A stretch of 64,000 nucleotides of DNA from the NCBI RefSeq assembly GCF_900166625.1, contig NZ_LT800499.1:2004115-2068114 (forward strand). Direction: 5' to 3'. A program made the position numbers and the translations under genes. This DNA is from Halobacillus massiliensis. Its GTDB lineage: Bacteria > Bacillota > Bacilli > Bacillales > Halobacillaceae. The notes beneath the pieces were generated by a model, which worked only from the letters and a program-made list of their open reading frames with translations, made no database searches and was not told the DNA's origin. Shown one piece after another: positions 1 to 64,000 of the stretch (position 1 is the first letter of the stretch; each line of letters begins with the position of its first letter).

Positions 1-29
1 AAACCTACGGAAAGGTTCCGTAGGTTTTT
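1..29. terminator. Rho-independent terminator, probably bidirectional
   Basis: A perfect 10-bp stem (positions 1-10 with 18-27) has a 7-nt loop and is followed by T residues on the plus strand. It lies just beyond the 3' end of the minus-strand gene ending at 59, so it probably ends that transcript as well as one entering from the left. Confidence 0.8.
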
Positions 30-58
30 CCAGTTCATCTATTTTCTTATTATTGACA

Positions 59-577
59 TTACTGCCTTGTAATCGTATCAGCAATTTCATCTCGGTTCAT
101 GCCTTTTACGATTTCAAATTCTCCTATTTGGACGTATTCAGTAAGATTGCGATCATTCATATAAGTATTAAAAGATTCGGCATTATTAATAAAGCCTTTA
201 TCCTCTAAGGTCTGATAAACCTCTGTAGGACTTGTTCCTTCTCTTATTACTAATTTATATGTAGAAGGTTCTTTATTCTTGGTGATTTCTTTTTCTTTAT
301 TCTCATTCTTTTCGTCTTCTTTAATTTTCTCTTTCTGTTCTTTATTTTCCTTTAATAGCTCTACTTTCTCAACTTCCGAAACCCTGGCTTCGAGCTCAAA
401 TAATTCTTGGTCTGTCAGAACTTGATAATTATTTGCTTCCAATTTCGCGATGATTTCTTCATCGGTGATTGCCTTAGCAGCTTCTGATGAGTTTTCGGGT
501 AAAGCTGTGTAGAAAATACTAATGATCACAGTAGCTGTCAGCAATCCGATTGAAAAGAATTGAAGGGGCTTTTTCAT
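59..577 (-). CDS. Membrane-anchored protein with MltG/YceG-like C-terminal domain
   Basis: The 172-residue protein begins with a short basic stretch and one membrane segment at about residues 7-25. A strongly charged Glu/Lys region follows at about 60-105 and is probably coiled coil. The last 65 residues (starting LVIREGTSPTEV) resemble the LysM-like part of endolytic transglycosylase MltG, but the catalytic domain is absent, so I infer an extracytoplasmic binding role and not an enzyme. The start overlaps the stop of the preceding minus-strand gene by 4 bases, so the two are translationally coupled. By position it could correspond to B. subtilis yqzC. That is a guess from gene order, not a sequence match. 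Confidence 0.75.
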   Translation of the reverse strand: MKKPLQFFSIGLLTATVIISIFYTALPENSSEAAKAITDEEIIAKLEANNYQVLTDQELFELEARVSEVEKVELLKENKEQKEKIKEDEKNENKEKEITKNKEPSTYKLVIREGTSPTEVYQTLEDKGFINNAESFNTYMNDRNLTEYVQIGEFEIVKGMNRDEIADTITRQ

Positions 578-948
578 TGTCTCACACCTTTGACTTCTAT
601 CTTACTGACAATGCTGTGTATATCTTCCTGACTGAGTTGAGTTTCTTCGGCAATTCGCTCTTTTGAATAGCCTCCGCGGTACATACTTTTGATCGTCTGC
701 TCGAGACGTGGTTTAGAAAAGTTTTGGTGGCTGGTGAACGGTTTAGCCCCGGGCTTTTCTAAATCACCGGCCAGCAGCTCTTCCTCTAAAACATTTAATT
801 TCTTTTTTACCAGATATGTATCTTGCATAGCTTGAATGGACAACTGTTCGACTTGTTCTTCTATATCTTTTAAGCGGTCGTTCATAAACATAGATGTAAT
901 GAACAGTACAATGGCCACTGAAGCTAATGTAATGAATACAGTTGTCAT
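574..948 (-). CDS. Small membrane protein with coiled coil and HTH-like C-terminus
   Basis: The 124-residue protein has one N-terminal membrane helix (about residues 4-22), a likely coiled coil (about 25-60) and a basic C-terminal part. That part (MYRGGYSKERIAEETQLSQ) reads like a helix-turn-helix of the kind seen in SwrB- or YqzD-type proteins. It is the first gene of a two-gene minus-strand unit and overlaps the next gene by 4 bases. By gene order it may be the counterpart of B. subtilis yqzD. No enzymatic motif is visible, so its function is unknown. Confidence 0.72.
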   Translation of the reverse strand: MTTVFITLASVAIVLFITSMFMNDRLKDIEEQVEQLSIQAMQDTYLVKKKLNVLEEELLAGDLEKPGAKPFTSHQNFSKPRLEQTIKSMYRGGYSKERIAEETQLSQEDIHSIVSKIEVKGVRQ

Positions 949-1035
949 TTTAGTATCTCTCCTCTCTTTTTCCAGGTATAGTTATACCATAATACGAAAA
1001 GGATATCTATGTATTTTTACTTATAAGAATAGTAC

Positions 1036-1064
1036 TTGAAAGACGGAAGAAGTTTTGGTACGAT
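1036..1064 (+). promoter_or_regulatory. Sigma-A type promoter for rpmG
   Basis: A -35 TTGAAA (1036-1041) and -10 TACGAT (1059-1064) are separated by exactly 17 bases, about 60 bases upstream of the rpmG start codon. Confidence 0.55.
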
Positions 1065-1125
1065 AAGTAAGTCTGATTATGTGATGAAAGACAGTGAATA
1101 GATTTTTTAATTTGGAGGGATAATT

Positions 1126-1275
1126 ATGCGTGTAAATGTTACTCTTGCTTGCACTGAAACTGGTGACCGTAACTATATTACTACAAAAAATAAGCGTACT
1201 AACCCAGAGCGTATTGAACTTAAAAAGTACAGCCCGCGCCTAGGTAAGCATACGCTTCACCGTGAGACTAAATAA
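1126..1275 (+). CDS. rpmG: 50S ribosomal protein L33, zinc-free (C-minus) form
   Basis: The 49-residue product (starting [18 protein letters not shown] and ending TLHRETK) is a full-length bacterial L33 of the large ribosomal subunit. The start is set by a TTTGGAGGGAT ribosome binding site. The zinc-binding form of L33 carries two CxxC pairs. Here only one cysteine (Cys9) remains, and the others are replaced (CTET, KYSPR), so this is the form that does not bind zinc. It has its own promoter and a strong terminator and is a single-gene transcript ahead of the yqgN homologue. Confidence 0.97.
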
Positions 1276-1307
1276 ACAGCAGGAGATTGCCTCCTGCTGT
1301 TTTTTTT
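1276..1307 (+). terminator. rpmG terminator
   Basis: A perfect 10-bp stem (1276-1285 with 1291-1300), a 5-nt loop and a run of eight T residues follow immediately after the rpmG stop codon. Confidence 0.95.
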
Positions 1308-1332
1308 ATATTGTTTTGGAGGAGGAGTGTAA

Positions 1333-1899
1333 TTGAAAAAGAAAGCTTTAAGGGAGCATGGGAAGCTCATCCTAAAATCTTTTTCCGACACATTTAAACA
1401 GGAGACAGAATTAAACATTCACCGGCAGCTATTTAATTCTGAAAGCTTTAGAAAAGCAGCTTCAATAGCTGTCACGGTTTCTTTTAAGCATGAGTGGGAT
1501 ACTTATGCGATTATAGAGGAAGCGTGGAGGCAGAAGAAACGTGTAGCTGTACCGAAATGTGACCCAGTATCAAAACAGATGACTTTCTATTATTTACATA
1601 ATTTCAAACAGCTTGAATCGGTGTATTACGGGTTAAAAGAACCGGATCCAGAGAAGTCAGAGGCTGTTGAAAAAACAAACCTTGACTTAATTATTGTTCC
1701 AGGTCTGCTCTTTGACAGGAAAGGGTACCGAATTGGTTATGGGGGAGGCTTCTATGATCGCTATTTAAACAATTATGAAGGAGAAACACTATCTATATTA
1801 TCAACTAAACAGCTTATTAATGAGGTACCCGTGGAGCCCTTTGATGTAAAAGTTAATCAACTGATAACTGAAGAAGGAAGTATCACCTGTCAAGAATAA
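1333..1899 (+). CDS. yqgN: 5-formyltetrahydrofolate cyclo-ligase
   Basis: The 188-residue protein is a cytoplasmic ATP-dependent enzyme converting 5-formyl-THF to 5,10-methenyl-THF. It shows the family's conserved C-terminal block (IIVPGLLFDRKGYRIGYGGGFYDRY, split here as IIVPGLLFDRKG then YRIGYGGGFYDRY, about residues 117-141). The start is TTG, supported by a strong GGAGGAGGAG ribosome binding site at about 1318-1327. Length is normal for the family. It follows rpmG, as in B. subtilis where this gene is yqgN, and links to folD elsewhere in the window through one-carbon metabolism. Confidence 0.95.
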   Translation: MKKKALREHGKLILKSFSDTFKQETELNIHRQLFNSESFRKAASIAVTVSFKHEWDTYAIIEEAWRQKKRVAVPKCDPVSKQMTFYYLHNFKQLESVYYGLKEPDPEKSEAVEKTNLDLIIVPGLLFDRKGYRIGYGGGFYDRYLNNYEGETLSILSTKQLINEVPVEPFDVKVNQLITEEGSITCQE

Positions 1900-1953
1900 A
1901 TAATCTTCTGCTGGCTCATCCTACCTTTAAACAGATTGTTTAGGAGGATTCGA

Positions 1954-2136
1954 ATGAAAACTTTAAAAATGCTGCTGCTTGTATTAATTCCAGCTGGAGC
2001 CGCAGGATATACGTTTAGAAACCGACTTGTTTCCTTTATTGCTTCTGTGCCGGTTCTGCGTAAGTATGCTGTCCGTACAGCAATGCGCATTCCCTTTGTA
2101 AGGAATAAATTCATGAGTCAGCTGTTTCGCTCATAG
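1954..2136 (+). CDS. yqgO: YqgO-like small membrane protein
   Basis: The 60-residue protein has one hydrophobic N-terminal segment (about residues 5-22) and a basic C-terminal half ending in RIPFVRNKFMSQLFRS. I chose the ATG at 1954 because a TAGGAGGATTCG ribosome binding site lies directly upstream. An in-frame start 18 bases earlier would place that site inside the gene. Size, character and position between yqgN and yqgP match B. subtilis YqgO. Its function is unknown. Confidence 0.75.
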   Translation: MKTLKMLLLVLIPAGAAGYTFRNRLVSFIASVPVLRKYAVRTAMRIPFVRNKFMSQLFRS

Positions 2137-2148
2137 ATTTAAGGAAAA

Positions 2149-2175
2149 GCTGCTTGCTTATCAGGCAGTTTTTTT
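2149..2175 (+). terminator. Weak terminator-like hairpin after yqgO
   Basis: An imperfect stem (CTGCTTG with CAGGCAG) is followed by seven T residues. The stem is short, so it may only attenuate transcription into the rhomboid gene. Confidence 0.45.
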
Positions 2176-2239
2176 ATGAGCTTTTTCGGACACATATAGT
2201 AAATAAGCATGATATGATCGAAGAAAGGAGGGGTGAGCT

Positions 2240-3778
2240 GTGTACATTAGACAAGAGTATTACTTATGGAAGCTTGCTTATGAACTGGTCAGCCAATTCA
2301 ACTTTGACATCCTCCATATGGAAAGGGAAAAGAGTGAAATATGGCTTGAAAAGGAAGAAAAAGGAGAGCGTCATATTTTTCGTCTAATGCACAGTGCATT
2401 TAACTGGCGAAATGAGCTTAGAAGAGATTTAGATAATGTCATACAGCAGATAAGAAAGAACAATAAGCTGCTTGGCGGTAGAAATGTACACGTTCACTGC
2501 CTGTATGTTTCTCAATATCCTCCTGTTGACGAATGGGAGAATGTCGATGTAAAAACGGATGGATTATTAAAAAAACTGCATATTCACTATCTTGATGATG
2601 AAGAAAAACAGAAGGATGATTTAAGAATTTCTCCAGTATTAGCTGATGTTCGTGTAAATGGTGGGGAACAGCTGGATGGGGCAGAAATGGAAAGCTATGT
2701 TGCCTATTTTAAGGAGCAGCTGGCTGCACTGCAGCAGAAAAAAATTAAAGAAGTACAGGAGATTTTTTCCTTTGGAAAACCGTTGTTCACGTATATTCTG
2801 CTCGCTATTAATCTGCTCATGTTTGCCTGGCTGGAGATGGCCGGCGGAAGTACTTCAGTCAGAACTCTTATTGAAATGGGGGCCAAGTATAATCCGGCGA
2901 TCATTGACGGAGAGTGGTGGAGAATCATTAGTTCAATGTTTCTTCACATCGGAGTTTTTCATTTATTAATGAATATGCTGGCTCTCTATTATTTAGGGAT
3001 GGCGGTAGAACAGATCTTTGGTTCTGTAAGGTTTCTTATTATTTATTTCCTCGCTGGGATTTTTGGCGGGCTTGCAAGCTTTGCTTTTAATCCGAGCGTA
3101 GCCGCAGGAGCATCTGGGGCTATATTCGGTTTATTTGGAGCACTTCTTTATTTCGGATTAAAAAACAAGCGGATTTTTTTTCAAACGATGGGATATAATT
3201 TAATCTTTATTATCACAATTAATGTTGTGTTTGGATTTGCTGTTCCCCAGATTGATAACGGGGCACACCTCGGAGGATTAGTTGGAGGATTTTTAGCTTC
3301 CGCAATGGTAAGCCTCCCTAAAAGAAAAGAAGCGCTAAAACAAGTCCTAAGTATTATTGTTTATACAGCAGCTGTTTTATTTCTTGTATATACGGGAGTA
3401 GCTGGTGAAAACTCAGGGGAGTTCGGGCTGGCAGAAGTCCAGTTTTCACAGGAATTAATTGATGAAAAACAATTTGAGGAAGCGATCGGACGTACGACTG
3501 ATGCGCTGGAGAATCCAGGAATGTATGAAGCGGAGTTGCTGTTTAATCGATCATTTGCCTTTACCCAGACGGAAGACCTTGCATCCGCACAGGCTGATCT
3601 TGAAAAAGTAATCGAGCTTCGACCGGAAATGGCTGAAGCTCATTATAATCTTGCCTTAATATATCAGGCAAATGAATTATTAGATCTCGCAATAAATCAC
3701 GCCACAGAAGCAGCGCGGTTGAACCCTGACGAGGAGCAATTTAAAGAATTGGCGGAAAAGCTTAGTAATACTGAATGA
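2240..3778 (+). CDS. yqgP: Rhomboid intramembrane serine protease with TPR tail
   Basis: The 512-residue protein is the counterpart of B. subtilis YqgP (GluP). A soluble N-terminal region of about 175 residues is followed by a rhomboid domain with about six to seven membrane helices (about 180-385). The catalytic dyad is visible as Ser292 in GASGAIFG and His343 in NGAHLGGLVGG. The C-terminal 110 residues form tetratricopeptide-like repeats (ending EAARLNPDEEQFKELAEKL). Start is GTG at 2240 after an AAAGGAGGGG site. In B. subtilis, YqgP works with FtsH in turnover of the magnesium transporter MgtE. The last 17 bases overlap the convergent gene ending at 3762. Confidence 0.95.
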   Translation: MYIRQEYYLWKLAYELVSQFNFDILHMEREKSEIWLEKEEKGERHIFRLMHSAFNWRNELRRDLDNVIQQIRKNNKLLGGRNVHVHCLYVSQYPPVDEWENVDVKTDGLLKKLHIHYLDDEEKQKDDLRISPVLADVRVNGGEQLDGAEMESYVAYFKEQLAALQQKKIKEVQEIFSFGKPLFTYILLAINLLMFAWLEMAGGSTSVRTLIEMGAKYNPAIIDGEWWRIISSMFLHIGVFHLLMNMLALYYLGMAVEQIFGSVRFLIIYFLAGIFGGLASFAFNPSVAAGASGAIFGLFGALLYFGLKNKRIFFQTMGYNLIFIITINVVFGFAVPQIDNGAHLGGLVGGFLASAMVSLPKRKEALKQVLSIIVYTAAVLFLVYTGVAGENSGEFGLAEVQFSQELIDEKQFEEAIGRTTDALENPGMYEAELLFNRSFAFTQTEDLASAQADLEKVIELRPEMAEAHYNLALIYQANELLDLAINHATEAARLNPDEEQFKELAEKLSNTE

Positions 3779-4628
3779 GCTGATGATTTTCTCCCTTGTC
3801 GTCTTCAAATAAAACCATTAAATGAGTCCCTTTTTTATCAAACAGCAGCAGAGGTTCATAGCTCTGGATGGGGTGTGTTGTGCTGTTTGAATCTTTAATA
3901 CCGAGTACGTAGTTTTTATATAAGCCTTCCCAAAGCTGCCCGTATATTCGTTCAAATTGAGCCGGGTCTGTATACGGGAAAGGATTTTTTTTGCTGTAAT
4001 TTGCTAATTCAGTCAAAGGGGCTTTAATATATTGGTCTGTTGACAGCTGATAATAATCCATCAGTTCCTCCCACTGCGCTTCAAGCTGCTGATTAATAGA
4101 GTTATCCAGCTTTTTCTGCCATTGTTCTTCTTCAGGAGATTGAGGTTTATGAAAAGCGATTCTGCTAGTATGTGGAGAATCAATGATATAGAGGCGGTCA
4201 CTTGAAACAGCCTGAATACTCTTAATCACGTTATTTTCGTGAAACTCTCCATAATGAAAAGACAATGCTTCATACCTTTTCGTATCTTCTCCGTGAAGGT
4301 ATGAAAGCTTATGAATTTCATTTACATCCTGCTTCCACTTATTTACTACTCCTTTGAGGCGTCCGTTTACATAGAGAAGTGAAATGTCCTGTCTTAAATA
4401 GGCAGGCTGATCACTCTTTGAGAATACTTCCCACTCTACCTCGTATTCATCATCTCCCTCACTTTCTTTAAAGGCCAATGTCGTAGAGGCTGTATCGAAT
4501 TTTCTTTCTTCATCAATAGGAAAGTATTGAATGACAGATATTTCCTTATGAGAAAAATGAAAATATGTAATGACCATCCCGACGAGAAAAAGGCCGATAT
4601 ATAACCAGATGTATTTCATTACATCCAC
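3762..4628 (-). CDS. Membrane-anchored protein of unknown function
   Basis: The 288-residue protein has an N-terminal membrane segment (about residues 5-22) and a large presumably extracytoplasmic domain rich in aromatic and charged residues. I do not recognise the family. Translation could start at the ATG at 4628 or at the ATG at 4619 (MKYIWLYIG). It sits between yqgP and spoVAF, a place where B. subtilis has no gene, and converges on yqgP with a 17-base 3' overlap. No catalytic motif is visible. A sporulation or envelope role is only a guess from context. Confidence 0.75.
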   Translation of the reverse strand: MDVMKYIWLYIGLFLVGMVITYFHFSHKEISVIQYFPIDEERKFDTASTTLAFKESEGDDEYEVEWEVFSKSDQPAYLRQDISLLYVNGRLKGVVNKWKQDVNEIHKLSYLHGEDTKRYEALSFHYGEFHENNVIKSIQAVSSDRLYIIDSPHTSRIAFHKPQSPEEEQWQKKLDNSINQQLEAQWEELMDYYQLSTDQYIKAPLTELANYSKKNPFPYTDPAQFERIYGQLWEGLYKNYVLGIKDSNSTTHPIQSYEPLLLFDKKGTHLMVLFEDDKGENHQLIQYY

Positions 4629-4760
4629 TCCCTGTCCATGCTCTATGTTACTTTATGAAACCTAAAGAATAGACATGCTAAAAATTTCTTTATAATAGGA
4701 GAATGTTTTTTCATTAATGGCACAACCTAAATCTGATAAGTAAGATTAGGGGCGGACGTT

Positions 4761-6218
4761 ATGAAGAGAAAAGAACAGCCGATATTCAGCCAATATGATG
4801 ATAATATAAAATATTTAACAAACTACTTAGGGGTAGATGAGAGTTTTGATGTCATCCATCTCGACCTTTTATATGCCAATAGAAGAATGTCTCTCTTTAT
4901 GATTGATGGGTTTGTAAAGGATGAGATCCTTCACTATTTAATGAGGGAGCTCGCACATCTTGAACCGGATGATTTAGATCCGGATCCCCTGGAGAAATTA
5001 TTTAAAACCCGCCTTTCTTATGTTGAATTGGATAGAGTGAAGGATCTTAACCAGGCAGCAGATCTCGTACTGGCAGGACCAACTGCGCTCGTAGTAGAAG
5101 GTATCGATGAAATTATTATGATCGATGCCAGAACTTATCCCGTAAGAGGACCAGAAGAACCTGATCTCGAACGGGTGGTGAGAGGTCCTCGTGATGGGTA
5201 TGTGGAAACCATTGTTTTTAATACGGCTCTCACCCGAAGGAGAGTAAGAGACCATTCGCTCCGGATGGAATATATACAAATCGGCAGGCGCTCACAAACA
5301 GACGTATGTCTTTGTTATTTAAAAGAAATTGCCGATGATGAAAGGGTTGAACATCTGCGCCGCGTTCTTCATGAAATAGACACAGACGCCCTTCCTATGG
5401 CAGAGAAGACAGTTGAAGAGTTCATCAGCGGACGTCACTGGAACCCTTACCCGGTAATTCGATATACGGAGCGTCCGGACACAGCAGCTGCTCATCTTTA
5501 TGAAGGTCATATTCTAGTAATAATTGATGGTTCCCCAAGCGTCATGATTACCCCTGCTACATTTTGGCATCATATGCAGCATGCTGAAGAGTACCGGCAG
5601 AAGCCGCTCGTCGGTGCTTACCTGCGCTGGGTTCGATTTATTGCATTATTTGTATCCATTTTTCTGTTGCCGCTATATTATTTATTTTCTATTCAGCCAG
5701 AAATTCTCCCGGTAGACTTATCCTTCTTTGGTCCTGAAGATACAGGAAGAATCCCGCTAATCATTCAATTTTTAATAGCTGAGATAGGAATTGATATGCT
5801 TAGAATGGCTGCTATCCACACCCCATCCTCACTAGCTACGGCTCTGGGGCTTGTAGCCGCCATTTTAATAGGGCAGGTAGCAGTAGACGTAGGACTGTTT
5901 TCAATAGAAGTAGTTCTTTATCTTTCAATTGCTGCAATAGGGACGTTTGCAACCCCTTCCTATGAAGTAGGTATGGCTGATCGCATCACCCGAATTGCCC
6001 TGTTGATTGTTACCGGCTTATTCGGTGTAAAAGGATATATGATTGGAATTACCTTCTGGATCCTTTATTTAACTCATATGAATACTTTTAAGACACCTTA
6101 TTTTTGGCCATTTATGCCTTTTTCTTTAAGGCCTTTCAGGGACGTGTTTATTCGCTCCCCAATTCCGCTAAAGAATCGCAGGCCTGTATTTCTTCATCCG
6201 AAAGACCCCGACCGATAA
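4761..6218 (+). CDS. spoVAF: SpoVAF/GerA-type spore germination protein
   Basis: The 485-residue protein has the GerA-family N-terminal soluble domain (about 1-285), including the conserved block RVVRGPRDGYVETIVFNTAL and the later VRYTERPD. About five membrane helices (about 290-450) and a short basic tail follow. It resembles SpoVAF more than GerAA-type receptor subunits. SpoVAF belongs to the spore inner membrane, where it acts in Ca-dipicolinate channel function during germination. In B. subtilis spoVAF lies in the spoVA operon. Here it is alone, between yqgP and yqgQ. The ribosome binding site is AGGGGCGGACGTT upstream of ATG 4761. Confidence 0.9.
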   Translation: MKRKEQPIFSQYDDNIKYLTNYLGVDESFDVIHLDLLYANRRMSLFMIDGFVKDEILHYLMRELAHLEPDDLDPDPLEKLFKTRLSYVELDRVKDLNQAADLVLAGPTALVVEGIDEIIMIDARTYPVRGPEEPDLERVVRGPRDGYVETIVFNTALTRRRVRDHSLRMEYIQIGRRSQTDVCLCYLKEIADDERVEHLRRVLHEIDTDALPMAEKTVEEFISGRHWNPYPVIRYTERPDTAAAHLYEGHILVIIDGSPSVMITPATFWHHMQHAEEYRQKPLVGAYLRWVRFIALFVSIFLLPLYYLFSIQPEILPVDLSFFGPEDTGRIPLIIQFLIAEIGIDMLRMAAIHTPSSLATALGLVAAILIGQVAVDVGLFSIEVVLYLSIAAIGTFATPSYEVGMADRITRIALLIVTGLFGVKGYMIGITFWILYLTHMNTFKTPYFWPFMPFSLRPFRDVFIRSPIPLKNRRPVFLHPKDPDR

Positions 6219-6238
6219 TTTTCCCGGCCGGGGATTTT
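6206..6238 (+). terminator. spoVAF terminator
   Basis: A 9-bp GC-rich stem with one mismatch (6206-6214 with 6225-6233) is followed by a T run. The stop codon of spoVAF lies in the loop. Confidence 0.75.
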
Positions 6239-6290
6239 TAACGTTTTCATTAAAGGGAGCGATTGGTATAATAAAAAAAGGTGATTAAAA

Positions 6291-6500
6291 ATGAAAACAA
6301 TTTATGATGTACAACAATTATTAAAAAAGTTCGGGACTTTTATCTATATTGGTGACCGCCTTGCTGAGCTTGAACTAATGGAAGAAGAGATTATGGAATT
6401 ATACAAGTCTCAATGTCTTCCTAAAGAACAATTTGAACTTGCTGTCATGCTGCTCAGGTCTGAAATAGCAGTACTAAAAGATAAAAAAACAGGAGAGTGA
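6291..6500 (+). CDS. yqgQ: YqgQ family (DUF910) small protein
   Basis: The 69-residue protein (MKTIYDVQQLLKKFGTFIYI) is a typical YqgQ, a small mostly helical cytoplasmic protein of unknown biochemical role that may bind nucleic acid. It sits directly upstream of glucokinase, as in B. subtilis. The two are closely coupled, because the stop codon lies just after the glcK ribosome binding site. A candidate ribosome binding site (AAAGGTGATTAAAA) precedes the start. Confidence 0.92.
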   Translation: MKTIYDVQQLLKKFGTFIYIGDRLAELELMEEEIMELYKSQCLPKEQFELAVMLLRSEIAVLKDKKTGE

Positions 6501-6505
6501 TTTGG

Positions 6506-7462
6506 ATGAAAGAATTATACAGTATTGGAGCAGATATTGGAGGAACTACTGTTAAACTGGCTGTAATTTCTACAGATGGGGTAATTGTGAAGAAATGGGA
6601 AATTCCAACAGATACTACAAATAAAGGGGCAAATATTACTGCAGATATTAAAACTGCCATCGAATTGGCATTAAAAGAACTCGATCTACATAAGTCTTCA
6701 ATATTAGGAATCGGGGCAGGAGCCCCTGGTTTTGTTGACTCGAGTACAGGATACATAAATGAAGCGATTAATATCGGCTGGAAGAATTTCGATTTTGGAA
6801 ATGAACTTCAGGAACTAACGGGACTTCCTGTATGGGTGGATAATGATGCCAACCTGGCAGCACTTGGGGAAAACTGGCTAGGAGCCGGACGAGGAGTAGA
6901 CAACATGATTGCTGTTACTCTCGGAACAGGGGTTGGCGGAGGAATAGTTGCTAATGGTGAAGTTATTAATGGAGCAAATGGGACGGCGGCAGAAATCGGC
7001 CACATGCTCGTTAAAACTTCCGGGGGAGCTCCATGTAACTGCGGGAGAAGTGGGTGTCTTGAGACAGAAACGTCGGCAACAGCTATTGTAAGGAAAGCAA
7101 AGGAAAAGTTTCAAGAATATCCAGATTCTAATCTGTCTAAGCTAGATAACATTACGGCAAAAGATGTGTTTCAAGCGGCGCATCAAGGAGATAGAGCGGC
7201 GGCAGAAGTCCTTCAAAACGTCACAGATACACTGGGACTTGCGCTTTCAAACTTAACAGTGGTTACAAATCCGAGCAAAATAGTTCTGGGCGGCGGTGTT
7301 TCCGCAGCTGGGGATCAACTGTTAACTCCGCTAAAGGAAGCCTATGATTCTTATGTCCTCCCACGTGCTGGAGAAGCTTGTACTTTTGAGCTCGCTGAAC
7401 TCGGAAATGATGCCGGAGTTATCGGAGGAGCTTTTCTCGTCAAGCAGTATCATAAAGGATAA
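6506..7462 (+). CDS. glcK: Glucokinase (ROK family)
   Basis: The 318-residue ATP-dependent kinase phosphorylates glucose to glucose 6-phosphate in the cytoplasm. Visible motifs are the phosphate-binding DIGGTTVK near the N-terminus, the catalytic VDNDANLAALGE, and the ROK zinc cluster CNCGRSGC (residues 177-184). I chose ATG 6506 over the in-frame GTG at 6497 because the AGGAGA site (6491-6496) abuts the GTG but is ideally spaced from the ATG. It follows yqgQ, as in B. subtilis. Confidence 0.96.
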   Translation: MKELYSIGADIGGTTVKLAVISTDGVIVKKWEIPTDTTNKGANITADIKTAIELALKELDLHKSSILGIGAGAPGFVDSSTGYINEAINIGWKNFDFGNELQELTGLPVWVDNDANLAALGENWLGAGRGVDNMIAVTLGTGVGGGIVANGEVINGANGTAAEIGHMLVKTSGGAPCNCGRSGCLETETSATAIVRKAKEKFQEYPDSNLSKLDNITAKDVFQAAHQGDRAAAEVLQNVTDTLGLALSNLTVVTNPSKIVLGGGVSAAGDQLLTPLKEAYDSYVLPRAGEACTFELAELGNDAGVIGGAFLVKQYHKG

Positions 7463-7675
7463 AAAAACTGTAGGGTTTGTCCTTAAGGAAATCGTCTATG
7501 TATTGTCTGCATCGTCTGCACAGAAGTGAAACTATATTTTGTGAAACTTTTATGATACTATATTCGTCATAATAAAATGGACGCGGTTTTAAAAAGAGAT
7601 AACCGTGGATTAATTTAAAAACATCTTTGTGACTACACATTTGTTTGACGTTGCGGGGTGAAGGAGGACAACACC

Positions 7676-9535
7676 ATGCAGTTGAATAGATTGCGCCTAC
7701 CCTTATTTATAATTGCCTCATTCTTATTTGGGCTGAAAACATACTTTGTTTACAGATTTATGTTTGACTTGTCCATTGAGAATGCACTCCAGGAATTTAT
7801 TTTATTTTTAAACCCGCTGGCAAGCGCCTATTTTGTTTTTGCCCTCAGCGTATGGCTGAAACCAAAAAACCAGATAAGATACTTGCGCGTGGCCATGTTG
7901 CTTGGAACTCTTGTTTTATATTTTAATTTAGTTTTTTATCGCAACTTTACCGATTTTATTACTATCCCAGTTCTTTTTCAAGGAAGTAATGCGGCAGATT
8001 TAACATCTAGTATATTGACACTCATTCACTTTGAAGATTTGCTTCTGCTTCTGGATGTAGTATTAGTCTGGTATTTAAGTAAAAGGCTTGAAGAACCAGC
8101 TGTCATTTTGAACCGTCATGCGAAGATTGCAGCTACAGCCGTTACTTTTCTGCTGCTTGCCGGAAACGTAGTGCTTGCAGAAATTGAACGGCCCATGCTG
8201 TTTGTTCGTGCATTTGACAGAGAGTATCTCGTAAAAAATATCGGCCTCTATAATTACCATTTATATGATGCGACCATGCACACAAAGACAAAAGCACAGA
8301 GGGTTTTCGCTGATGGAAGTGATGTAAATAAAATTGGTAACTATATGAGAGAGGAAACTGGATCAAACGAGCCTTCGGAGATGTATGGAGTAGCTGAAGA
8401 CAAGAATGTGATTTTCATTAGCGTTGAATCCTTTCAAAATTTCCTCTTAGATTCAGAGATAAATGGAACGGAAACGACTCCGTTCTTAAATGATCTTAAA
8501 GAAAGCAAGGATACGATCTGGTTCAAGAATTTTTATCATCAAACGGCACAGGGGAAAACCTCTGACTCGGAATTTATTACAGAAAACTCGCTTTATCCAT
8601 TGGACCGTGGAGCTGTTTATTTTACTCATGCGCAAAATGAGTATCATGCACTTCCAGAAATATTAAAAAATAATGGATATTATTCTTCCGTTTATCATTC
8701 GAATAATAAGAGTTTTTGGAACCGTGAGGTAATGTACGAGAATATCGGTTATGATCATTTTTTTGGTGAAGAATCCTTTGAAGAAACACCAGAGAATACA
8801 TTTGGCTGGGGACTTGAAGATAAAGAGTTTTTTAAACAGTCCATACCATATTTAAAAGAACAAAAGCAGCCATTTTACAGTAAATTTATTACGTTAACCC
8901 ACCACTTTCCATTTGAACTGCCAGAAGAGAAAGCAAACATCGATAAGTATAATTCTGGATCACAGACCTTGAATCAGTATTTTCAGACAGCCAGGTATAC
9001 AGATGAGGCACTTGAAGGTTTTTTCAAAGAGCTGAAAGAGGCCGGGCTTTATGAAGATTCAATTATAATCTTAATGGGTGACCATTATGGAATCAGTGAA
9101 TTTCACAATAAAGCAATGGGTGAATTCCTAGGTAAAGAAATCAATCCATATGAACATATGAAGCTCCAAAGAGTACCCTTTATGATTCATATCCCAGGAT
9201 ACGAAAAAGGAGAGGTGCGAGAAGAAGTCGTAGGGCAGATTGATGTAAAGCCGACTTTATTAAACCTTCTTGGTATTCAGGATATGAGAGACTTAAATTT
9301 TGGCTCGGATATGTTTTCAGAAGACCGTAAAAATTTCATTGCCATGCGTGATGGAAGCTTCGTAAGCGACGAGTATATTTATACTAAAGATATCTGTTAC
9401 GAGAGGGAGTCAGGAGCAGAGATTGCCCCAGAAGAAGAGGCATGCCAGCCAATTCGGGAAAAAGTAGATAAAGAACTTCAATATTCAAACGATATTATAT
9501 ATGGTGATTTGTTCAGGTTCTATGAATTTAAATAA
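7676..9535 (+). CDS. yqgS: Lipoteichoic acid synthase family protein (YqgS type)
   Basis: The 619-residue protein has five N-terminal membrane helices (about residues 5-175) and an extracellular sulfatase-fold domain. LtaS-type enzymes transfer glycerol phosphate from phosphatidylglycerol onto a glycolipid or the growing teichoic acid chain. The catalytic threonine is Thr295 in QGKTSDSEF, and metal-binding motifs (VESFQNF, MGDHYG) are present. The ATG at 7676 has an AAGGAGG site 7 bases upstream, so I reject the GTG at 7658. Position after glcK matches B. subtilis yqgS, an LtaS paralogue. Whether this is the main or an accessory synthase cannot be decided from one window. Confidence 0.93.
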   Translation: MQLNRLRLPLFIIASFLFGLKTYFVYRFMFDLSIENALQEFILFLNPLASAYFVFALSVWLKPKNQIRYLRVAMLLGTLVLYFNLVFYRNFTDFITIPVLFQGSNAADLTSSILTLIHFEDLLLLLDVVLVWYLSKRLEEPAVILNRHAKIAATAVTFLLLAGNVVLAEIERPMLFVRAFDREYLVKNIGLYNYHLYDATMHTKTKAQRVFADGSDVNKIGNYMREETGSNEPSEMYGVAEDKNVIFISVESFQNFLLDSEINGTETTPFLNDLKESKDTIWFKNFYHQTAQGKTSDSEFITENSLYPLDRGAVYFTHAQNEYHALPEILKNNGYYSSVYHSNNKSFWNREVMYENIGYDHFFGEESFEETPENTFGWGLEDKEFFKQSIPYLKEQKQPFYSKFITLTHHFPFELPEEKANIDKYNSGSQTLNQYFQTARYTDEALEGFFKELKEAGLYEDSIIILMGDHYGISEFHNKAMGEFLGKEINPYEHMKLQRVPFMIHIPGYEKGEVREEVVGQIDVKPTLLNLLGIQDMRDLNFGSDMFSEDRKNFIAMRDGSFVSDEYIYTKDICYERESGAEIAPEEEACQPIREKVDKELQYSNDIIYGDLFRFYEFK

Positions 9536-9542
9536 GTAAATG

Positions 9543-9579
9543 AAAAAGCCATTGTGGAAACTATCCATAATGGCTTTTT
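9543..9579 (+). terminator. yqgS terminator
   Basis: A 16-bp nearly perfect stem (9543-9558 with 9564-9579) ends in a T run and starts with an A run, just downstream of the yqgS stop. Confidence 0.92.
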
Positions 9580-9664
9580 GCTTAACTCACTTCTCTTTAG
9601 GGTAGGTATAATTACGTATCTTTTAGTGAAAGATTTAGATAGATAAAAAGGGGGGACAAGCGTT

Positions 9665-10351
9665 ATGTTTTCATTTGAAAATGTATCCTGTGGTCCATTA
9701 AAGAACTTGAATTTTAAAATTGAGAGGAAAGAGCGGGTTATTTTATTTGGTCCATCAGGAGCAGGGAAAAGTACGCTGTTGTTTCTATTTAACAGACTAT
9801 ACAGCCCTGATTCAGGAACTATTTATTATGAAGGTGAGAATATTGTAAATCAATCAGTTTCTCAATTGAGGAAAAAAGCAGGACTTGTCCTTCAGGAACC
9901 GAATCTTTTCCCGGGAACGGTTATAGATAACCTCAAATATGGACCCAGTCTTTTTGAGGAATGGGAAGGGAAAAACGGGGGGGAGCTTCTTGAATATGTA
10001 CAGTTGCCGGCTTCATACTTAGAGAGAGATGTAGAGCAGCTATCTGGTGGGGAAAAACAGCGAGTTTCACTGGCCAGGACACTGGCGAATAAGCCAGAAG
10101 TACTTTTACTCGATGAGCCGACAAGCGCTCTTGACTATCGGACAGCAGAAGAAATTGAGGAGGTCCTGGATCGTTTAATTAAAGAGAACGGTTTATCTAT
10201 GATTATGGTAACCCATAATTTAAAGCAGGCAGAACGCCTGGGGAATAGAGGTTTGTTTTTAATGGATGGAACAATAAAAGAAGATGGAAGATTACCTGAC
10301 ATGCTGAACCGACCTGCATCTCGGGAACTTGCAGAATTTCTTGAAGAGTAG
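9665..10351 (+). CDS. ABC transporter ATPase, FetA/YjkB-like
   Basis: The 228-residue ATPase has Walker A GPSGAGKST, signature LSGGEKQRVSLAR, Walker B VLLLDEPTSALD and the switch histidine in VTHN. It is immediately followed (15-base gap) by its UPF0014 permease, the arrangement of E. coli fetAB and B. subtilis yjkBA. E. coli FetAB exports iron and protects against oxidative stress. The substrate here is inferred from the family only. This pair occupies the position of yqgT-yqgV in B. subtilis. The ribosome binding site is GGGGGGA before ATG 9665. Confidence 0.88.
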   Translation: MFSFENVSCGPLKNLNFKIERKERVILFGPSGAGKSTLLFLFNRLYSPDSGTIYYEGENIVNQSVSQLRKKAGLVLQEPNLFPGTVIDNLKYGPSLFEEWEGKNGGELLEYVQLPASYLERDVEQLSGGEKQRVSLARTLANKPEVLLLDEPTSALDYRTAEEIEEVLDRLIKENGLSMIMVTHNLKQAERLGNRGLFLMDGTIKEDGRLPDMLNRPASRELAEFLEE

Positions 10352-10366
10352 AGGGAGAGATCGCTT

Positions 10367-11155
10367 ATGGAGCCGGAAATTACAAATCAGTCCTTATTAT
10401 TTCTTATCATATTTGTGTTAATCCCCTTGTCTCTTTCCTATTTATATCAACTGGGAATGAGCAAGAACATTATGTGGTCTTCTATCAGGGGGACCATTCA
10501 GTTATTTGCCATTGGATACTTACTTACCTACTTATTTGATTTACCTGCGGTTATAGGAATTCCAATTATGATTAGTATTATGATCGTAGTCGCTTCTTTT
10601 CATGCGCGTAAGAAAGGGAAAGAACTACCGAATGTTCTCTGGTATCTTTTAGTTGGCCTCATAATTATAGAAGCCGGGGTGCTGAGCATGTGGCTGGCGT
10701 TTGATATGGTACAATTCACCCCCTCAGAAGTCATTCCGATGAGCGGAATGGTTATAGGAAACAGCATGGTAGCTATGGGGCTGGCACTTGAAAGAATGAA
10801 AAATGAATTTAAAGAAAACAACGGCCGTTTATTAGCTGCTCTTTCATTAGGAGCTAAGCCGAAAACAGCCTCTAAACTGATTGTTCAAAAAACACTAAAC
10901 GCAGCATTAATACCTAATGTGGATCAGTTAAAAACAATTGGACTTGTTCAGTTGCCGGGTATGATGACAGGGCTCATCCTCGGGGGGGTCGATCCTGTAA
11001 TGGCGATTAAATATCAGCTCGTCATTTCTTTAAGTATCTTTTCATCTGTTTCACTTAGTGCGATGTTTATCACCCTGTCCATGTATAAATACTTTTTTAA
11101 CGAAAATGACCAGCTGCTCCGAACAGAAGAAGAAATACGGGCCCAATCCCACTAA
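10367..11155 (+). CDS. ABC transporter permease, UPF0014 (FetB/YjkA-like)
   Basis: The 262-residue membrane protein has about seven helices and the UPF0014 hallmark MVIGNSMVAMGLALERM, followed by a cytoplasmic loop (LSLGAKPKTASKLIVQK) that probably contacts the ATPase. A second conserved block (VQLPGMMTGLILGGVDP) is typical of FetB. It forms a two-gene operon with the upstream ATPase and ends at a terminator. Putative function is metal (iron) efflux. Confidence 0.9.
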   Translation: MEPEITNQSLLFLIIFVLIPLSLSYLYQLGMSKNIMWSSIRGTIQLFAIGYLLTYLFDLPAVIGIPIMISIMIVVASFHARKKGKELPNVLWYLLVGLIIIEAGVLSMWLAFDMVQFTPSEVIPMSGMVIGNSMVAMGLALERMKNEFKENNGRLLAALSLGAKPKTASKLIVQKTLNAALIPNVDQLKTIGLVQLPGMMTGLILGGVDPVMAIKYQLVISLSIFSSVSLSAMFITLSMYKYFFNENDQLLRTEEEIRAQSH

Positions 11156-11157
11156 AT

Positions 11158-11188
11158 AAACCAGCTGCTAATTATGTAGCTGGTTTTT
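11158..11188 (+). terminator. Terminator after the FetB-like permease
   Basis: A 9-bp perfect stem (AAACCAGCT with AGCTGGTTT) is followed by further T residues, directly after the permease stop codon. Confidence 0.85.
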
Positions 11189-11330
11189 ACTAGGATGATG
11201 AAACTTGCTTTTACGGTTTCAACGCAGATTACTGGAACAAAAGAAAAAAGACTGAGAAAACAAGTCGTTTCCTCCAGCCCGATTCTCTATGTGAAGCAAA
11301 AGGAACTCTAAAATTTTTCTGCAGCCAGTA

Positions 11331-11363
11331 AAAAACCAGCAGCTATAATAGCCGCTGGTTTTT
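11331..11363. terminator. Bidirectional terminator at yqgW 3' end
   Basis: A 10-bp stem (11331-11340 with 11354-11363) has A residues on one side and T residues on the other. It lies just past the stop of the minus-strand yqgW gene. The stretch 11189-11330 before it holds no feature I can support. Confidence 0.8.
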
Positions 11364-11367
11364 CGAT

Positions 11368-11532
11368 TTAGCCGAACAAGTTTGCATAAATGGTCATGAT
11401 GGAGAACCATCCAAAAACAAGAGCAGACAAGCCTGCAAAAGCTACAGCAAAAAAGTTTTTAGTTTTCAGTTCTCGAAAGACTGCAAAAATGCACAGAATC
11501 GTAACAATTAAAAGAAGAATGGCTGTAAACAT
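11368..11532 (-). CDS. yqgW: YqgW family (DUF2759) membrane protein
   Basis: The 54-residue protein has two hydrophobic helices joined by a short charged loop (FRELKTKN). Its C-terminal half (FAGLSALVFGWFSIMTIY) is typical of DUF2759. I chose the ATG at 11532 because a GGAGG site precedes it. Upstream in-frame residues would place that site inside the gene. It lies next to yqgX in divergent orientation, as in B. subtilis. Function unknown. Confidence 0.85.
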   Translation of the reverse strand: MFTAILLLIVTILCIFAVFRELKTKNFFAVAFAGLSALVFGWFSIMTIYANLFG

Positions 11533-11693
11533 ATTTATGACCTCCCAAGTGCTTTTCCTTAGTATCACCGCAAAGTTAAGGATGTTATACTTATTCTATG
11601 TAGCGCTTTAATCTCCATTTATTTTATATGAAAAGCGCTGATTTGTCGAGTCTTCTCGATTGAATTTATAACGGTTAAGAAGAGGTGGACGTC

Positions 11694-12317
11694 ATGTTGA
11701 AAATTACCCGGCTTCCTTTAGGGCCATTAGGAACAAATGCTTATATTATAACTGAACAGGGAAAAGCACTTATCGTTGACCCTGGCGGTGACTTTGAAAA
11801 ACTGAAAAATTTAGTGAGTGAGAAAAAAGTAGAAGTACTGGCTGTAATATTAACTCATGCCCATTTTGATCATATTGGGGCTGTGGAAGAAGTAAGAAAT
11901 GCATATAATGTACCTGTTTACTTGCATAAGGCGGAACACAACTGGCTCACAGACAGCTCCTTAAATGGATCTTCATTTTTTCAAATGGGAGAAATTACGG
12001 CAGCCCCTGCTGAATATGACTTACAACCGGGGCCAATGGAGTTAGGGCCGTTCACATTTGAAATTCGCCACACTCCAGGACATTCACCCGGAAGTGTGTC
12101 ACTCGTGTTTAGAAATCAGCGGTTTACTATCGCCGGCGATACGCTCTTTCAGAGTGGAATCGGCCGTACAGATCTTCCGGGAGGCGACCATCAACAGCTG
12201 ATCGACAGTATTAATACTCAGCTGCTGTCGCTTAGAAATGATATGAGAATCTATCCGGGTCATGGAAGCCCGACCACCATCGAAGCAGAAAGATTAAACA
12301 ATCCTTTTCTCCAATAA
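11694..12317 (+). CDS. yqgX: MBL-fold hydrolase YqgX (glyoxalase II-like)
   Basis: The 207-residue metallo-beta-lactamase-fold protein has the metal-binding motif THAHFDHIG, a second histidine in RHTPGHSPGS, and the aspartate in IAGDTLF, ending with PGHGSPT. This is a complete set of di-metal ligands. Family members hydrolyse thioesters such as S-lactoyl conjugates. In B. subtilis YqgX is placed in bacillithiol-dependent methylglyoxal detoxification. Start is ATG 11694 with GAGGTGGACGTC upstream. The in-frame GTG at 11685 lies within that ribosome binding site. Confidence 0.94.
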   Translation: MLKITRLPLGPLGTNAYIITEQGKALIVDPGGDFEKLKNLVSEKKVEVLAVILTHAHFDHIGAVEEVRNAYNVPVYLHKAEHNWLTDSSLNGSSFFQMGEITAAPAEYDLQPGPMELGPFTFEIRHTPGHSPGSVSLVFRNQRFTIAGDTLFQSGIGRTDLPGGDHQQLIDSINTQLLSLRNDMRIYPGHGSPTTIEAERLNNPFLQ

Positions 12318-12318
12318 T

Positions 12319-12358
12319 AAAAAAACCTGTTATCCGAAGGAGGATAACAGGTTTTTTT
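12319..12358. terminator. Bidirectional terminator between yqgX and yqgY
   Basis: A 15-bp perfect stem (12321-12335 with 12342-12356) is flanked by A and T runs and serves the two convergent genes. Confidence 0.93.
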
Positions 12359-12602
12359 AGTGACCTCCAAATGAAGGTACAAGAATAAAAGATGAGTAGT
12401 ACGTAAAACCAATCATAAATACTGTCAGGTATGAAAAGAATATGTATACATACATACGTTCAGACAGCTTCAGAAAGCCAATTGTAAGGAAAAAGGCCGT
12501 TTGAGCAAGAGATAAAAATGCCGCTTCCACCATGTCTCCCGTATAGAACAAGACAGCAAAGATACCCGTCCAAAAAGCCAGCATTCGAAAGGTGCGGTCC
12601 AT
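12357..12602 (-). CDS. yqgY: YqgY family (DUF2626) membrane protein
   Basis: The 81-residue protein has three hydrophobic helices with the conserved start MDRTFRMLAFWTGIFAV and a glycine/histidine tail (SFGGH). It is typical DUF2626, found in Bacillaceae next to yqgX. A strong AGGAGG site precedes the ATG. Function unknown. It is convergent with yqgX, sharing the hairpin between them. Confidence 0.9.
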   Translation of the reverse strand: MDRTFRMLAFWTGIFAVLFYTGDMVEAAFLSLAQTAFFLTIGFLKLSERMYVYIFFSYLTVFMIGFTYYSSFILVPSFGGH

Positions 12603-12763
12603 GCTTTTCCCCCTCCTTTTTCATCTAACATCGTAAAACTATCATCCATATTATAAACGACTGCACGCTGAAAGTAAATATAACGTGGTAACGTTTACTA
12701 TCTTTCCTCCTTTTTCCTATTTTTAAACATTTAAAAAATAATCGAAGAATGTCGAAAAAATAG

Positions 12764-12788
12764 GTTTAAATTATTGTACAAAGGTTAT
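12764..12788 (+). promoter_or_regulatory. Sigma-B-like promoter upstream of mgsR
   Basis: GTTTAA (12764-12769) and GGTTAT (12783-12788) are separated by 13 bases. This closely fits the sigma-B consensus GTTTAA-N13-15-GGGWAW, with one mismatch. In B. subtilis, mgsR is a sigma-B-dependent gene, which supports the call. Confidence 0.65.
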
Positions 12789-12837
12789 ACAATGATTATA
12801 CAGAGAGCGAATCTCATCAATACTTAAAGGAGCGATC

Positions 12838-13224
12838 ATGATGGAAGGATTAACGTTTTACAGCTACCCGAGTTGCACATCTTGTCGCCGTACGAAAGCT
12901 TGGCTTAAGAGTCAGGATATTGCTTTTAAAGAACAACACTTGTTTAGAGATACCCCTAACACCGAGGAGCTTAAACGGATTCTTTCTTTAACAACTAATG
13001 GAATTGATGAAATTTTAGCCAAACGGAGTAAGGAATTTAAAAAATTGAGCATAAATGTAGATGAAATGTCTGTAAATGAGTTTCTTGAACTTGTCATGGA
13101 AAAACCAAAGCTCTTACGCCGTCCGATACTTACGGATGGGGAAAAATTAGTTGTAGGGTACAATGTAGAAGGACTTCGAGGCATAACAAATAGGCGCAAA
13201 GAGTTCAGCGAACAAATTTCATAG
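12838..13224 (+). CDS. mgsR: Spx-family stress regulator MgsR
   Basis: The 128-residue protein has the ArsC/Spx thioredoxin-like fold with a redox CxxC pair at the N-terminus (YPSCTSCRRTKAWL) and the conserved LLRRPIL segment. Spx-type proteins bind the alpha subunit of RNA polymerase and redirect transcription. MgsR (YqgZ) controls a sub-regulon of the sigma-B response in B. subtilis. It occupies the same position, next to yqgY. The AAAGGAG site is 5 bases from ATG 12838. Its 3' end overlaps the convergent comGG by 20 bases. Confidence 0.92.
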   Translation: MMEGLTFYSYPSCTSCRRTKAWLKSQDIAFKEQHLFRDTPNTEELKRILSLTTNGIDEILAKRSKEFKKLSINVDEMSVNEFLELVMEKPKLLRRPILTDGEKLVVGYNVEGLRGITNRRKEFSEQIS

Positions 13225-13603
13225 AATTTAGTACAGTATTTCGCACCATACCGGCGGGATACTGTTTTTTTATGGACATGTTTTTACCGTTGTTTAGTTC
13301 TGCTTCCATTAAGCACTCATCCATTTCTTCAGAAAAGGGATGGCAGGTGATGATAACTGACCCCGAGGGAAGTTTATATAGAACGGGATCTGTAAATTCA
13401 CTGGTTTCCTTCATCATGGTTTGACCATAATTAAGGAGGTTCTGAAGCTGCGCTTGAGAGGTGTTAGACGCAGTAGATATTATTTCATTTTTATATTGAT
13501 GAGAGATCGACACGGTGATCATAATCATAATAAGTGAAGCGATTAAGAACCATGGGAAAATAAAACCTCTGTCATCATTTAGGAGAATAAATAATTTTTT
13601 CAT
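13205..13603 (-). CDS. comGG: Competence pseudopilus protein ComGG
   Basis: The 132-residue protein is the last product of the comG operon. It has a single hydrophobic helix near the N-terminus (FPWFLIASLIMIMITVSIS) preceded by a short basic leader, but it lacks the classical prepilin KGFTLxE motif, as ComGG does elsewhere. In B. subtilis it is a minor component of the DNA-uptake pseudopilus. The start overlaps the end of comGF by 29 bases. Confidence 0.87.
   Translation of the reverse strand: MKKLFILLNDDRGFIFPWFLIASLIMIMITVSISHQYKNEIISTASNTSQAQLQNLLNYGQTMMKETSEFTDPVLYKLPSGSVIITCHPFSEEMDECLMEAELNNGKNMSIKKQYPAGMVRNTVLNSMKFVR
13233..13271 (+). terminator. mgsR terminator inside the comGG coding region
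   Basis: A 7-bp stem (ACAGTAT with ATACTGT) with a long, partly structured loop is followed by seven T residues. It acts on the plus strand but lies within the coding sequence of comGG on the opposite strand. Confidence 0.65.
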
Positions 13604-14015
13604 AGGTTTTCCCTTCTGTTGTCCGTAATTCTATAAATAAATGATGATCCTTTTGCGAAATTAAATGAAAGCTCAGATCCTGTATTAATAGTTCGTGTCC
13701 AGAACCGTTTACCTGTCGACGGATGTCCTGATTATATTGTGAGATTGTAACCCGACGATCTGTATTATCGATTATGACCAGCGTATCCTTTTCAATCCTC
13801 CAATCTCTGCTTCTATTTATTTCATCTTGAATAAAATTGAAATATTGAAAGATGCTCATCTCCGCTGTGTAGGTGGGGCTCTCATAAATTTTTAGAATAG
13901 GCAGACTGAACGTAAGGAGGATAGATAATACAGTTAGGGTCATAATCGTTTCGGCTAAAGTGAAACCTTCTTTATGGGAGAGGAACATACAAACATACTT
14001 CTTTTTTCTGAGCAC
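13575..14015 (-). CDS. comGF: Competence minor pseudopilin ComGF
   Basis: The 146-residue protein has a prepilin-like signal (SHKEGFTLAETIMTL) and a C-terminal beta-rich region with the family motif RRQVNGSGHE. I favour the GTG at 14015 because GGGGAAGG lies just upstream. The ATG at 13988 (MFLSHKEGF) gives a shorter leader but a weaker site, and an ATG at 14051 is also in frame. It overlaps comGE extensively, so translation is coupled. It is a minor pseudopilin of the competence DNA-uptake machine. Confidence 0.85.
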   Translation of the reverse strand: MLRKKKYVCMFLSHKEGFTLAETIMTLTVLSILLTFSLPILKIYESPTYTAEMSIFQYFNFIQDEINRSRDWRIEKDTLVIIDNTDRRVTISQYNQDIRRQVNGSGHELLIQDLSFHLISQKDHHLFIELRTTEGKTYEKIIYSPK

Positions 14016-14295
14016 GTTTTCCTTCCCCTTTCCACCTGGCGCATCCCTCAATATATCCCGACGACTGTTTTAAAATAAAATCTGCCCATTCCCCGGTCGT
14101 ATGGATAGGAAAGGAAGTATCTTGATTGATTTCATAAAGCTTACTTTCTAAATCTAGAACATTCATCCGCTCTATTGAGAGGTTTTTTTGCTCCAGGCGC
14201 ATTTGGCTTAAGAAAGGAAGAGTAAAGAGGATAATAAGGAGCAAAAGTCCAAAGGCGCTTATCACTTCAATTAATGTAAATCCACTATTGTTCAT
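13972..14295 (-). CDS. comGE: Competence minor pseudopilin ComGE
   Basis: The 107-residue protein starts MNNSGFTLIEVISAFGLLLL. This is a short leader followed by a type IV prepilin cleavage motif and a hydrophobic helix. ComGC/GD/GE/GG-type prepilins are processed by the peptidase ComC, which is not in this window. The start overlaps the comGD stop by 11 bases. Confidence 0.88.
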   Translation of the reverse strand: MNNSGFTLIEVISAFGLLLLIILFTLPFLSQMRLEQKNLSIERMNVLDLESKLYEINQDTSFPIHTTGEWADFILKQSSGYIEGCARWKGEGKRAQKKEVCLYVPLP

Positions 14296-14719
14296 CTATT
14301 CTCACCCTGCTTTTTCCAAAAGGAAAAGTAATTTTATATCTGTTCGAGGAGGTTGATATAAACATCGTTCCCGGCCGTTCCAGAGTACCTGCTGTGTTAA
14401 AACGAATAGGGACGCTTAAACTTTGAAGCTGAATGGTCCAATCAGGAGGAAAAGTACGAATGAAAACCGATTTTCTGGCTTGTCCATCGTATAAGTAATA
14501 TTCGTTAGAAGAAGGACGGATCATTATCCAGTATCTAGGGTGATCCTGCATCGTCAACTGCTGGGCGAGCAGCAGATCACTTTTTAGCTGCTCTAAATAA
14601 AGATCGGCCTCTGTTTTACTATGGAGTTTAGCTGGTAATGGAGCTGTGAGCAGTAAAAAGATAGAGAAAATAGTCAGTACAAGGATCACTTCGCTGAGCG
14701 TATACCCCTTGTTATTCAA
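14285..14719 (-). CDS. comGD: Competence minor pseudopilin ComGD
   Basis: The 144-residue protein starts MNNKGYTLSEVILVLTIFS, a normal short prepilin leader. I chose the TTG at 14719 because it overlaps the comGC stop as TTGA and follows a GAAGGAAG site, a coupled start. The longer frame from the GTG at 14770 would add 17 residues unlike any prepilin leader. The protein is a minor pseudopilin of the transformation pseudopilus. Confidence 0.87.
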   Translation of the reverse strand: MNNKGYTLSEVILVLTIFSIFLLLTAPLPAKLHSKTEADLYLEQLKSDLLLAQQLTMQDHPRYWIMIRPSSNEYYLYDGQARKSVFIRTFPPDWTIQLQSLSVPIRFNTAGTLERPGTMFISTSSNRYKITFPFGKSRVRIDEQ

Positions 14720-15009
14720 GGGGCCTGAATTCTTCCTTCGGAGTATCCGATTGTATCGCCATTCGGGCACGTGGCTGTATTTAAATATCCCTCATCGACG
14801 AGCTCGTCAAGAGTTGCAGGATACTCTTCATTTTCTATAAAGTAGGCTTCTACCTGTGCTTCAGCGGTAAGAATCAGAGCTTCACATCCTTTATCTCGAA
14901 CACTGTCTGTGTTGTTGGTAAGATTAGGAATGGCGATCATTAGGAGGACAGAAATTATAAGCAGGACAATGAGCATTTCTATAAGAGTGAATCCTTTTTG
15001 GTTAAACAT
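14716..15009 (-). CDS. comGC: Major competence pseudopilin ComGC
   Basis: The 97-residue protein has a canonical prepilin N-terminus (MFNQKGFTLIEMLIVLLIIS) and a small globular domain with two cysteines (CEALILTAEAQ and ATCPNG). These may form the intramolecular disulfide known for ComGC. It is the main subunit of the pseudopilus that brings DNA through the cell wall. It follows comGB by a 14-base gap. Confidence 0.95.
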   Translation of the reverse strand: MFNQKGFTLIEMLIVLLIISVLLMIAIPNLTNNTDSVRDKGCEALILTAEAQVEAYFIENEEYPATLDELVDEGYLNTATCPNGDTIGYSEGRIQAP

Positions 15010-15023
15010 AATCTAATCTCCTT

Positions 15024-16082
15024 TTAAATTTGGTTCAGCCATTGATAGAGAGGGAGCATAATTGAGGCATAAATAAGCACAACTATACAGGCGATCCCTA
15101 TGAAAAATAAAGGCTGAAGAATTTGGATGAATTTTGTTAGTTTTTCTTTTAACTGATCAATTAATAACTCAGAAAGAACCTGGAGTTCCCGGCTTAAGTT
15201 ATCCAGGTCTGACGTTTCATGAAAGATGGAAGTAATTTGTTCTCGAAGAAATGTACAAGTATGGACAGAAGATCCAAGTAAATGACCTTCGTTTAAATGT
15301 CTGAGAATATTAGCAGCATAATAAGAGATATAGGGACTGCGCTTCTGTTCATTTATAAGCTCAAGGGCAGGTTTTAAAGAAAGGCCGGATTTAAGGAGAG
15401 AACTGAGGTGTGTTGCGAATGAAAAAGTAATGGTAAACACCATATAACTTTTTACAAGAGGAATTTTTTCATAAAGCGCAAGAAGCTGAGGAGTTGCCAA
15501 TTTCTGCTTTAGCGCGTAAAAAGCAGTACAACTGATTAAGAAGACAAGAAAAACTATAAACGCCGCTGTTAAAAAAGTATCTACTCCCTTTAAAATCAGG
15601 AGGCTCCATGGTGGAGTGCCGCTGTTACTAAATAACGTGTGAAAGCTGGGAAGTATAGTATGTTTTATAACGCCAAAAGAAAGTATTAAAAAAACAAATA
15701 AAAATAAAGGATATCTCATGGCGTCTAGAAGTTTTTTAGAGTAATCATACTGCAACTGCAGCAGATCGGCACATTGACTGATTAAGAGGGGAAGGTCCTG
15801 ATGAATTCTTGCAAAGTAAAGAAAAGCTACGACATGGGAAGAAAAATTAGCTTTTTTAAAAGCAGTATCAATCGGACTTCCATTATTTAGCTCTTCAAGC
15901 AGCTGGTTTGAAATATTGTGAAACGCAGGATCCCAGCTGGCCATTCTTAATGAATTTGAAATTGGGTAACCTTTGCTAAGCAGTTTACTCAATCGGTTTA
16001 AATAGGTAATCTGTTTTTTAATAGAGATTTTGGGGGGCTCTTTAGAATTTAATCTTCTAAGATAGTGTAAAGCCGAGGGCAT
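15024..16082 (-). CDS. comGB: Competence type II secretion-like platform protein ComGB
   Basis: The 352-residue membrane protein belongs to the GspF/PilC family, with two repeated helical domains and three to four membrane segments (about 115-140, 165-190 and 320-345). It is the inner-membrane platform for pseudopilus assembly. ATG 16082 has a strong AAGGAGGAAAG site and overlaps comGA by 26 bases. Confidence 0.94.
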   Translation of the reverse strand: MPSALHYLRRLNSKEPPKISIKKQITYLNRLSKLLSKGYPISNSLRMASWDPAFHNISNQLLEELNNGSPIDTAFKKANFSSHVVAFLYFARIHQDLPLLISQCADLLQLQYDYSKKLLDAMRYPLFLFVFLILSFGVIKHTILPSFHTLFSNSGTPPWSLLILKGVDTFLTAAFIVFLVFLISCTAFYALKQKLATPQLLALYEKIPLVKSYMVFTITFSFATHLSSLLKSGLSLKPALELINEQKRSPYISYYAANILRHLNEGHLLGSSVHTCTFLREQITSIFHETSDLDNLSRELQVLSELLIDQLKEKLTKFIQILQPLFFIGIACIVVLIYASIMLPLYQWLNQI

Positions 16083-17049
16083 AAGCTTTCCTCCTTAATG
16101 AAGAGAAGGTCTGATAAGAAGGGTCATCAGTGGGAGGGATATTTTTTATAGCCTTTAGCAGTGTTTCTTTTTCTAACAATTCTACAATCGCGGCTCTTGG
16201 GGGTGCTGTTCTCATCTTTTTTATTGGCAGCAGCTGCTGGGCGGCGATGGCAATTAAGGTCTGCTCTAATTCCACTGTCTTTATTTTCATCTCTTTTAAC
16301 CGCTGAATGGTTCCAAAAGCATCTTTAGCGTGAATAGTACTTATTACAAGATGTCCGCTAAGCGCAGCTCGAAAAGCAAAATGTGCGGTCTCCTGATCCC
16401 GGATTTCACCCACCATCAACAGGTCAGGATCATGTCTTAAAGCTGCTTTTAAACCGGTATCATAAGTGACGCCTGCACGTTCATTAACTTGTACCTGAAT
16501 AACTTCACTGATATTTTTTTCTATCGGGTCTTCAAGGGTGATCGTCTGATAGGACTGATTTTCCATAAGGGATTCAAGAAGAGCATATAAAGTAGTGGTT
16601 TTTCCGCTTCCGGTTGCCCCGGTAAATAGGATCATGCCGCTTTTGTGAGAAAGCCACTGTTTTATTACTTCTAATTGTGAAGGAAAAAGGAATAGGCGTT
16701 GTAACTCCAAATGGTTATGCGGGGAAAGAATGCGGATGGCCAGGCTTTCGGAAGAATCAATAGGCAGTGTGGAGAGCCTGAGGCTGTAGAGGGCATCACT
16801 TGTTCTGTGTTCTAACACTCCGTTTTGCGGTTTAGTCACTTCACCGATATCCATACCTGATGTAAACTTTAGATAAGCGAGAAGTTTTTGGTATACCGGC
16901 CGGGGAAGAGATGAGTGGAAGTGACGTTCTCCGTGGATGCGAAAGTAAATACTTGTTTTACTTTTGAAAGGAGAAAAGTGGATATCCGAAGCTGCCTGCT
17001 CAATAGCTGTAGAAATAAGTTCTCTTGCATTAATGACTGCGGTACTCAC
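16057..17049 (-). CDS. comGA: Competence traffic ATPase ComGA
   Basis: The 330-residue GspE/PilB-family ATPase has Walker A GATGSGKTTTLYALL, an Asp box (TITLEDPIE), Walker B (LLMVGEIRDQETA) and the His box (GHLVISTIHAKDA). It powers assembly of the competence pseudopilus at the inner face of the membrane. The start is GTG at 17049 after a GAGGTGAT site. It is the first gene of a seven-gene operon on the minus strand, directly downstream of a sigma-H-like promoter. Confidence 0.95.
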   Translation of the reverse strand: MSTAVINARELISTAIEQAASDIHFSPFKSKTSIYFRIHGERHFHSSLPRPVYQKLLAYLKFTSGMDIGEVTKPQNGVLEHRTSDALYSLRLSTLPIDSSESLAIRILSPHNHLELQRLFLFPSQLEVIKQWLSHKSGMILFTGATGSGKTTTLYALLESLMENQSYQTITLEDPIEKNISEVIQVQVNERAGVTYDTGLKAALRHDPDLLMVGEIRDQETAHFAFRAALSGHLVISTIHAKDAFGTIQRLKEMKIKTVELEQTLIAIAAQQLLPIKKMRTAPPRAAIVELLEKETLLKAIKNIPPTDDPSYQTFSSLRRKAYALGFTLS

Positions 17050-17087
17050 CTAAAATATCACCTCATTTTTTATTAGTCTTAGTTGTA

Positions 17088-17116
17088 CTATTCGACATCA
17101 GCACGTAAAATCCTGC
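17088..17116 (-). promoter_or_regulatory. Sigma-H-like promoter of the comG operon
   Basis: On the minus strand, GCAGGATTT (17116 to 17108) is followed by exactly 11 bases and GTCGAATAG (17096 to 17088). This fits the sigma-H pattern RNAGGAWWW-N11/12-RNNGAAT fully. Transcription would begin about 30 bases before the comGA start codon. Confidence 0.6.
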
Positions 17117-17147
17117 TTAGGCTGCACACATAAATGGAGGAATGAAA

Positions 17148-17660
17148 ATGATTTATCTTATTGGATATATGGGAAGCGGAAAATCAACTGTTGCTTCTGT
17201 TCTCAGCAGAAAATTAAATTATGAATACATAGAAATGGATCAGCAGATCGAACAAAAAGAAGGTTTATCGATTCCAGAAATTTTTCAAAAATATGGAGAG
17301 GCTTATTTCAGGAAGGCTGAATCAGAGCTGCTGCAATCTATAAGCGGCGATGTGATTGTATCAACAGGGGGCGGTATTGTCCTTTCCGATGAAAACCGCA
17401 AATGGCTCAAAGGGAACACCGTTGTTTACCTGGATGCTTCATTTGAGACGATTGATGAACGACTTAGCGGGGATATGAGCAGGCCGCTCTGGTCCGGCCA
17501 GAAAAATGAGAATAACAAACGGTATGAGGAACGTCTGCCGCTCTATCAGTCGTCAGCTTCCTGTACAGTAAAGGTGGATGGAAAAGAGCCTGAAGAAATT
17601 GCTGATGAAGTATTATCCTGTCTAAACCTTCAAATCTCGGGCCATAATAAAGAGAGATAA
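17148..17660 (+). CDS. aroK: Shikimate kinase
   Basis: The 170-residue cytoplasmic kinase uses ATP to phosphorylate shikimate in the aromatic amino acid pathway. Walker A is GYMGSGKST (residues 5-13), and the shikimate-binding STGGGIV and the lid region (SRPLW) are present. I chose ATG 17148 because the GGAGG site (17136-17140) is 7 bases upstream. The ATG at 17142 lies only one base from the site. It is divergent from comGA, and aroQ of the same pathway lies at 30.9 kb. Confidence 0.94.
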   Translation: MIYLIGYMGSGKSTVASVLSRKLNYEYIEMDQQIEQKEGLSIPEIFQKYGEAYFRKAESELLQSISGDVIVSTGGGIVLSDENRKWLKGNTVVYLDASFETIDERLSGDMSRPLWSGQKNENNKRYEERLPLYQSSASCTVKVDGKEPEEIADEVLSCLNLQISGHNKER

Positions 17661-17683
17661 TGATAAAAAAGGCGTGATAAAAT

Positions 17684-17854
17684 TTGAAGAAGAGTGACTA
17701 TGCGCAGTTTTTGACTGAAGAAATGCTTAAACATATGCACATGACAAAAGAAGAGAAGCTTGAGAAAAAGCAGTTGAAATCTAAAGGCTCATCACACTGG
17801 TTTGGACTTTTACCGCTTGCCATAAAAATGATAAGACGAAAAAATAAAAAGTAG
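17684..17854 (+). CDS. yqzE: YqzE family small protein
   Basis: This 56-residue basic protein starts at TTG (MKKSDYAQFLTEEMLKHM) and ends IRRKNKK. The central SSHWFGLLPLAIKMI segment matches the conserved signature of YqzE, a comG-associated small protein in Bacillaceae. A ribosome binding site (AAGGCGTGAT) precedes it. It follows aroK by 23 bases and is probably cotranscribed with it. The function is unknown. It may be membrane associated. Confidence 0.82.
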   Translation: MKKSDYAQFLTEEMLKHMHMTKEEKLEKKQLKSKGSSHWFGLLPLAIKMIRRKNKK

Positions 17855-17873
17855 CCTTAGCGGGCTACTTTTT
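17846..17873. terminator. Bidirectional terminator between yqzE and yqhG
   Basis: An 11-bp stem (17846-17856 with 17863-17873) is flanked by A and T runs. Its arms contain the stop of yqzE and the last codons of yqhG on the other strand. Confidence 0.88.
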
Positions 17874-18657
17874 GTCCTGTAGATATAGAAAGATAGAATA
17901 GGCCGCCATTGGCTGTTTCAAAGGTAATTCTCGGCTTATAGCGAATTTCGAGCTGCCTGGCTTCTTTCTTATAGGATTCCTCTTCCATATCATTGCGGTT
18001 GTAAAAATCTTCTAAAAGCCCTGTCTCTGTATTCAGCTGATGTTCAGATTCCTCTGCCCACGTACTGCTCATTCTGGAAATATAATCTTGTGCGTATTCC
18101 AGCAGACGGTTATAACCGCTCTCGATCCTAATTAAAGGCGTCATAGGAAAAGTATAGTCAGAGACCTTCGAAGTTAAGGGAAGGTCTTTTATTTTATCCA
18201 TAGCCTTGGATAGAACGACACCGTTTATTAAATTAAGCCCGAGGGATAAAATTTCATTTCGCGTTTGTTTTCCCCGAAAAGTCAGTAGAATATTTACAAA
18301 CAGCCAGGGCTGAAGGGGAAGATGTGTCATCGGATAAGGAATGGATTCGTATAACCTTGTGAATTTTCCCTTCTCCAGGGCGAAATCATAAATTTGATGG
18401 AGCTTAGGTGTGCCTGCATGAAGAAAAACCCCTTCTTCCTCATCTCCTAAACGGATGTCTTTAAAAGACAAACTCATCGGGTCGCCGGACCTGTTCATTT
18501 TTTTAATATAGTGCCAATAAAAAGGACGGTTCATTAATGCTTCATCCAGCTCCTGGGTAAGCTGGACTTTAATAAACTTATCGTCTCTTTCTTCAATCGT
18601 ACATCCATTAATAGTAAAAAATTCTTTTGTAAATTCATAGTGCGGATTGGATGTCAA
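17857..18657 (-). CDS. yqhG: YqhG family protein
   Basis: The 266-residue cytoplasmic protein matches the position and size of B. subtilis YqhG, downstream of the SNF2 helicase gene. The start is TTG at 18657, overlapping the yqhH stop as TTGA, after a GGAAGGAATTAAG site. The sequence is rich in aromatic and charged residues, with no catalytic motif I can name. Translational coupling to yqhH suggests the two proteins act together. Confidence 0.87.
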   Translation of the reverse strand: MTSNPHYEFTKEFFTINGCTIEERDDKFIKVQLTQELDEALMNRPFYWHYIKKMNRSGDPMSLSFKDIRLGDEEEGVFLHAGTPKLHQIYDFALEKGKFTRLYESIPYPMTHLPLQPWLFVNILLTFRGKQTRNEILSLGLNLINGVVLSKAMDKIKDLPLTSKVSDYTFPMTPLIRIESGYNRLLEYAQDYISRMSSTWAEESEHQLNTETGLLEDFYNRNDMEEESYKKEARQLEIRYKPRITFETANGGLFYLSISTGQKVAR

Positions 18658-20291
18658 CTTAATTCCTTCCTTTCATTTACCGTATACTCCACATAACTCA
18701 CAAGGTTTTTCATTTTTATATCGATTTCTCCTTGAGATTCTGACTCCTGAAGTATTTTTTGGACGTGGCTTTCAAAAGTTCCGCCCGGTATTCTTTCTAA
18801 AATGGCATCAAGATCACCAACCGCGTTTTGAAAGAGTTGAATCTTTTCATAAAGAAGATTCATAATATACTCCTCCAGTGTGTTCTTTATGGAAAAGTTA
18901 TATATGTTCACATTGGACTCCTGTCCGAAACGGTGAATACGGCCGATCCGCTGTTCAAGTCGCATTGGATTCCAGGGAAGATCATAATTGATCATGTTAT
19001 GGCAGAACTGGAGGTTAATTCCTTCAGCGCCTGCTTCAGTCGCAACCATAACCTGTGCTTTCGTTCTAAAGAGCTGTTTCATCCAATCACGCTTACTCTT
19101 ATTGAATTTCCCGCTGAATGGCACAGAAGATATTCCGCGCTGCTGAAGAAACCACTGCAGGTAAAATTGGCTGGCCCTGTATTCGGTGAACACTATAAAT
19201 TTTTCCCCTGACTTTTCAATTAAGTCTGCCATTTTTTCTGCTTTCGTATGGTGGGGGAGTGTGCCGAGCTTTTCCATCATAGATGTGAGCAGCTCAGAAG
19301 GCTGTTTTTCGTTCATCGCTTTCAGTGACATATAGCATGCTTCTCTTGAGGAGCATAGCTCTTTAGCAAGGGTCAGCCATGTGAAAGAAGGATAGGCTGC
19401 TCTAATTTCTTCCAGGTTATTGTAGAAACTCTGCTCTTCCTCATTAAAAGAGAGCGTAATATTCTTTACATTCCGCTTTGAGGCATCAAGACCGGTATCT
19501 TTTCGTAAGTTGCGGATCATCAATTTATTCAGCAGGGAATGAATATGCTGCTGGTTTTCTTTATCTTCTAAATTTACGTTTTTGTATTTTTTCTTAAAAG
19601 TAGTTAAATCTCCTAAATACCCTGGCTTTAATATCGAAACGAGATTAAACAGATCACTTAAATGGTTTTGTATCGGCGTTGCTGTGAGCAGAAGGCAGTA
19701 TGTTTTTTTCAGCTGCTTCACAAATTGATAGTTTTTGGTTTGATGATTTTTAAGCTTATGGGCTTCGTCAATAATAATTAAGTCGTAATCGATATCGAGA
19801 ATTTCTTCACGGTGCCGCTCTCTCTTAGCCATATCAATAGAGGTAACTGTAATATCCCAGTTTTTCCAATCTGCATGTTTTTTTCTAGGGGCAGCGGCCT
19901 GAATGTAGAATTTCTCGCTTAATTCCTGGATCCACTGGTTAACGAGAGAGGCAGGGGTCAAGATCAGCACTTTCTTTGCCATTCCACGAATCATATATTC
20001 TTTTAAGATAAGCCCTGCTTCAAGAGTTTTTCCAAGCCCTACTTCGTCAGCAAGTATGGCACGCCCATTCATTTCATGAACAACTGTTTCACAGGCTTTT
20101 ACCTGATGTTCAAGAAAATTCATATGAGGAAGCTGCTCTATAGAAAGAAGCCCATCAAAAGAGGGGATCGACTGCAATTCCAGGCTTTTATAGGCAAGTT
20201 TATATTCTTCCCATGAACAGAGCGAATCTGTTTGTTCCAGCTGTATATTCAATTCTTTAATAAATGACGGATCATATTGAAGATTAATCAT
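18654..20291 (-). CDS. yqhH: SNF2-family helicase YqhH (RapA-like)
   Basis: The 545-residue protein is a superfamily 2 DNA translocase: motif I ADEVGLGKTLEAGLIL, DEAH box IIIDEAHKLKN, motif III LLTATPIQN, and C-terminal motifs EAGAEGINLQ and RIGRIHRFGQ. It resembles RapA/HepA, which recycles stalled RNA polymerase. The role of YqhH itself is not established. I chose ATG 20291 because GGAGG stands 7 bases upstream. The frame extends 47 residues further, but into the promoter region. It is divergent from the gcvT riboswitch. Confidence 0.93.
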   Translation of the reverse strand: MINLQYDPSFIKELNIQLEQTDSLCSWEEYKLAYKSLELQSIPSFDGLLSIEQLPHMNFLEHQVKACETVVHEMNGRAILADEVGLGKTLEAGLILKEYMIRGMAKKVLILTPASLVNQWIQELSEKFYIQAAAPRKKHADWKNWDITVTSIDMAKRERHREEILDIDYDLIIIDEAHKLKNHQTKNYQFVKQLKKTYCLLLTATPIQNHLSDLFNLVSILKPGYLGDLTTFKKKYKNVNLEDKENQQHIHSLLNKLMIRNLRKDTGLDASKRNVKNITLSFNEEEQSFYNNLEEIRAAYPSFTWLTLAKELCSSREACYMSLKAMNEKQPSELLTSMMEKLGTLPHHTKAEKMADLIEKSGEKFIVFTEYRASQFYLQWFLQQRGISSVPFSGKFNKSKRDWMKQLFRTKAQVMVATEAGAEGINLQFCHNMINYDLPWNPMRLEQRIGRIHRFGQESNVNIYNFSIKNTLEEYIMNLLYEKIQLFQNAVGDLDAILERIPGGTFESHVQKILQESESQGEIDIKMKNLVSYVEYTVNERKELS

Positions 20292-20370
20292 TCGTAGACC
20301 TCCTAAAAAAACAGCTGCTGCAAGATTTTTTTGAAATTTTAAAAACCGGCCTGTACGACAAGTAACGCTA

Positions 20371-20379
20371 TGGTATAAT
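20371..20379 (+). promoter_or_regulatory. Extended -10 promoter for the glycine riboswitch transcript
   Basis: TGGTATAAT is a perfect extended -10 (TGnTATAAT). No good -35 is visible 17 bases upstream. Transcription would start about 75-80 bases before the first aptamer. Confidence 0.55.
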
Positions 20380-20464
20380 GAAGCTGAAATTAATAGAGAT
20401 TTGTCGTTAGCTTTAAAGGTTAGTATATCCAAATTAATCTAACAAAATACTAAAGCGGATGACT

Positions 20465-20649
20465 GCAGGGGGAGAGTCTACATAATGTAGCGCCGAAGGA
20501 GCAAGCAATTTATTGTGAATCTCTCAGGCAAAGCAGACCTCTGCAGGACGCAGCTCTGGAGAGTGTTTATGTAATAATAAACCACCCAAGAAGCAAGTGC
20601 TGTCTGCTCGGCAGTGTGAAACTTTCTGGTTAATGGACAGAGACTCCTA
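20465..20649 (+). ncRNA. Tandem glycine riboswitch
   Basis: Two glycine aptamers are arranged in series. The first runs from GGGGAGAGTC through GCGCCGAAGGAGCAA to CTCTCAGGCAAAGCAGA. The second begins at CTCTGGAGAGTG, contains ACCACCCAAGAAGCAAG, and ends at TTTCTGG...GGACAGAGACTCC. These are the hallmarks of the glycine riboswitch upstream of gcvT in Bacillus. Glycine binding to both aptamers is known to turn on the cleavage operon. The 3' strand of the second aptamer forms the left arm of a terminator, so ligand binding would prevent termination. Confidence 0.95.
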
Positions 20650-20676
20650 AGATAAGCGGTGGAGTCTCTCTTTTTT
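20639..20676 (+). terminator. Riboswitch-controlled terminator
   Basis: A 9-bp stem (20639-20647 with 20661-20669) and a T run lie just before gcvT. The left arm overlaps the end of aptamer 2, giving a simple ON-switch design. Confidence 0.9.
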
Positions 20677-20705
20677 ATGGGAAAAATTGATCAAGGAGTG
20701 AGAAA

Positions 20706-21806
20706 ATGGCAGATTTAAAGCGAACCCCTCTTTTTGATGAATATCAAAAACAAGGGGCTAAAACAATTGATTTTGGCGGATGGGACCTGCCTGTGCAGTT
20801 TACGAGTATTAAGAAAGAACATGAAGCTACACGGAACGAGGCGGGACTCTTTGATGTTTCTCATATGGGAGAAGTGCTGGTAGAGGGAGAAAACAGTCTT
20901 CCTTTCCTGCAAAAAGTGCTGACAAATGATGTCTCCAAACTGGAAAGAGGAAAAGCTCAGTATACGATTATGTGCTATGAAGACGGAGGCACAGTAGATG
21001 ACCTTATCGTGTATATGCTTGATGTCGATAAATACCTGCTTGTCGTAAATGCCGCCAACCGTGAGAAGGACGTCGAGTGGCTGAAATCTCAACAGGAGGG
21101 AAATGTTTCCATTACCGATGTTTCAGATGAGTATGTCCAGTTGGCGCTGCAAGGTCCGCACGCTGAAAAAGCGCTTCAGCAGCTAACAGATGAAGATCTT
21201 TCATCCATTAAATTTTTCCGCTTTCTTCAGAATGTTTCTTTTAAAGATGTAAAAGATAAGGCGATCGTATCACGTACCGGCTATACTGGCGAGGACGGCT
21301 TTGAAATTTATCTGTCAAGCGGCTCAGGTCCAGCGCTATGGCAAGCTATTTTAAAAGCAGGAGAACAATATGGTGTCCAGCCGATTGGTCTTGGAGCCAG
21401 AGACACATTGAGGTTCGAGGCTAACCTTGCGCTTTATGGTCAGGAGCTCAGTCCAGAAATTTCGCCTCTGGAAGCTGGACTTGGCTTTGCAGTTAAGCTG
21501 AACAAAGAAGCTGACTTTATCGGCAAGAAAGCCTTGAAAAAGCAAAAAGAAGAAGGATTATCCCGCAAGATCGTAGGAATTGAAATGATCGATAAAGGAA
21601 TTCCCCGTACAGGCTATCAGGTTTTTGACGGAGAAAAGGAAATTGGTTTTGTTACAACAGGCACTCAATCTCCAACATTAGGCAAGAATGTCGGTCTGGC
21701 TCTGTTGGACAAAGAATACACAGAGGTGGGTACTCAAGTAGAAGTGCAAGTCCGTAAACGTACATTACGTGCGCAAATAGTGCCGACTCCATTTTATAAA
21801 AGGTAG
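20706..21806 (+). CDS. gcvT: Aminomethyltransferase (glycine cleavage T protein)
   Basis: The 366-residue tetrahydrofolate-dependent enzyme takes the aminomethyl group from the lipoylated H protein and produces 5,10-methylene-THF and ammonia. Conserved segments are [24 protein letters not shown] and [12 protein letters not shown]. It is the first gene of a three-gene operon (gcvT-gcvPA-gcvPB) under glycine riboswitch control. The AAGGAGTGAG site precedes ATG 20706. The H protein gene (gcvH) is not in the window, which is normal for Bacillus. Confidence 0.97.
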
Positions 21807-21828
21807 AGAAAGAGGGAGGGTATCATCT

Positions 21829-23178
21829 ATGGAATTTCGCTATTTACCTATGACAGAAAAAGATAAGAAAGAAATGCTGGAAACGATTGGTGTATCATCA
21901 ACAAAAGAACTATTTGCAGATATTCCAGAAAATGTCCGATTCAAAGGCGAATTGAATATTAAGCCGCCAAAAAATGAATATGCACTGACAAAAGAGCTGA
22001 CAGAGCTCTCCAATCAGAATATCAGTACGAAAAGCCATACAAGTTTTCTTGGGGCAGGGGTTTATGACCACTATATACCTTCTATCGTGGATCACGTAAT
22101 TTCCCGGTCCGAATTTTATACAGCTTATACTCCTTATCAGCCGGAAATTTCACAAGGAGAACTGCAGGCAATCTTTGAGTTCCAGACGATGATCTGTGAG
22201 CTGACAGGCATGGATGTGGCCAACTCCTCCATGTATGATGGGGGCACCGCATTAGCTGAAGCTGTAAACCTTTCAGCAGGACAGACGAAAAAGAAAAAAG
22301 TACTAGTTTCTAAAGCCATTCACCCCGAGTCGCTTGCGGTTATCCATTCATATGTAAAGGGACCTGACCTTGAGATTGTTGAAATCAATCATAAAGACGG
22401 ACTGACGGATTTAGAGCAGCTTGAGAGCGAGCTTGATGAAAATACGGCGAGCGTTGTCGTTCAATATCCTAACTTTTTTGGCCAGGTAGAGCCGTTGGAT
22501 CAAGTGAAACAACTTGTAGATCGCCAGAAGAAAACAATGCTGATTGCTTCTAGCAACCCATTAGCCTTAGGCTATCTTACACCGCCGGGAGAATTTGGGG
22601 CAGACATTGTAGTCGGTGATACACAGGTCTTTGGAATTCCAGCTCAATATGGGGGGCCGCATTGTGGCTATTTTGCCACGACTAAGAAGCTGATGAGAAA
22701 AGTACCGGGGCGACTAGTCGGCCAGACGAACGATGAAGAAGGACGGCGTGGCTTCGTACTTACTCTTCAGGCGCGTGAGCAGCATATTCGACGTGATAAA
22801 GCAACTTCAAATATTTGTTCCAATCAGGCATTAAATGCCCTCGCATCTTCAGTAGCGTTATCTTCCCTAGGGAAGCAGGGATTAAAAAGAATGTCATGGA
22901 TGAATATTCAAAAAGCAGCTTACATGAAGAGTCAGTTGGAGAAGGCTGGCTTTGTAACAGCATTTAATGGCTCATTCTTTAATGAACTGGTAATCGACTT
23001 AAAACGTGATGTGACAGAAGTTAATAAAAAGCTGCTAGAAAAGGGAATCATCGGAGGCTACGACTTAAATCGGGATTTCGATGAACTTCAAGGGAACATG
23101 CTAATAGCCATAACCGAAATCCGAACTAAAGAAGAGATTGATCAATTCATTAGAGAAATGGGGGATATTTGTGTCTAA
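21829..23178 (+). CDS. gcvPA: Glycine dehydrogenase (decarboxylating) subunit 1
   Basis: The 449-residue protein is the N-terminal half of the P protein, split in Firmicutes into two subunits. It lacks the pyridoxal-phosphate lysine, which is in GcvPB. Conserved segments are [36 protein letters not shown] and [15 protein letters not shown]. It acts with GcvPB to decarboxylate glycine and load the H protein. It lies 22 bases after gcvT and overlaps gcvPB by 8 bases. Confidence 0.97.
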
Positions 23179-24631
23179 TCAGGACTTTCCATTAATTTTT
23201 GAATTGAGCCAGGAAAGCCGTACAGGCTTCAGCCTGCCAGAACTTGATGTTCCAGAATCAAATGTAGAGGAAATGCTTGGTGAAACATTTGTCAGAAGTG
23301 AAGCACCGGATCTTCCGGAGCTTAGTGAACTGCAGATTATGAGGCATTATACAGGACTGTCTACTCGAAACCATGGTGTGGATTCAGGTTTTTATCCGCT
23401 CGGATCCTGTACGATGAAATACAATCCAAAAGTAAACGAAGATATCGCCCGGCTTGAAGGGTTTGCTCATATTCACCCATTACAGTCTGAAGAAACCGTC
23501 CAGGGAGCCCTGGGGTTGTTGTATGATTTGCAGACAACGCTTGCTGAAATTACCGGAATGGATACGGTAACCCTGCAGCCTGCTGCAGGAGCCCATGGGG
23601 AATGGACAGGACTCATGATGATTCGTGCTTATCATGAAGCTAATGGAGATTATAACCGTACGAAAGTTATCGTACCAGACTCTGCTCATGGTACTAACCC
23701 GGCATCAGCCACTGTTGCAGGATTTGAAGCGGTAACCGTAAAATCTGATGATCGGGGCCTTGTCGATTTGGAAGATTTAAAGCGAGTAGTCGATGAACAG
23801 ACGGCCGCCCTTATGCTGACAAATCCCAATACGCTTGGACTATTTGAAGAAAATATTGAACAAATGGCAGCCATTGTTCATGAAGCGGGTGGTAAGCTTT
23901 ACTATGATGGCGCGAACCTGAATGCTATTCTTGGATACGCGCGCCCGGGTGATATGGGATTTGATGTTGTACACTTAAATCTTCATAAGACGTTTACAGG
24001 CCCGCATGGCGGTGGAGGACCGGGGTCAGGACCCGTAGGTGTCACCGCAGAGTTTGAGCCTTATCTTCCAAAGCCGCTGCTTGTGAAAAAAGGGGATCAG
24101 TTCGGTTTTGAATACGACCGTCCTAAATCGATCGGAAGAGTAAAACCGTATTACGGAAACTTTGGAATCAATGTCCGTGCCTATACGTATATTCGTACAA
24201 TGGGAGCAGAAGGTCTGAAGAAAGTTAGTGAGTATGCTGTATTAAACGCCAACTATATGATGCGCCGACTGCAAAAAGAATACGAACTGCCTTATGATCA
24301 GCATTGTAAGCATGAATTTATTTTATCTGGAAAACGACAGAAAAAACTTGGCGTCCGCACACTTGATATTGCAAAGCGGCTGTTAGATTTCGGCTACCAT
24401 CCGCCGACTATCTACTTCCCGATTAATGTAGAGGAAGCTATTATGGCAGAGCCGACAGAAACAGAGTCTAAAGAAACTCTCGATGCTTTCATATCCGCTA
24501 TGCTGCAAATTGCAGAGGAAGCGAAAGAGAATCCTGAAATCGTCCAGGAAGCTCCTCATACAACGATTGTAAGCCGTATGGATGAGACAAAAGCGGCAAG
24601 AAAACCTATCCTAAGATATACGAAAGAATAA
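23171..24631 (+). CDS. gcvPB: Glycine dehydrogenase (decarboxylating) subunit 2
   Basis: The 486-residue subunit carries the catalytic pyridoxal-phosphate lysine in [18 protein letters not shown]. Other conserved segments are [13 protein letters not shown] and [14 protein letters not shown] chose the GTG at 23171, since it gives the usual length, follows GGGGGA and overlaps the gcvPA stop by 8 bases. A longer frame from 23138 would start well within gcvPA. The operon ends at a strong terminator. Confidence 0.96.
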
Positions 24632-24668
24632 AAAAGACGCTGCTGAAATGCAGCGTCTTTAGTTTTTC
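24632..24668. terminator. gcv operon terminator, shared with yqhL
   Basis: An 11-bp perfect stem (24633-24643 with 24650-24660) is followed by T-rich sequence. The minus-strand yqhL stop codon lies in its right arm. Confidence 0.9.
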
Positions 24669-25039
24669 TTTTTAATTTTTCCGTTCCACTTTTTAAATCC
24701 GCCTTGCAGCTGATTTAATTCTTTATAGCCTTTTTTATCGAGCATGAGCGCAGCACGTGTGGAACGGGCTCCACTCTGGCAGTAGAGATAGACAGGCTTG
24801 TCTTTGCGAATTTCAACGAGACGATTTCTCATTTGAGACAGCGGAATATTTCTGGCTCCCAATATATGACCGCCATCAAATTCCTTCGGCTCGCGAACAT
24901 CGATAAGCTGTGCTTTTCTGTATCCTTGGCGAAACTCATCTTCTGTTAATGTTTTTAATACTTTTCTAGCTTTTAAATACCGAAAGATTCCAAAGCCGAT
25001 TAAGAAAATAATGGCTCCTAGTAAAATCCAAAGTTCCAT
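24659..25039 (-). CDS. yqhL: Rhodanese-domain protein YqhL
   Basis: The 126-residue protein has one N-terminal membrane helix (about residues 3-20) and a rhodanese domain with the active-site cysteine loop YCQSGARSTRAA and the conserved IDVREPKEFDGGHI. It presumably acts as a sulfurtransferase at the membrane. Its physiological substrate is unknown. Length and context, convergent with gcvPB, match B. subtilis YqhL. Confidence 0.92.
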   Translation of the reverse strand: MELWILLGAIIFLIGFGIFRYLKARKVLKTLTEDEFRQGYRKAQLIDVREPKEFDGGHILGARNIPLSQMRNRLVEIRKDKPVYLYCQSGARSTRAALMLDKKGYKELNQLQGGFKKWNGKIKKKN

Positions 25040-25269
25040 TCATTAATACCCCCTCTTCCCCTATCTATTATATGAGGCTTGCCGTTTGATTTCAAAGTTT
25101 TTATTTTAAGCCGTTTCATGGACTCTGCTCATTAAATCAGGTACAATCTTGCAAGTAAGAAAAAATCCAGTGACAGGGAAATAGAAGGTTATTTTCTTTC
25201 ATTATCTCTGTTTCGCTCAATTAAATGGATAATTTAATAATTGACAAACTTCTACATAGTTGTTCAAGA

Positions 25270-25315
25270 ACACAATATATGGAGAGTGGAATAATTTTGA
25301 GTACAATATATTGAT
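25270..25315 (+). promoter_or_regulatory. Pair of NrdR boxes upstream of nrdJ
   Basis: Two NrdR-type 16-bp sites, ACACAATATATGGAGA (25270-25285) and AGTACAATATATTGAT (25300-25315), contain the ACAATATAT core. Aligned by that core they stand 31 bp apart, three helical turns, which is the known arrangement. The second box overlaps the candidate -35. NrdR is the nucleotide-sensing repressor of ribonucleotide reductase genes. Confidence 0.8.
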
Positions 25316-25340
25316 TAAAAATTTAAAAATGTGGTATGTT
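25311..25340 (+). promoter_or_regulatory. Candidate sigma-A promoter for nrdJ
   Basis: A -35 TTGATT (25311-25316) and -10 TATGTT (25335-25340) are separated by 18 bases. The -35 sits inside the second NrdR box, so repressor binding would block polymerase. A perfect TTGACA at 25241 has no good -10 at normal distance. Confidence 0.5.
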
Positions 25341-25370
25341 ACTAATAGATTAATAAAAATAGAGGTACGA

Positions 25371-25393
25371 CATGCTTCCTCTCGTGAAGCATG
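25371..25393 (+). other. Leader hairpin immediately before the nrdJ ribosome binding site
   Basis: A perfect 8-bp stem (25371-25378 with 25386-25393) has a 7-nt loop and ends 3 bases before the GAAGGGAGAG ribosome binding region. No T run follows, so it is not a terminator. It may affect mRNA stability or translation. Confidence 0.6.
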
Positions 25394-25411
25394 GAGAAGG
25401 GAGAGACTTGG

Positions 25412-27988
25412 ATGCAGATTACGTCCACTAGCAGTGATGCTAACTCTAAAATCGATATTGACCGTTTAAATGCAGACATAAGACAATTTGAACAGGTGCA
25501 TGAAATTACACCTGACATGAAACTTACTCACAGCGGGGTATCACGATTGGTTATGCTCGACCGTTATGCCTTTAAAGATACAGAGAAAGTTACTCTCTCT
25601 GAAGGTGATTTTGTTGTTCTTACAGTAAAAGATGATCCTAAGTTCCCAGCTCGAGGCTTTGGTTTTATCCAGTCTATTGATTGGAATACCCACAAAGCTG
25701 TCGTAAAAGTGGAACCGGAATTTGTAAATGTGCTGGAGAATAAAGAGCAGCAGGAAACAGGATTAATTACGAGAAATCTGGATACCATCGACAAGCCTCT
25801 TGAAGTATATTACGAGCAAATTGCTTTAAGAAACGCCACAGGCCTTTCGGCGGTAGAAGTTGATGAACGGAGAAGACAGGAGAGCTTTGAAAAGTTCTAT
25901 GATGAATTATCGAGTTTAAACTTCATCCCTGCCGGCCGGGTTCTTTATGGAGCTGGCTCAGGTACAGACGTTACTTATTTTAACTGCTATGTAATGCCAT
26001 ATATTCAGGATTCACGCGAAGGCATTTCCGATCATCGCAAACAGGTAATGGAGATTATGTCACGAGGCGGCGGTGTAGGGACAAATGGCTCCACATTACG
26101 ACCTCGAAATACATTGGCCCGTGGTGTGAATGGTAAATCATCTGGTTCTGTTTCCTGGCTTGACGATATCGCTAAACTGACTCATTTAGTAGAACAGGGC
26201 GGTTCAAGACGCGGAGCACAAATGATTATGTTAGCTGACTGGCACCCGGATATTATTGAGTTTATCATTTCAAAAATGCAGAATCCGAGAATTCTTCGCT
26301 ACTTGATCGAAAATACAGAAGATGAACAAATCAAGAGCCTGGCAAAGGACAAACTGAAGTTTACACCGTTAACTGAAACGGAAAAAGATTTATATCAAAG
26401 CGTTGTGAACTACAAAACTATGCCAGGTCTTGGAGGGTTTACAGAACTTGCGATCCGTGAAGCAGAAGATAAGCTGCAAACCGGAGGTACTTATACAGTG
26501 AATAATCCGGATTTCCTGACAGGGGCGAATATTTCTGTCTGTATTACGAAGGAATTTATGGAAGCGGTAGAAAATGAAACAAAGTACCACTTGCGCTTTC
26601 CGGATGTAGAATCCTACACACCCGAAGAAATGGCAGTTTATAATGCTGAATGGCAGGAAAGCGGAGATGTCAGGGAATGGGAAGCAAGAGGTTTAGGAGT
26701 GAAGACTTATCGCACCGTTCAGGCAGAAGAACTGTGGAAACTGATTAACATTTGTGCGACATACTCCGCAGAACCTGGTATTTTCTTTATCGACAATGCT
26801 AATGAAAAAACAAATGCCAGTGCTTATGGACACAAAGTGGTGGCAACAAATCCATGTGGCGAACAGCCCCTTGCCCCTTATTCTGTATGCAATCTCGCAG
26901 CTGTAAACTTAGCAGCTGTTGCTGATAAAGAAGCGAAGAAAGTAAATTTTGATAAGCTTAGAGAAACAGTAGCCACAGGGGTGAGAATGCAGGACAATGT
27001 CATTGATGCCACTCCTTACTTCCTGGAGGAAAATAAAAAGCAGGCACTTGGCGAGCGCCGAGTCGGCCTTGGCGTTATGGGACTTCATGATCTTTTAATC
27101 TATTGCGAAACCGAATACGGATCGGAAAAAGGAAATAAGCTGGTTGATGAAATATTTGAAGTAATTGCGACAACAGCTTATCGCGCATCAATTGAACTGG
27201 CTCAAGAAAAAGGAAGCTTTCCGTTCTTAGTCGGTAAGACTGATGAGGAAACTAGACAGTTAAGAGAAAGCTTTATCCAGACCGGTTATATGAGAGATAT
27301 GCCGGAAGATATTCGAGATGGAGTGTTAAAATACGGAATCCGTAATTCCCATCTCCTGACGGTTGCTCCTACAGGAAGTACTGGTACAATGGTGGGTGTC
27401 AGCACGGGACTGGAGCCTTACTTCTCCTTCTCTTATTTTAGAAGCGGACGTTTAGGCAAATTTATTGAGGTAAAAGCAGATATTGTGAAGGAGTATTTGG
27501 AAGCAAATCCTGATCAGGACCCAGATCACCTGCCAGATTGGTTTATTACAGCCATGACGATGGCACCTGAGGCTCACGCAGATACGCAATGCATTATCCA
27601 GCGCTGGGTTGACAGCTCAATTTCCAAGACTGTGAACGCGCCTAAAGGTTATACTGTAGAACAAGTAGAAAAAGTATATCAGCGTCTTTATCATGGCGGT
27701 GCAAAAGGCGGTACTGTTTATGTAGATGGCAGCCGTGACAGTCAGGTTTTGACATTAAAGGCAGAGGAAAATGCTTTTGATGGTGAACAGACGGAGTTCG
27801 AATTTGAAGAAGATAATAAACCGCGCGTCGTTCTAATGGATACAATTCATGAGCTTGAAAAAACGAACGTAACCATTGGTTCAGAAGTGGGAGATACATG
27901 TCCAGTCTGCCGAAAAGGAACAGTAGAGGATATCGGCGGCTGTAACACATGTACGAATTGTAATGCCCAGCTGAAATGCGGATTATAA
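25412..27988 (+). CDS. nrdJ: Adenosylcobalamin-dependent (class II) ribonucleotide reductase
   Basis: The 858-residue enzyme reduces ribonucleotides to deoxyribonucleotides without oxygen dependence, using vitamin B12. Visible features are the substrate-site region (GRVLYGAGSGTDVTYFNCYV, about residues 178-197), GSRRGAQMI, the finger-loop NPCGEQPLAPYSVCNLA, the phosphate-binding APTGSTGTM, and a C-terminal zinc ribbon (CPVCRKG, CNTCTNC). I chose ATG 25412 after AGGGAGAG. The ATG at 25391 would cover that site. B. subtilis has no such gene and has lipM at this position. It is a single-gene transcript with NrdR boxes and a terminator. Confidence 0.95.
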   Translation: MQITSTSSDANSKIDIDRLNADIRQFEQVHEITPDMKLTHSGVSRLVMLDRYAFKDTEKVTLSEGDFVVLTVKDDPKFPARGFGFIQSIDWNTHKAVVKVEPEFVNVLENKEQQETGLITRNLDTIDKPLEVYYEQIALRNATGLSAVEVDERRRQESFEKFYDELSSLNFIPAGRVLYGAGSGTDVTYFNCYVMPYIQDSREGISDHRKQVMEIMSRGGGVGTNGSTLRPRNTLARGVNGKSSGSVSWLDDIAKLTHLVEQGGSRRGAQMIMLADWHPDIIEFIISKMQNPRILRYLIENTEDEQIKSLAKDKLKFTPLTETEKDLYQSVVNYKTMPGLGGFTELAIREAEDKLQTGGTYTVNNPDFLTGANISVCITKEFMEAVENETKYHLRFPDVESYTPEEMAVYNAEWQESGDVREWEARGLGVKTYRTVQAEELWKLINICATYSAEPGIFFIDNANEKTNASAYGHKVVATNPCGEQPLAPYSVCNLAAVNLAAVADKEAKKVNFDKLRETVATGVRMQDNVIDATPYFLEENKKQALGERRVGLGVMGLHDLLIYCETEYGSEKGNKLVDEIFEVIATTAYRASIELAQEKGSFPFLVGKTDEETRQLRESFIQTGYMRDMPEDIRDGVLKYGIRNSHLLTVAPTGSTGTMVGVSTGLEPYFSFSYFRSGRLGKFIEVKADIVKEYLEANPDQDPDHLPDWFITAMTMAPEAHADTQCIIQRWVDSSISKTVNAPKGYTVEQVEKVYQRLYHGGAKGGTVYVDGSRDSQVLTLKAEENAFDGEQTEFEFEEDNKPRVVLMDTIHELEKTNVTIGSEVGDTCPVCRKGTVEDIGGCNTCTNCNAQLKCGL

Positions 27989-28000
27989 TAGAGTAAGAAA

Positions 28001-28034
28001 GGGTTGCCGGAAAATTACCCGGCAGCTTTTTTTC
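28001..28034 (+). terminator. nrdJ terminator
   Basis: An 8-bp GC-rich stem (GTTGCCGG with CCGGCAGC, one G-U pair) is followed by seven T residues, shortly after the nrdJ stop. Confidence 0.9.
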
Positions 28035-28112
28035 TTTCTGTTTGTTAAGTAAAAGTATGAGAGGAATGATAAGTTTATCTTTGCTCAGGTTTTTGCAAGA
28101 CAAATCGCTTCC

Positions 28113-28141
28113 TTGTTTTTAACAACAAACTAGTGTATCAT
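28113..28141 (+). promoter_or_regulatory. Candidate mntR promoter
   Basis: TTGTTT (28113-28118) and TATCAT (28136-28141) are separated by 17 bases, 40 bases upstream of mntR. A short inverted repeat (TTGTT with AACAA) covers the -35 and spacer. Confidence 0.45.
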
Positions 28142-28181
28142 TTTCATGAAAACTAACCGAAAGCTGTATTGGAGGTTTACC

Positions 28182-28601
28182 ATGCCGACGCCAAGTATGG
28201 AAGATTACATAGAACAAATATACATATTAATTGAGGATAAAGGATACGCCCGTGTGTCAGATATTGCAGAGAACCTGCAAGTTCACCCGTCTTCTGTAAC
28301 TAAGATGGTCCAGAAGCTTGATCGTGATAAATATCTTAATTATGAAAAATACCGTGGATTAATTTTGACCGCTAAAGGAAAGAAGATCGGCAAACGCCTC
28401 GTCTACCGTCATGAGTTACTTGAACAGTTTCTGGAAATAATTGGCGTTGATGCAGACAAAATTTACGAAGATGTTGAAGGTATTGAGCATCATTTAAGCT
28501 GGGACTCCATTGATCGAATTGGAGATTTAGTACAGTACTTTGACGAGAATGAGGAACGAGTTAAAGAGCTGAGGGAAGTTCAGCGTAAGAATGAAGAGTA
28601 A
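28182..28601 (+). CDS. mntR: Manganese-responsive repressor MntR
   Basis: The 139-residue DtxR-family regulator binds Mn(II) and represses manganese uptake genes. The N-terminal winged helix ([40 protein letters not shown]) and the dimerisation domain with metal ligands (the Asp near the start, ...[10 protein letters not shown]..., [15 protein letters not shown]) are intact. ATG 28182 is set by GGAGGTTTACC. It sits between nrdJ and yqhO, corresponding to yqhN/mntR in B. subtilis. Confidence 0.97.
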
Positions 28602-28627
28602 GAGGCGCCATTGGGGCGTCTTTTTTT
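28600..28627 (+). terminator. mntR terminator
   Basis: A short GC-rich stem (GGCGCC region with GGGCGTC) and seven T residues begin at the mntR stop codon. Confidence 0.8.
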
Positions 28628-28685
28628 AACGCCAAGTTCTATACGAACAGATCCTTTTCTATACATATAACGTGGGGGGATGTGC

Positions 28686-29573
28686 GTGAACGTAGATGGC
28701 GTATTCTCTGGTGGCGGAGTTAAAGCTCTGGCGTTTATTGGAGCACTCGAAGTGCTTGAGACCAACGGATATAAGTTCAAGAGAGTAGCAGGAACGTCGG
28801 CAGGGGCAATCATAGCCAGTCTCCTCGTTGCCGGCTATAAGGCAGAGGACTTAAAAGAAATCATGGAGGAGCTTTCATTAGAAAGAGTGATCGATCAGCC
28901 GCTCTCTGATCGAATTATGCCTTTTTCAAAATGGATGTTCCTTTATTACCGAATGGGGCTTTATAAAGGAAATATGCTTGAACAGCTTATTGATAAGTGG
29001 CTTTCTAAAAAAGGGATACGGACTTTTGCCCACCTGCCGGAAGATAGTTTGAAAGTGATTTGTTCCGATCTTACACTTGGACGAATGGTTGTACTTCCTG
29101 ATGATTTAAAGGAAGTATATGGAATTGACCCACACACTTTTTCAGTAGCTAAAGCAGTGAGAATAAGTTCAAGCCTTCCCTATTTTTTTATGCCGGTAAA
29201 ACTACATGGAAAAAAGGGCAAGTCTCTGCTTGTAGATGGAGGAGTACTCAGCAATTTTCCAATCTGGCTGCTAGAAAATGACCATGGAAGAAGAAAAAGA
29301 CCGATTATCGGAATGCAGTTAAGCGATCCGCCTGATCAACTTCCTGAGCAGAAAATAAAAAATGCAATTCAAATGTTTCACGCTCTGTTTCGAACGATGA
29401 AACAAGCACATGACGATAGGTATATATCAGTGACGAATAGCCGGGATGTCATCTTTATTCCTGTAAAAGGGGTGCAGACGACAGATTTTTGTTTAAGTGA
29501 AAGTCAAAAGCAGGAGCTTTTGGGATTAGGCAGAAAACACGCAGCTTTATTTTTAAAACGCTGGACCAAATAA
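28686..29573 (+). CDS. yqhO: Patatin-like phospholipase YqhO
   Basis: The 295-residue protein has the patatin fold signature: oxyanion hole SGGGVKALA, nucleophile in GTSAGA, and catalytic aspartate in VDGGVLSNFP. Predicted activity is acyl-ester hydrolysis (lipase/phospholipase) in the cytoplasm or at the membrane. I chose the GTG at 28686, six bases after a GGGGGG site. The ATG at 28680 directly abuts that site. It follows mntR, as in B. subtilis. Confidence 0.93.
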   Translation: MNVDGVFSGGGVKALAFIGALEVLETNGYKFKRVAGTSAGAIIASLLVAGYKAEDLKEIMEELSLERVIDQPLSDRIMPFSKWMFLYYRMGLYKGNMLEQLIDKWLSKKGIRTFAHLPEDSLKVICSDLTLGRMVVLPDDLKEVYGIDPHTFSVAKAVRISSSLPYFFMPVKLHGKKGKSLLVDGGVLSNFPIWLLENDHGRRKRPIIGMQLSDPPDQLPEQKIKNAIQMFHALFRTMKQAHDDRYISVTNSRDVIFIPVKGVQTTDFCLSESQKQELLGLGRKHAALFLKRWTK

Positions 29574-29613
29574 AAAGATCGAGCCACTAAATTAAAAAGA
29601 GGCTCGATCTTTT
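29573..29613. terminator. Bidirectional terminator between yqhO and yqhP
   Basis: A 13-bp perfect stem (29573-29585 with 29601-29613) begins at the yqhO stop codon. Its right arm encodes the last residues of yqhP on the minus strand. Confidence 0.9.
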
Positions 29614-29996
29614 CTTTTATTATTTTTTTGACCTTCAATTACGCGGAGATTAGCTGTACTTTTCCTGCGCTGTTTCTTATTTTTCATCACTGACGGCTTC
29701 GCTGGTGATGGCTGGGCTTTCGCTGGTTTTATACTAGGTGATTTGTATTTCTGTTTTGATTGTTTAACGGCTTGCTTATATTTTTTCATTTCATTACTAC
29801 GGCTGCCGCCTCTGCCGCCTGTTCGGTGCCGAAGGATGAAGAAATACAGGGCCCCGTAAATTAGAACAGCCATACCAATCATCATGATGATTGATGAAAG
29901 AAACGATGATGTGTTTGTGAATAATTGGAGTCCGATGTAAAACAAAGCCAGAGTCATCAAGGTATAGATCAATGGTGTCATCCAGTTTCTTGACAT
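29592..29996 (-). CDS. yqhP: YqhP-like membrane protein with basic tail
   Basis: The 134-residue protein has two membrane helices (about residues 8-28 and 35-55) followed by a very basic, lysine- and proline-rich cytoplasmic tail (KPAKAQPSPAKPSVMKNKK). I chose the ATG at 29996 because an AAGGAGG site is 8 bases upstream. It lies between yqhO and yqhR, as does B. subtilis yqhP. Function unknown. The charged tail may contact nucleic acid or ribosomes, but this is speculation. Confidence 0.82.
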   Translation of the reverse strand: MSRNWMTPLIYTLMTLALFYIGLQLFTNTSSFLSSIIMMIGMAVLIYGALYFFILRHRTGGRGGSRSNEMKKYKQAVKQSKQKYKSPSIKPAKAQPSPAKPSVMKNKKQRRKSTANLRVIEGQKNNKRKDRASF

Positions 29997-30339
29997 ATAT
30001 ATAACCTCCTTCATTAAGTTTACCTTTAAAAAATTTCCCTCTTCATATACCTATACCACTTGAAGGGCATTTTCTATCATTAAATCACAGGTTTTTGCAA
30101 GTTTAATCCAATTGAATTATTAAATTTAGTTTATAACAAAGAACTGTTTTCATTTTTACCTATATTTTAAATAATATTCCCTAAAAAATATCGGACTTTC
30201 TGTCGCTTATAAATATTTCGTTAAAGTCTTTTAAGATACTTATATTTTACCCCAAAAGTTACTGTTTCACTAGTCTTTAAGCAGCTTTTAAAAGTATGAA
30301 TTTTATGTTTTGGGAAACTATAAAACTGAGGTGATGAAT
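29997..30339. other. AT-rich intergenic region without recognised gene
   Basis: This 343-bp stretch between divergent yqhP and yqhR is very AT-rich. It contains no open frame with a plausible ribosome binding site other than those of the flanking genes. The promoters of both genes must lie here, but I cannot place them with confidence. Confidence 0.5.
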
Positions 30340-30831
30340 ATGTCGGACAAACGAAGACAGCAGGATCAGACAGAGCCGCCGCAAAGCATTCTTGCCAAAT
30401 CATTGACGGTAGGATTTGTGGCCGGGTTGATTTGGAGTACATTTGGGAGTATCTTTTACTATTTTCATTTTACCCAGGTTTCCGCTGCCACATTTATTTT
30501 TCGTTCTTTTTGGCAGACAGACTGGACAGGTTCTCTGCTCGCAGAAATTTTATCCATTCTCGTCGTTGGATTACTGTCTATTTTTGTAGCCCTGCTCTAT
30601 TTTTTAATATTAAAAAAGAAAAAAGGAATTTGGCCGGGTGTGATTTATGGAGTGTTACTGTTTGTAGTAGTTTTTATAGCTTTGAATCCTGTTTTTTCAG
30701 CAGTTCCCAGCTGGTCTGAAATGACAAGTGATTCCTATGTCACAAATATTTGTCTGTTTATTTTATATGGCGTGTTCACAGGGTATTCAATTTCTTATGA
30801 ATATAGGGAATACAACCAACTGCCTCAGTGA
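30340..30831 (+). CDS. yqhR: YqhR family membrane protein
   Basis: The 163-residue protein has a charged N-terminus (MSDKRRQQDQTEPPQSILAK) and four membrane helices. A GAGGTGAT site six bases upstream supports ATG 30340. The conserved region SLTVGFVAGLIWSTFGSIFYYFHF-like pattern (residues about 23-45) and its place before aroQ match B. subtilis YqhR. Related proteins are reported as conserved in spore formers. The role is unknown. Confidence 0.88.
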   Translation: MSDKRRQQDQTEPPQSILAKSLTVGFVAGLIWSTFGSIFYYFHFTQVSAATFIFRSFWQTDWTGSLLAEILSILVVGLLSIFVALLYFLILKKKKGIWPGVIYGVLLFVVVFIALNPVFSAVPSWSEMTSDSYVTNICLFILYGVFTGYSISYEYREYNQLPQ

Positions 30832-30900
30832 TGATAAAACCATAGTATGGTAAAATAATAGAGAATATTCATATCAAAACAGAGTAAGGATGGTGGATGC

Positions 30901-31353
30901 ATGGGGAAGCGTTTACTATTGCTGAATGGTCCTAACTTGAATATGTTAGGACAGAGAGAACCTGAGACTTATGGCAGCGCTACGCTTAAAGATGTAGTGG
31001 ATATGGTAAAAGAAGTTTGTGAACAGCATGGGTATGAATTGGATTATTTTCAGTCCAATCATGAAGGGGACTTGATTGACCGCCTGCAGAAAGCAAATAA
31101 TGAAGCGGCTGGTATTATTTTTAACCCTGCTGCGTACACCCATACAAGCATTGCCCTGCGTGATGCTATAGCAGCGATAAATCCGCCGGTAGTTGAAGTT
31201 CATATTTCCAATGTTCATAAGCGGGAGGAATTTCGTCATCATTCCATGCTCGCACCCGTCTGCCTTAGCCAGATTGTAGGTTTTGGGGTAGATGGATACT
31301 GGCTGGCTGCCATGGGCCTTATTCAAAAGATAGAAAGTGAAGGGAGAATGTAA
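30901..31353 (+). CDS. aroQ: 3-dehydroquinate dehydratase, type II
   Basis: The 150-residue enzyme dehydrates 3-dehydroquinate to 3-dehydroshikimate in the shikimate pathway. Conserved blocks are LLNGPNLNMLGQREP (with the catalytic tyrosine nearby in PETYG), FQSNHEGDLIDRL, NPAAYTHTSIALRDA and EVHISNVHKREEFRHHS. It is 2 bases upstream of the peptidase gene in an operon with efp, as in B. subtilis (yqhS). Confidence 0.97.
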   Translation: MGKRLLLLNGPNLNMLGQREPETYGSATLKDVVDMVKEVCEQHGYELDYFQSNHEGDLIDRLQKANNEAAGIIFNPAAYTHTSIALRDAIAAINPPVVEVHISNVHKREEFRHHSMLAPVCLSQIVGFGVDGYWLAAMGLIQKIESEGRM

Positions 31354-31355
31354 TA

Positions 31356-32417
31356 ATGGCAAAACTGGATAAACTGCGTCAGTCTTTAACAGAAAACAAC
31401 CTGGACGGCCTTCTTGTAATAAGTGAAAAAAACAGAAGATATATATCTAACTTTACAGGAACTGCCGGAGCAATCTTAATCAGTCAGAAAAAAGCCCTTT
31501 TAATCACTGATTTTCGTTATATGGAACAGGCTGCTGAGCAAGCAGAAGGCTTTGAAGTTATTGAGCATAAAGTTCCTCTTCAGGAAGCGATTATAAATTT
31601 CATTAAAGAAGAGGGTCTCAAAAGAGTGGGGTTTGAAAAAGATCACTTAACATACAGCCAATATGAAGGGCTTCAAAGCGGTCTATCGGAAAAGTTAGTA
31701 CCTACGGCTGGGTTAATAGAGAATTTGCGCTTGATAAAGTCCGAAGATGAGCTTAGTATATTAAAGGATGCAGTCAAGATTGCCGACGATGCTTTTGACC
31801 ATATTTTAAATTACATAAAGCCGGGGATAAAAGAAATCGACGTATCGAATGAATTGGAGTTCTTTATGAGAAAGCAGGGAGCCACCTCTTCCAGCTTTGA
31901 TATTATTGTTGCTTCCGGTTATCGATCTGCCCTTCCCCATGGTGTAGCCTCTGAAAAAGAGATTCAAAGAGGAGAGCTTGTTACGCTGGATTTTGGTGCC
32001 CTATATAAAGGGTACTGCTCCGATATTACCCGGACGGTAGCGGTTGGAGAAATCAGCACTGAATTAAAAGAAATTTATGATACAGTTCTTAACGCTCAGC
32101 TAAAAGGTATGGAAGGTTTGAAAGCAGGCATCACAGGGAAAGAAGCAGATGCCCTAACAAGAGATTACATTAAAGAAAAAGGCTATGGAGACTATTTTGG
32201 TCATTCCACAGGACACGGCATCGGCCTTGACGTACATGAAGGACCTGGTCTGTCGTTTAGATCCGATGTTGCACTTGAGCCCGGAATGGTAGTAACTGTA
32301 GAGCCAGGCATCTATGTACCCGGTGTAGGCGGCTGTCGTATTGAAGATGACGCCGTCATTACAAAAAACGGAAGTGAAACATTAAGTTTCGCGCCGAAAG
32401 AACTCATTACTTTATAA
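31356..32417 (+). CDS. yqhT: Xaa-Pro peptidase (M24 family, YqhT/PapA)
   Basis: The 353-residue protein has an N-terminal creatinase-like domain (about 1-125) and a pita-bread metallopeptidase domain with all five metal ligands (TLDFGALYKGYCSDITR, GHSTGHGIGLDVHE, VVTVEPGIYV, GGCRIEDD). It should remove N-terminal residues preceding proline, using Mn or Co. It is directly upstream of efp, a factor for translating polyproline, as is common in Firmicutes. Confidence 0.95.
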   Translation: MAKLDKLRQSLTENNLDGLLVISEKNRRYISNFTGTAGAILISQKKALLITDFRYMEQAAEQAEGFEVIEHKVPLQEAIINFIKEEGLKRVGFEKDHLTYSQYEGLQSGLSEKLVPTAGLIENLRLIKSEDELSILKDAVKIADDAFDHILNYIKPGIKEIDVSNELEFFMRKQGATSSSFDIIVASGYRSALPHGVASEKEIQRGELVTLDFGALYKGYCSDITRTVAVGEISTELKEIYDTVLNAQLKGMEGLKAGITGKEADALTRDYIKEKGYGDYFGHSTGHGIGLDVHEGPGLSFRSDVALEPGMVVTVEPGIYVPGVGGCRIEDDAVITKNGSETLSFAPKELITL

Positions 32418-32431
32418 CAGGAGGTATTTAA

Positions 32432-32989
32432 ATGATTTCAGTAAACGATTTTAAGACAGGCTTGACCATTGAAGTTGACGGAGGCATTTGGCAGGTCCTG
32501 GAGTTTCAACACGTGAAACCGGGAAAAGGTGCAGCATTCGTACGCTCCAAACTCCGCAATCTGCGAAACGGAAATATCCAGGAGAAAACGTTTCGCGGCG
32601 GTGAAAAAGTAGAAAAAGCACATATCGATAATAGAAAAATGCAATATTTATATGCTTCAGGAGATATGCATGCGTTTATGGATACCAACACATACGAGCA
32701 GGTTGAAATTCCGGCAGCGCAAATTTCTGATCAGCTTAACTATCTAAAAGAAAACATGGAAGTGCAAATACAGACATTCCAAGGTGAAACGCTCGGTGTA
32801 GAGCTTCCTAAAAACGTAGAATTAAAAGTGGTTGAAACGGAACCGGGTATTAAAGGCGATACAGCGAGCGGCGGTACTAAACCGGCAACGCTTGAGACGG
32901 GCTTAACGGTTCAAGTTCCTTTCTTTATTAATGAAGGAGAGAACTTGTTAATCAGTACAACTGACGGAAAATATGTATCAAGAGCTTAG
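32432..32989 (+). CDS. efp: Elongation factor P
   Basis: The 185-residue factor helps ribosomes form bonds at polyproline stretches. The tip lysine Lys32 is in [12 protein letters not shown], and the C-terminal OB domains are complete (ending [10 protein letters not shown]). In B. subtilis Lys32 is modified to 5-aminopentanol. A strong AGGAGGTATTTAA site precedes ATG 32432. The operon ends at the following terminator. Confidence 0.98.
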
Positions 32990-32997
32990 TCTAATAA

Positions 32998-33034
32998 GAA
33001 GAGCAATCCTATTACACGGGTTGCTCTTTTTTTC
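32998..33034 (+). terminator. efp terminator
   Basis: An 11-bp stem with one mismatch (AAGAGCAATCC with GGGTTGCTCTT) is followed by a long T run. Confidence 0.9.
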
Positions 33035-33049
33035 TTCCTTTCCACAGGG

Positions 33050-33078
33050 GAATAATTTAATAGTTTTTCACATACATA
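33050..33078 (+). promoter_or_regulatory. Sigma-E-like promoter of the spoIIIA operon
   Basis: GAATAAT (33050-33056), 14 bases, then CATACATA (33071-33078) fit the mother-cell sigma-E pattern KMATATT-N13-15-CATACANT with two mismatches. spoIIIA is a known sigma-E operon, and no other promoter is evident. Confidence 0.6.
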
Positions 33079-33111
33079 TAGGTTAAAGCATTGATAAAAG
33101 GAGCTTTTACT

Positions 33112-34089
33112 ATGGAAGAAGTCATTCGTCTATTTCCGAAAACCTACCATTCTACTCTATCTCGCCATGTAAGCTGGAAGACCGTTCAGGAAATCAGGCT
33201 TAGAGCTTTAAAATCAATTGAAGTAATCAGTGCAGACAAGGTTATATCCATTCCTCACTCTGAGCTGTCTATGAACGAAATGACCTACGTTTTAAATCAA
33301 GTCAGCCACTTCTCCTTGTATAAATTTAAAGAAGAAGTAAAAGAAGGATTTATTACCATTCAGGGCGGCCATCGAGTCGGGCTTGCCGGCAAAGCTAACC
33401 TTGATAAAGGAAAGGTAGCGACCCTAAAAGATATTACCTTCATGAATATCCGGATTGCCCGTTCTCACCTTGAAGCAGGAAGAAATCTGGTGCCTTTTTT
33501 ACAAGAGGACGGGCAGTGGCTGAACACTCTAATTGTCGGCCCTCCTCACTCAGGGAAAACTACTATTCTTCGAACACTCGCGCGGGTAGCAGGGACAGAG
33601 GCGGGGGAAACGGGATCTAAAAAGGTTGCTATTGTGGACGAGCGTTCTGAAATTGCCGCCTGTCAGGACGGCATCCCTCAGCTTAATGTGGGGGAAAGAA
33701 CGGATGTAATGGACGGCTGTCCTAAGGCAATAGGGCTGATGATGATGATCAGATCAATGTCTCCTGAAATAATTATTGTCGATGAAATGGGAGGATTAAC
33801 CGATGCAGAGGCTGTTCAGGAAGCAGTGTATTCGGGAGTACAGGTAATTTGCAGTGTCCACGGGGCAAGTCTTGAATCTGTGGCAAAGCGTCCATCAGTT
33901 CGTCACATGATGCAGGAAAAGATTTTTGACCGATATATCATTTTAGACCGTCTCAAAATCGATAGTGAAAACAGAATTCAGATTTTAGATGAACATGGCA
34001 GGGAGCTGGCTCTATTAAAAGGGGAGAGAGGATATGGAATGGATAGGGGCCGTCATCATTCTAACCGTTACCACGTGGATAGGGTTTGA
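33112..34089 (+). CDS. spoIIIAA: Stage III sporulation protein AA (secretion-type ATPase)
   Basis: The 325-residue ATPase resembles type II/IV secretion ATPases. Walker A reads VGPPHSGKTTILRTL, and Walker B lies in IIIVDEMGG. It is thought to power the SpoIIIA-SpoIIQ feeding channel between mother cell and forespore. ATG 33112 is set by AAAGGAG. The TTG at 33091 lies before that site. Its 3' end overlaps spoIIIAB by 56 bases. Confidence 0.96.
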   Translation: MEEVIRLFPKTYHSTLSRHVSWKTVQEIRLRALKSIEVISADKVISIPHSELSMNEMTYVLNQVSHFSLYKFKEEVKEGFITIQGGHRVGLAGKANLDKGKVATLKDITFMNIRIARSHLEAGRNLVPFLQEDGQWLNTLIVGPPHSGKTTILRTLARVAGTEAGETGSKKVAIVDERSEIAACQDGIPQLNVGERTDVMDGCPKAIGLMMMIRSMSPEIIIVDEMGGLTDAEAVQEAVYSGVQVICSVHGASLESVAKRPSVRHMMQEKIFDRYIILDRLKIDSENRIQILDEHGRELALLKGERGYGMDRGRHHSNRYHVDRV

Positions 34090-34543
34090 TACAGCGGCAA
34101 AATTCAGAAAACGGCCGGGACAGATCAGGCAATGGAAAAGCGCACTGCAGATGATAGAAGCTGAAATGGTGTACAGCCAGTCTTCCTTATGGGAAGTATG
34201 TGAAAAGATGTCCAAAGTCCTGCCATCACCTATTTGCTATTTCTTTACAGGACTTTTAAGAGAAAGAGAAACTTGTACAGATTTTGGAGGTTTATGGGCT
34301 TCGGAATTAAGAAAGCAGTGGTTTTGGAATTCTATGACAAAAAGTGATATGGACATCTTAATTCAGTTTGGCAGTACGCTTGGACAGCACGATTTAATTC
34401 AGCAGCAGAAACAAATCAAGCTTACTTCCCATCATCTGGATTTACAGTTAAACGAAGCGATTGAAGTATCAGGGAAGCATCAGCGGCTGGCGAGAGGAAT
34501 AGGCGTGCTTAGCGGACTTTTAGTTGTAATACTACTTATATGA
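34034..34543 (+). CDS. spoIIIAB: Stage III sporulation protein AB
   Basis: The 169-residue membrane protein has an N-terminal helix (MEWIGAVIILTVTTWIGF) and a C-terminal helix (IGVLSGLLVVILLI), with a GspF-like helical domain between, including the conserved RPGQIRQWKSALQMIEAEM. It is a component of the SpoIIIA channel. GGGGAGAGAGGAT precedes its ATG, which lies inside spoIIIAA. Confidence 0.94.
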   Translation: MEWIGAVIILTVTTWIGFDTAAKFRKRPGQIRQWKSALQMIEAEMVYSQSSLWEVCEKMSKVLPSPICYFFTGLLRERETCTDFGGLWASELRKQWFWNSMTKSDMDILIQFGSTLGQHDLIQQQKQIKLTSHHLDLQLNEAIEVSGKHQRLARGIGVLSGLLVVILLI

Positions 34544-34561
34544 TAAGGGGGAGGGGACGTT

Positions 34562-34768
34562 GTGCTGCAAGACGCATCCATCCTGTTTCAAATTGCTGGT
34601 ATAGGCATTATTGTCGCAATGATCCACAGTATCTTAAAACAAATGGGTAAGGAAGAGATTGCCCAAGTCGTTACATTGACTGGCTTTATTATTGTACTCT
34701 TTATCGTTCTGCACAGACTAGCTGATCTGTTTCAACAAATCAAGTCAGTCTTTCTTTACCAGGGGTAG
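34562..34768 (+). CDS. spoIIIAC: Stage III sporulation protein AC
   Basis: The 68-residue protein has two membrane helices (IAGIGIIVAMIHSIL and VTLTGFIIVLFIVLHRL). The start is GTG after GGGGGAGGGGACGTT. It is a normal-length SpoIIIAC of the forespore channel complex. Confidence 0.95.
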   Translation: MLQDASILFQIAGIGIIVAMIHSILKQMGKEEIAQVVTLTGFIIVLFIVLHRLADLFQQIKSVFLYQG

Positions 34769-34774
34769 CGGTCT

Positions 34775-35173
34775 ATGGATATCGTTCAAATCGTCTCATT
34801 AGGGCTTGTAGCTACTGTCTTAATTATCCTGCTAAAGGAACATAAATCATCGATCGCCTTTTTACTGCTTATTTTTACTACCGTGTTAATTTTTATCTCG
34901 GTCTTAGAACATATAAAGTATATCTTTTCGCTTCTTCAGTATATAGCGGAACAAGCACAGGTGGAATCTATTTATTTAAAAACCATTCTTAAAATTATCG
35001 GAATTGCTTATATTACCGAATTTGGTGCACAACTCATAAGAGATGCGGGACTGGCAGCTTTAGCATCGAAAGTGGAGCTGGCAGGGAAATTATTCATCCT
35101 GATGCTGGCCATACCAATTATAACGGCTCTTATTGAAACAATCCTTGACTTTATACCTGTTGCCGCAGGGTGA
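34775..35173 (+). CDS. spoIIIAD: Stage III sporulation protein AD
   Basis: The 132-residue protein has four membrane helices and the conserved segment IIGIAYITEFGAQLIRDAG. It is related to SpoIIIAC and follows it by 6 bases. Confidence 0.95.
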   Translation: MDIVQIVSLGLVATVLIILLKEHKSSIAFLLLIFTTVLIFISVLEHIKYIFSLLQYIAEQAQVESIYLKTILKIIGIAYITEFGAQLIRDAGLAALASKVELAGKLFILMLAIPIITALIETILDFIPVAAG

Positions 35174-35190
35174 AGATTGAGAGGTACGAT

Positions 35191-36348
35191 ATGAAACATT
35201 TAATTTGTTTAGCTCTTATGTTCGCAGCTGTTCTTATTAGCCCGACGATAATATTTGCTTCTCCTGCAGAAGAAAATATACGCACACTGAATGACTACAT
35301 TTCAACCGAAGAACTTGAGAAAAACTATGATAATCTTCATGAACAATACGGAGAATACATGCCTTCCATTTCATTTGAAGAGATCTCAGAGTGGAGTGAA
35401 AATGGAAATCCAACATCAGGGTGGATTGAAGGAATCATTAAATTTCTATTTCATGAACTGCTTGCTAATGGCAAGTTATTAGGATCTCTTCTCTTTTTAA
35501 CGATGTTCAGTGCCCTGCTGAATGCGATACAGTCATCTTTTGAAAACACAGTAGTAAGTAAAATTGCTTATATGATCATCTATATTGTCTTAATCGGTCT
35601 GGCACTGGAAAGTTTTGGACAAGTTATTCAGTTTACGACAGGGACTATTGAACAAATGAGCAGCTTTATGATTGGACTGCTGCCGTTATTACTGGGAATT
35701 ATGGCTTCTTTCAGCAACCTGATGTCTATTTCTTTTTTTCACCCCATTATTGTTGCGCTTGTTCAATCCAGTGGTCTGCTCGTTAAGTACTTGCTCATTC
35801 CTTTATTCGCATCCTCAGCCCTGCTTATGGTTGTGGGTAGTCTAAATACTGCTTTTAAAGTCGATCAGCTGGCAGAGCTGTTAAGAAAGTCAGGCATGGC
35901 GATCATGGGGGCTTACCTGACTCTGTTTCTTGGAGTTATTTCGGTACAGGGGACGGTTACTGCGGTCCAGGATGGTGTAACGATGAAAACAGCCCGATTT
36001 GTGACAGGCAACTTTGTTCCTGTTGTCGGCAGACTGTTTACCGACGCCACCGATACGATTCTAGGAGCGTCACTATTGCTTAAGAATACTGTAGGACTTG
36101 CAGGTGTTGTGATCCTGCTTGGAATTGCTCTCTTTCCTGCAATTAAAATCTTTGCTCTAGCTTTAGTATATAAATTTGCAGCAGCCATTCTCCAGCCGAT
36201 TGGCGATGGACCAATCGTTTCAGCCATGGTAATTGTCAGCCGGCACATGATGTATATATTTGCAGCCCTGCTCATGGTCTCAATGATGTTTTTTCTAGTA
36301 ATTGTCATTCTTGTAGCTGCGAGTAACATTACAATGATGGTTCGATAA
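35191..36348 (+). CDS. spoIIIAE: Stage III sporulation protein AE
   Basis: The 385-residue protein starts with a signal peptide (MKHLICLALMFAAVLISPT, cleavage probably near FASPAEE) and has about seven further membrane helices. I chose ATG 35191 with GAGAGG upstream. An in-frame GTG at 35170 would put a polar segment before the signal peptide. It is the large polytopic subunit of the SpoIIIA complex. Confidence 0.94.
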   Translation: MKHLICLALMFAAVLISPTIIFASPAEENIRTLNDYISTEELEKNYDNLHEQYGEYMPSISFEEISEWSENGNPTSGWIEGIIKFLFHELLANGKLLGSLLFLTMFSALLNAIQSSFENTVVSKIAYMIIYIVLIGLALESFGQVIQFTTGTIEQMSSFMIGLLPLLLGIMASFSNLMSISFFHPIIVALVQSSGLLVKYLLIPLFASSALLMVVGSLNTAFKVDQLAELLRKSGMAIMGAYLTLFLGVISVQGTVTAVQDGVTMKTARFVTGNFVPVVGRLFTDATDTILGASLLLKNTVGLAGVVILLGIALFPAIKIFALALVYKFAAAILQPIGDGPIVSAMVIVSRHMMYIFAALLMVSMMFFLVIVILVAASNITMMVR

Positions 36349-36358
36349 GGGTGATAGG

Positions 36359-36961
36359 ATGCAGATGTTCACAGAATGGATAACACAAATTGTTCTTTAC
36401 TTGCTGCTGGCTATGCTTGCTGACACCTTACTTCCTTCCGGGCTGATGAAGAAGTATGCCCGATTGGTTTTAGCTATTTTGCTTTTATTAATTATTATTG
36501 ATCCTCTGCTTCAATTATTGAAAGTTAATCCTCATCAGATTGTCCAAGCAGTCAACGAGCAGATGAACGCCAACTTTGAAACAGAACAGTTAACAAAAGA
36601 AATAGAAGAAAAGAAAAATGAAATAATGCGTGGACAAGATGCATATACATTACAACAAGTGGAGGAAGCGGTTGTCAGCCAGCTTAAAAGCCCGCTGGAA
36701 GCAGAACGGGCGGCCATAGAAACGGTAGAGTTTGAATTTTCATCAGAGCCGTACAGCCTGGATTCTCTGGACAAGCTGACACTTACTTTGTCTTCTAATG
36801 AAGAGAAAAGTCTGGTGGAAGATGTTGTCATTACGGCAAGTGACGAGAGTACCCATGGCATGAATCATCCGAATGAAGAAAACATAAAGAATTTAGTTGC
36901 CGGCAACCTTGGGTTGAATAAGCAGCAAATCGAAATTCGGTGGGAGGAAGATCATGAGTAA
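36359..36961 (+). CDS. spoIIIAF: Stage III sporulation protein AF
   Basis: The 200-residue protein has two N-terminal membrane helices (about 8-25 and 35-53) and a soluble domain of the ring-building type found in this operon. It is separated from spoIIIAE by 10 bases and overlaps spoIIIAG by 8. Confidence 0.94.
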   Translation: MQMFTEWITQIVLYLLLAMLADTLLPSGLMKKYARLVLAILLLLIIIDPLLQLLKVNPHQIVQAVNEQMNANFETEQLTKEIEEKKNEIMRGQDAYTLQQVEEAVVSQLKSPLEAERAAIETVEFEFSSEPYSLDSLDKLTLTLSSNEEKSLVEDVVITASDESTHGMNHPNEENIKNLVAGNLGLNKQQIEIRWEEDHE

Positions 36962-37565
36962 ATGGTGGAATAAACTCTTAGGCCTACTATCATCAGGAGA
37001 AGGTCAAAGATTAAATAAAAGAAAATATTTCATCATCGTTGGCTTGGTTGGGGTCTTGTTTATTTTGCTGAGCAACATGTTTCAGTCACCAGATCAGGCG
37101 GCTCAACCTGCGCCCCCTGCTGAAAAACAGGCGGCTGAAAGCAGTGCGGATTCACCAGGCTTGACGACAGCAGATTTAGAAAAAGAGTATGAGACACAAC
37201 TGACTCCCCTGCTTGAAAATATTAAGGGTGTCAGTGAAGTGGAGTTGATGATCAATCTGGCAGCAACCGAAGAGAAAGTGTTTGACAAAAACTTAATAAT
37301 TGGCAAGCAGACAACAAAAGAAACAGATAAGAATGGAGGGGAAAGAGAAATTGAAGATTATTCAAAGGAACAGCAGCTAGTACTTATCCGCCAGGGTGAC
37401 CGTGAAGTTCCATTGCTTACGAAAACTAATAAACCGCCGGTCAGCGGAGTGTTCGTAACCGCCAAAGGGGTGGATAATATGAAAGTTAAGGAATGGGTTG
37501 TAGAAGCGGTATCCCGCGTTTTAGATGTTCCTAGTCATAGGGTTTCAGTGTTGCCTAAACAATAG
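36954..37565 (+). CDS. spoIIIAG: Stage III sporulation protein AG
   Basis: The 203-residue protein has one membrane helix (about 25-42), a Pro/Ala/Glu linker and a ring-building domain (YETQLTPLLENIKGVSEVEL onward). SpoIIIAG forms a large ring in the intermembrane space of the engulfed forespore. Confidence 0.95.
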   Translation: MSKWWNKLLGLLSSGEGQRLNKRKYFIIVGLVGVLFILLSNMFQSPDQAAQPAPPAEKQAAESSADSPGLTTADLEKEYETQLTPLLENIKGVSEVELMINLAATEEKVFDKNLIIGKQTTKETDKNGGEREIEDYSKEQQLVLIRQGDREVPLLTKTNKPPVSGVFVTAKGVDNMKVKEWVVEAVSRVLDVPSHRVSVLPKQ

Positions 37566-37577
37566 GGAGGGATTCTC

Positions 37578-38108
37578 TTGGTAAAAAAACAAACAGTTTG
37601 GCTGTTAACAATGCTGAGTTTATTGATTGTATTAAGCGTGTATTATATGACTTCCCCCGATAATGGAGAGATGGCTTTCATTCAGGATGATCAGTGGCTC
37701 GAAGAAGAAGCGGAAGGAAATGAAGCAGAGAATGCGGTAACTTCAGATGTTTCCACAGAAGAGTTGTTTGCTTCTATCCGATTGGAGAAACAGAATGAAC
37801 GAGATCAGAAAACAGAGCAGCTCTCAGAAATAGTAGCTTCCAGTGATTTCTCTGCAGATGAAAAGAATGAAGCAATGGAAGAGATGGAAGTCATACAGGC
37901 AACAGCATCCAAAGAATCTGTACTTGAAAATACAATCCGGGCCAGTGTTCCTTATGATGATGTCTTAGTAAGAGCTGAAGAAGACGTCATTCAAGTAACC
38001 ATTAAGGCGAACGAGCTTACTAAAGAAGAAACTAGAGAGATTATGCAAATGGTTTCCGATGAATTTGGTCCTACAAGAGTAGAAGTAAAATTTCAGCCGG
38101 AGAACTAA
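37578..38108 (+). CDS. spoIIIAH: Stage III sporulation protein AH
   Basis: The 176-residue protein has one membrane helix near the N-terminus (about 8-25), an acidic linker, and a YscJ/FliF-like ring-building domain that binds SpoIIQ across the intermembrane space. It starts at TTG after GGGAGGGATTC. It is the last gene of the operon. Confidence 0.94.
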   Translation: MVKKQTVWLLTMLSLLIVLSVYYMTSPDNGEMAFIQDDQWLEEEAEGNEAENAVTSDVSTEELFASIRLEKQNERDQKTEQLSEIVASSDFSADEKNEAMEEMEVIQATASKESVLENTIRASVPYDDVLVRAEEDVIQVTIKANELTKEETREIMQMVSDEFGPTRVEVKFQPEN

Positions 38109-38116
38109 TATGTAAG

Positions 38117-38144
38117 CCCTTAACGGTATCGTTAAGGGTTTTTG
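38117..38144 (+). terminator. spoIIIA operon terminator
   Basis: A 9-bp perfect stem (CCCTTAACG with CGTTAAGGG), a 4-nt loop and a T run follow spoIIIAH. Confidence 0.92.
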
Positions 38145-38167
38145 TTTTGGTCATCATTCAAGCAGAG

Positions 38168-38196
38168 TTGAGTAATGTGCAAATGTATCGTAAAAT
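38168..38196 (+). promoter_or_regulatory. Sigma-A promoter of accBC
   Basis: TTGAGT (38168-38173) and TAAAAT (38191-38196) are separated by exactly 17 bases. Transcription would begin near 38203. Confidence 0.65.
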
Positions 38197-38255
38197 GTTA
38201 AAAGGAGTTTTTAGTACCAGCTATGAAATTATTATACATAAAGGAGTGGACAAGA

Positions 38256-38756
38256 ATGTTAAAAGTCCAGGAAATACGTGAATTAATAAAGTTAATTGAT
38301 CAATCGCAAATTGATGAGTTTTCATATGAATCAAATGGAACTAAAGTTTGCATGAAGAAAAGTAATGGAGCTGTAGTGACGGAAGCGGCACCCGCTGTTC
38401 AGGAGCAGCCTAAGCCCCAGGCGGAACCAGTACAGCAGCCAGCACAAGAAACATCTGAAAAGCCTGCTCCAAAAGAAGAGAGCAAACCAGAAGACAAATC
38501 CGCATCTGCCGACTATGATAAAGAAATTACGTCACCGATGGTTGGAACGTTTTATAAATCTCCATCTCCTGACCAGGATGCTTATGTAAAAGTAGGCGAT
38601 CAAGTGAAACAGGAGTCTGTCGTCTGTATTGTTGAAGCCATGAAGCTGTTTAATGAAATTGAAGCTGAAGTCTCTGGAGAAATTGTAGAGATTTTAGTGA
38701 ATGATGGAGAGCTAGTAGAATATGGACAGCCGTTATTTAGAGTAAAGACGGCGTAA
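38256..38756 (+). CDS. accB: Biotin carboxyl carrier protein of acetyl-CoA carboxylase
   Basis: The 166-residue protein has an N-terminal domain ([19 protein letters not shown]), a Pro/Ala/Gln/Lys-rich linker (about 50-90) and a biotinyl domain with the biotin-accepting Lys130 in VEAMKLFN. It carries carboxybiotin in fatty acid synthesis. ATG 38256 follows an AAGGAG site. An upstream ATG in frame (38223) would include that site. It lies 15 bases before accC. Confidence 0.96.
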
Positions 38757-38771
38757 GTGGGGAGTGGAAAA

Positions 38772-40139
38772 ATGATTAAGAAAGTGTTAGTTGCGAACAG
38801 GGGCGAAATCGCAGTTCGTATTATTCGTGCCTGTAAGGAAATGGGGATAGAAACAGTAGCGATTTACTCAGAAGCAGATCGTGAAGCCCTTCATGTCCAG
38901 ATAGCGGATGAAGCATACTGTGTGGGTCCTACTTTAAGCAAAGACAGCTACTTAAATTATACAAATATCATGAGCCTGGCAACATTAACTGAAACGGATG
39001 CCATTCATCCAGGTTATGGATTCTTATCAGAGAATGCAGAATTTGCTGAAATGTGCGAGGAGTGTAATATTACTTTCGTAGGTCCTTCTTCATACGCCAT
39101 TCAAAAAATGGGGACAAAAGATGTTGCAAGGGAAACAATGAGAGAAGCAGGAGTTCCTGTTGTACCAGGTTCTAAAGGTATTATTGAAAACATTGAGGCA
39201 GGAAAAAAAGTAGCTGAAGAAATAGGCTACCCTGTTATTATTAAAGCAACAGCAGGCGGCGGCGGAAAAGGAATCCGAGTTGCGCGTACAGAAGAAGATC
39301 TTGTTAGAGGCATTAACATGACGCAGCAGGAGGCAGAGACAGCTTTCGGAAATCCAGGAGTTTATATTGAGAAGTACATTGAAGACTTCCGCCATGTCGA
39401 GATCCAAGTGCTTGCCGACAATCATGGCAATGCCGTTCACTTAGGAGAGCGTGATTGTTCGGTTCAGCGTCGCCTTCAGAAGCTTATCGAGGAAACTCCA
39501 TCGCCTGCAGTAACTCCGGGAATCCGTGAAGAAATGGGAGATGCAGCCGTTAAAGCTGCTTTGGCTGTAAATTATTCGGGCGCAGGTACAGTAGAATTTA
39601 TATTTGATCAAAATGAACAGAAGTTCTACTTTATGGAAATGAATACTCGTATCCAAGTAGAGCATCCTGTAACTGAGATGGTAACGGGTGTCGACTTGAT
39701 TAAAGAACAGCTGAAAGTCGCAAACGATGAGAAGCTTTCTTTTGAACAAGAGGACATTGAGTTTGAAGGCTGGGCGATTGAATGCCGAATTAATGCCGAG
39801 AATCCATTTAAAAACTTTATGCCTTCTGCCGGAAAGATTGATATGTACCTTCCGCCTGGAGGATTAGGCGTTCGCGTCGATTCTGCTGCATATCCTGGCT
39901 ATATGATTCCGCCTTATTATGATTCCATGGTTGCTAAATTAATTACGTATGGCCGTGATCGTCGGGAAGCCATCCAAAGAATGAAGCGCGCGCTAGATGA
40001 GTTTGTAATCGAAGGGGTTCATACGACGATTCCTTTCCATCAGCGTATGATGGAGCACGAAGTATTTGTCGGCGGGGATTTTAATACAAAATTTCTTGAG
40101 ACCTATAGCGTAATGAGTGACGAAACAGGAGAGGAGTAG
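38772..40139 (+). CDS. accC: Biotin carboxylase subunit of acetyl-CoA carboxylase
   Basis: The 455-residue ATP-grasp enzyme carboxylates the biotin of AccB. The phosphate-binding loop KATAGGGGKGIRVA and catalytic region FMEMNTRIQVEHPVTE are intact. ATG 38772 follows GGGGAGTGG. The in-frame GTG at 38757 lies upstream of that site. It is followed closely by yqhY. Confidence 0.97.
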   Translation: MIKKVLVANRGEIAVRIIRACKEMGIETVAIYSEADREALHVQIADEAYCVGPTLSKDSYLNYTNIMSLATLTETDAIHPGYGFLSENAEFAEMCEECNITFVGPSSYAIQKMGTKDVARETMREAGVPVVPGSKGIIENIEAGKKVAEEIGYPVIIKATAGGGGKGIRVARTEEDLVRGINMTQQEAETAFGNPGVYIEKYIEDFRHVEIQVLADNHGNAVHLGERDCSVQRRLQKLIEETPSPAVTPGIREEMGDAAVKAALAVNYSGAGTVEFIFDQNEQKFYFMEMNTRIQVEHPVTEMVTGVDLIKEQLKVANDEKLSFEQEDIEFEGWAIECRINAENPFKNFMPSAGKIDMYLPPGGLGVRVDSAAYPGYMIPPYYDSMVAKLITYGRDRREAIQRMKRALDEFVIEGVHTTIPFHQRMMEHEVFVGGDFNTKFLETYSVMSDETGEE

Positions 40140-40146
40140 TCGACCA

Positions 40147-40548
40147 ATGGATGAAAAACAGTTGCTGAAAGTTACAGAAAGCTCAGCTTTAGGTAATGTA
40201 GAAATTGCACCTGAGGTCATTGAAGTAATTGCGGGAATCGCAGTATCTGAAGTAGCCGGTGTTGCATCCATGCGCGGGAATTTTGCCACAGGAGTAGTAG
40301 AACGCTTAGGAAAAAAAAGTCATGGTAAAGGTGTAAAAGTAGAATTGGATGCAGAAGGAATTACCATAGACGCTTTTGTCGTTATGGATTATGGTATTTC
40401 TATTCCTGAAACTGCTAAAAAGATTCAAGATAATACGAGACAGGCTTTAAAAAACATGACAGCTTTAGAGATAAAAGAAATTAATGTTCATGTAGTCGGT
40501 GTTCAGATGGAAACAAGGGATGAAAGCGAATTAGAAGAAGAAAAGTAA
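40147..40548 (+). CDS. yqhY: Asp23/DUF322 protein YqhY
   Basis: The 133-residue cytoplasmic protein has the Asp23 core (GNVEIAPEVIEVIAGIAVSEVAGV and later VDAEGITIDAFVVMDYG-like strand). It is conserved downstream of accBC in Firmicutes. In B. subtilis its loss leads to suppressor mutations in acetyl-CoA carboxylase genes, suggesting a role in controlling malonyl-CoA supply. ATG 40147 is set by AGGAGAGGAG. It is 7 bases after accC. Confidence 0.92.
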   Translation: MDEKQLLKVTESSALGNVEIAPEVIEVIAGIAVSEVAGVASMRGNFATGVVERLGKKSHGKGVKVELDAEGITIDAFVVMDYGISIPETAKKIQDNTRQALKNMTALEIKEINVHVVGVQMETRDESELEEEK

Positions 40549-40552
40549 AAAG

Positions 40553-40587
40553 AAAGGCCAGCAGGGATTACCTTAGCTGGTCTTTTG
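40553..40587 (+). terminator. accBC-yqhY terminator
   Basis: A 10-bp stem (AAAGGCCAGC with GCTGGTCTTT, one G-U pair) with a T run lies just after yqhY. Confidence 0.85.
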
Positions 40588-40658
40588 TCGGTTTATAGCA
40601 TTTTATAAATGAAAATGTTATGATTCTAACGGATATGACCTTTAAAGGAGCAATATAG

Positions 40659-41039
40659 ATGAAACGACGTTTAGCAAGAGAAAAAGCTTTTCAAGCTTTG
40701 TTTCAAATGGATTCTCACGAAATTTCAGCACAGGAGGCAATAGAACACGTAACAGAGGAGGATCAGGAAGATAAATTCCTGAACGAGCTCGTTTATGGTG
40801 TGAATCAGTATTTGGCCGATATTGATGCTGCTATTGAAAAGAATCTAGAGAGGTGGTCATTTTCTCGTTTAGCAAGAGTGGAAAAAACTCTGCTTCGAAT
40901 GGCCGCTTATGAATTGCTTTATCAGGAGGAAGTACCTCCACAAATAGCTATTAATGAAGCCGTAGAATTGGCCAAGGTATTCGGAGAAGAACAATCCGGC
41001 AAATTCATTAATGGTGTTCTATCTAAAATGACTAAGTAA
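40659..41039 (+). CDS. nusB: Transcription antitermination factor NusB
   Basis: The 126-residue all-helical protein has the conserved [17 protein letters not shown] start and the C-terminal [25 protein letters not shown]. It binds boxA RNA with S10 in rRNA antitermination. AAAGGAG precedes the ATG. It begins a run of housekeeping genes that continues to ispA. Confidence 0.97.
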
Positions 41040-41064
41040 ACCAGCATAGAGGGGAAGATGAGCG

Positions 41065-41916
41065 ATGAGTGCAGAAGTAATTTATGGAAAAGAATTGGCC
41101 CAGCGGCTACGTCAGGAAATGAAAGAAGAAGTTAGTCAGCTGGCAGAGAATGGAATTAATCCCAAATTAACAGTTGTTATTGTGGGAGAAGACCCAGCTT
41201 CTATGTCTTATGTAAAAGGTAAGCAGAGAGCTTCCGAAAATATTGGGATGGATTCAGACCTGCTTGAATTGCCTGCGGACACAACCGAAGAGAAACTTCT
41301 AAAAATTATAAGTGAACTCAATGAAGATTCTACTGTCCATGGAATTCTCGTTCAGCTTCCGCTTCCGAAGCAAATTGATGAACAGAAGGTAATTGAAGCA
41401 ATAGATCCGACAAAAGATGTGGACGGCTTTCATCCAATAAATGTAGGAAAGCTGATGACCGGTCAGGAAACATTTTATCCTTGTACACCATATGGCATTG
41501 TTGTAATGCTCCAGCGTGCCAATATAACAATAGAAGGTAAGCACGTAGTTATCATTGGCCGCAGTAACCTTGTAGGCAAGCCGGTAGGACAGCTTCTATT
41601 AAATGAAAATGCCACAGTTACTTACTGTCATTCACGGACAAAGGATTTGAGAGCCCATACGAAACAGGCAGATATTCTTATTGTGGCCGCCGGAAAAGCT
41701 CAATTAATAACAGGAGAAGATATTTCTGAAGGAACAGTTGTTATTGATGTTGGTGTAAACCGTGTGGATGGAAAGCTGACAGGTGACGTGGATTTTGAAT
41801 CTGCTTCAGAAAAAGCTTCCCACATTACTCCGGTTCCTAAAGGTGTAGGACCGATGACGATTACTATGCTTCTTCATAACACCATTAAAGCGGCTAAGTG
41901 GATTCATCAAAAATAA
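41065..41916 (+). CDS. folD: Methylenetetrahydrofolate dehydrogenase/cyclohydrolase
   Basis: The 283-residue bifunctional enzyme interconverts 5,10-methylene-, methenyl- and 10-formyl-THF. Conserved segments are YVKGKQRASENIGM (with the catalytic lysine), QLPLPKQID, DVDGFHPINVG and VIIGRSNLVGKPVGQLL. It is 25 bases after nusB. Confidence 0.97.
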   Translation: MSAEVIYGKELAQRLRQEMKEEVSQLAENGINPKLTVVIVGEDPASMSYVKGKQRASENIGMDSDLLELPADTTEEKLLKIISELNEDSTVHGILVQLPLPKQIDEQKVIEAIDPTKDVDGFHPINVGKLMTGQETFYPCTPYGIVVMLQRANITIEGKHVVIIGRSNLVGKPVGQLLLNENATVTYCHSRTKDLRAHTKQADILIVAAGKAQLITGEDISEGTVVIDVGVNRVDGKLTGDVDFESASEKASHITPVPKGVGPMTITMLLHNTIKAAKWIHQK

Positions 41917-41928
41917 GGGGAAATTCAC

Positions 41929-43275
41929 GTGAATGATCGATATTTAACGGTGACCGCATTAACAAAATATATTAAAAGAAAATTATCACATGACCCGCAT
42001 TTAAAAGAAGTATGGCTGAGAGGAGAAGTTTCCAATTTCAAACGTCACAGCCGCGGGCATATGTATTTAACTTTAAAAGATGAGCAGTCAAGGATTCAAG
42101 CCGTTATGTTTGCGGGAAATAACCGTTTCTTAAAATTCGTTCCTGAAAATGGAATGAATGTACTGATACGGGGAGAAATTAATGTTTATGAGCCGATGGG
42201 AAGCTATCAGCTCTACATACAGGAAATGCAGCCTGATGGGATTGGAGAATTATATTTAGCCTTTGAACAGCTTAAAAATAAACTGGAACAAGAAGGAATC
42301 TTCGCTATTGAAAAGAAAAAAAGGATTCCATCTTTTCCTAAGCACATCGGTGTGATCACTTCTCCCACTGGGGCCGCTATCCGCGATATATTAACGACAA
42401 TTAAACGTAGATATCCAATAGTTAAGGTCTCTATTTTTCCTGTAGTTGTTCAGGGGAAAATGGCGGCTTCATCTGTCTCTAAAGCCATTGACTATGTGAA
42501 CCGCCATATTGACTGCGATGTGCTAATCGTCGGCCGTGGTGGAGGATCAATTGAGGATTTATGGGGATTTAATGAGGAAATGGTGGCAAGAGCAATTGAA
42601 CAGTCAAAAATCCCCATTATTTCAGCTGTCGGCCATGAGACAGATACAACAATTAGTGATTTTGCAGCTGATATTCGTGCAGCAACGCCTACGGGAGCGG
42701 CTGAGATAGCTGTGCCTTCTTTAGTAGAGGTACATGAGCAGATTAATAACTTAACAAGCAGGCTCAGTCGCAGCATGAATGTTTTACATTCCGATGGAAG
42801 CAAAAGACTAAACCGGTTAAGGAGATCCTATGCCTTTAAGTACCCCGAACAGCTGTTGAGGCAGAAAGAACAAGATCTTGACAGAATTATTGAGCATTTA
42901 AATAATCGCACAGCACAGGTGCAGAAGTCTTACTCGGAAAAACTATCCTACCTTCAAAATCGATTACGTCAGCAGCATCCAGCAGGAGAAATTGAAACAA
43001 ATCGTAAAGCCGTAAAAAATACGACAAAGCAGCTGCAATCCAATTTTGATGCCGTTTTATCAGGCGGAAAAGAACAGTTTTATAAACACTTGGAGAAGCT
43101 TTCGCTATTAAATCCGCTGGATACTATAAAGAGAGGGTATGCCATTCCTTATACAAGTGAGGACCAAGTGGTCAACGATATCCATAAAGTTCAGCAAGAT
43201 GACGTATTAAAAGTAAAGGTAAGAAACGGCATGATCTACTCAAAGGTTGATAGAACAGAGGAGGAAAGCGAATGA
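41929..43275 (+). CDS. xseA: Exodeoxyribonuclease VII large subunit
   Basis: The 448-residue subunit has an N-terminal OB fold ([20 protein letters not shown]) and the catalytic core ([53 protein letters not shown]), followed by a coiled coil. It degrades single-stranded DNA with XseB. The start is GTG at 41929. It overlaps xseB by 4 bases. Confidence 0.97.
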
Positions 43276-43508
43276 GTGAGGAAACAAAAGAGCTGAACTT
43301 TGAGGAAGCGATGAAGCAGCTCGAAGATATTGTACAGAAACTGGAAACTGGTGAAGTTCCTCTAGAAAAAGCGATCCAGTATTATCAGGAGGGTATGAAG
43401 CTTTCCAAATTATGTAACGAAAAGCTGGGAAGTGTAGAGAAACAAATGCAGCAAATATTAAATGAACATGGTGAGTTTGAACCGTTCGATGTTCAGGAGG
43501 AGGAGTAG
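43272..43508 (+). CDS. xseB: Exodeoxyribonuclease VII small subunit
   Basis: The 78-residue helical protein has the family pattern [20 protein letters not shown] and the closing [14 protein letters not shown]. Start overlaps the xseA stop (ATGA) and its stop overlaps the ispA start by one base. Confidence 0.96.
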
Positions 43509-44389
43509 TGGGATCGTTAGAAAAGTTTGTGGAGAAGAATAAAATCCTTATTAATGACTACCTCGAGATGTATATTCAGGAATATACAAGAGAAGGTCGT
43601 CTTAGGGAAGCGATGCTTTACTCCATTAGAGCTGGTGGAAAGAGGCTTCGGCCTATTCTTGTTCTTGCCGGCCTGGAAGCTTTTGATGAAGACATAGCCA
43701 AAGGGATATCGACGGCGTGTGCTTTAGAAATGATCCATACTTATTCCCTTATTCATGATGATCTGCCAGCAATGGATGACGATGACTTGAGAAGAGGCCT
43801 GCCGACAAACCACAAAAAGTTTGATGAAGCAACTGCGATTTTAGCAGGAGATGCTCTGCTTACTTTGAGTTTTCAAGTTCTTTCTGATGATCCTCTGCTC
43901 TCCGATCGTGAAAAGGTATATTTAATAAATCAACTTTCAAGGGCCAGTGGACCTAAAGGTATGGTTAACGGCCAGATGCTTGATATGGAAAGTGAAAATA
44001 GCAGGATCAGTCTTGAAGAACTCGAATATGTTCATAATAATAAAACAGGACAGCTTTTGAGGTTCGCCGTACTTGCCGGCAGCTATTTAGGTGGTGCGGT
44101 TGAACAAGAACGTACTGAAATGCTGAAGATGGCAAAAGCACTCGGGCTTATTTTTCAAATTCAGGACGATATTTTGGATGTAACTGGGGATGCAGAGGCG
44201 ATTGGAAAACCGGTCGGAAGTGATGTTTCCAATAAGAAGAGCACATATCCTAAACTGCTCGGGCTGGATGGGGCTGTTGAACAGAAGGAGCGCTATGTTC
44301 ATATTGCCAAGCAGGCTTTACAAAATGCAGCTGTGGAAGACTCACTTCTCTCTGAACTTATAGATTATTTAAGTCAGAGAAGCAACTGA
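43508..44389 (+). CDS. ispA: Farnesyl diphosphate synthase (geranyltranstransferase)
   Basis: The 293-residue prenyltransferase condenses isopentenyl diphosphate with allylic diphosphates. Its first aspartate-rich motif is DDLPAMDDDDLRRG and the second is QDDILD, with GGKRLRP upstream. GTG start after GGAGGAGG. It is immediately upstream of the OLE RNA, and dxs of the same isoprenoid pathway lies beyond oapA. Confidence 0.96.
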   Translation: MGSLEKFVEKNKILINDYLEMYIQEYTREGRLREAMLYSIRAGGKRLRPILVLAGLEAFDEDIAKGISTACALEMIHTYSLIHDDLPAMDDDDLRRGLPTNHKKFDEATAILAGDALLTLSFQVLSDDPLLSDREKVYLINQLSRASGPKGMVNGQMLDMESENSRISLEELEYVHNNKTGQLLRFAVLAGSYLGGAVEQERTEMLKMAKALGLIFQIQDDILDVTGDAEAIGKPVGSDVSNKKSTYPKLLGLDGAVEQKERYVHIAKQALQNAAVEDSLLSELIDYLSQRSN

Positions 44390-44410
44390 TTTATGAGAAT
44401 ACTTTATTAA

Positions 44411-44440
44411 TTGAGCACTTGAAGTGATTTATGTTATATT
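44411..44440 (+). promoter_or_regulatory. Candidate promoter of the OLE RNA
   Basis: TTGAGC (44411-44416), 18 bases, and TATATT (44435-44440) with an extended -10 TG (44432-44433). The predicted start, about 44447, coincides with the 5' end of the RNA's terminal helix. OLE RNAs are also reported to be processed from longer operon transcripts, so this promoter may not be the only source. Confidence 0.5.
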
Positions 44441-44446
44441 ATATTT

Positions 44447-45060
44447 ACAAAAGGAATGGTGCAGTATTCTAGTCGGTCCTCCGTTCCCGAAGGCGGGCCT
44501 AAAAATCCGCCGAAGGGCACATCGATGAAGTTCCTTGTGCCGGCTTGAGGCGCCCAGCCTTGGGTCGGTGCTGGGAGTTAAGGTTGCAGGGCGATCCACA
44601 AAGGCATGTGGGCGTTGACCCAGCTTCCGCGGAGGCCCATCTTTGTAAGAGATCCTCTTGCCAGAGACTCTTATGAAATGGGGTATGAACCTACATTTTA
44701 CGGGGGGACCTGTAAAAGTAGCGTAGCCTGCCTTGAGTGGTTATTGAGGGGATTATAGTCATGAACAATTCATAATTCAGATGGCCACTGAAAAATGGAT
44801 TTTGTATACTATATGAAATCAGGACTGCAAAAGAGGCTAAGGAACGGCCAAAGACTGTTGGGGAAATCCCCTAGACTGTTCATAGCACATAACTAAGGAA
44901 TTATAGTACGGACTGAGTGGTAATCTAGTCCAGCTTGCGGAAACGGAGCTGATTTGGATTTAAAGGGGAACCGCCAGAGTGGTGACGCTCGGTATCCAAA
45001 TGGGAAAACCTACTAGACCTAAGCCGTAATTTTTACCTTATTTATGACCATTCCTTTCCT
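44447..45060 (+). ncRNA. ole: OLE (Ornate Large Extremophilic) RNA
   Basis: A 700-bp gap between ispA and the oapA gene holds no open frame but a GC-rich, highly structured sequence of about 610 bases. This is the known size and genomic setting of OLE RNA. It has many conserved-looking hairpins, e.g. CCGCCGAAGGGC and AGGCGCCCAGCCTTGGGTCGG. Its ends pair perfectly: 44450-44460 with 45047-45057 (11 bp). In Halalkalibacterium halodurans OLE RNA forms a membrane-associated ribonucleoprotein with OapA and OapB and is needed for tolerance of cold, ethanol and excess magnesium. The exact 5' and 3' ends here are inferred from the terminal helix. Confidence 0.93.
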
Positions 45061-45089
45061 ACATACTATTTATTAAATTGAGGTAATGA

Positions 45090-45689
45090 ATGAATAATAA
45101 TTTAAAAAGATCAATTAAATTCAGTGTGAGTATTGCCGTTATCACTTTTGTGTTAGCGGCTATTTTTTCAATTGTGTCAAACTCGGTAATGAGTGGTGTA
45201 GCCTGGGGCATCGGCCTGATCATTGTATTTATCATTGTATTGACAGGTGTTGTTTTTGATATGCTAGGGATAGCAGCAACAGCTGCAGACGAACCGCCTT
45301 TTCATGCTATGGCCGCAGAAAAGATCCCAGGTGCCAAAGAAGCGATTATCATCGTTCGAAACGCGGACAGATTTGCAAGTTTTTGTAATGACGTAATAGG
45401 GGATATTTCTGGTATAGTAAGTGGGACGGCGTCTGCTGTTGTCGTTATTCAATTAGCTAATGCTTTAGGGTCATCTGATGGATCCGGCGTTCAGATCACT
45501 TTATCCGTATTACTCACAAGTATAGTGGCCGCTCTCACTGTTGGGGGTAAGGCCGTAGGGAAGTTTTTTGCGATTCATTCTTCAACAAAAATAATATTTG
45601 CAACAGCACGTGTAATTGCGTGGATTGAATCTAATTTAAAGATAAGAATTTTATCGGTTTCAACCAAATCCACACGAAAAACACGATAA
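45090..45689 (+). CDS. oapA: OLE-associated protein A (OapA)
   Basis: The 199-residue membrane protein has about four hydrophobic helices (about 8-30, 36-58, 108-130 and 138-158), with a charged segment between the second and third. The membrane region carries acidic residues (VVFDMLGIAATAADEPPFHAM), a noted feature of OapA, and the C-terminus is basic. It lies directly downstream of the OLE RNA. OapA binds OLE RNA and is related to DUF21/CorC-type magnesium transport proteins in part. TTGAGGTAATGA precedes the ATG at 45090. Confidence 0.93.
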   Translation: MNNNLKRSIKFSVSIAVITFVLAAIFSIVSNSVMSGVAWGIGLIIVFIIVLTGVVFDMLGIAATAADEPPFHAMAAEKIPGAKEAIIIVRNADRFASFCNDVIGDISGIVSGTASAVVVIQLANALGSSDGSGVQITLSVLLTSIVAALTVGGKAVGKFFAIHSSTKIIFATARVIAWIESNLKIRILSVSTKSTRKTR

Positions 45690-45706
45690 TATAAGGGGGT
45701 CCATTT

Positions 45707-47596
45707 ATGGATCTGTATAAAATTAAAGATCCTTCTTTTCTTAAGGATATGTCAATTGATCAGTTAAAAGAGTTATCTAATGATGTGCGAAAGTTTCTTA
45801 TTGAAAACCTTTCCGCTACCGGCGGACATTTAGGAGCAAACCTGGGAGTTGTCGAACTGACACTTGCCCTTCATAAAGTATATGAAAGCCCTAAGGATCG
45901 TTTTTTATTTGATGTGGGTCATCAATCTTATATCCATAAGATTTTAACAGGGCGTGCAGAAAAGTTTGATACACTGAGAAAGTATAAAGGACTGTGCGGC
46001 TTTCCTAAACGTAATGAGAGCGATCATGATATTTGGGAAACAGGCCATAGCTCCACATCGCTGTCAGCAGCAATGGGTATGGCAATTGCAAGAGACTTAA
46101 ATGATGAGAAGCATTCCATTATTCCAATCATTGGAGATGGAGCGCTTACAGGCGGAATGGCGCTTGAAGCTCTCAACCATATCGGGGATGAGAAAAAAAA
46201 TGTAACCGTTATCTTAAACGATAACGAAATGTCTATAGCACGTAATGTTGGTGCGCTTCACGGAGCCCTTGGCCGGATGAGGAGCGCTGGAAAGTATCAC
46301 AGGGCCAAAGACGATTTAGAATGGCTCCTTAAACGAATTCCTGCGGTCGGCGGCAAGCTGGCACAGGCGGCAGAACGATTAAAAGACAGTATGAAGTACT
46401 TTGTAGTTCCCGGCATGTTTTTTGAAGAGCTGGGTTTTACTTATTATGGACCCGTAGACGGGCATGATTATAATGATCTATTAGAGAATTTGAATTATGC
46501 TAAGAAAACAGAAGGACCTGTTATCATTCATGTGATTACTCAGAAAGGAAAAGGGTATCACCCAGCAGAATCCGACCTGAAAGACAAATGGCACGGAGTA
46601 GGTCCTTATAAAATTGAATCAGGTGAAAAAATTAAATCAGCTGAAGCACCACCCGCGTGGAGTGAGGTTATCAGTGAAACGCTAAGAAAAGAAGCCCGCA
46701 AAGATAAAAGAATAGTGGCGGTGACGCCTGCAATGGTGCTTGGCTCCAAACTGGAAAAGTTTCAAAAAGAGTTTCCATCAAGGCTGTTTGATGTCGGGAT
46801 AGCTGAACAGCATGCTACTACGATGTCGGCTGGACTTGCTACACAGGGGATGAAACCTTTTCTGGCAATATATTCAACATTTTTACAGCGTGGGTATGAT
46901 CAGGTCATTCACGATGTAGCACGACAAAATTTAAACGTAATGTTTGGCATTGACCGTGCGGGATTAGTTGGGGCAGACGGAGAAACACACCAGGGTGTAT
47001 TTGATGTAGCGTTTCTACGCTCCGTACCAAACATCGTTCTTATGATGCCTAAAGATGAAAATGAAGGCCAGAATATGGTTCATACAGCCGTTCATTATGA
47101 TGATGGTCCGATAGCCATTCGTTATCCACGTGGAAACGGCCTTGGTGTGAAAATGGATGATAAGCTTTCTCCAATTCCTATCGGAAGCTGGGAAGTACTA
47201 AGAGAAGGCACAGATGCAGTCATTTTAACTTTCGGGACAACGATTTCTCTAGCTTTAAAAGCCAGTGAGCAATTAAGCAAAGAGGGGTATTCTGTACGCG
47301 TAGTGAATGCAAGATTTATTAAACCAATGGATGAGGCAATGCTGCACGATATTATGAAAGAAAGCCTTCCCGTGCTGACGATCGAAGAAGCCGTGCTGCA
47401 AGGAGGATTTGGTTCAAGTATTTTAGAATTTAAATCTGACCACAACTATATTTCAATCGTGAAGCGCCTTGGGATTCCTGATCGGTTTATTGAGCACGGA
47501 ACCGTAGACAAGCTTCTTGAAGAAATCGGGCTAACCGAAGATACCGTGGTAAAAGAAATTAAAAATATGACAATGATGAAACAGCAGAGGGCATAG
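45707..47596 (+). CDS. dxs: 1-deoxy-D-xylulose-5-phosphate synthase
   Basis: The 629-residue thiamine-diphosphate enzyme makes the first intermediate of the MEP isoprenoid pathway. Conserved blocks are [33 protein letters not shown], the ThDP motif [16 protein letters not shown], and the transketolase-like [19 protein letters not shown]. It is 17 bases after oapA, so probably cotranscribed. Confidence 0.97.
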
Positions 47597-47602
47597 AAGT
47601 TT

Positions 47603-48424
47603 ATGGGAAAGAAAATAAGACTCGATGTTCTTCTCGTAGAGAGAGGACTTATTGAAACTAGAGAAAAAGCAAAACGGACGATTATGGCCGGTTTAGTGTT
47701 TGAAGGCCAGACGAGACTGGATAAACCGGGAGTAAAAGTAGAGGAAACAATCGATATTAAAATTAAGGGAAGACCCATTCCTTACGTAAGCAGAGGCGGT
47801 TTAAAGCTTGAAAAAGCTCTTAAAGAGTTTTCCATTGATTTAAAAGGGAAGAAAATGGTCGACATCGGTTCATCAACCGGCGGATTTACAGACTGCGCCC
47901 TTCAAAATGGCGTGAGCTTAAGTTATGCCATTGATGTCGGCTATAACCAGCTCGATTGGAAACTAAGAAATCACGATCAGGTCGTCGTTATGGAGCGCAC
48001 GAATTTTCGCTATGTAACCGCTGATGACCTTGTTCATGGAAAGCCTGAGTTTGCATCTATTGACGTTTCCTTTATATCCTTAAAACTTATCCTTCCTGTT
48101 CTAGCGAATTTGTTAAAGGAAGGCAGTGACATAGTTGCCTTAATTAAACCGCAATTTGAAGCAGGAAGAGAACTGGTTGGCAAAAAGGGGATTGTTCGTG
48201 AAGCAAAAGTTCACCGGCAGGTAGTGGAGGAAATTTTAAGCTTTTCCATGGAAAAAGGCTATTGTGTCCATGGATTAACTTACTCTCCTATTACCGGCGG
48301 AGATGGGAATATTGAATTTTTAGTTCATCTTCATTACCCTGGAACAGGAGAAGAAGGAAAGATGCTTCCACAGGTAAATACCCGGGAAGTTATTGAAGAG
48401 GCACATGCTTCGCTGAAAAAATGA
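47603..48424 (+). CDS. tlyA: TlyA-type rRNA 2'-O-methyltransferase
   Basis: The 273-residue protein has an N-terminal S4 RNA-binding domain (RLDVLLVERGLIETREKAKR) and an FtsJ/RrmJ-type Rossmann methyltransferase domain with SAM motif DIGSSTGGFTDCALQNG. TlyA methylates 16S and/or 23S rRNA. In Bacillus the gene is yqxC, between dxs and argR. It is 6 bases after dxs. Confidence 0.94.
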   Translation: MGKKIRLDVLLVERGLIETREKAKRTIMAGLVFEGQTRLDKPGVKVEETIDIKIKGRPIPYVSRGGLKLEKALKEFSIDLKGKKMVDIGSSTGGFTDCALQNGVSLSYAIDVGYNQLDWKLRNHDQVVVMERTNFRYVTADDLVHGKPEFASIDVSFISLKLILPVLANLLKEGSDIVALIKPQFEAGRELVGKKGIVREAKVHRQVVEEILSFSMEKGYCVHGLTYSPITGGDGNIEFLVHLHYPGTGEEGKMLPQVNTREVIEEAHASLKK

Positions 48425-48435
48425 ACAAACTGATG

Positions 48436-48470
48436 AATAGAGAGACTAGCCTTTAGTCTCTCTATTGTTT
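48436..48470 (+). terminator. tlyA terminator
   Basis: A 13-bp perfect stem (48436-48448 with 48454-48466) has a 5-nt loop and only a short T-rich tail (GTTT). It directly precedes the argR ribosome binding site. Confidence 0.75.
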
Positions 48471-48486
48471 AGTAAGGAGGGTGACC

Positions 48487-48936
48487 ATGAATAAAGGTCA
48501 GCGACACATAAAAATACGTGAATTAATTACAAACGATGATATTGAGACACAGGATGAGCTTGTCGACCGTTTAAAAGGAATGGGGTATAATGTCACACAA
48601 GCCACAGTATCACGTGATATTAAAGAACTTCATTTAGTAAAGGTGCCGATGATGGATGGGCGCTATAAATACAGTCTACCTGCCGATCAGCGGTTTAATC
48701 CGCTTGAGAAGCTAAAGAGGCTGATGATGGACGCCTTTGTAAGTATAGACCGTGCCGGGCATTTTATCATTTTAAAAACCCTCCCTGGAAATGCTAATGC
48801 TGTAGGAGCTTTAATTGATAACCTTGAATGGGAAGAAATTATGGGTACAATTTGCGGAGATGACACATGCTTGATCATATGTCGAAGCCAGGAACAGACA
48901 GAAAGCATTAGTGATCAATTATTAAATATGTTATAA
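48487..48936 (+). CDS. argR: Arginine repressor/activator ArgR (AhrC)
   Basis: The 149-residue regulator has an N-terminal winged helix ([29 protein letters not shown]) and a C-terminal hexamerisation/arginine-binding domain ([27 protein letters not shown]). I chose ATG 48487, preceded by AAGGAGG. The GTG at 48481 lies against that site. The length equals that of B. subtilis AhrC. Confidence 0.97.
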
Positions 48937-48955
48937 AACCGAGGTGACTCGCTAC

Positions 48956-50686
48956 ATGCTAACAGAATTATCGATTAAAGACTTTGCGATAATTGATGAA
49001 GTTTCTATTACATTTAACGAAGGACTTACCGTATTGACAGGAGAAACAGGGGCAGGAAAATCAATCATTATTGATGCCATCCAGCTTCTGTCAGGGTCCA
49101 GAGGTTCTGTGGAGTTTGTACGACATGGTACAAATAAAGCCTCAATTGAAGGCTTGTTTTCCATTGCAGCGAATCATCCTGTTTATCAAAAAGGAGAAGA
49201 GTTCGGGATTGAAATTGAAGAAGACGGTATGGTCGTACTTCAAAGGACCATCACAAGTCAGGGGAAAAGCATCTGCCGCATAAACGGCAAGCTTGTAACC
49301 CTTGCCATTCTCAGGGAGTTCGGGCGCTCGCTTATTGATATTCACTCCCAGCATGAAACTCAGTCACTAATGGATTCTGACCGGCATATAGAACTGCTCG
49401 ACCTCTACGCAAGCCGTGAATTAAAACGTACGAAAGAAGAGTATAAAAAATCCTATCATGAGTTTCTGTCACTTAGAAAGCGTTTTAAAGAACTAGGTGA
49501 AAATGAGCAGGAAATGGCCCAGCGCCTTGATTTGCTTGGGTTTCAGCTGAGAGAGCTTCAGCAGGCTGAATTAAAGCCGTTAGAAGACGAAGAGCTTGAA
49601 GAAGAACGAAAAAAATTGCTGAACTACGAAAAACTTTATAAGGGCATTCATGATTCTTATTATTCCCTTTACGGCGAGCAAAAAGGATTGGATTGGCTGA
49701 GTCATTCTATGGCCGCTCTAGAAAGCGCCGCAGAGTATGAAGAACAGACAAAGAAACTTTCCGAAGAGCTGACAAATGCCTACTACATAATTGAAGAAAT
49801 ATCTTTTCAATTAAGCATGCAAATGTCTGATCTTGAGTTCGATCCGGAGCGTTTAAACCAGATTGAATCCCGTCTTGACGAAATTAACAGACTGAAGAAA
49901 AAATATGGGGCTTCCGTTGAAGATATGCTCGAGTATGTTTCTAAAATTGAAGAAGAAATTGAAGAAATCACCAACAAAGATCTTCACCTTAACCGACTTG
50001 AGGAAAGAATTCTAGAAGCTGGAAAAGATGCTGTTATTGAAGCAAAGCATCTTCATGAGATCAGGAAAAAATCAGCTGGGAAATTGTCAAAGTCTATTTC
50101 CAGGGAATTAAAAGATCTCTATTTAGAAAAGGCTGCCTTTGAAGTGGATTTCTCATTTAGAGAAGGGAAAGAACAGGATCCAGAGCTGGATGGTCAGAAG
50201 GTTCAGCTGAATAAAAATGGAATCGATACGGTTACTTTTTTAATTACCACAAACCCGGGTGAACCTTTAAAAGAAATTCACAAAACAGCATCCGGCGGTG
50301 AACTATCGAGGATCATGCTCGCTTTAAAACACATTTTCTCCAGACATCAGGGTGTTACAAGTGTTATCTTTGATGAAGTTGATACAGGAGTAAGCGGCCG
50401 TGTAGCACAGGCGATTGCGGAAAAAATTTACGGCATCTCTGAAGGATCTCAAGTATTATGTATATCTCATCTGCCGCAGGTCGCTGCCATGTCGGATACA
50501 CATATAAGAATTGAAAAACAAGTTAAAAATAACCGGACATCTACAAAAGTTTATGAATTGGCTAAAGATGAAAAAGCTGACGAAATCTCAAGGATGATCA
50601 CAGGAGCTGAACTCACTGAAACTACGCTTGATCATGCCAGAGAGCTTTTAGCCTTAGCAGAAAAGCACAAAACTTTGACTTCGTAG
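48956..50686 (+). CDS. recN: DNA repair protein RecN
   Basis: The 576-residue SMC-like ATPase acts in recombinational repair. Walker A is GETGAGKSIIIDAIQLL, and the C-terminal signature ASGGELSRIMLALK and Walker B VIFDEVDTGVSG flank a long coiled coil (about 150-370). ATG 48956 follows GAGGTGAC. It lies 19 bases after argR. Confidence 0.97.
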   Translation: MLTELSIKDFAIIDEVSITFNEGLTVLTGETGAGKSIIIDAIQLLSGSRGSVEFVRHGTNKASIEGLFSIAANHPVYQKGEEFGIEIEEDGMVVLQRTITSQGKSICRINGKLVTLAILREFGRSLIDIHSQHETQSLMDSDRHIELLDLYASRELKRTKEEYKKSYHEFLSLRKRFKELGENEQEMAQRLDLLGFQLRELQQAELKPLEDEELEEERKKLLNYEKLYKGIHDSYYSLYGEQKGLDWLSHSMAALESAAEYEEQTKKLSEELTNAYYIIEEISFQLSMQMSDLEFDPERLNQIESRLDEINRLKKKYGASVEDMLEYVSKIEEEIEEITNKDLHLNRLEERILEAGKDAVIEAKHLHEIRKKSAGKLSKSISRELKDLYLEKAAFEVDFSFREGKEQDPELDGQKVQLNKNGIDTVTFLITTNPGEPLKEIHKTASGGELSRIMLALKHIFSRHQGVTSVIFDEVDTGVSGRVAQAIAEKIYGISEGSQVLCISHLPQVAAMSDTHIRIEKQVKNNRTSTKVYELAKDEKADEISRMITGAELTETTLDHARELLALAEKHKTLTS

Positions 50687-50713
50687 AACGCATGAATTAT
50701 TCATGCGTTTTTT
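50687..50713 (+). terminator. recN terminator
   Basis: A 10-bp stem (AACGCATGAA with TTCATGCGTT), a 3-nt loop and a T run follow the recN stop codon. Confidence 0.88.
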
Positions 50714-50720
50714 CTTTTGG

Positions 50721-50751
50721 TGAATGTTTCAAGGTAAGGGAAAGCATCCTA
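50721..50751 (+). promoter_or_regulatory. Sigma-G/F-like promoter of spoIVB
   Basis: TGAATG (50721-50726), 18 bases and CATCCTA (50745-50751) match the forespore sigma-G pattern GnATA-N17-18-CATnnTA with one mismatch. spoIVB is transcribed in the forespore by sigma-G and sigma-F in B. subtilis. Confidence 0.65.
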
Positions 50752-50848
50752 TAATTTCTGTGATTATGCTCGTTTAAAAAACTGTCAGGAAGCCAACATT
50801 ATAAGTAAGCCAATTGATTGGTTCAGGAGTAAAAAAGGAGTGTTACCA

Positions 50849-52090
50849 TTGTTTCAAAAAGACCATGTCAAGTATTTATGTGGCTCCATACTCCTGTTGA
50901 TGATGCTTATCATACCATTCTTATCCCCACTTCAAGAGTATATATCCATTCCAAAAGAAGTGAGAATTTCCATTTCTCAGCCGGTTATGGCCAGTGAAAA
51001 TCCGGTCCCGGCATTTTCTTCCAAAGAAATGGACGTAGCAACGGATTCCGTCTTTCATGAATATGCAGGACTTCCTATAAAGAAAACGGAAATGAAGCCA
51101 GTAAAAGACTTACGTTTAATACCTGGCGGGCATTCAGTAGGAGTTGAACTGCAGACAAAAGGAGTTCTTGTCGTCGGACATCACCTTGTTAGTGAAAATA
51201 ATGAAAGGCAGACATCACCGGGAGAGAATGCAGATATTCAAATCGGAGACATTCTTTTAACAGGTAATGGCAAAGAATTAAACCATATGGAAGATTTATC
51301 TTCCCTGGTTGATCAGTCAGGAAGAAATAATAAAGACATCACATTTAAAGTAAAAAGAGGCGGAGATACATTTGAAACCTCAATCACCCCGACTATAAAT
51401 AAGCAGGACAATGAATATCAGATCGGTTTATACGTCAGGGATTCAGCTGCCGGGATTGGTACTATGACTTTTTATGATCCAATATCGAAAAAATATGGCG
51501 CTCTTGGTCATGTAATTGCCGATATGGATACGAAGAAGCCAATTGAAATTCATGAGGGCACAATTGTTAATTCCCGAGTCACTTCTATTGAAAAAGGCGG
51601 ACAGGGCGTACCGGGTGAAAAGAAAGCTGAGTTTTCCCTTACAGATGACCGCATGGGAACGATCGCAAAAAACAGTTCTTTCGGAGTATTTGGTGACTTG
51701 GAAACTCCAATTATAAATAAAAAGTATCAAAAAGGACTTCCAATTGGATATGCGGAAGAGGTAAAAGAAGGACCAGCAGAAATATTAACTGTGCTTAAAG
51801 GAGATAAACTTGAGTCTTTTGATGTGGAAATTGTTCGCAATATGCCAAAAGATTCCCCCGTAACTAAAGGAATGATTATAAAGATCACAGATCCAGAGCT
51901 TCTTGATAAAACGGGAGGTATTGTTCAGGGAATGAGCGGCAGCCCAATTATCCAGGATGGTAAAATTATCGGTGCTGTAACTCATGTTTTTGTAAACGAC
52001 CCCACTTCCGGGTATGGTGTCCATATTGAATGGATGCTTAAAGAAGCAGGAATTGATGTTTACGAAAATAACAAGCAAAAAGCAAGTTAA
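50849..52090 (+). CDS. spoIVB: SpoIVB serine peptidase
   Basis: The 413-residue protein has one N-terminal membrane segment (about 8-25), a PDZ domain (about 105-180) and an SA-clan peptidase domain. The probable catalytic His221 is in ALGHVIAD and Ser363 in GMSGSP. SpoIVB is made in the forespore, secreted across its membrane and triggers pro-sigma-K activation by SpoIVFA/FB. Start is TTG 50849 after AAAAGGAG. The GTG at 50840 abuts that site. Confidence 0.96.
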   Translation: MFQKDHVKYLCGSILLLMMLIIPFLSPLQEYISIPKEVRISISQPVMASENPVPAFSSKEMDVATDSVFHEYAGLPIKKTEMKPVKDLRLIPGGHSVGVELQTKGVLVVGHHLVSENNERQTSPGENADIQIGDILLTGNGKELNHMEDLSSLVDQSGRNNKDITFKVKRGGDTFETSITPTINKQDNEYQIGLYVRDSAAGIGTMTFYDPISKKYGALGHVIADMDTKKPIEIHEGTIVNSRVTSIEKGGQGVPGEKKAEFSLTDDRMGTIAKNSSFGVFGDLETPIINKKYQKGLPIGYAEEVKEGPAEILTVLKGDKLESFDVEIVRNMPKDSPVTKGMIIKITDPELLDKTGGIVQGMSGSPIIQDGKIIGAVTHVFVNDPTSGYGVHIEWMLKEAGIDVYENNKQKAS

Positions 52091-52094
52091 TCAT

Positions 52095-52128
52095 TAGCTG
52101 TCGAGAAAACGTCGACAGCTATTTTTTT
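52095..52128 (+). terminator. spoIVB terminator
   Basis: A 9-bp perfect stem (AGCTGTCGA with TCGACAGCT) is followed by seven T residues. Confidence 0.9.
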
Positions 52129-52178
52129 GTAAATAAATTTCTCTAATTGTGATGTACTATTGAACACCATGTAACTAA

Positions 52179-52195
52179 TTCGACAAATTTCGACA
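52179..52195. promoter_or_regulatory. Tandem Spo0A boxes upstream of spo0A
   Basis: Two TTCGACA sites (52179-52185 and 52189-52195), each a perfect match to the 0A box (TGTCGAA on the other strand), stand exactly 10 bases apart, one helical turn. They may allow Spo0A to control its own gene. Confidence 0.65.
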
Positions 52196-52272
52196 TATAC
52201 TAATTAACTTATGTTGAATTTTATCGAATAACAAAGAAAACAAGAGTAAATGAAAGCATTTTAAAGATAACC

Positions 52273-52301
52273 TTATTTTTTGTAAAAATATTTGCTATAA
52301 T
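52273..52301 (+). promoter_or_regulatory. Candidate vegetative sigma-A promoter of spo0A
   Basis: TTATTT (52273-52278), 17 bases and TATAAT (52296-52301) with extended -10 TG at 52293-52294. This corresponds in position to the vegetative promoter known in B. subtilis. Confidence 0.5.
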
Positions 52302-52303
52302 AA

Positions 52304-52332
52304 AAAGGGTTACAATTGTTAATGTCGAATTA
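52304..52332 (+). promoter_or_regulatory. Sigma-H-like promoter of spo0A with overlapping 0A box
   Basis: AAAGGGTTA (52304-52312), 11 bases, GTCGAATTA (52324-52332) fit the sigma-H pattern with one mismatch. The -10 overlaps a TGTCGAA 0A box (52323-52329). B. subtilis spo0A has a sigma-H promoter used at sporulation onset. Confidence 0.65.
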
Positions 52333-52377
52333 GTTATAAACAGGGACAGGATAAATCTGTAAGGAGGAAGGAAATAA

Positions 52378-53160
52378 ATGGATAAAATAAAGGTTTGTTT
52401 AGCAGATGATAATCGTGAGCTCGTGAGGTTGCTTGAGGAATATTTTACAGATGCACAGGGAATTGAAGTGATTGGAACAGCATATAACGGCAGGGACTGT
52501 CTGGAAATGCTGAAATCTAAGGATCCTGATGTCCTGATTCTTGATATCATAATGCCTCATGTAGATGGACTTGCTGTGCTGCAGGAGCTAAACGGCAAAG
52601 CGAACTCACCTGAAGTCATCATGCTGACTGCATTTGGACAAGAAGAAGTAACTAAAAAGGCTGTAGAGCTTGGAGCAGCTTACTTCATGATGAAACCTTT
52701 TGATTTAGATCATTTATGTGAGCAGGTCCGACAAATCAAGCATGTAGGAGATCCAATCAACCGTGCGATGGGCAGCAGCTATACGAAGTCGAAAAAGCCG
52801 GATCTTGATACAAGTATTACCCATATCATACACGAAGTTGGAGTGCCAGCCCACATTAAAGGCTACCTTTATTTAAGGGAAGCTATCACGATGGTTTATA
52901 ATGATATCGATTTGCTTGGATCGATCACTAAAGTCCTTTATCCTGATATTGCTTCTAAATATAATACGACTGCCTCCCGTGTCGAAAGAGCTATCCGGCA
53001 TGCAATTGAAGTCGCCTGGAACCGTGGTAATATCGATGCTATTTCCTCCTTATTTGGTTATACGATTTCTTCTACAAAAGCTAAGCCGACAAACAGTGAA
53101 TTTATTGCGATGGTAGCAGATCGCTTAAGACTGGAGCATAAAGCAGCCTCTTCTTTGTAA
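52378..53160 (+). CDS. spo0A: Sporulation master regulator Spo0A
   Basis: The 260-residue response regulator has a receiver domain with acidic pocket ([10 protein letters not shown]) and phosphoacceptor Asp56 in [12 protein letters not shown]. The C-terminal DNA-binding domain includes the conserved recognition region ([22 protein letters not shown]). The ribosome binding site is AAGGAGGAAGG. Its position after spoIVB and the numbering of Asp56 equal those of B. subtilis. Confidence 0.98.
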
Positions 53161-53172
53161 GAGGCTTTTTTG
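53146..53172 (+). terminator. spo0A terminator
   Basis: A 7-bp stem (GCCTCTT with AAGAGGC) with six T residues begins before the spo0A stop codon. Confidence 0.85.
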
Positions 53173-53495
53173 TTTGCAAAAATAACCTTATATGAGAAAG
53201 GAATCAAGAAATTTTTCAGGGAGATAGAGCCAGGGACAAGATGTACGAGTATTGAGTAACAGGAGTAAGCTCACTGTCTTGATGTGTAAAGCAAGTAGAT
53301 ATCACAATCTGTTTTGTGAAAATGGAAATATGAGCGTCTATTCCAAAATGAATCTGTATGGAGAAAATTCCTAAAGCTGAACTCCGAGTGAATTGGGAGC
53401 TTATTTATCCAGTTTAGATATTATTTCATCTTCTTGTCGGATTATGTTACAATTCTTAATTATTAAACACTTTAGCAAAATAGGGAGTTGTACAT
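53173..53495. other. Intergenic region upstream of aspartokinase gene
   Basis: This 320-bp stretch has no open frame and only a few short inverted repeats (e.g. CTCC/GGAG near 53380-53400). I find a plausible extended -10, TGTTACAAT (53445-53453), about 43 bases before the aspartokinase start. A lysine riboswitch is not convincing. The remainder shows nothing I can name. Confidence 0.45.
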
Positions 53496-54842
53496 ATGAA
53501 AGTCGTTAAATTTGGAGGCAGCTCAGTCGCAGATGCTAATCAATTAAGAAAAGTGACTGAGATTATCAAATCAGATCAGGACAGAAAAGCAATTGTCGTA
53601 TCAGCACCAGGCAAACGACATAGTGAAGATACAAAAACTACAGATTTATTAATAGCTCTTGGTGATTCCGTTAAGACATCGAATTTAGATGAGAAGCTTT
53701 ATGATGAGGTTGTAGAAAGGTTTGCTTCCATTGTTAGAGAACTCGAAGTGGGAAGCCCAGTCCTAGAAGAAATTAAACAGAACATTGATCAAGCCTGCGA
53801 GTTACTAAAAACAGATAACCGTAGAGGGATGGACGCATTAAAGTCGTGTGGTGAAGATGGAACGGCCCGTATTTTAAGTTCATACTTAAATCAAAGGGAA
53901 CTGGAATCTTATTATGTAAACCCGAAAGAGGCAGGGATTTTAGTAAGTGATCAGCCAGGCGGTGCTTTAGTACTTGATGAAAGTTTCGAAAGGCTCTATA
54001 AGTTAAGAGAAAGGCAGGGCATTCTGGTAATTCCCGGGTTTTTTGGATATACATTGAACGATGAACTTGTAACTTTTTCTCGGGGAGGCTCTGATATTAC
54101 AGGCTCAATTGTAGCTGCAGGGATGAAAGCATCACTATATGAAAACTTTACAGATGTAGATTCAGTTTATTGTGTAAACCCGATGATTGTTGATCAGCCT
54201 AAAGAGTTAAAAACGTTAACTTACAGAGAAATGAGAGAACTTTCTTATGCTGGTTTTTCAGTATTTCACGATGAAGCCCTTATTCCTGCCTTTAAAGAAA
54301 AGATCCCTGTCTGTATTAAAAATACAAATAACCCTGCAGCAGAAGGCACAATGATTGTCTCAGAACTTCCGGATAGAGACGGCCACGTGGCGGGTATAGC
54401 GAGTGACTCCGGATTCATTAATTTATATGTAAGTAAGTATTTAATGAACCGTGAAAAAGGATTTGGCCGCAGGCTTCTTCAAATTTTGGAAGAAGAAGAT
54501 ATTTCTTTTGAGCATGCTCCTTCTGGAATTGATGACATGTCAGTCATTATACGTTCCCATCAACTGCCGCTTGAAAAAGAAGAAATTGTCAAAGAACGCA
54601 TTATAAATGAACTAAATGTGGATACCATTGCTATTGAAAGAGATATGGCGATGATTATGATTGTAGGGGAAGGGATGAATGAAGCGGTAGGTATTGCCAG
54701 TAAAGCAGCAACAGCCTTTAAAGATGCCAATATAAATATTGATATGATTAACCAGGGTTCTTCTGAAGTTTCCATGATGTTTGGAATTAATTCCTCGGAT
54801 CTTGAGGAAGCCGTTAGATCTCTATACCGTGCTTTTTTCTAA
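53496..54842 (+). CDS. thrD: Aspartokinase III
   Basis: The 448-residue enzyme phosphorylates aspartate, the first step towards lysine, threonine and methionine. KFGGSSVADANQL and FSRGGSDITGSI mark the kinase domain. Two C-terminal ACT domains (about 300-448) indicate allosteric control. The sequence is close to B. subtilis YclM/ThrD, the isoenzyme inhibited by lysine plus threonine there. TAGGGAGTTG precedes ATG 53496. In B. subtilis this gene is not next to spo0A. Confidence 0.93.
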   Translation: MKVVKFGGSSVADANQLRKVTEIIKSDQDRKAIVVSAPGKRHSEDTKTTDLLIALGDSVKTSNLDEKLYDEVVERFASIVRELEVGSPVLEEIKQNIDQACELLKTDNRRGMDALKSCGEDGTARILSSYLNQRELESYYVNPKEAGILVSDQPGGALVLDESFERLYKLRERQGILVIPGFFGYTLNDELVTFSRGGSDITGSIVAAGMKASLYENFTDVDSVYCVNPMIVDQPKELKTLTYREMRELSYAGFSVFHDEALIPAFKEKIPVCIKNTNNPAAEGTMIVSELPDRDGHVAGIASDSGFINLYVSKYLMNREKGFGRRLLQILEEEDISFEHAPSGIDDMSVIIRSHQLPLEKEEIVKERIINELNVDTIAIERDMAMIMIVGEGMNEAVGIASKAATAFKDANINIDMINQGSSEVSMMFGINSSDLEEAVRSLYRAFF

Positions 54843-54853
54843 GAAAGAAACAG

Positions 54854-54888
54854 AAAAGTGAGCAGCAAAAGCGCTGCTCACTTTTTTT
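54854..54888. terminator. Bidirectional terminator between thrD and exonuclease gene
   Basis: A strong stem (AAAAGTGAGCAGC with GCTGCTCACTTTT) is flanked by A and T runs. The stop of the minus-strand gene lies in its right arm. Confidence 0.92.
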
Positions 54889-55612
54889 GTACTTTAGGAA
54901 GAGTTTCTTTTAATTGTTTAAGTGTAAATATATTTTTTTCCTCCATAGCTTTAGCTAGCTCTCTAAACAATTCTGCTGTCATAATTGAATCATTTAATGC
55001 ATGATGACGTTTGAGCTTGGGTATTGAAAATTTTCGTAACAGCGGATCAAGCTGATAATACTTTCTTTCAGGAAAAAGATATTTTGCCATTAATTGAGCG
55101 TCAATAACGGGAGGAGAGTAATCAGGTAAATGCCAGCGTTTTAACATTGTTTTCATAAAGCGCATGTCAAACTTTGCAGGATATGCGACGAGCACGGTCC
55201 CTCTGCTGAATTCAAAAAAGCGGTCAAATGCCTCAATAAACGTAGGGGCCTCATTTACTTGATCTTTTTTTAAACCAGTTAACGAAAGAATACTTTTTCT
55301 TACCGGCCGAATGGGTTTAACCACTTGATGAAACGGTTCATGGTGATAAGTGTCCAGGCCATTTATTTTGACAGCTCCAATAGATAGGATTTCATGACCA
55401 ATTTCCGGAAGAAAGCCGGTTGTTTCAAGATCAAAAACTGTATAAGTGATATTATTTAAAGGCTGTTTTTCCTGGTCGTCAACAAATTCTTCACAAAGTT
55501 TCTTTTTTAAAGCTATATAGCTGTCCGTTGTTAAATAGGGCCGTATTTTATAAGCATAAATCGGTTTTTCAAAAAACAGATACTTTAAAATTTGTAAATC
55601 AATGGGTAGCAT
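54878..55612 (-). CDS. DEDDh 3'-5' exonuclease (DnaQ/PolC epsilon-like)
   Basis: The 244-residue protein has an N-terminal extension of about 50 residues and a DnaQ-type exonuclease domain: Exo I VFDLETTGFLPEIGHEI, Exo II region (VAYPAKFDMRFM) and Exo III HHALNDSIMTAEL. All DEDDh metal ligands seem present. Stand-alone relatives trim DNA or RNA. It begins 2 bases after the end of the large CNB-CBS-nucleotidyltransferase gene, so the two form an operon on the minus strand. A functional link is likely but not proven. Confidence 0.9.
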   Translation of the reverse strand: MLPIDLQILKYLFFEKPIYAYKIRPYLTTDSYIALKKKLCEEFVDDQEKQPLNNITYTVFDLETTGFLPEIGHEILSIGAVKINGLDTYHHEPFHQVVKPIRPVRKSILSLTGLKKDQVNEAPTFIEAFDRFFEFSRGTVLVAYPAKFDMRFMKTMLKRWHLPDYSPPVIDAQLMAKYLFPERKYYQLDPLLRKFSIPKLKRHHALNDSIMTAELFRELAKAMEEKNIFTLKQLKETLPKVQKK

Positions 55613-55614
55613 AC

Positions 55615-57531
55615 CTACACCACCCGGTTTCGGTTATAGCTTAATTCGAGCACCTGCTGTAATCGTTTCGCTATGTTTAATGCTTCTTTTAAAGAGCGTC
55701 GTTCTTCCTTGTTTAACTGGGTCAGCTTCAACTCATTCGATAATGGCTCATTATTATCAAGCTGACGAAGATTCTCTTTTAAGCGAAAAGCCATGAGTTT
55801 ATGAAGGGCCACTTTTGTATTTTCTGCATCACGCGGGTGGAAGCGTTCTTGTTCAGCGAGGTCATCGAGCCGGGAAATAGTGTTTATGCTTTCAACACCA
55901 TATTTCATGCTGTATATGCGTATCGTATTTACAATTTGCATGATGGCTGATTTCTTTAAATTTAAAGTCTTCTGTTTACCGACACCTGTAATCCGCCCAA
56001 AAGGCTGAACGGGAACACGAAATCTTAATGTATCCTTCATAAGGAGCTGATGCAGCCCTAGTGAATGTTGGACGCGGCGGGTAACATATTTTTTTAAGTC
56101 ATAAGCAAGGGAAAAGTCACCAAAGATGGGTCGAAAATCCATAAAAATTGTGAAATCCCTGATTTCTTCGGCATCCATTTTTTTAATCCAGCGATCAATA
56201 CTGTGATGCCAGTCTGTTTTCATTTGCCTCCACTTTTCCTCACGTGCCATAATATCCCCTGTACAGTATGGGAAGCCGCACATGTTCAGCATATCATTGA
56301 TCTTATTAGTGAAAATTTTGAAATACTGATTAATCTGGTCTTTATTTTCAGAATGTTCATAGTCAGCCAGGATCATGCCATTATCCTGATCCGTTGAGAA
56401 CGCCTGTTCCTTACGTCCTTCACTGCCCATTACGATAAAACAATAGTTTATGGGAGGAGCCCCATAACCTTCCTGGATCATTTCGTCTTCGGCAATTTGA
56501 ATAACCTGCTTATGAATTCTGTCATTATAGTTCGTAATAAGTTCAGTTATATTGTAGGAAAGCATATGGTCATCCATTAAGCCTTTAATAAAGGTTTGGA
56601 ACCTTGAATTATATACTGGTGATAGTGGTTTAATCTCATCTACTTTTTTAGCATTGGAAATTCGGTATGTCAGATCAAAGTAAACAGAATTCTTAATTGT
56701 AAAAAAGGAAGATTGTCTTAACACACCGACGATTTTATCTTTATGGTGTACAGGTATAATTTCTGTGGGATGATGCTTAAGATAGCTAAGTGCATCATAA
56801 ATGAACTCCTGGTCACTTATAAAATAAGGCTCTTCGGTCATATGAAGATAAACCGGGTCCCGGTGGTTATTTTCAAAATAAGCCTTTAGAAGTTCACCAT
56901 AACCAATCATGCCCAGGAGGGTCTGACGATCTTCACTGACAAGCAATGCTTCAATTTTTTCCTGTTCAAGCAGACGTGAAGCCTTCTCAATAGAATCTTG
57001 TGGGTGAATAAATGCCGGCTTTTCCATATAGGCTCCTGCACGTTTTTTGTACAGCTCCTTATCGTCGTTATCATCGGTTGAAGAACTCTTATATTTCACT
57101 TCATCATACAAGCTTTTCATTAGATGGCTGATTCCATCCATAACCACTTTTGAAAACTGGGTATTATCCGACATAACTTTTAGAAAGGTTTCTCTGTCAA
57201 ACTTCAGTGTTTTCAGTGGCTCAAGGGCTTGTACGGAAAATCTCATTTCCCCACTCGTTAATAAAATCATTACTCCGATTAAATCACCAGGGTAATAGAA
57301 CCTTACCGATAACTGGCGTCCGTTTGACCGATGCATAATATTTTTTGCAAGACCTGTCACTAGAAAATGGATGTCGATGGAATCGTCATTCTGATCTTCG
57401 TGAATAATAAATTCATTCTGATTATATTCCTTCTCTTCAGCCAGGCTGAAGATTTGCTGAAACTGGTCTTCACTCAGCAGATCGAAAGGATATTGTTGTC
57501 TGTAAAAAGTGAGTAAGTCTGATTGTGCCAT
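55615..57531 (-). CDS. CNB-CBS-nucleotidyltransferase (DUF294) signalling protein
   Basis: The 638-residue protein has a cyclic-nucleotide-binding-like domain (about 20-135), two CBS repeats (about 160-285), a DUF294 nucleotidyltransferase domain with motif GSEGRKEQAFSTDQDNGM (about 367-384, carrying the G-S and D-x-D metal ligands), and a DUF294 C-terminal helical domain (about 480-638). This layout resembles GlnD-like uridylyltransferases joined to sensory domains. The ligand and target are unknown. It is cotranscribed with the exonuclease. Confidence 0.9.
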   Translation of the reverse strand: MAQSDLLTFYRQQYPFDLLSEDQFQQIFSLAEEKEYNQNEFIIHEDQNDDSIDIHFLVTGLAKNIMHRSNGRQLSVRFYYPGDLIGVMILLTSGEMRFSVQALEPLKTLKFDRETFLKVMSDNTQFSKVVMDGISHLMKSLYDEVKYKSSSTDDNDDKELYKKRAGAYMEKPAFIHPQDSIEKASRLLEQEKIEALLVSEDRQTLLGMIGYGELLKAYFENNHRDPVYLHMTEEPYFISDQEFIYDALSYLKHHPTEIIPVHHKDKIVGVLRQSSFFTIKNSVYFDLTYRISNAKKVDEIKPLSPVYNSRFQTFIKGLMDDHMLSYNITELITNYNDRIHKQVIQIAEDEMIQEGYGAPPINYCFIVMGSEGRKEQAFSTDQDNGMILADYEHSENKDQINQYFKIFTNKINDMLNMCGFPYCTGDIMAREEKWRQMKTDWHHSIDRWIKKMDAEEIRDFTIFMDFRPIFGDFSLAYDLKKYVTRRVQHSLGLHQLLMKDTLRFRVPVQPFGRITGVGKQKTLNLKKSAIMQIVNTIRIYSMKYGVESINTISRLDDLAEQERFHPRDAENTKVALHKLMAFRLKENLRQLDNNEPLSNELKLTQLNKEERRSLKEALNIAKRLQQVLELSYNRNRVV

Positions 57532-57575
57532 GTTTTAAACTCCTTTCATCCACTTAAAAAAAGCAGATCAAAAAA

Positions 57576-57809
57576 CTACTTCTTTTTGAAACGTCCTTTT
57601 GTTAAATTTCGCTTACGGTCACGGTGAAGAATAAACCCACCGATGAACGCAATACCTCCAATTACAAACAAAAGACCTACAATTCCTTGAACAGCTACAT
57701 GTAAAAAAATCGGGTGAAAAACATTAAAAAGAGCGTCTCTTATTAATTTTATCCCAATTACAGCCATAATACCTGGCATTACTAATATTAATAATGCAAT
57801 TAATCGCAT
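57576..57809 (-). CDS. yqzF: YqzF family (DUF2627) membrane protein
   Basis: The 77-residue protein has two membrane helices (about 3-22 and 38-62) and a basic tail (HRDRKRNLTKGRFKKK). It is located directly next to bkdR in divergent orientation, as in B. subtilis. Function unknown. Confidence 0.9.
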   Translation of the reverse strand: MRLIALLILVMPGIMAVIGIKLIRDALFNVFHPIFLHVAVQGIVGLLFVIGGIAFIGGFILHRDRKRNLTKGRFKKK

Positions 57810-57882
57810 ATCTCGGTCTCCTTTATTCTAAATCCTTCCCTAGTATACCAAAACACCTATAACCTGAAAACTAAGCCGGCTA

Positions 57883-57911
57883 TTGCTAATTTATGCAGAA
57901 TAATGTACGAT
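57883..57911 (+). promoter_or_regulatory. Candidate sigma-A promoter of bkdR
   Basis: TTGCTA (57883-57888) and TACGAT (57906-57911) are separated by 17 bases, 35 bases upstream of bkdR. No sigma-54 (-24/-12) element is seen. Confidence 0.45.
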
Positions 57912-57945
57912 TAAATTACGCAAAATATTGCAGGGTGTGATCATT

Positions 57946-60012
57946 ATGAAGCGGGTATTAATTGTTGGAGCCGGTAAAGGCGGAACAGCTTTATTAAAAA
58001 TTTTGCATGATAGTGATCAGCTTACCGTTGCTGCGGTAATTGATCATAATCCCGGTGCTGAAGGTTTAACAATTGCTGAGAATTTAGGAATTGAAACAGG
58101 CGATGAGTGGCGGTCATACATACATAAAAATATTGATATCGTCATTGAAGCTACAGGTTCTGAAAAAGTGTTTGAGCAGTTACGCAAGGCTCGACCGGCT
58201 GAAACTGTAGTTATTCCTGGGTCAGTGGCCTATATTATTTCGGAGCTGTTAGAAGAAAAAGAAGGATTATTAAGGAAATTAAAAGATCAGACGAATAACC
58301 AGAATTTAATTTTAAACAGCATCCATGACGGTATGGTTGTCATCGATAAAAATGCTAATGTAACATTTCTTAATCAGAGTGGAGAAAAGATTGTGGGAAG
58401 AAACCGGGAAGAAGTGGTTGGACAGCACATAAATCATGTGATTCCAGCTTCCGGACTGCCTTTGCTGCTTACTACGAGAACGAAAGAAATAAACAGAGAG
58501 CTTTTGCTTGAAAACGGCCGGAAGGTAATCACTACAAGAATTCCGCTGATTGGATCTAATGATAATGTTATCGGTGCTTACGCTGTATTTAAAGATATTA
58601 CAGAAATCGTAGGCTTGGCTGAAGAAATCACGGACTTAAAAGAAGTAAAAACAATGCTTGAAGCGATTATTCATTCTTCGGATGAAGCGATTTCTGTTGT
58701 AGACGAAATTGGAAGCGGTTTAATGATAAACCCTGCCTATACGAGAATCACTGGCTTAAAAGAAAGTGATATTGTAGGCAAACCGGCAACTGTTGATATA
58801 TCCGAAGGAGAAAGCATGCACCTTAGAGTACTGAAGACACGACGTGCGGTAAGAGGGGCGAGAATGAAAGTTGGACCTTTAAAAAAAGAGGTTCTTGTCA
58901 ATGTAGCTCCCGTCATCGTAGATGGAAAGCTCAAAGGAAGTGTAGGTGTCCTTCACGATGTTAGTGAAATTCAGTCATTAACATCAGAACTTAAGAGAGC
59001 ACGGCAGATTATTAGAAATTTAGAGGCTAAATATACATTTGCTGATATAACCGGGGATTCTCAAGAACTGACGCTTGCATTAGAACAGGCGAGAGTCGGA
59101 GCAAAGACGCCTGCGACTGTGTTGTTAAGGGGAGAATCAGGTACGGGAAAAGAATTATTTGCTCATGCCATCCATAATGAGAGCAATCGGAGGCATAATA
59201 AATTTATCCGGGTGAATTGTGCAGCGATTGCAGAATCGCAGATAGAGAGTGAACTATTCGGTTACGAAGAGGGCGCTTTTGCAGGTGCTAAACAAGGCGG
59301 AAAAAAAGGTTATTTTGAAGAGGCAAATAACGGAAGTATTTTTCTCGATGAGATTGGTGACTTGACGCTGCCGATGCAGGCAAAACTGCTTAGAGTCCTG
59401 CAGGAGAAGGAGATCGTAAGGATTGGCGGCACAAAGCCGATTTTGGTCGATGTCCGGGTAATAGCGGCTACGAACGTTAATCTTGAAAAAGCCATCATGC
59501 AAAAGACTTTTAGAGAAGATCTATATTATCGGCTGAATCGTCTGCCCATATATATTCCTCCGCTTAGAGAACGGAAGGGAGATTTAACCCCATTAACTAA
59601 ACATTTAATTCAAAAATTAAATGAGGATTATGGGCGGAATGTTAAATCAATTGATGAGGAAGCTTTTACTAAACTCTGTGAATATGACTGGCCGGGCAAT
59701 GTTCGTGAGCTTGAGAACGTCATTGGCCGGGCGATGATCTTTATGGAGCATCAGGAGGAAGTGATTAAGAAAACTCATCTTCCTGCACTTACTTCATTCT
59801 ATGATTCACAGAGAGAAGGCCCCATATGGTTTGGCGGATCTCTTCAGGAGGCCGTAGATGAATATGAAAAGGGCTTGCTGGCAGATGCCTTTAAGACTCA
59901 CGATTTTAATAAAACACAGACAGCTAAAGCGCTCGGCATATCGATACGGAATCTTTATTATAAGCTTGATAAATACAATTTAAATAAAGAAAACATGCAA
60001 GGATTTTCATAA
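57946..60012 (+). CDS. bkdR: Sigma-54 dependent regulator BkdR
   Basis: The 688-residue enhancer-binding protein has a Rossmann-like N-terminal domain ([17 protein letters not shown]), two PAS domains (about 125-230 and 240-345), a AAA+ domain (about 365-600; Walker [12 protein letters not shown], Walker [10 protein letters not shown]) and a C-terminal Fis-type helix-turn-helix ([20 protein letters not shown]). The sigma-54 contact loop reads GAFAGA (residues 443-448), while the canonical loop is GAFTGA. ATG 57946 is preceded by AGGGTGTGATC. A longer frame from TTG 57928 is less likely. It is 18 bases upstream of ptb. Confidence 0.93.
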
Positions 60013-60030
60013 GGTACAGGAGTTGAGGGT

Positions 60031-60933
60031 ATGAGAAAATTACAGGAATTGATTGACCGTCTGAAGGGCCATAACGTTAGAAGGGTAGCCATTGCTCAAG
60101 GAGCAGATGAAGAAGTGCTAACAGCTGTCAAACAAGCAATCGAAATAGAGATGGCAGCTTTCTTACTAATAGGTGACAAAGACAGCATCACAGAAGCAGC
60201 ACAAAAAGTGGGACTGGATCTGCAGCATCCTTTTATACAGGTTAAGCACTGTGAAGTATCTGAAGCTTCCATTGAAGCAGTGAAGGCAGTAAAAGCCAAG
60301 GAAGCCGAAGTAGTTATGAAAGGTAAAGTGGATACGAAAACCCTGCTTAAAGCTGTTCTGCATAAAGAGAGCGGGTTAAGAGGGAAAAGAGTGTTGTCTC
60401 ATGTAGCCTTGTTTGAAATCCCCAATCAGGATCGGTTAATATTTTTGACGGATTCTGCTATGAATATGAGTCCTACTTTAGAAGAAAAAGTACAAATTAT
60501 TAACAATGCAGTCGAGGTGGCAGTCAAATGTGGCTGGGAGAAACCTAAGGTAGCCCCGCTGGCAGCAGTAGAGGTTATTAACCCGGCAATGCAGGCCACG
60601 CTTGATGCGGCAGCACTTTCTCAAATGAATCGAAGAGGCCAGATTACTCAATGCATCATCGATGGACCTCTTGCTTTTGATAATGCAGTAAGTATGAAAG
60701 CAGCCAGCCAGAAAGGCATTGATTCAGAAGTGGCAGGATCATCTGATATACTTTTGGCCCACTCTATTGAAGCAGCCAATTCTTTGTATAAATCTTTTAT
60801 CTATTTTGCCGATGCAAAAGTAGCGGCAGTAATCAGTGGAGCGGAGGCTCCGATCGTATTAACTTCAAGATCAGACACAGCAGAAAGTAAATTATATTCA
60901 TTAGCGTTAGCATTAAATTATAGTTCAAATTAG
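60031..60933 (+). CDS. ptb: Phosphate butyryltransferase
   Basis: The 300-residue enzyme exchanges the CoA of butyryl-CoA or branched-chain acyl-CoA for phosphate. KMRGKVDTKTLLKAVLHKE-like segment (MKGKVDTKTLLKAVLHK, about residues 94-110) and the C-terminal GAEAPIVLTSRSD are typical. AGGAGTTGAGG precedes the ATG. In the bkd cluster it works with Buk to make acyl phosphate and then ATP during isoleucine/valine/leucine degradation. Confidence 0.96.
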   Translation: MRKLQELIDRLKGHNVRRVAIAQGADEEVLTAVKQAIEIEMAAFLLIGDKDSITEAAQKVGLDLQHPFIQVKHCEVSEASIEAVKAVKAKEAEVVMKGKVDTKTLLKAVLHKESGLRGKRVLSHVALFEIPNQDRLIFLTDSAMNMSPTLEEKVQIINNAVEVAVKCGWEKPKVAPLAAVEVINPAMQATLDAAALSQMNRRGQITQCIIDGPLAFDNAVSMKAASQKGIDSEVAGSSDILLAHSIEAANSLYKSFIYFADAKVAAVISGAEAPIVLTSRSDTAESKLYSLALALNYSSN

Positions 60934-60945
60934 GAGGAATCACCA

Positions 60946-62040
60946 ATGGAGATTTTTGAATACATGAGCAAATATGACTACGAACAGTTAGTAATGTGCC
61001 ACGATAAGGAATCTGGTTTAAAGGCGATTATCGCAATTCACGACACTACACTCGGCCCAGCTCTTGGCGGTACAAGAATGTGGACGTATGCATCAGAGGA
61101 AGCAGCTATCGAAGATGCCCTTCGCCTGGCAAAAGGGATGACGTACAAAAACGCAGCAGCAGGGTTAAACCTCGGCGGTGGTAAAACGGTAATTATCGGG
61201 AATCCTAAAGAAGATAAAAATGAAGCAATGTTCAGAGCTTTTGGCCGCTATATTCAAGGCTTAAACGGTCGATACATTACAGCAGAGGACGTGGGTACAA
61301 CAGAACAGGATATGGACATTATTCATGAGGAAACGGATTATGTAACGGGAATTTCACCTGCATTTGGATCTTCAGGAAATCCTTCTCCAGTAACAGCTTA
61401 TGGAGTATACCGGGGGATAAAAGCAGCAGCGAAAGAAGGCTTCGGCACAGATTCATTAGAAGGCAAAACAATTGCTGTCCAAGGTGTAGGAAATGTAGCA
61501 TTTACTCTGTGCCGTCATTTACACGAAGAAGGAGCAAGGCTGATCGTTACTGATATTAATAAAGAAGCTGTTAATCGAGCAGTCGAAGAATTTGGTGCAA
61601 CAGCTGTGGAACCTGATGAGATTTACAGTGTCGATTGTGATATTTATGCTCCTTGTGCACTCGGAGCCACTATAAATGATCAAACACTCGAGCAGCTAAA
61701 GGCGAAAGTAATTGCTGGAGCAGCGAACAACCAGCTTAAAGAAACCAAGCATGGCGATATTCTTCATGAAAGAGGTATCGTGTATGCACCGGATTATGTA
61801 ATTAACGCAGGCGGGGTAATTAATGTTGCAGATGAACTGCATGGCTATAATAAAGAGAGAGCTATGAAACGTGTAGAATCAATATATGATAATGTTGCCC
61901 GTGTATTTGAAATTTCTAAAAGAGATCAAATTCCAACATATAAAGCGGCAGACCGGATGGCTGAGGAAAGAATTGAACAGATGCGTCATTCCCGCAGCCA
62001 ATTCCTTCAAAACGGCCATCACATTTTAAGCAGAAGATAA
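60946..62040 (+). CDS. bcd: Leucine dehydrogenase
   Basis: The 364-residue NAD-dependent enzyme deaminates leucine, valine and isoleucine to 2-oxo acids. The catalytic lysine is in [11 protein letters not shown], and the Rossmann glycine motif is [12 protein letters not shown]. The product feeds the branched-chain 2-oxoacid dehydrogenase whose E3 gene follows. AGGAGGAATCACC precedes the ATG. It is 12 bases after ptb. Confidence 0.97.
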
Positions 62041-62055
62041 GTGGAGGATTAGATC

Positions 62056-63141
62056 GTGCAATTACACAGAATTTTAGTAATTAATCCTGGTTCGACCTCT
62101 ACGAAAATTGGTGTATTTGAAAATGAGCAGGAAGTATTTGAAAAAACCATTCGCCATACCGTAGATGAAATTAATCAGTTTAATAATATTATCGACCAAT
62201 ATGAATTTAGAAAAGAAGTTATACTGTCTCAGCTCGATAATGAAGGAATTAATATTAGCAAGCTTAGTGCTGTATGCGGACGTGGAGGATTGCTGCGTCC
62301 AATCGAAGGAGGCACATACGAAGTTAATGAAGCAATGCTTGAAGACTTGAAGAACGGTTATAACGGAGAGCATGCCTCTAACCTCGGCGGCATTATCGCT
62401 CATGAGATTGCTAAAGGGCTTAATATCGGTGCCTATATTGTAGACCCTGTTGTCGTAGATGAACTCCAGGACTTAGCAAGAATCTCAGGAGTACCTGAAA
62501 TTCCAAGAAAGAGCATTTTTCATGCGCTGAACCAAAAAGCCGTAGCACGCAGAACCGCATCGGATTTAGGCATCAGCTATAAAGATGCCCGTCTGATTGT
62601 CGTTCATATGGGCGGGGGAATAACCGTAGGTGCTCATAGGGAAGGACGGGTAGTGGATGTAAACAACGGGCTTCACGGCGATGGTCCTTTTTCTCCTGAA
62701 AGAGCAGGTACAGTGCCGGCCGGTGATTTAATCTCCATGTGCTACTCAGGACAGTACTATCGAAATGAGATGATGAAAAAACTGGTTGGTCAAGGGGGAT
62801 TAATGGCTTATCTTGATACGAATGATGCGATAGAAGTAGAAAAGATGATCAAACACGGAGATCAGAAAGCCAAGGTGATCTATGATGCTATGGCTTATCA
62901 GGTTGCTAAAGAAATAGGCAGCATGAGTGCTGTGCTTGAAGGCCACATTGATGCCATTTCGTTGACCGGCGGATTGGCTTATGGGAAAAAGTTTGTAGAA
63001 GAAATTAAGAAAAGAGTAAGCTGGATTGCAGATGTGCTCGTCTACCCTGGCGAAAATGAGCTTGAAGCTCTTAACGAGGGGACACTTCGAGTATTAAATA
63101 AAGAAGAGCTGCCAAAGAACTATCCTAATTTTGCAGAATAA
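62056..63141 (+). CDS. buk: Butyrate kinase
   Basis: The 361-residue acetate-kinase-fold enzyme has [15 protein letters not shown] at the N-terminus, [15 protein letters not shown] in the active site and the C-terminal [16 protein letters not shown]. It makes ATP from butyryl phosphate or branched acyl phosphates. The start is GTG at 62056 after GTGGAGG. It is 15 bases after bcd. Confidence 0.96.
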
Positions 63142-63157
63142 AAAGGAGTCGTGAACG

Positions 63158-64000
63158 ATGCCTGATGAATATGATTTAGTCGTACTTGGCGGGGGGACTG
63201 GCGGTTATGTAGCAGCCATTCGCGCGTCAAAGCTCGGGTTAAAAGTTGCAATAGTCGAAAAGAGAGAAATGGGAGGCACTTGTCTTCATAGAGGCTGTAT
63301 ACCTTCTAAAGCGCTGTTAAGAAGTGCGGAAGTTTTTCGACAAACGAAAGAAGCGGATGCATTTGGCATAACGGTAGAAACTCCAATACTTAATTTTTCT
63401 AAAGTGCAGGAACGGAAGCAGGCAATCGTTGATACGTTACATAAAGGCGTGCAAGGATTGATGAAGAAAGGAAAGATCGATATGTTTGAAGGCTTTGGAA
63501 GGATCCTTGGCCCTTCGATCTTTTCTCCATCGGCAGGAACCATTTCTGTTGAATTAAACAGCGGTGAAGAAAATGAAATGATAGTGCCAAAAAATGTCCT
63601 TATAGCTACAGGTTCCAGCCCAAAAACACTTCCGGGATTGGAAATAGACGGTGAGTATATTATGACTTCCGATGAGGCCCTTCATATGAAAGAATTGCCC
63701 GACACTATGATTATCGTGGGTGGCGGTGTTATCGGAATTGAATGGGCATCAATGTTGGCAGATTTTGGGGTTGACGTAACGGTGCTGGAGTATCTTCCAG
63801 GTATTCTTCCGACAGAAGATGAAGAAATTGCCAAGGAAATGCGAAAGCAGATAAGCAAAAAAGGAGTCAACATTGTAACAGACGCAAAAGTGCTCACAGA
63901 CACACTTAAAAAGGATGGACAAGTATCTATCGAGGCAGAAGTAAACGGGGAAAACAAGCTATTTCAGGCGGACCGCATGCTCGTTTCTGTAGGACGTTCT
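63158..64000 (+). CDS. lpdV: Dihydrolipoyl dehydrogenase of the branched-chain complex, partial
   Basis: The first 281 codons are open to the end of the window, so the 3' part is missing. The FAD-binding LGGGTGGYVAAI, the redox disulfide GGTCLHRGCIPSK, the second glycine motif IIVGGGVIGIEWAS and MLVSVGRS are present. It regenerates lipoamide as the E3 subunit of the branched-chain 2-oxoacid dehydrogenase. The E1 and E2 genes (bkdAA, bkdAB, bkdB) should follow outside the window. AAAAGGAGTCGTG precedes ATG 63158. Confidence 0.94.
   Translation, partial: MPDEYDLVVLGGGTGGYVAAIRASKLGLKVAIVEKREMGGTCLHRGCIPSKALLRSAEVFRQTKEADAFGITVETPILNFSKVQERKQAIVDTLHKGVQGLMKKGKIDMFEGFGRILGPSIFSPSAGTISVELNSGEENEMIVPKNVLIATGSSPKTLPGLEIDGEYIMTSDEALHMKELPDTMIIVGGGVIGIEWASMLADFGVDVTVLEYLPGILPTEDEEIAKEMRKQISKKGVNIVTDAKVLTDTLKKDGQVSIEAEVNGENKLFQADRMLVSVGRS

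Follow-up and report, generated by a model that had tools for sequence, protein, structure and literature searches.

The ole locus

The window, a stretch of 64,000 nucleotides of Halobacillus massiliensis DNA, harbors a gene for the OLE RNA together with its membrane partner and two genes that flank the pair. The features of the locus are listed below.

43508-44389, forward strand: ispA, farnesyl diphosphate synthase (farnesyl diphosphate synthase model), the upstream neighbor of OLE
44411-44440, forward strand: promoter-like site of ole, TTGAGC-18 nt-TATATT (consensus scan)
44440-45067, forward strand: OLE RNA gene, RF01071 (cmscan, Rfam 15), with the RNA likely at about 44447-45060
45090-45689, forward strand: oapA, an open reading frame for the 199-aa membrane partner of OLE, downstream of the RNA
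45707-47596, forward strand: dxs (TIGR00204, 945.6 bits), the downstream neighbor

An earlier, sequence-only reading had placed an OLE RNA between ispA and oapA, and this assignment holds, with an Rfam match across the whole span and both neighbors correctly named. The same reading called the adjacent gene a clear oapA. Its product finds no match in Pfam at E 0.001 and none in NCBIfam, and its resemblance to CNNM proteins lies below threshold (18.1 bits against a cut-off of 28.4, E 0.0023), as has been described for OapA (PMC11332333). Although no family model scores above cut-off, the call is borne out by this CNNM-like score and by relatives of the gene. A protein search with OapA returned 335 relatives, the best 80 of which were kept as named loci, and every one of these 80 has the two OLE end motifs ahead of oapA. 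In tblastn searches over these loci ispA was found in 80 and dxs in 52. The closest oapA products among the best 80 of 335 are those of Halobacillus campisalis (86% identity) and H. andaensis (85%), with Thalassobacillus at 79% beside other Halobacillus. The gene starts 22 bases past the end of the OLE match and is preceded by a GAGG ribosome-binding site at 45080-45083, recognized by eye. Asp101 and Asp105 of OapA occur without exception in 81 of 81 sequences and, by their spacing, are taken as the equivalents of Asp100 and Asp104 of H. halodurans OapA, replacement of which gives the PM1 phenotype (PMC9723947).

Three observations stand apart from this description. A record named Roseburia sp. 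1XD42-34 (NZ_QWLJ01000020.1, locus L065) encodes an OapA that is 72% identical and has OLE motifs upstream; this identity is in the range of Virgibacillus and Oceanobacillus, and the record may be wrongly named or contaminated. OapA was also considered as a defense protein and gave no PADLOC match at E 0.001. Elsewhere in the window, a tandem glycine riboswitch (RF00504; 67.9 and 40.4 bits) is found at 20459-20642, just upstream of an open reading frame at 20706-21806.

Identity and integrity of the RNA

The Rfam OLE covariance model, which had been proposed as the check on this locus, matches over its full length (model positions 1-616) when the window is scanned with the whole of Rfam by cmscan. 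The match scores 496.3 bits, where the gathering score is 50, and has an E-value of 1.3e-142. A scan of the whole genome returned the same interval as its single OLE match. The interval had been described as about 610 nt of non-coding, strongly structured sequence, and both parts of this description stand. The mechanical list of open reading frames of at least 50 aa contains one of 50 aa that falls within the match, a second, of 56 aa and on the opposite strand (44429-44599), that falls nearly within it, and a third, also on the opposite strand (45059-45235), that overlaps its last bases; none of the three looks gene-like. The folding energy is -224.4 kcal/mol, compared with a mean of -188.9 for shuffled sequences (sd 6.6, z -5.4), and none of 20 shuffles reached as low a value.

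The copy was compared with an alignment of 285 distinct OLE RNAs, from 291 that were extracted from the window, 10 further genomes of the genus, the 80 named loci and 200 additional genomes. All of the bases that are at least 90% conserved among these RNAs are kept in the window copy. Only four of its positions are gaps in most rows: inner insertions at 44657 and 44800, and two positions at the 3' tip, where most of the extracted rows end. A few non-standard pairs are present in the cmscan alignment, every one of them within stems. The lengths of P7 (47 nt), P8 (31 nt), P9 (108 nt) and P13 (21 nt) fall in the range that the 285 RNAs cover. Judged by these lengths, with P7, P8 and P9 neither shortened nor absent and with the P13 loop in place, the RNA is of the full-length form, and not of published variants 1 or 2. 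We regard it as virtually certain that 44440-45067 is an intact, full-length OLE gene and an ordinary copy of a known and widespread family.

The family is indeed broadly distributed around this genome. OLE was found in all 11 genomes of the genus, this one included, in 225 of 397 sampled genomes of the order and in 284 of 398 sampled genomes of the phylum, the latter two scans having stricter filters under which weak copies may be lost. In keeping with the earlier statement that B. subtilis lacks OLE, none of 14 control genomes gave a match, B. subtilis being among them. A survey has counted 2,822 OLE hits in the Bacillota (PMC11332333), so that the value which had been placed on each new natural copy is real but small. 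In the open-licence literature we found no Halobacillus OLE RNA. As separate observations, six genomes of the phylum sample (G520, G615, G635, G585, G666 and G554) have 2-4 separate weaker matches each and no single full match, which may reflect fragmented assemblies, insertions that interrupt OLE or incomplete copies, and one genome of the order (G127) has a match at E 2e-72, far weaker than in the other listed carriers, perhaps a shortened copy or one cut by the end of a contig.

Among the 11 genomes of the genus the window copy scores lowest, at 496.3 bits, with the highest score at 515.5. This could be read as the mark of a degraded relic that is retained through its linkage to essential genes, the more so as the genome encodes two MpfA-type proteins, described below, that could replace OLE. 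Such a reading is extremely improbable, given that every strongly conserved base is intact and that oapA has kept its open frame along with both aspartates.

Stems and conserved loops

The pairing of OLE is well maintained across the alignment, and several stems that are unpaired in the Rfam structure line, namely P1, P3 and P3.1, are nevertheless present. The names of the stems follow the published model as given in PMC12265935, and the coordinates were assigned in this analysis.

44450-44460, forward strand: P1, 5' strand; 11 of 11 bases complementary to 45047-45057, four pairs covarying beyond a tree-based null
45047-45057, forward strand: P1, 3' strand of the same 11-pair stem
44475-44487, forward strand: P3.1 and P3, 5' strands (covariation)
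44841-44856, forward strand: P3 and P3.1, 3' strands (covariation)
44492-44511, forward strand: P4 hairpin with A-rich loop CUAAAAAUC (cmscan pairing; conservation of the loop at least 97% across the 285 RNAs)
44531-44577, forward strand: P5 hairpin with loop GCCCA at 44552-44556 (cmscan pairing; conservation at least 97% for GCCC and at least 90% for the final A)
44596-44611, forward strand: apical P6 hairpin with loop AAGGCA at 44601-44606 (cmscan pairing; five of six loop bases at least 97% conserved)
44931-44951, forward strand: P13 hairpin, in the OapB-binding region (cmscan pairing; loop GG..AC at least 97% conserved)

Among the 285 RNAs, 17 of the 18 Rfam helices contain at least one pair that occurs as two or more Watson-Crick types in at least five RNAs. 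The lone exception, 44730-44734/44833-44837, is paired in 98% of cases and is without such a change. The proportion of helix cells that are paired runs from 63%, in the poorly aligned apical part of P9, to 100%. A tree-based covariation scan over the 425 variable columns gave 34 pairs at E <= 0.1, comprising 28 of the 164 listed pairs of the Rfam structure and P3, four in P1 and two in P3.1. In P3 (44481-44487/44841-44847) all seven pairs occur as two or more Watson-Crick types, and in P3.1 (44475-44478/44853-44856) covariation exceeds the null at 44476-44855 and 44477-44854.

Domain 2 is the part of OLE without cryo-EM resolution, and none of the 34 pairs is a new contact within it. This absence is weak evidence, because all but 28 of the 164 listed pairs likewise fell short of E <= 0.1, some of the 164 lying in columns that were excluded as gapped or invariant.

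For the P3 stem, a crossing of the membrane has been proposed in print, and its length was considered as a test of a membrane span. The 5' side of P3 is 15 or 16 nt long in 281 of the 285 RNAs while its bases vary, and the lengths of P7, P8 and P9 are widely spread. The length of P3 is consistent with the membrane idea but does not single it out, since P4, P5, P6, P10 and the strands of P12 are about equally fixed, or more so, and since the 3' side of P3 itself is more variable (sd 1.3; 13-19 nt in 283 of 285 RNAs, with a minimum of 2).

Expression and transcript ends

The ole gene probably has a promoter of its own. A scan of 43400-45800 is by itself at chance level, with seven sites against 5.6 expected, and the case for the site at 44411-44440 comes from its relatives. 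In 73 of 80 relatives the 75 nt that precede the OLE 5' motif contain a site with at least 9 of 12 consensus bases, compared with 19.6% of base-shuffled upstream regions. The distance from this site to the motif is 17 nt in the window and 17-21 nt in the 12 relatives with positions listed. The boundaries first drawn from the sequence, 44447-45060, lie inside the Rfam match and agree with the likely ends of the transcript, as judged from the end of the -10-like box at 44440 and from the P1 stem. No terminator-like site was found between OLE and oapA, the two that were detected being one inside OLE and one inside oapA, and therefore the 3' end would be made by processing. For ole of H. halodurans, an own promoter, transcription as part of an operon and processing have all been described (PMC9723947).

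Since OLE immediately precedes oapA and no terminator-like site separates the two, the interval might instead act mainly in cis as an oapA leader, with the free RNA as a by-product. We consider this very improbable. Conservation and covariation extend along the whole 600 nt, the ends of the RNA close on themselves, and oapA has its own ribosome-binding site. Moreover, OLE has been reported as an abundant RNA of about 630 nt in H. halodurans (PMC9723947).

Partner proteins

The genes for three further partners of OLE, OapB, OapC and bS21, are all present in this genome. The OapB gene is an open reading frame of 111 aa, the best match of which is the solved structure PDB 7k9b (OLE-associated protein B; E 4e-32), and its neighbors are presumably map and infA. 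The OapC/YbxF gene has its best matches in PDB 3v7e and 4lck (L7Ae-like protein, YbxF) and is flanked by what we take to be rpoC and rpsL. A single gene encodes bS21. Across OLE carriers, OapB has been reported in about 60% and OapC in about 45% (PMC11332333). The OapB site on OLE consists of P12.2 and P13 (PMC9723947).

OLE and the MpfA-type proteins

MpfA and related CNNM proteins are Mg2+ exporters, and an overlapping function of OapA/OLE and MpfA has been proposed (PMC11332333). OapA resembles this group in its sub-threshold CNNM score, and the CNNM model matches weakly (E 2e-4 to 1e-3) just downstream of OLE, at the place of oapA, in 6 of the 11 genus genomes. OapA differs in having neither CBS nor CorC_HlyC and thus does not show the MpfA architecture (CNNM, CBS, CBS, CorC_HlyC). 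Two other proteins, encoded elsewhere in this OLE-bearing genome, do combine CNNM, CBS and CorC_HlyC, as judged by domain architecture.

L092, 1474-2751, forward strand: MpfA-type CNNM gene
L093, 817-2037, reverse strand: MpfA-type CNNM gene

The full architecture was checked for these two proteins only. At least two CNNM matches above cut-off are found in each of the 11 genus genomes. For the order, the count of CNNM matches took in the same 397 genomes, with a threshold of E <= 1e-15 and up to eight candidates scored per genome; the CNNM domain alone is looser than the published definition of MpfA. The 225 OLE carriers have a median of 2 and a mean of 2.01, whereas the 172 non-carriers have a median of 3 and a mean of 3.25, with one or none in just two of them (Mann-Whitney p 2e-23, uncorrected for relatedness). 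All 12 genomes that are without a strong CNNM match are OLE carriers. On these counts the published anticorrelation between OLE and MpfA is reproduced in direction, and within this order the two as a rule coexist: 146 of the 225 carriers have two or more CNNM matches, and the relation is therefore graded and not one of exclusion. This is a modest addition to the published picture, and a caution that within this order the anticorrelation amounts to a shift in number. In this genome, the two MpfA-type proteins could make the OLE particle partly redundant for Mg2+ export.

The P9 palindrome and dimerization

In cryo-EM structures OLE forms dimers, in which the two RNAs touch through the A-rich loop of P4, through the loops of P5 and P6 and through a symmetric loop of P9 (PMC12286853, PMC12265935). 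The P5 loop is reported to pair in trans with the P6 loop (PMC12265935), and in the window the GGC of the P6 loop complements the GCC of the P5 loop. In the OLE of C. acetobutylicum, P9 contributes four trans pairs (nucleotides 315-318) by cryo-EM, and switches of the P9 core from GGCC to GAUC or AGCU have been described (PMC12286853). The corresponding element of the window copy holds six bases.

44782-44787, forward strand: UGGCCA, a six-base palindrome in the apical loop of P9 and a candidate kissing-loop dimer contact (sequence and covariation)

By alignment columns, the P9 core has four letters in 267 of the 285 RNAs. It is palindromic in 259 of these (255 GGCC and 4 AGCU) and non-palindromic in 8, and GAUC was not seen among the 267. 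Read without gaps, a palindromic core is present in 260 RNAs, and the two bases that flank it are complementary in 202 of them, as U-A in 124, G-C in 58, A-U in 13 and C-G in 7. The remaining flanks are G-U in 11 RNAs and form no standard pair in 47. A simple shuffle of the flanks gives a mean of 103 complementary cases and a maximum of 127 in 2000 trials. In a tree simulation in which the two flanks evolve independently the mean is 71 (sd 44) and the maximum 197, so that none of 2000 runs reaches the 202 observed. At the next position outward only 73 of the 202 are complementary, and therefore the palindrome stops at six bases. These patterns suggest that the P9 loops of two OLE RNAs are joined by a kissing helix of six pairs.

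The same covariation would arise if the flanks formed an extra intramolecular pair that closes a GGCC tetraloop, without any contact between two RNAs. The shape of the loop bears on this alternative, with the proviso that shuffles within each shape ignore relatedness. In 73 of the 260 loops the six bases directly adjoin the stem, which such a pair would only lengthen, and the excess is clear there too (48 of 73; shuffle mean 20.4, maximum 31). The excess persists, however, away from the stem. Loops whose six bases are separated from the stem on either side have complementary flanks in 30 of 35 cases (mean of the shuffles 13.7, maximum 23); loops of the 1+6 shape, which is that of the window, have them in 112 of 137 (mean 76.7, maximum 92), although a bulge would still allow a closing pair here; and loops of other shapes have them in 12 of 15 (mean 4.4, maximum 11). 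The four core bases, moreover, are paired in trans by cryo-EM (PMC12286853). An intramolecular closing pair is possible, above all in the 73 stem-abutting loops, but as an account of the covariation we find it rather less than probable. Co-folding of two P9 hairpins returned an extended duplex, the program being one that cannot represent kissing loops. The kissing helix of six pairs is a modest addition to the known contact of four bases.

Mechanism and significance

The RNA described here belongs with the OLE RNAs of H. halodurans, the model species, and of C. acetobutylicum and C. botulinum, known from cryo-EM. It shares with them the whole consensus of RF01071, the order of ole and oapA, the loops of the dimer contact and, in its genome, the genes for the three further partners. 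Nothing in it goes beyond the range of the family, the one point of difference being the UGGCCA of its P9 against the four trans pairs in C. acetobutylicum (PMC12286853). The GOLLD and ROOL RNAs are likewise large, ornate bacterial RNAs that form homo-oligomers with kissing loops, but they are unrelated in sequence and structure and build nanocages in place of a dimer (PMC12286853); neither has an Rfam match within the window.

Starting from what is observed here, namely the identity and intactness of the RNA, its conserved pairing and the presence of the partner genes, we propose the following mechanism, which in full we consider likely. An OLE RNA of about 614 nt would be made, probably both under a promoter of its own and as part of an ispA-ole-oapA-dxs transcript, and its ends would be closed by P1. 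Two such RNAs would join through their A-rich P4 loops, their P5 and P6 loops and the six-base palindrome of P9. The RNA would bind OapA in the membrane, along with OapB, OapC and bS21, and the resulting particle would help the cell to withstand cold, alcohol and an excess of Mg2+ and to manage on poor carbon sources. For expression, processing, the dimer, the location in the membrane and the role in stress, we infer these steps from the OLE of H. halodurans and of clostridia.

From the comparative data we would go further and suggest that, throughout the Bacillota, P9 may form a self-complementary kissing helix of six pairs (UGGCCA, GGGCCC, AGGCCU or CGGCCG, switching as a unit), beyond the four pairs known from a single clostridial RNA, and that the Halobacillus particle may work beside its two MpfA-type exporters without replacing them. 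For this joint proposal we see the chances as evenly balanced.

OLE ranks with the largest of the bacterial RNAs that have no known biochemical function, and a crossing of the membrane has been proposed for it. The copy in the window is typical, and therefore by itself changes little. If the reading of P9 is true, it offers a direct test in vivo of the importance of dimerization, because the four palindromes should be interchangeable and broken ones should not. In this way the comparison around a single ordinary copy leads, through the P9 palindrome, to a concrete and cheap test of OLE dimerization.
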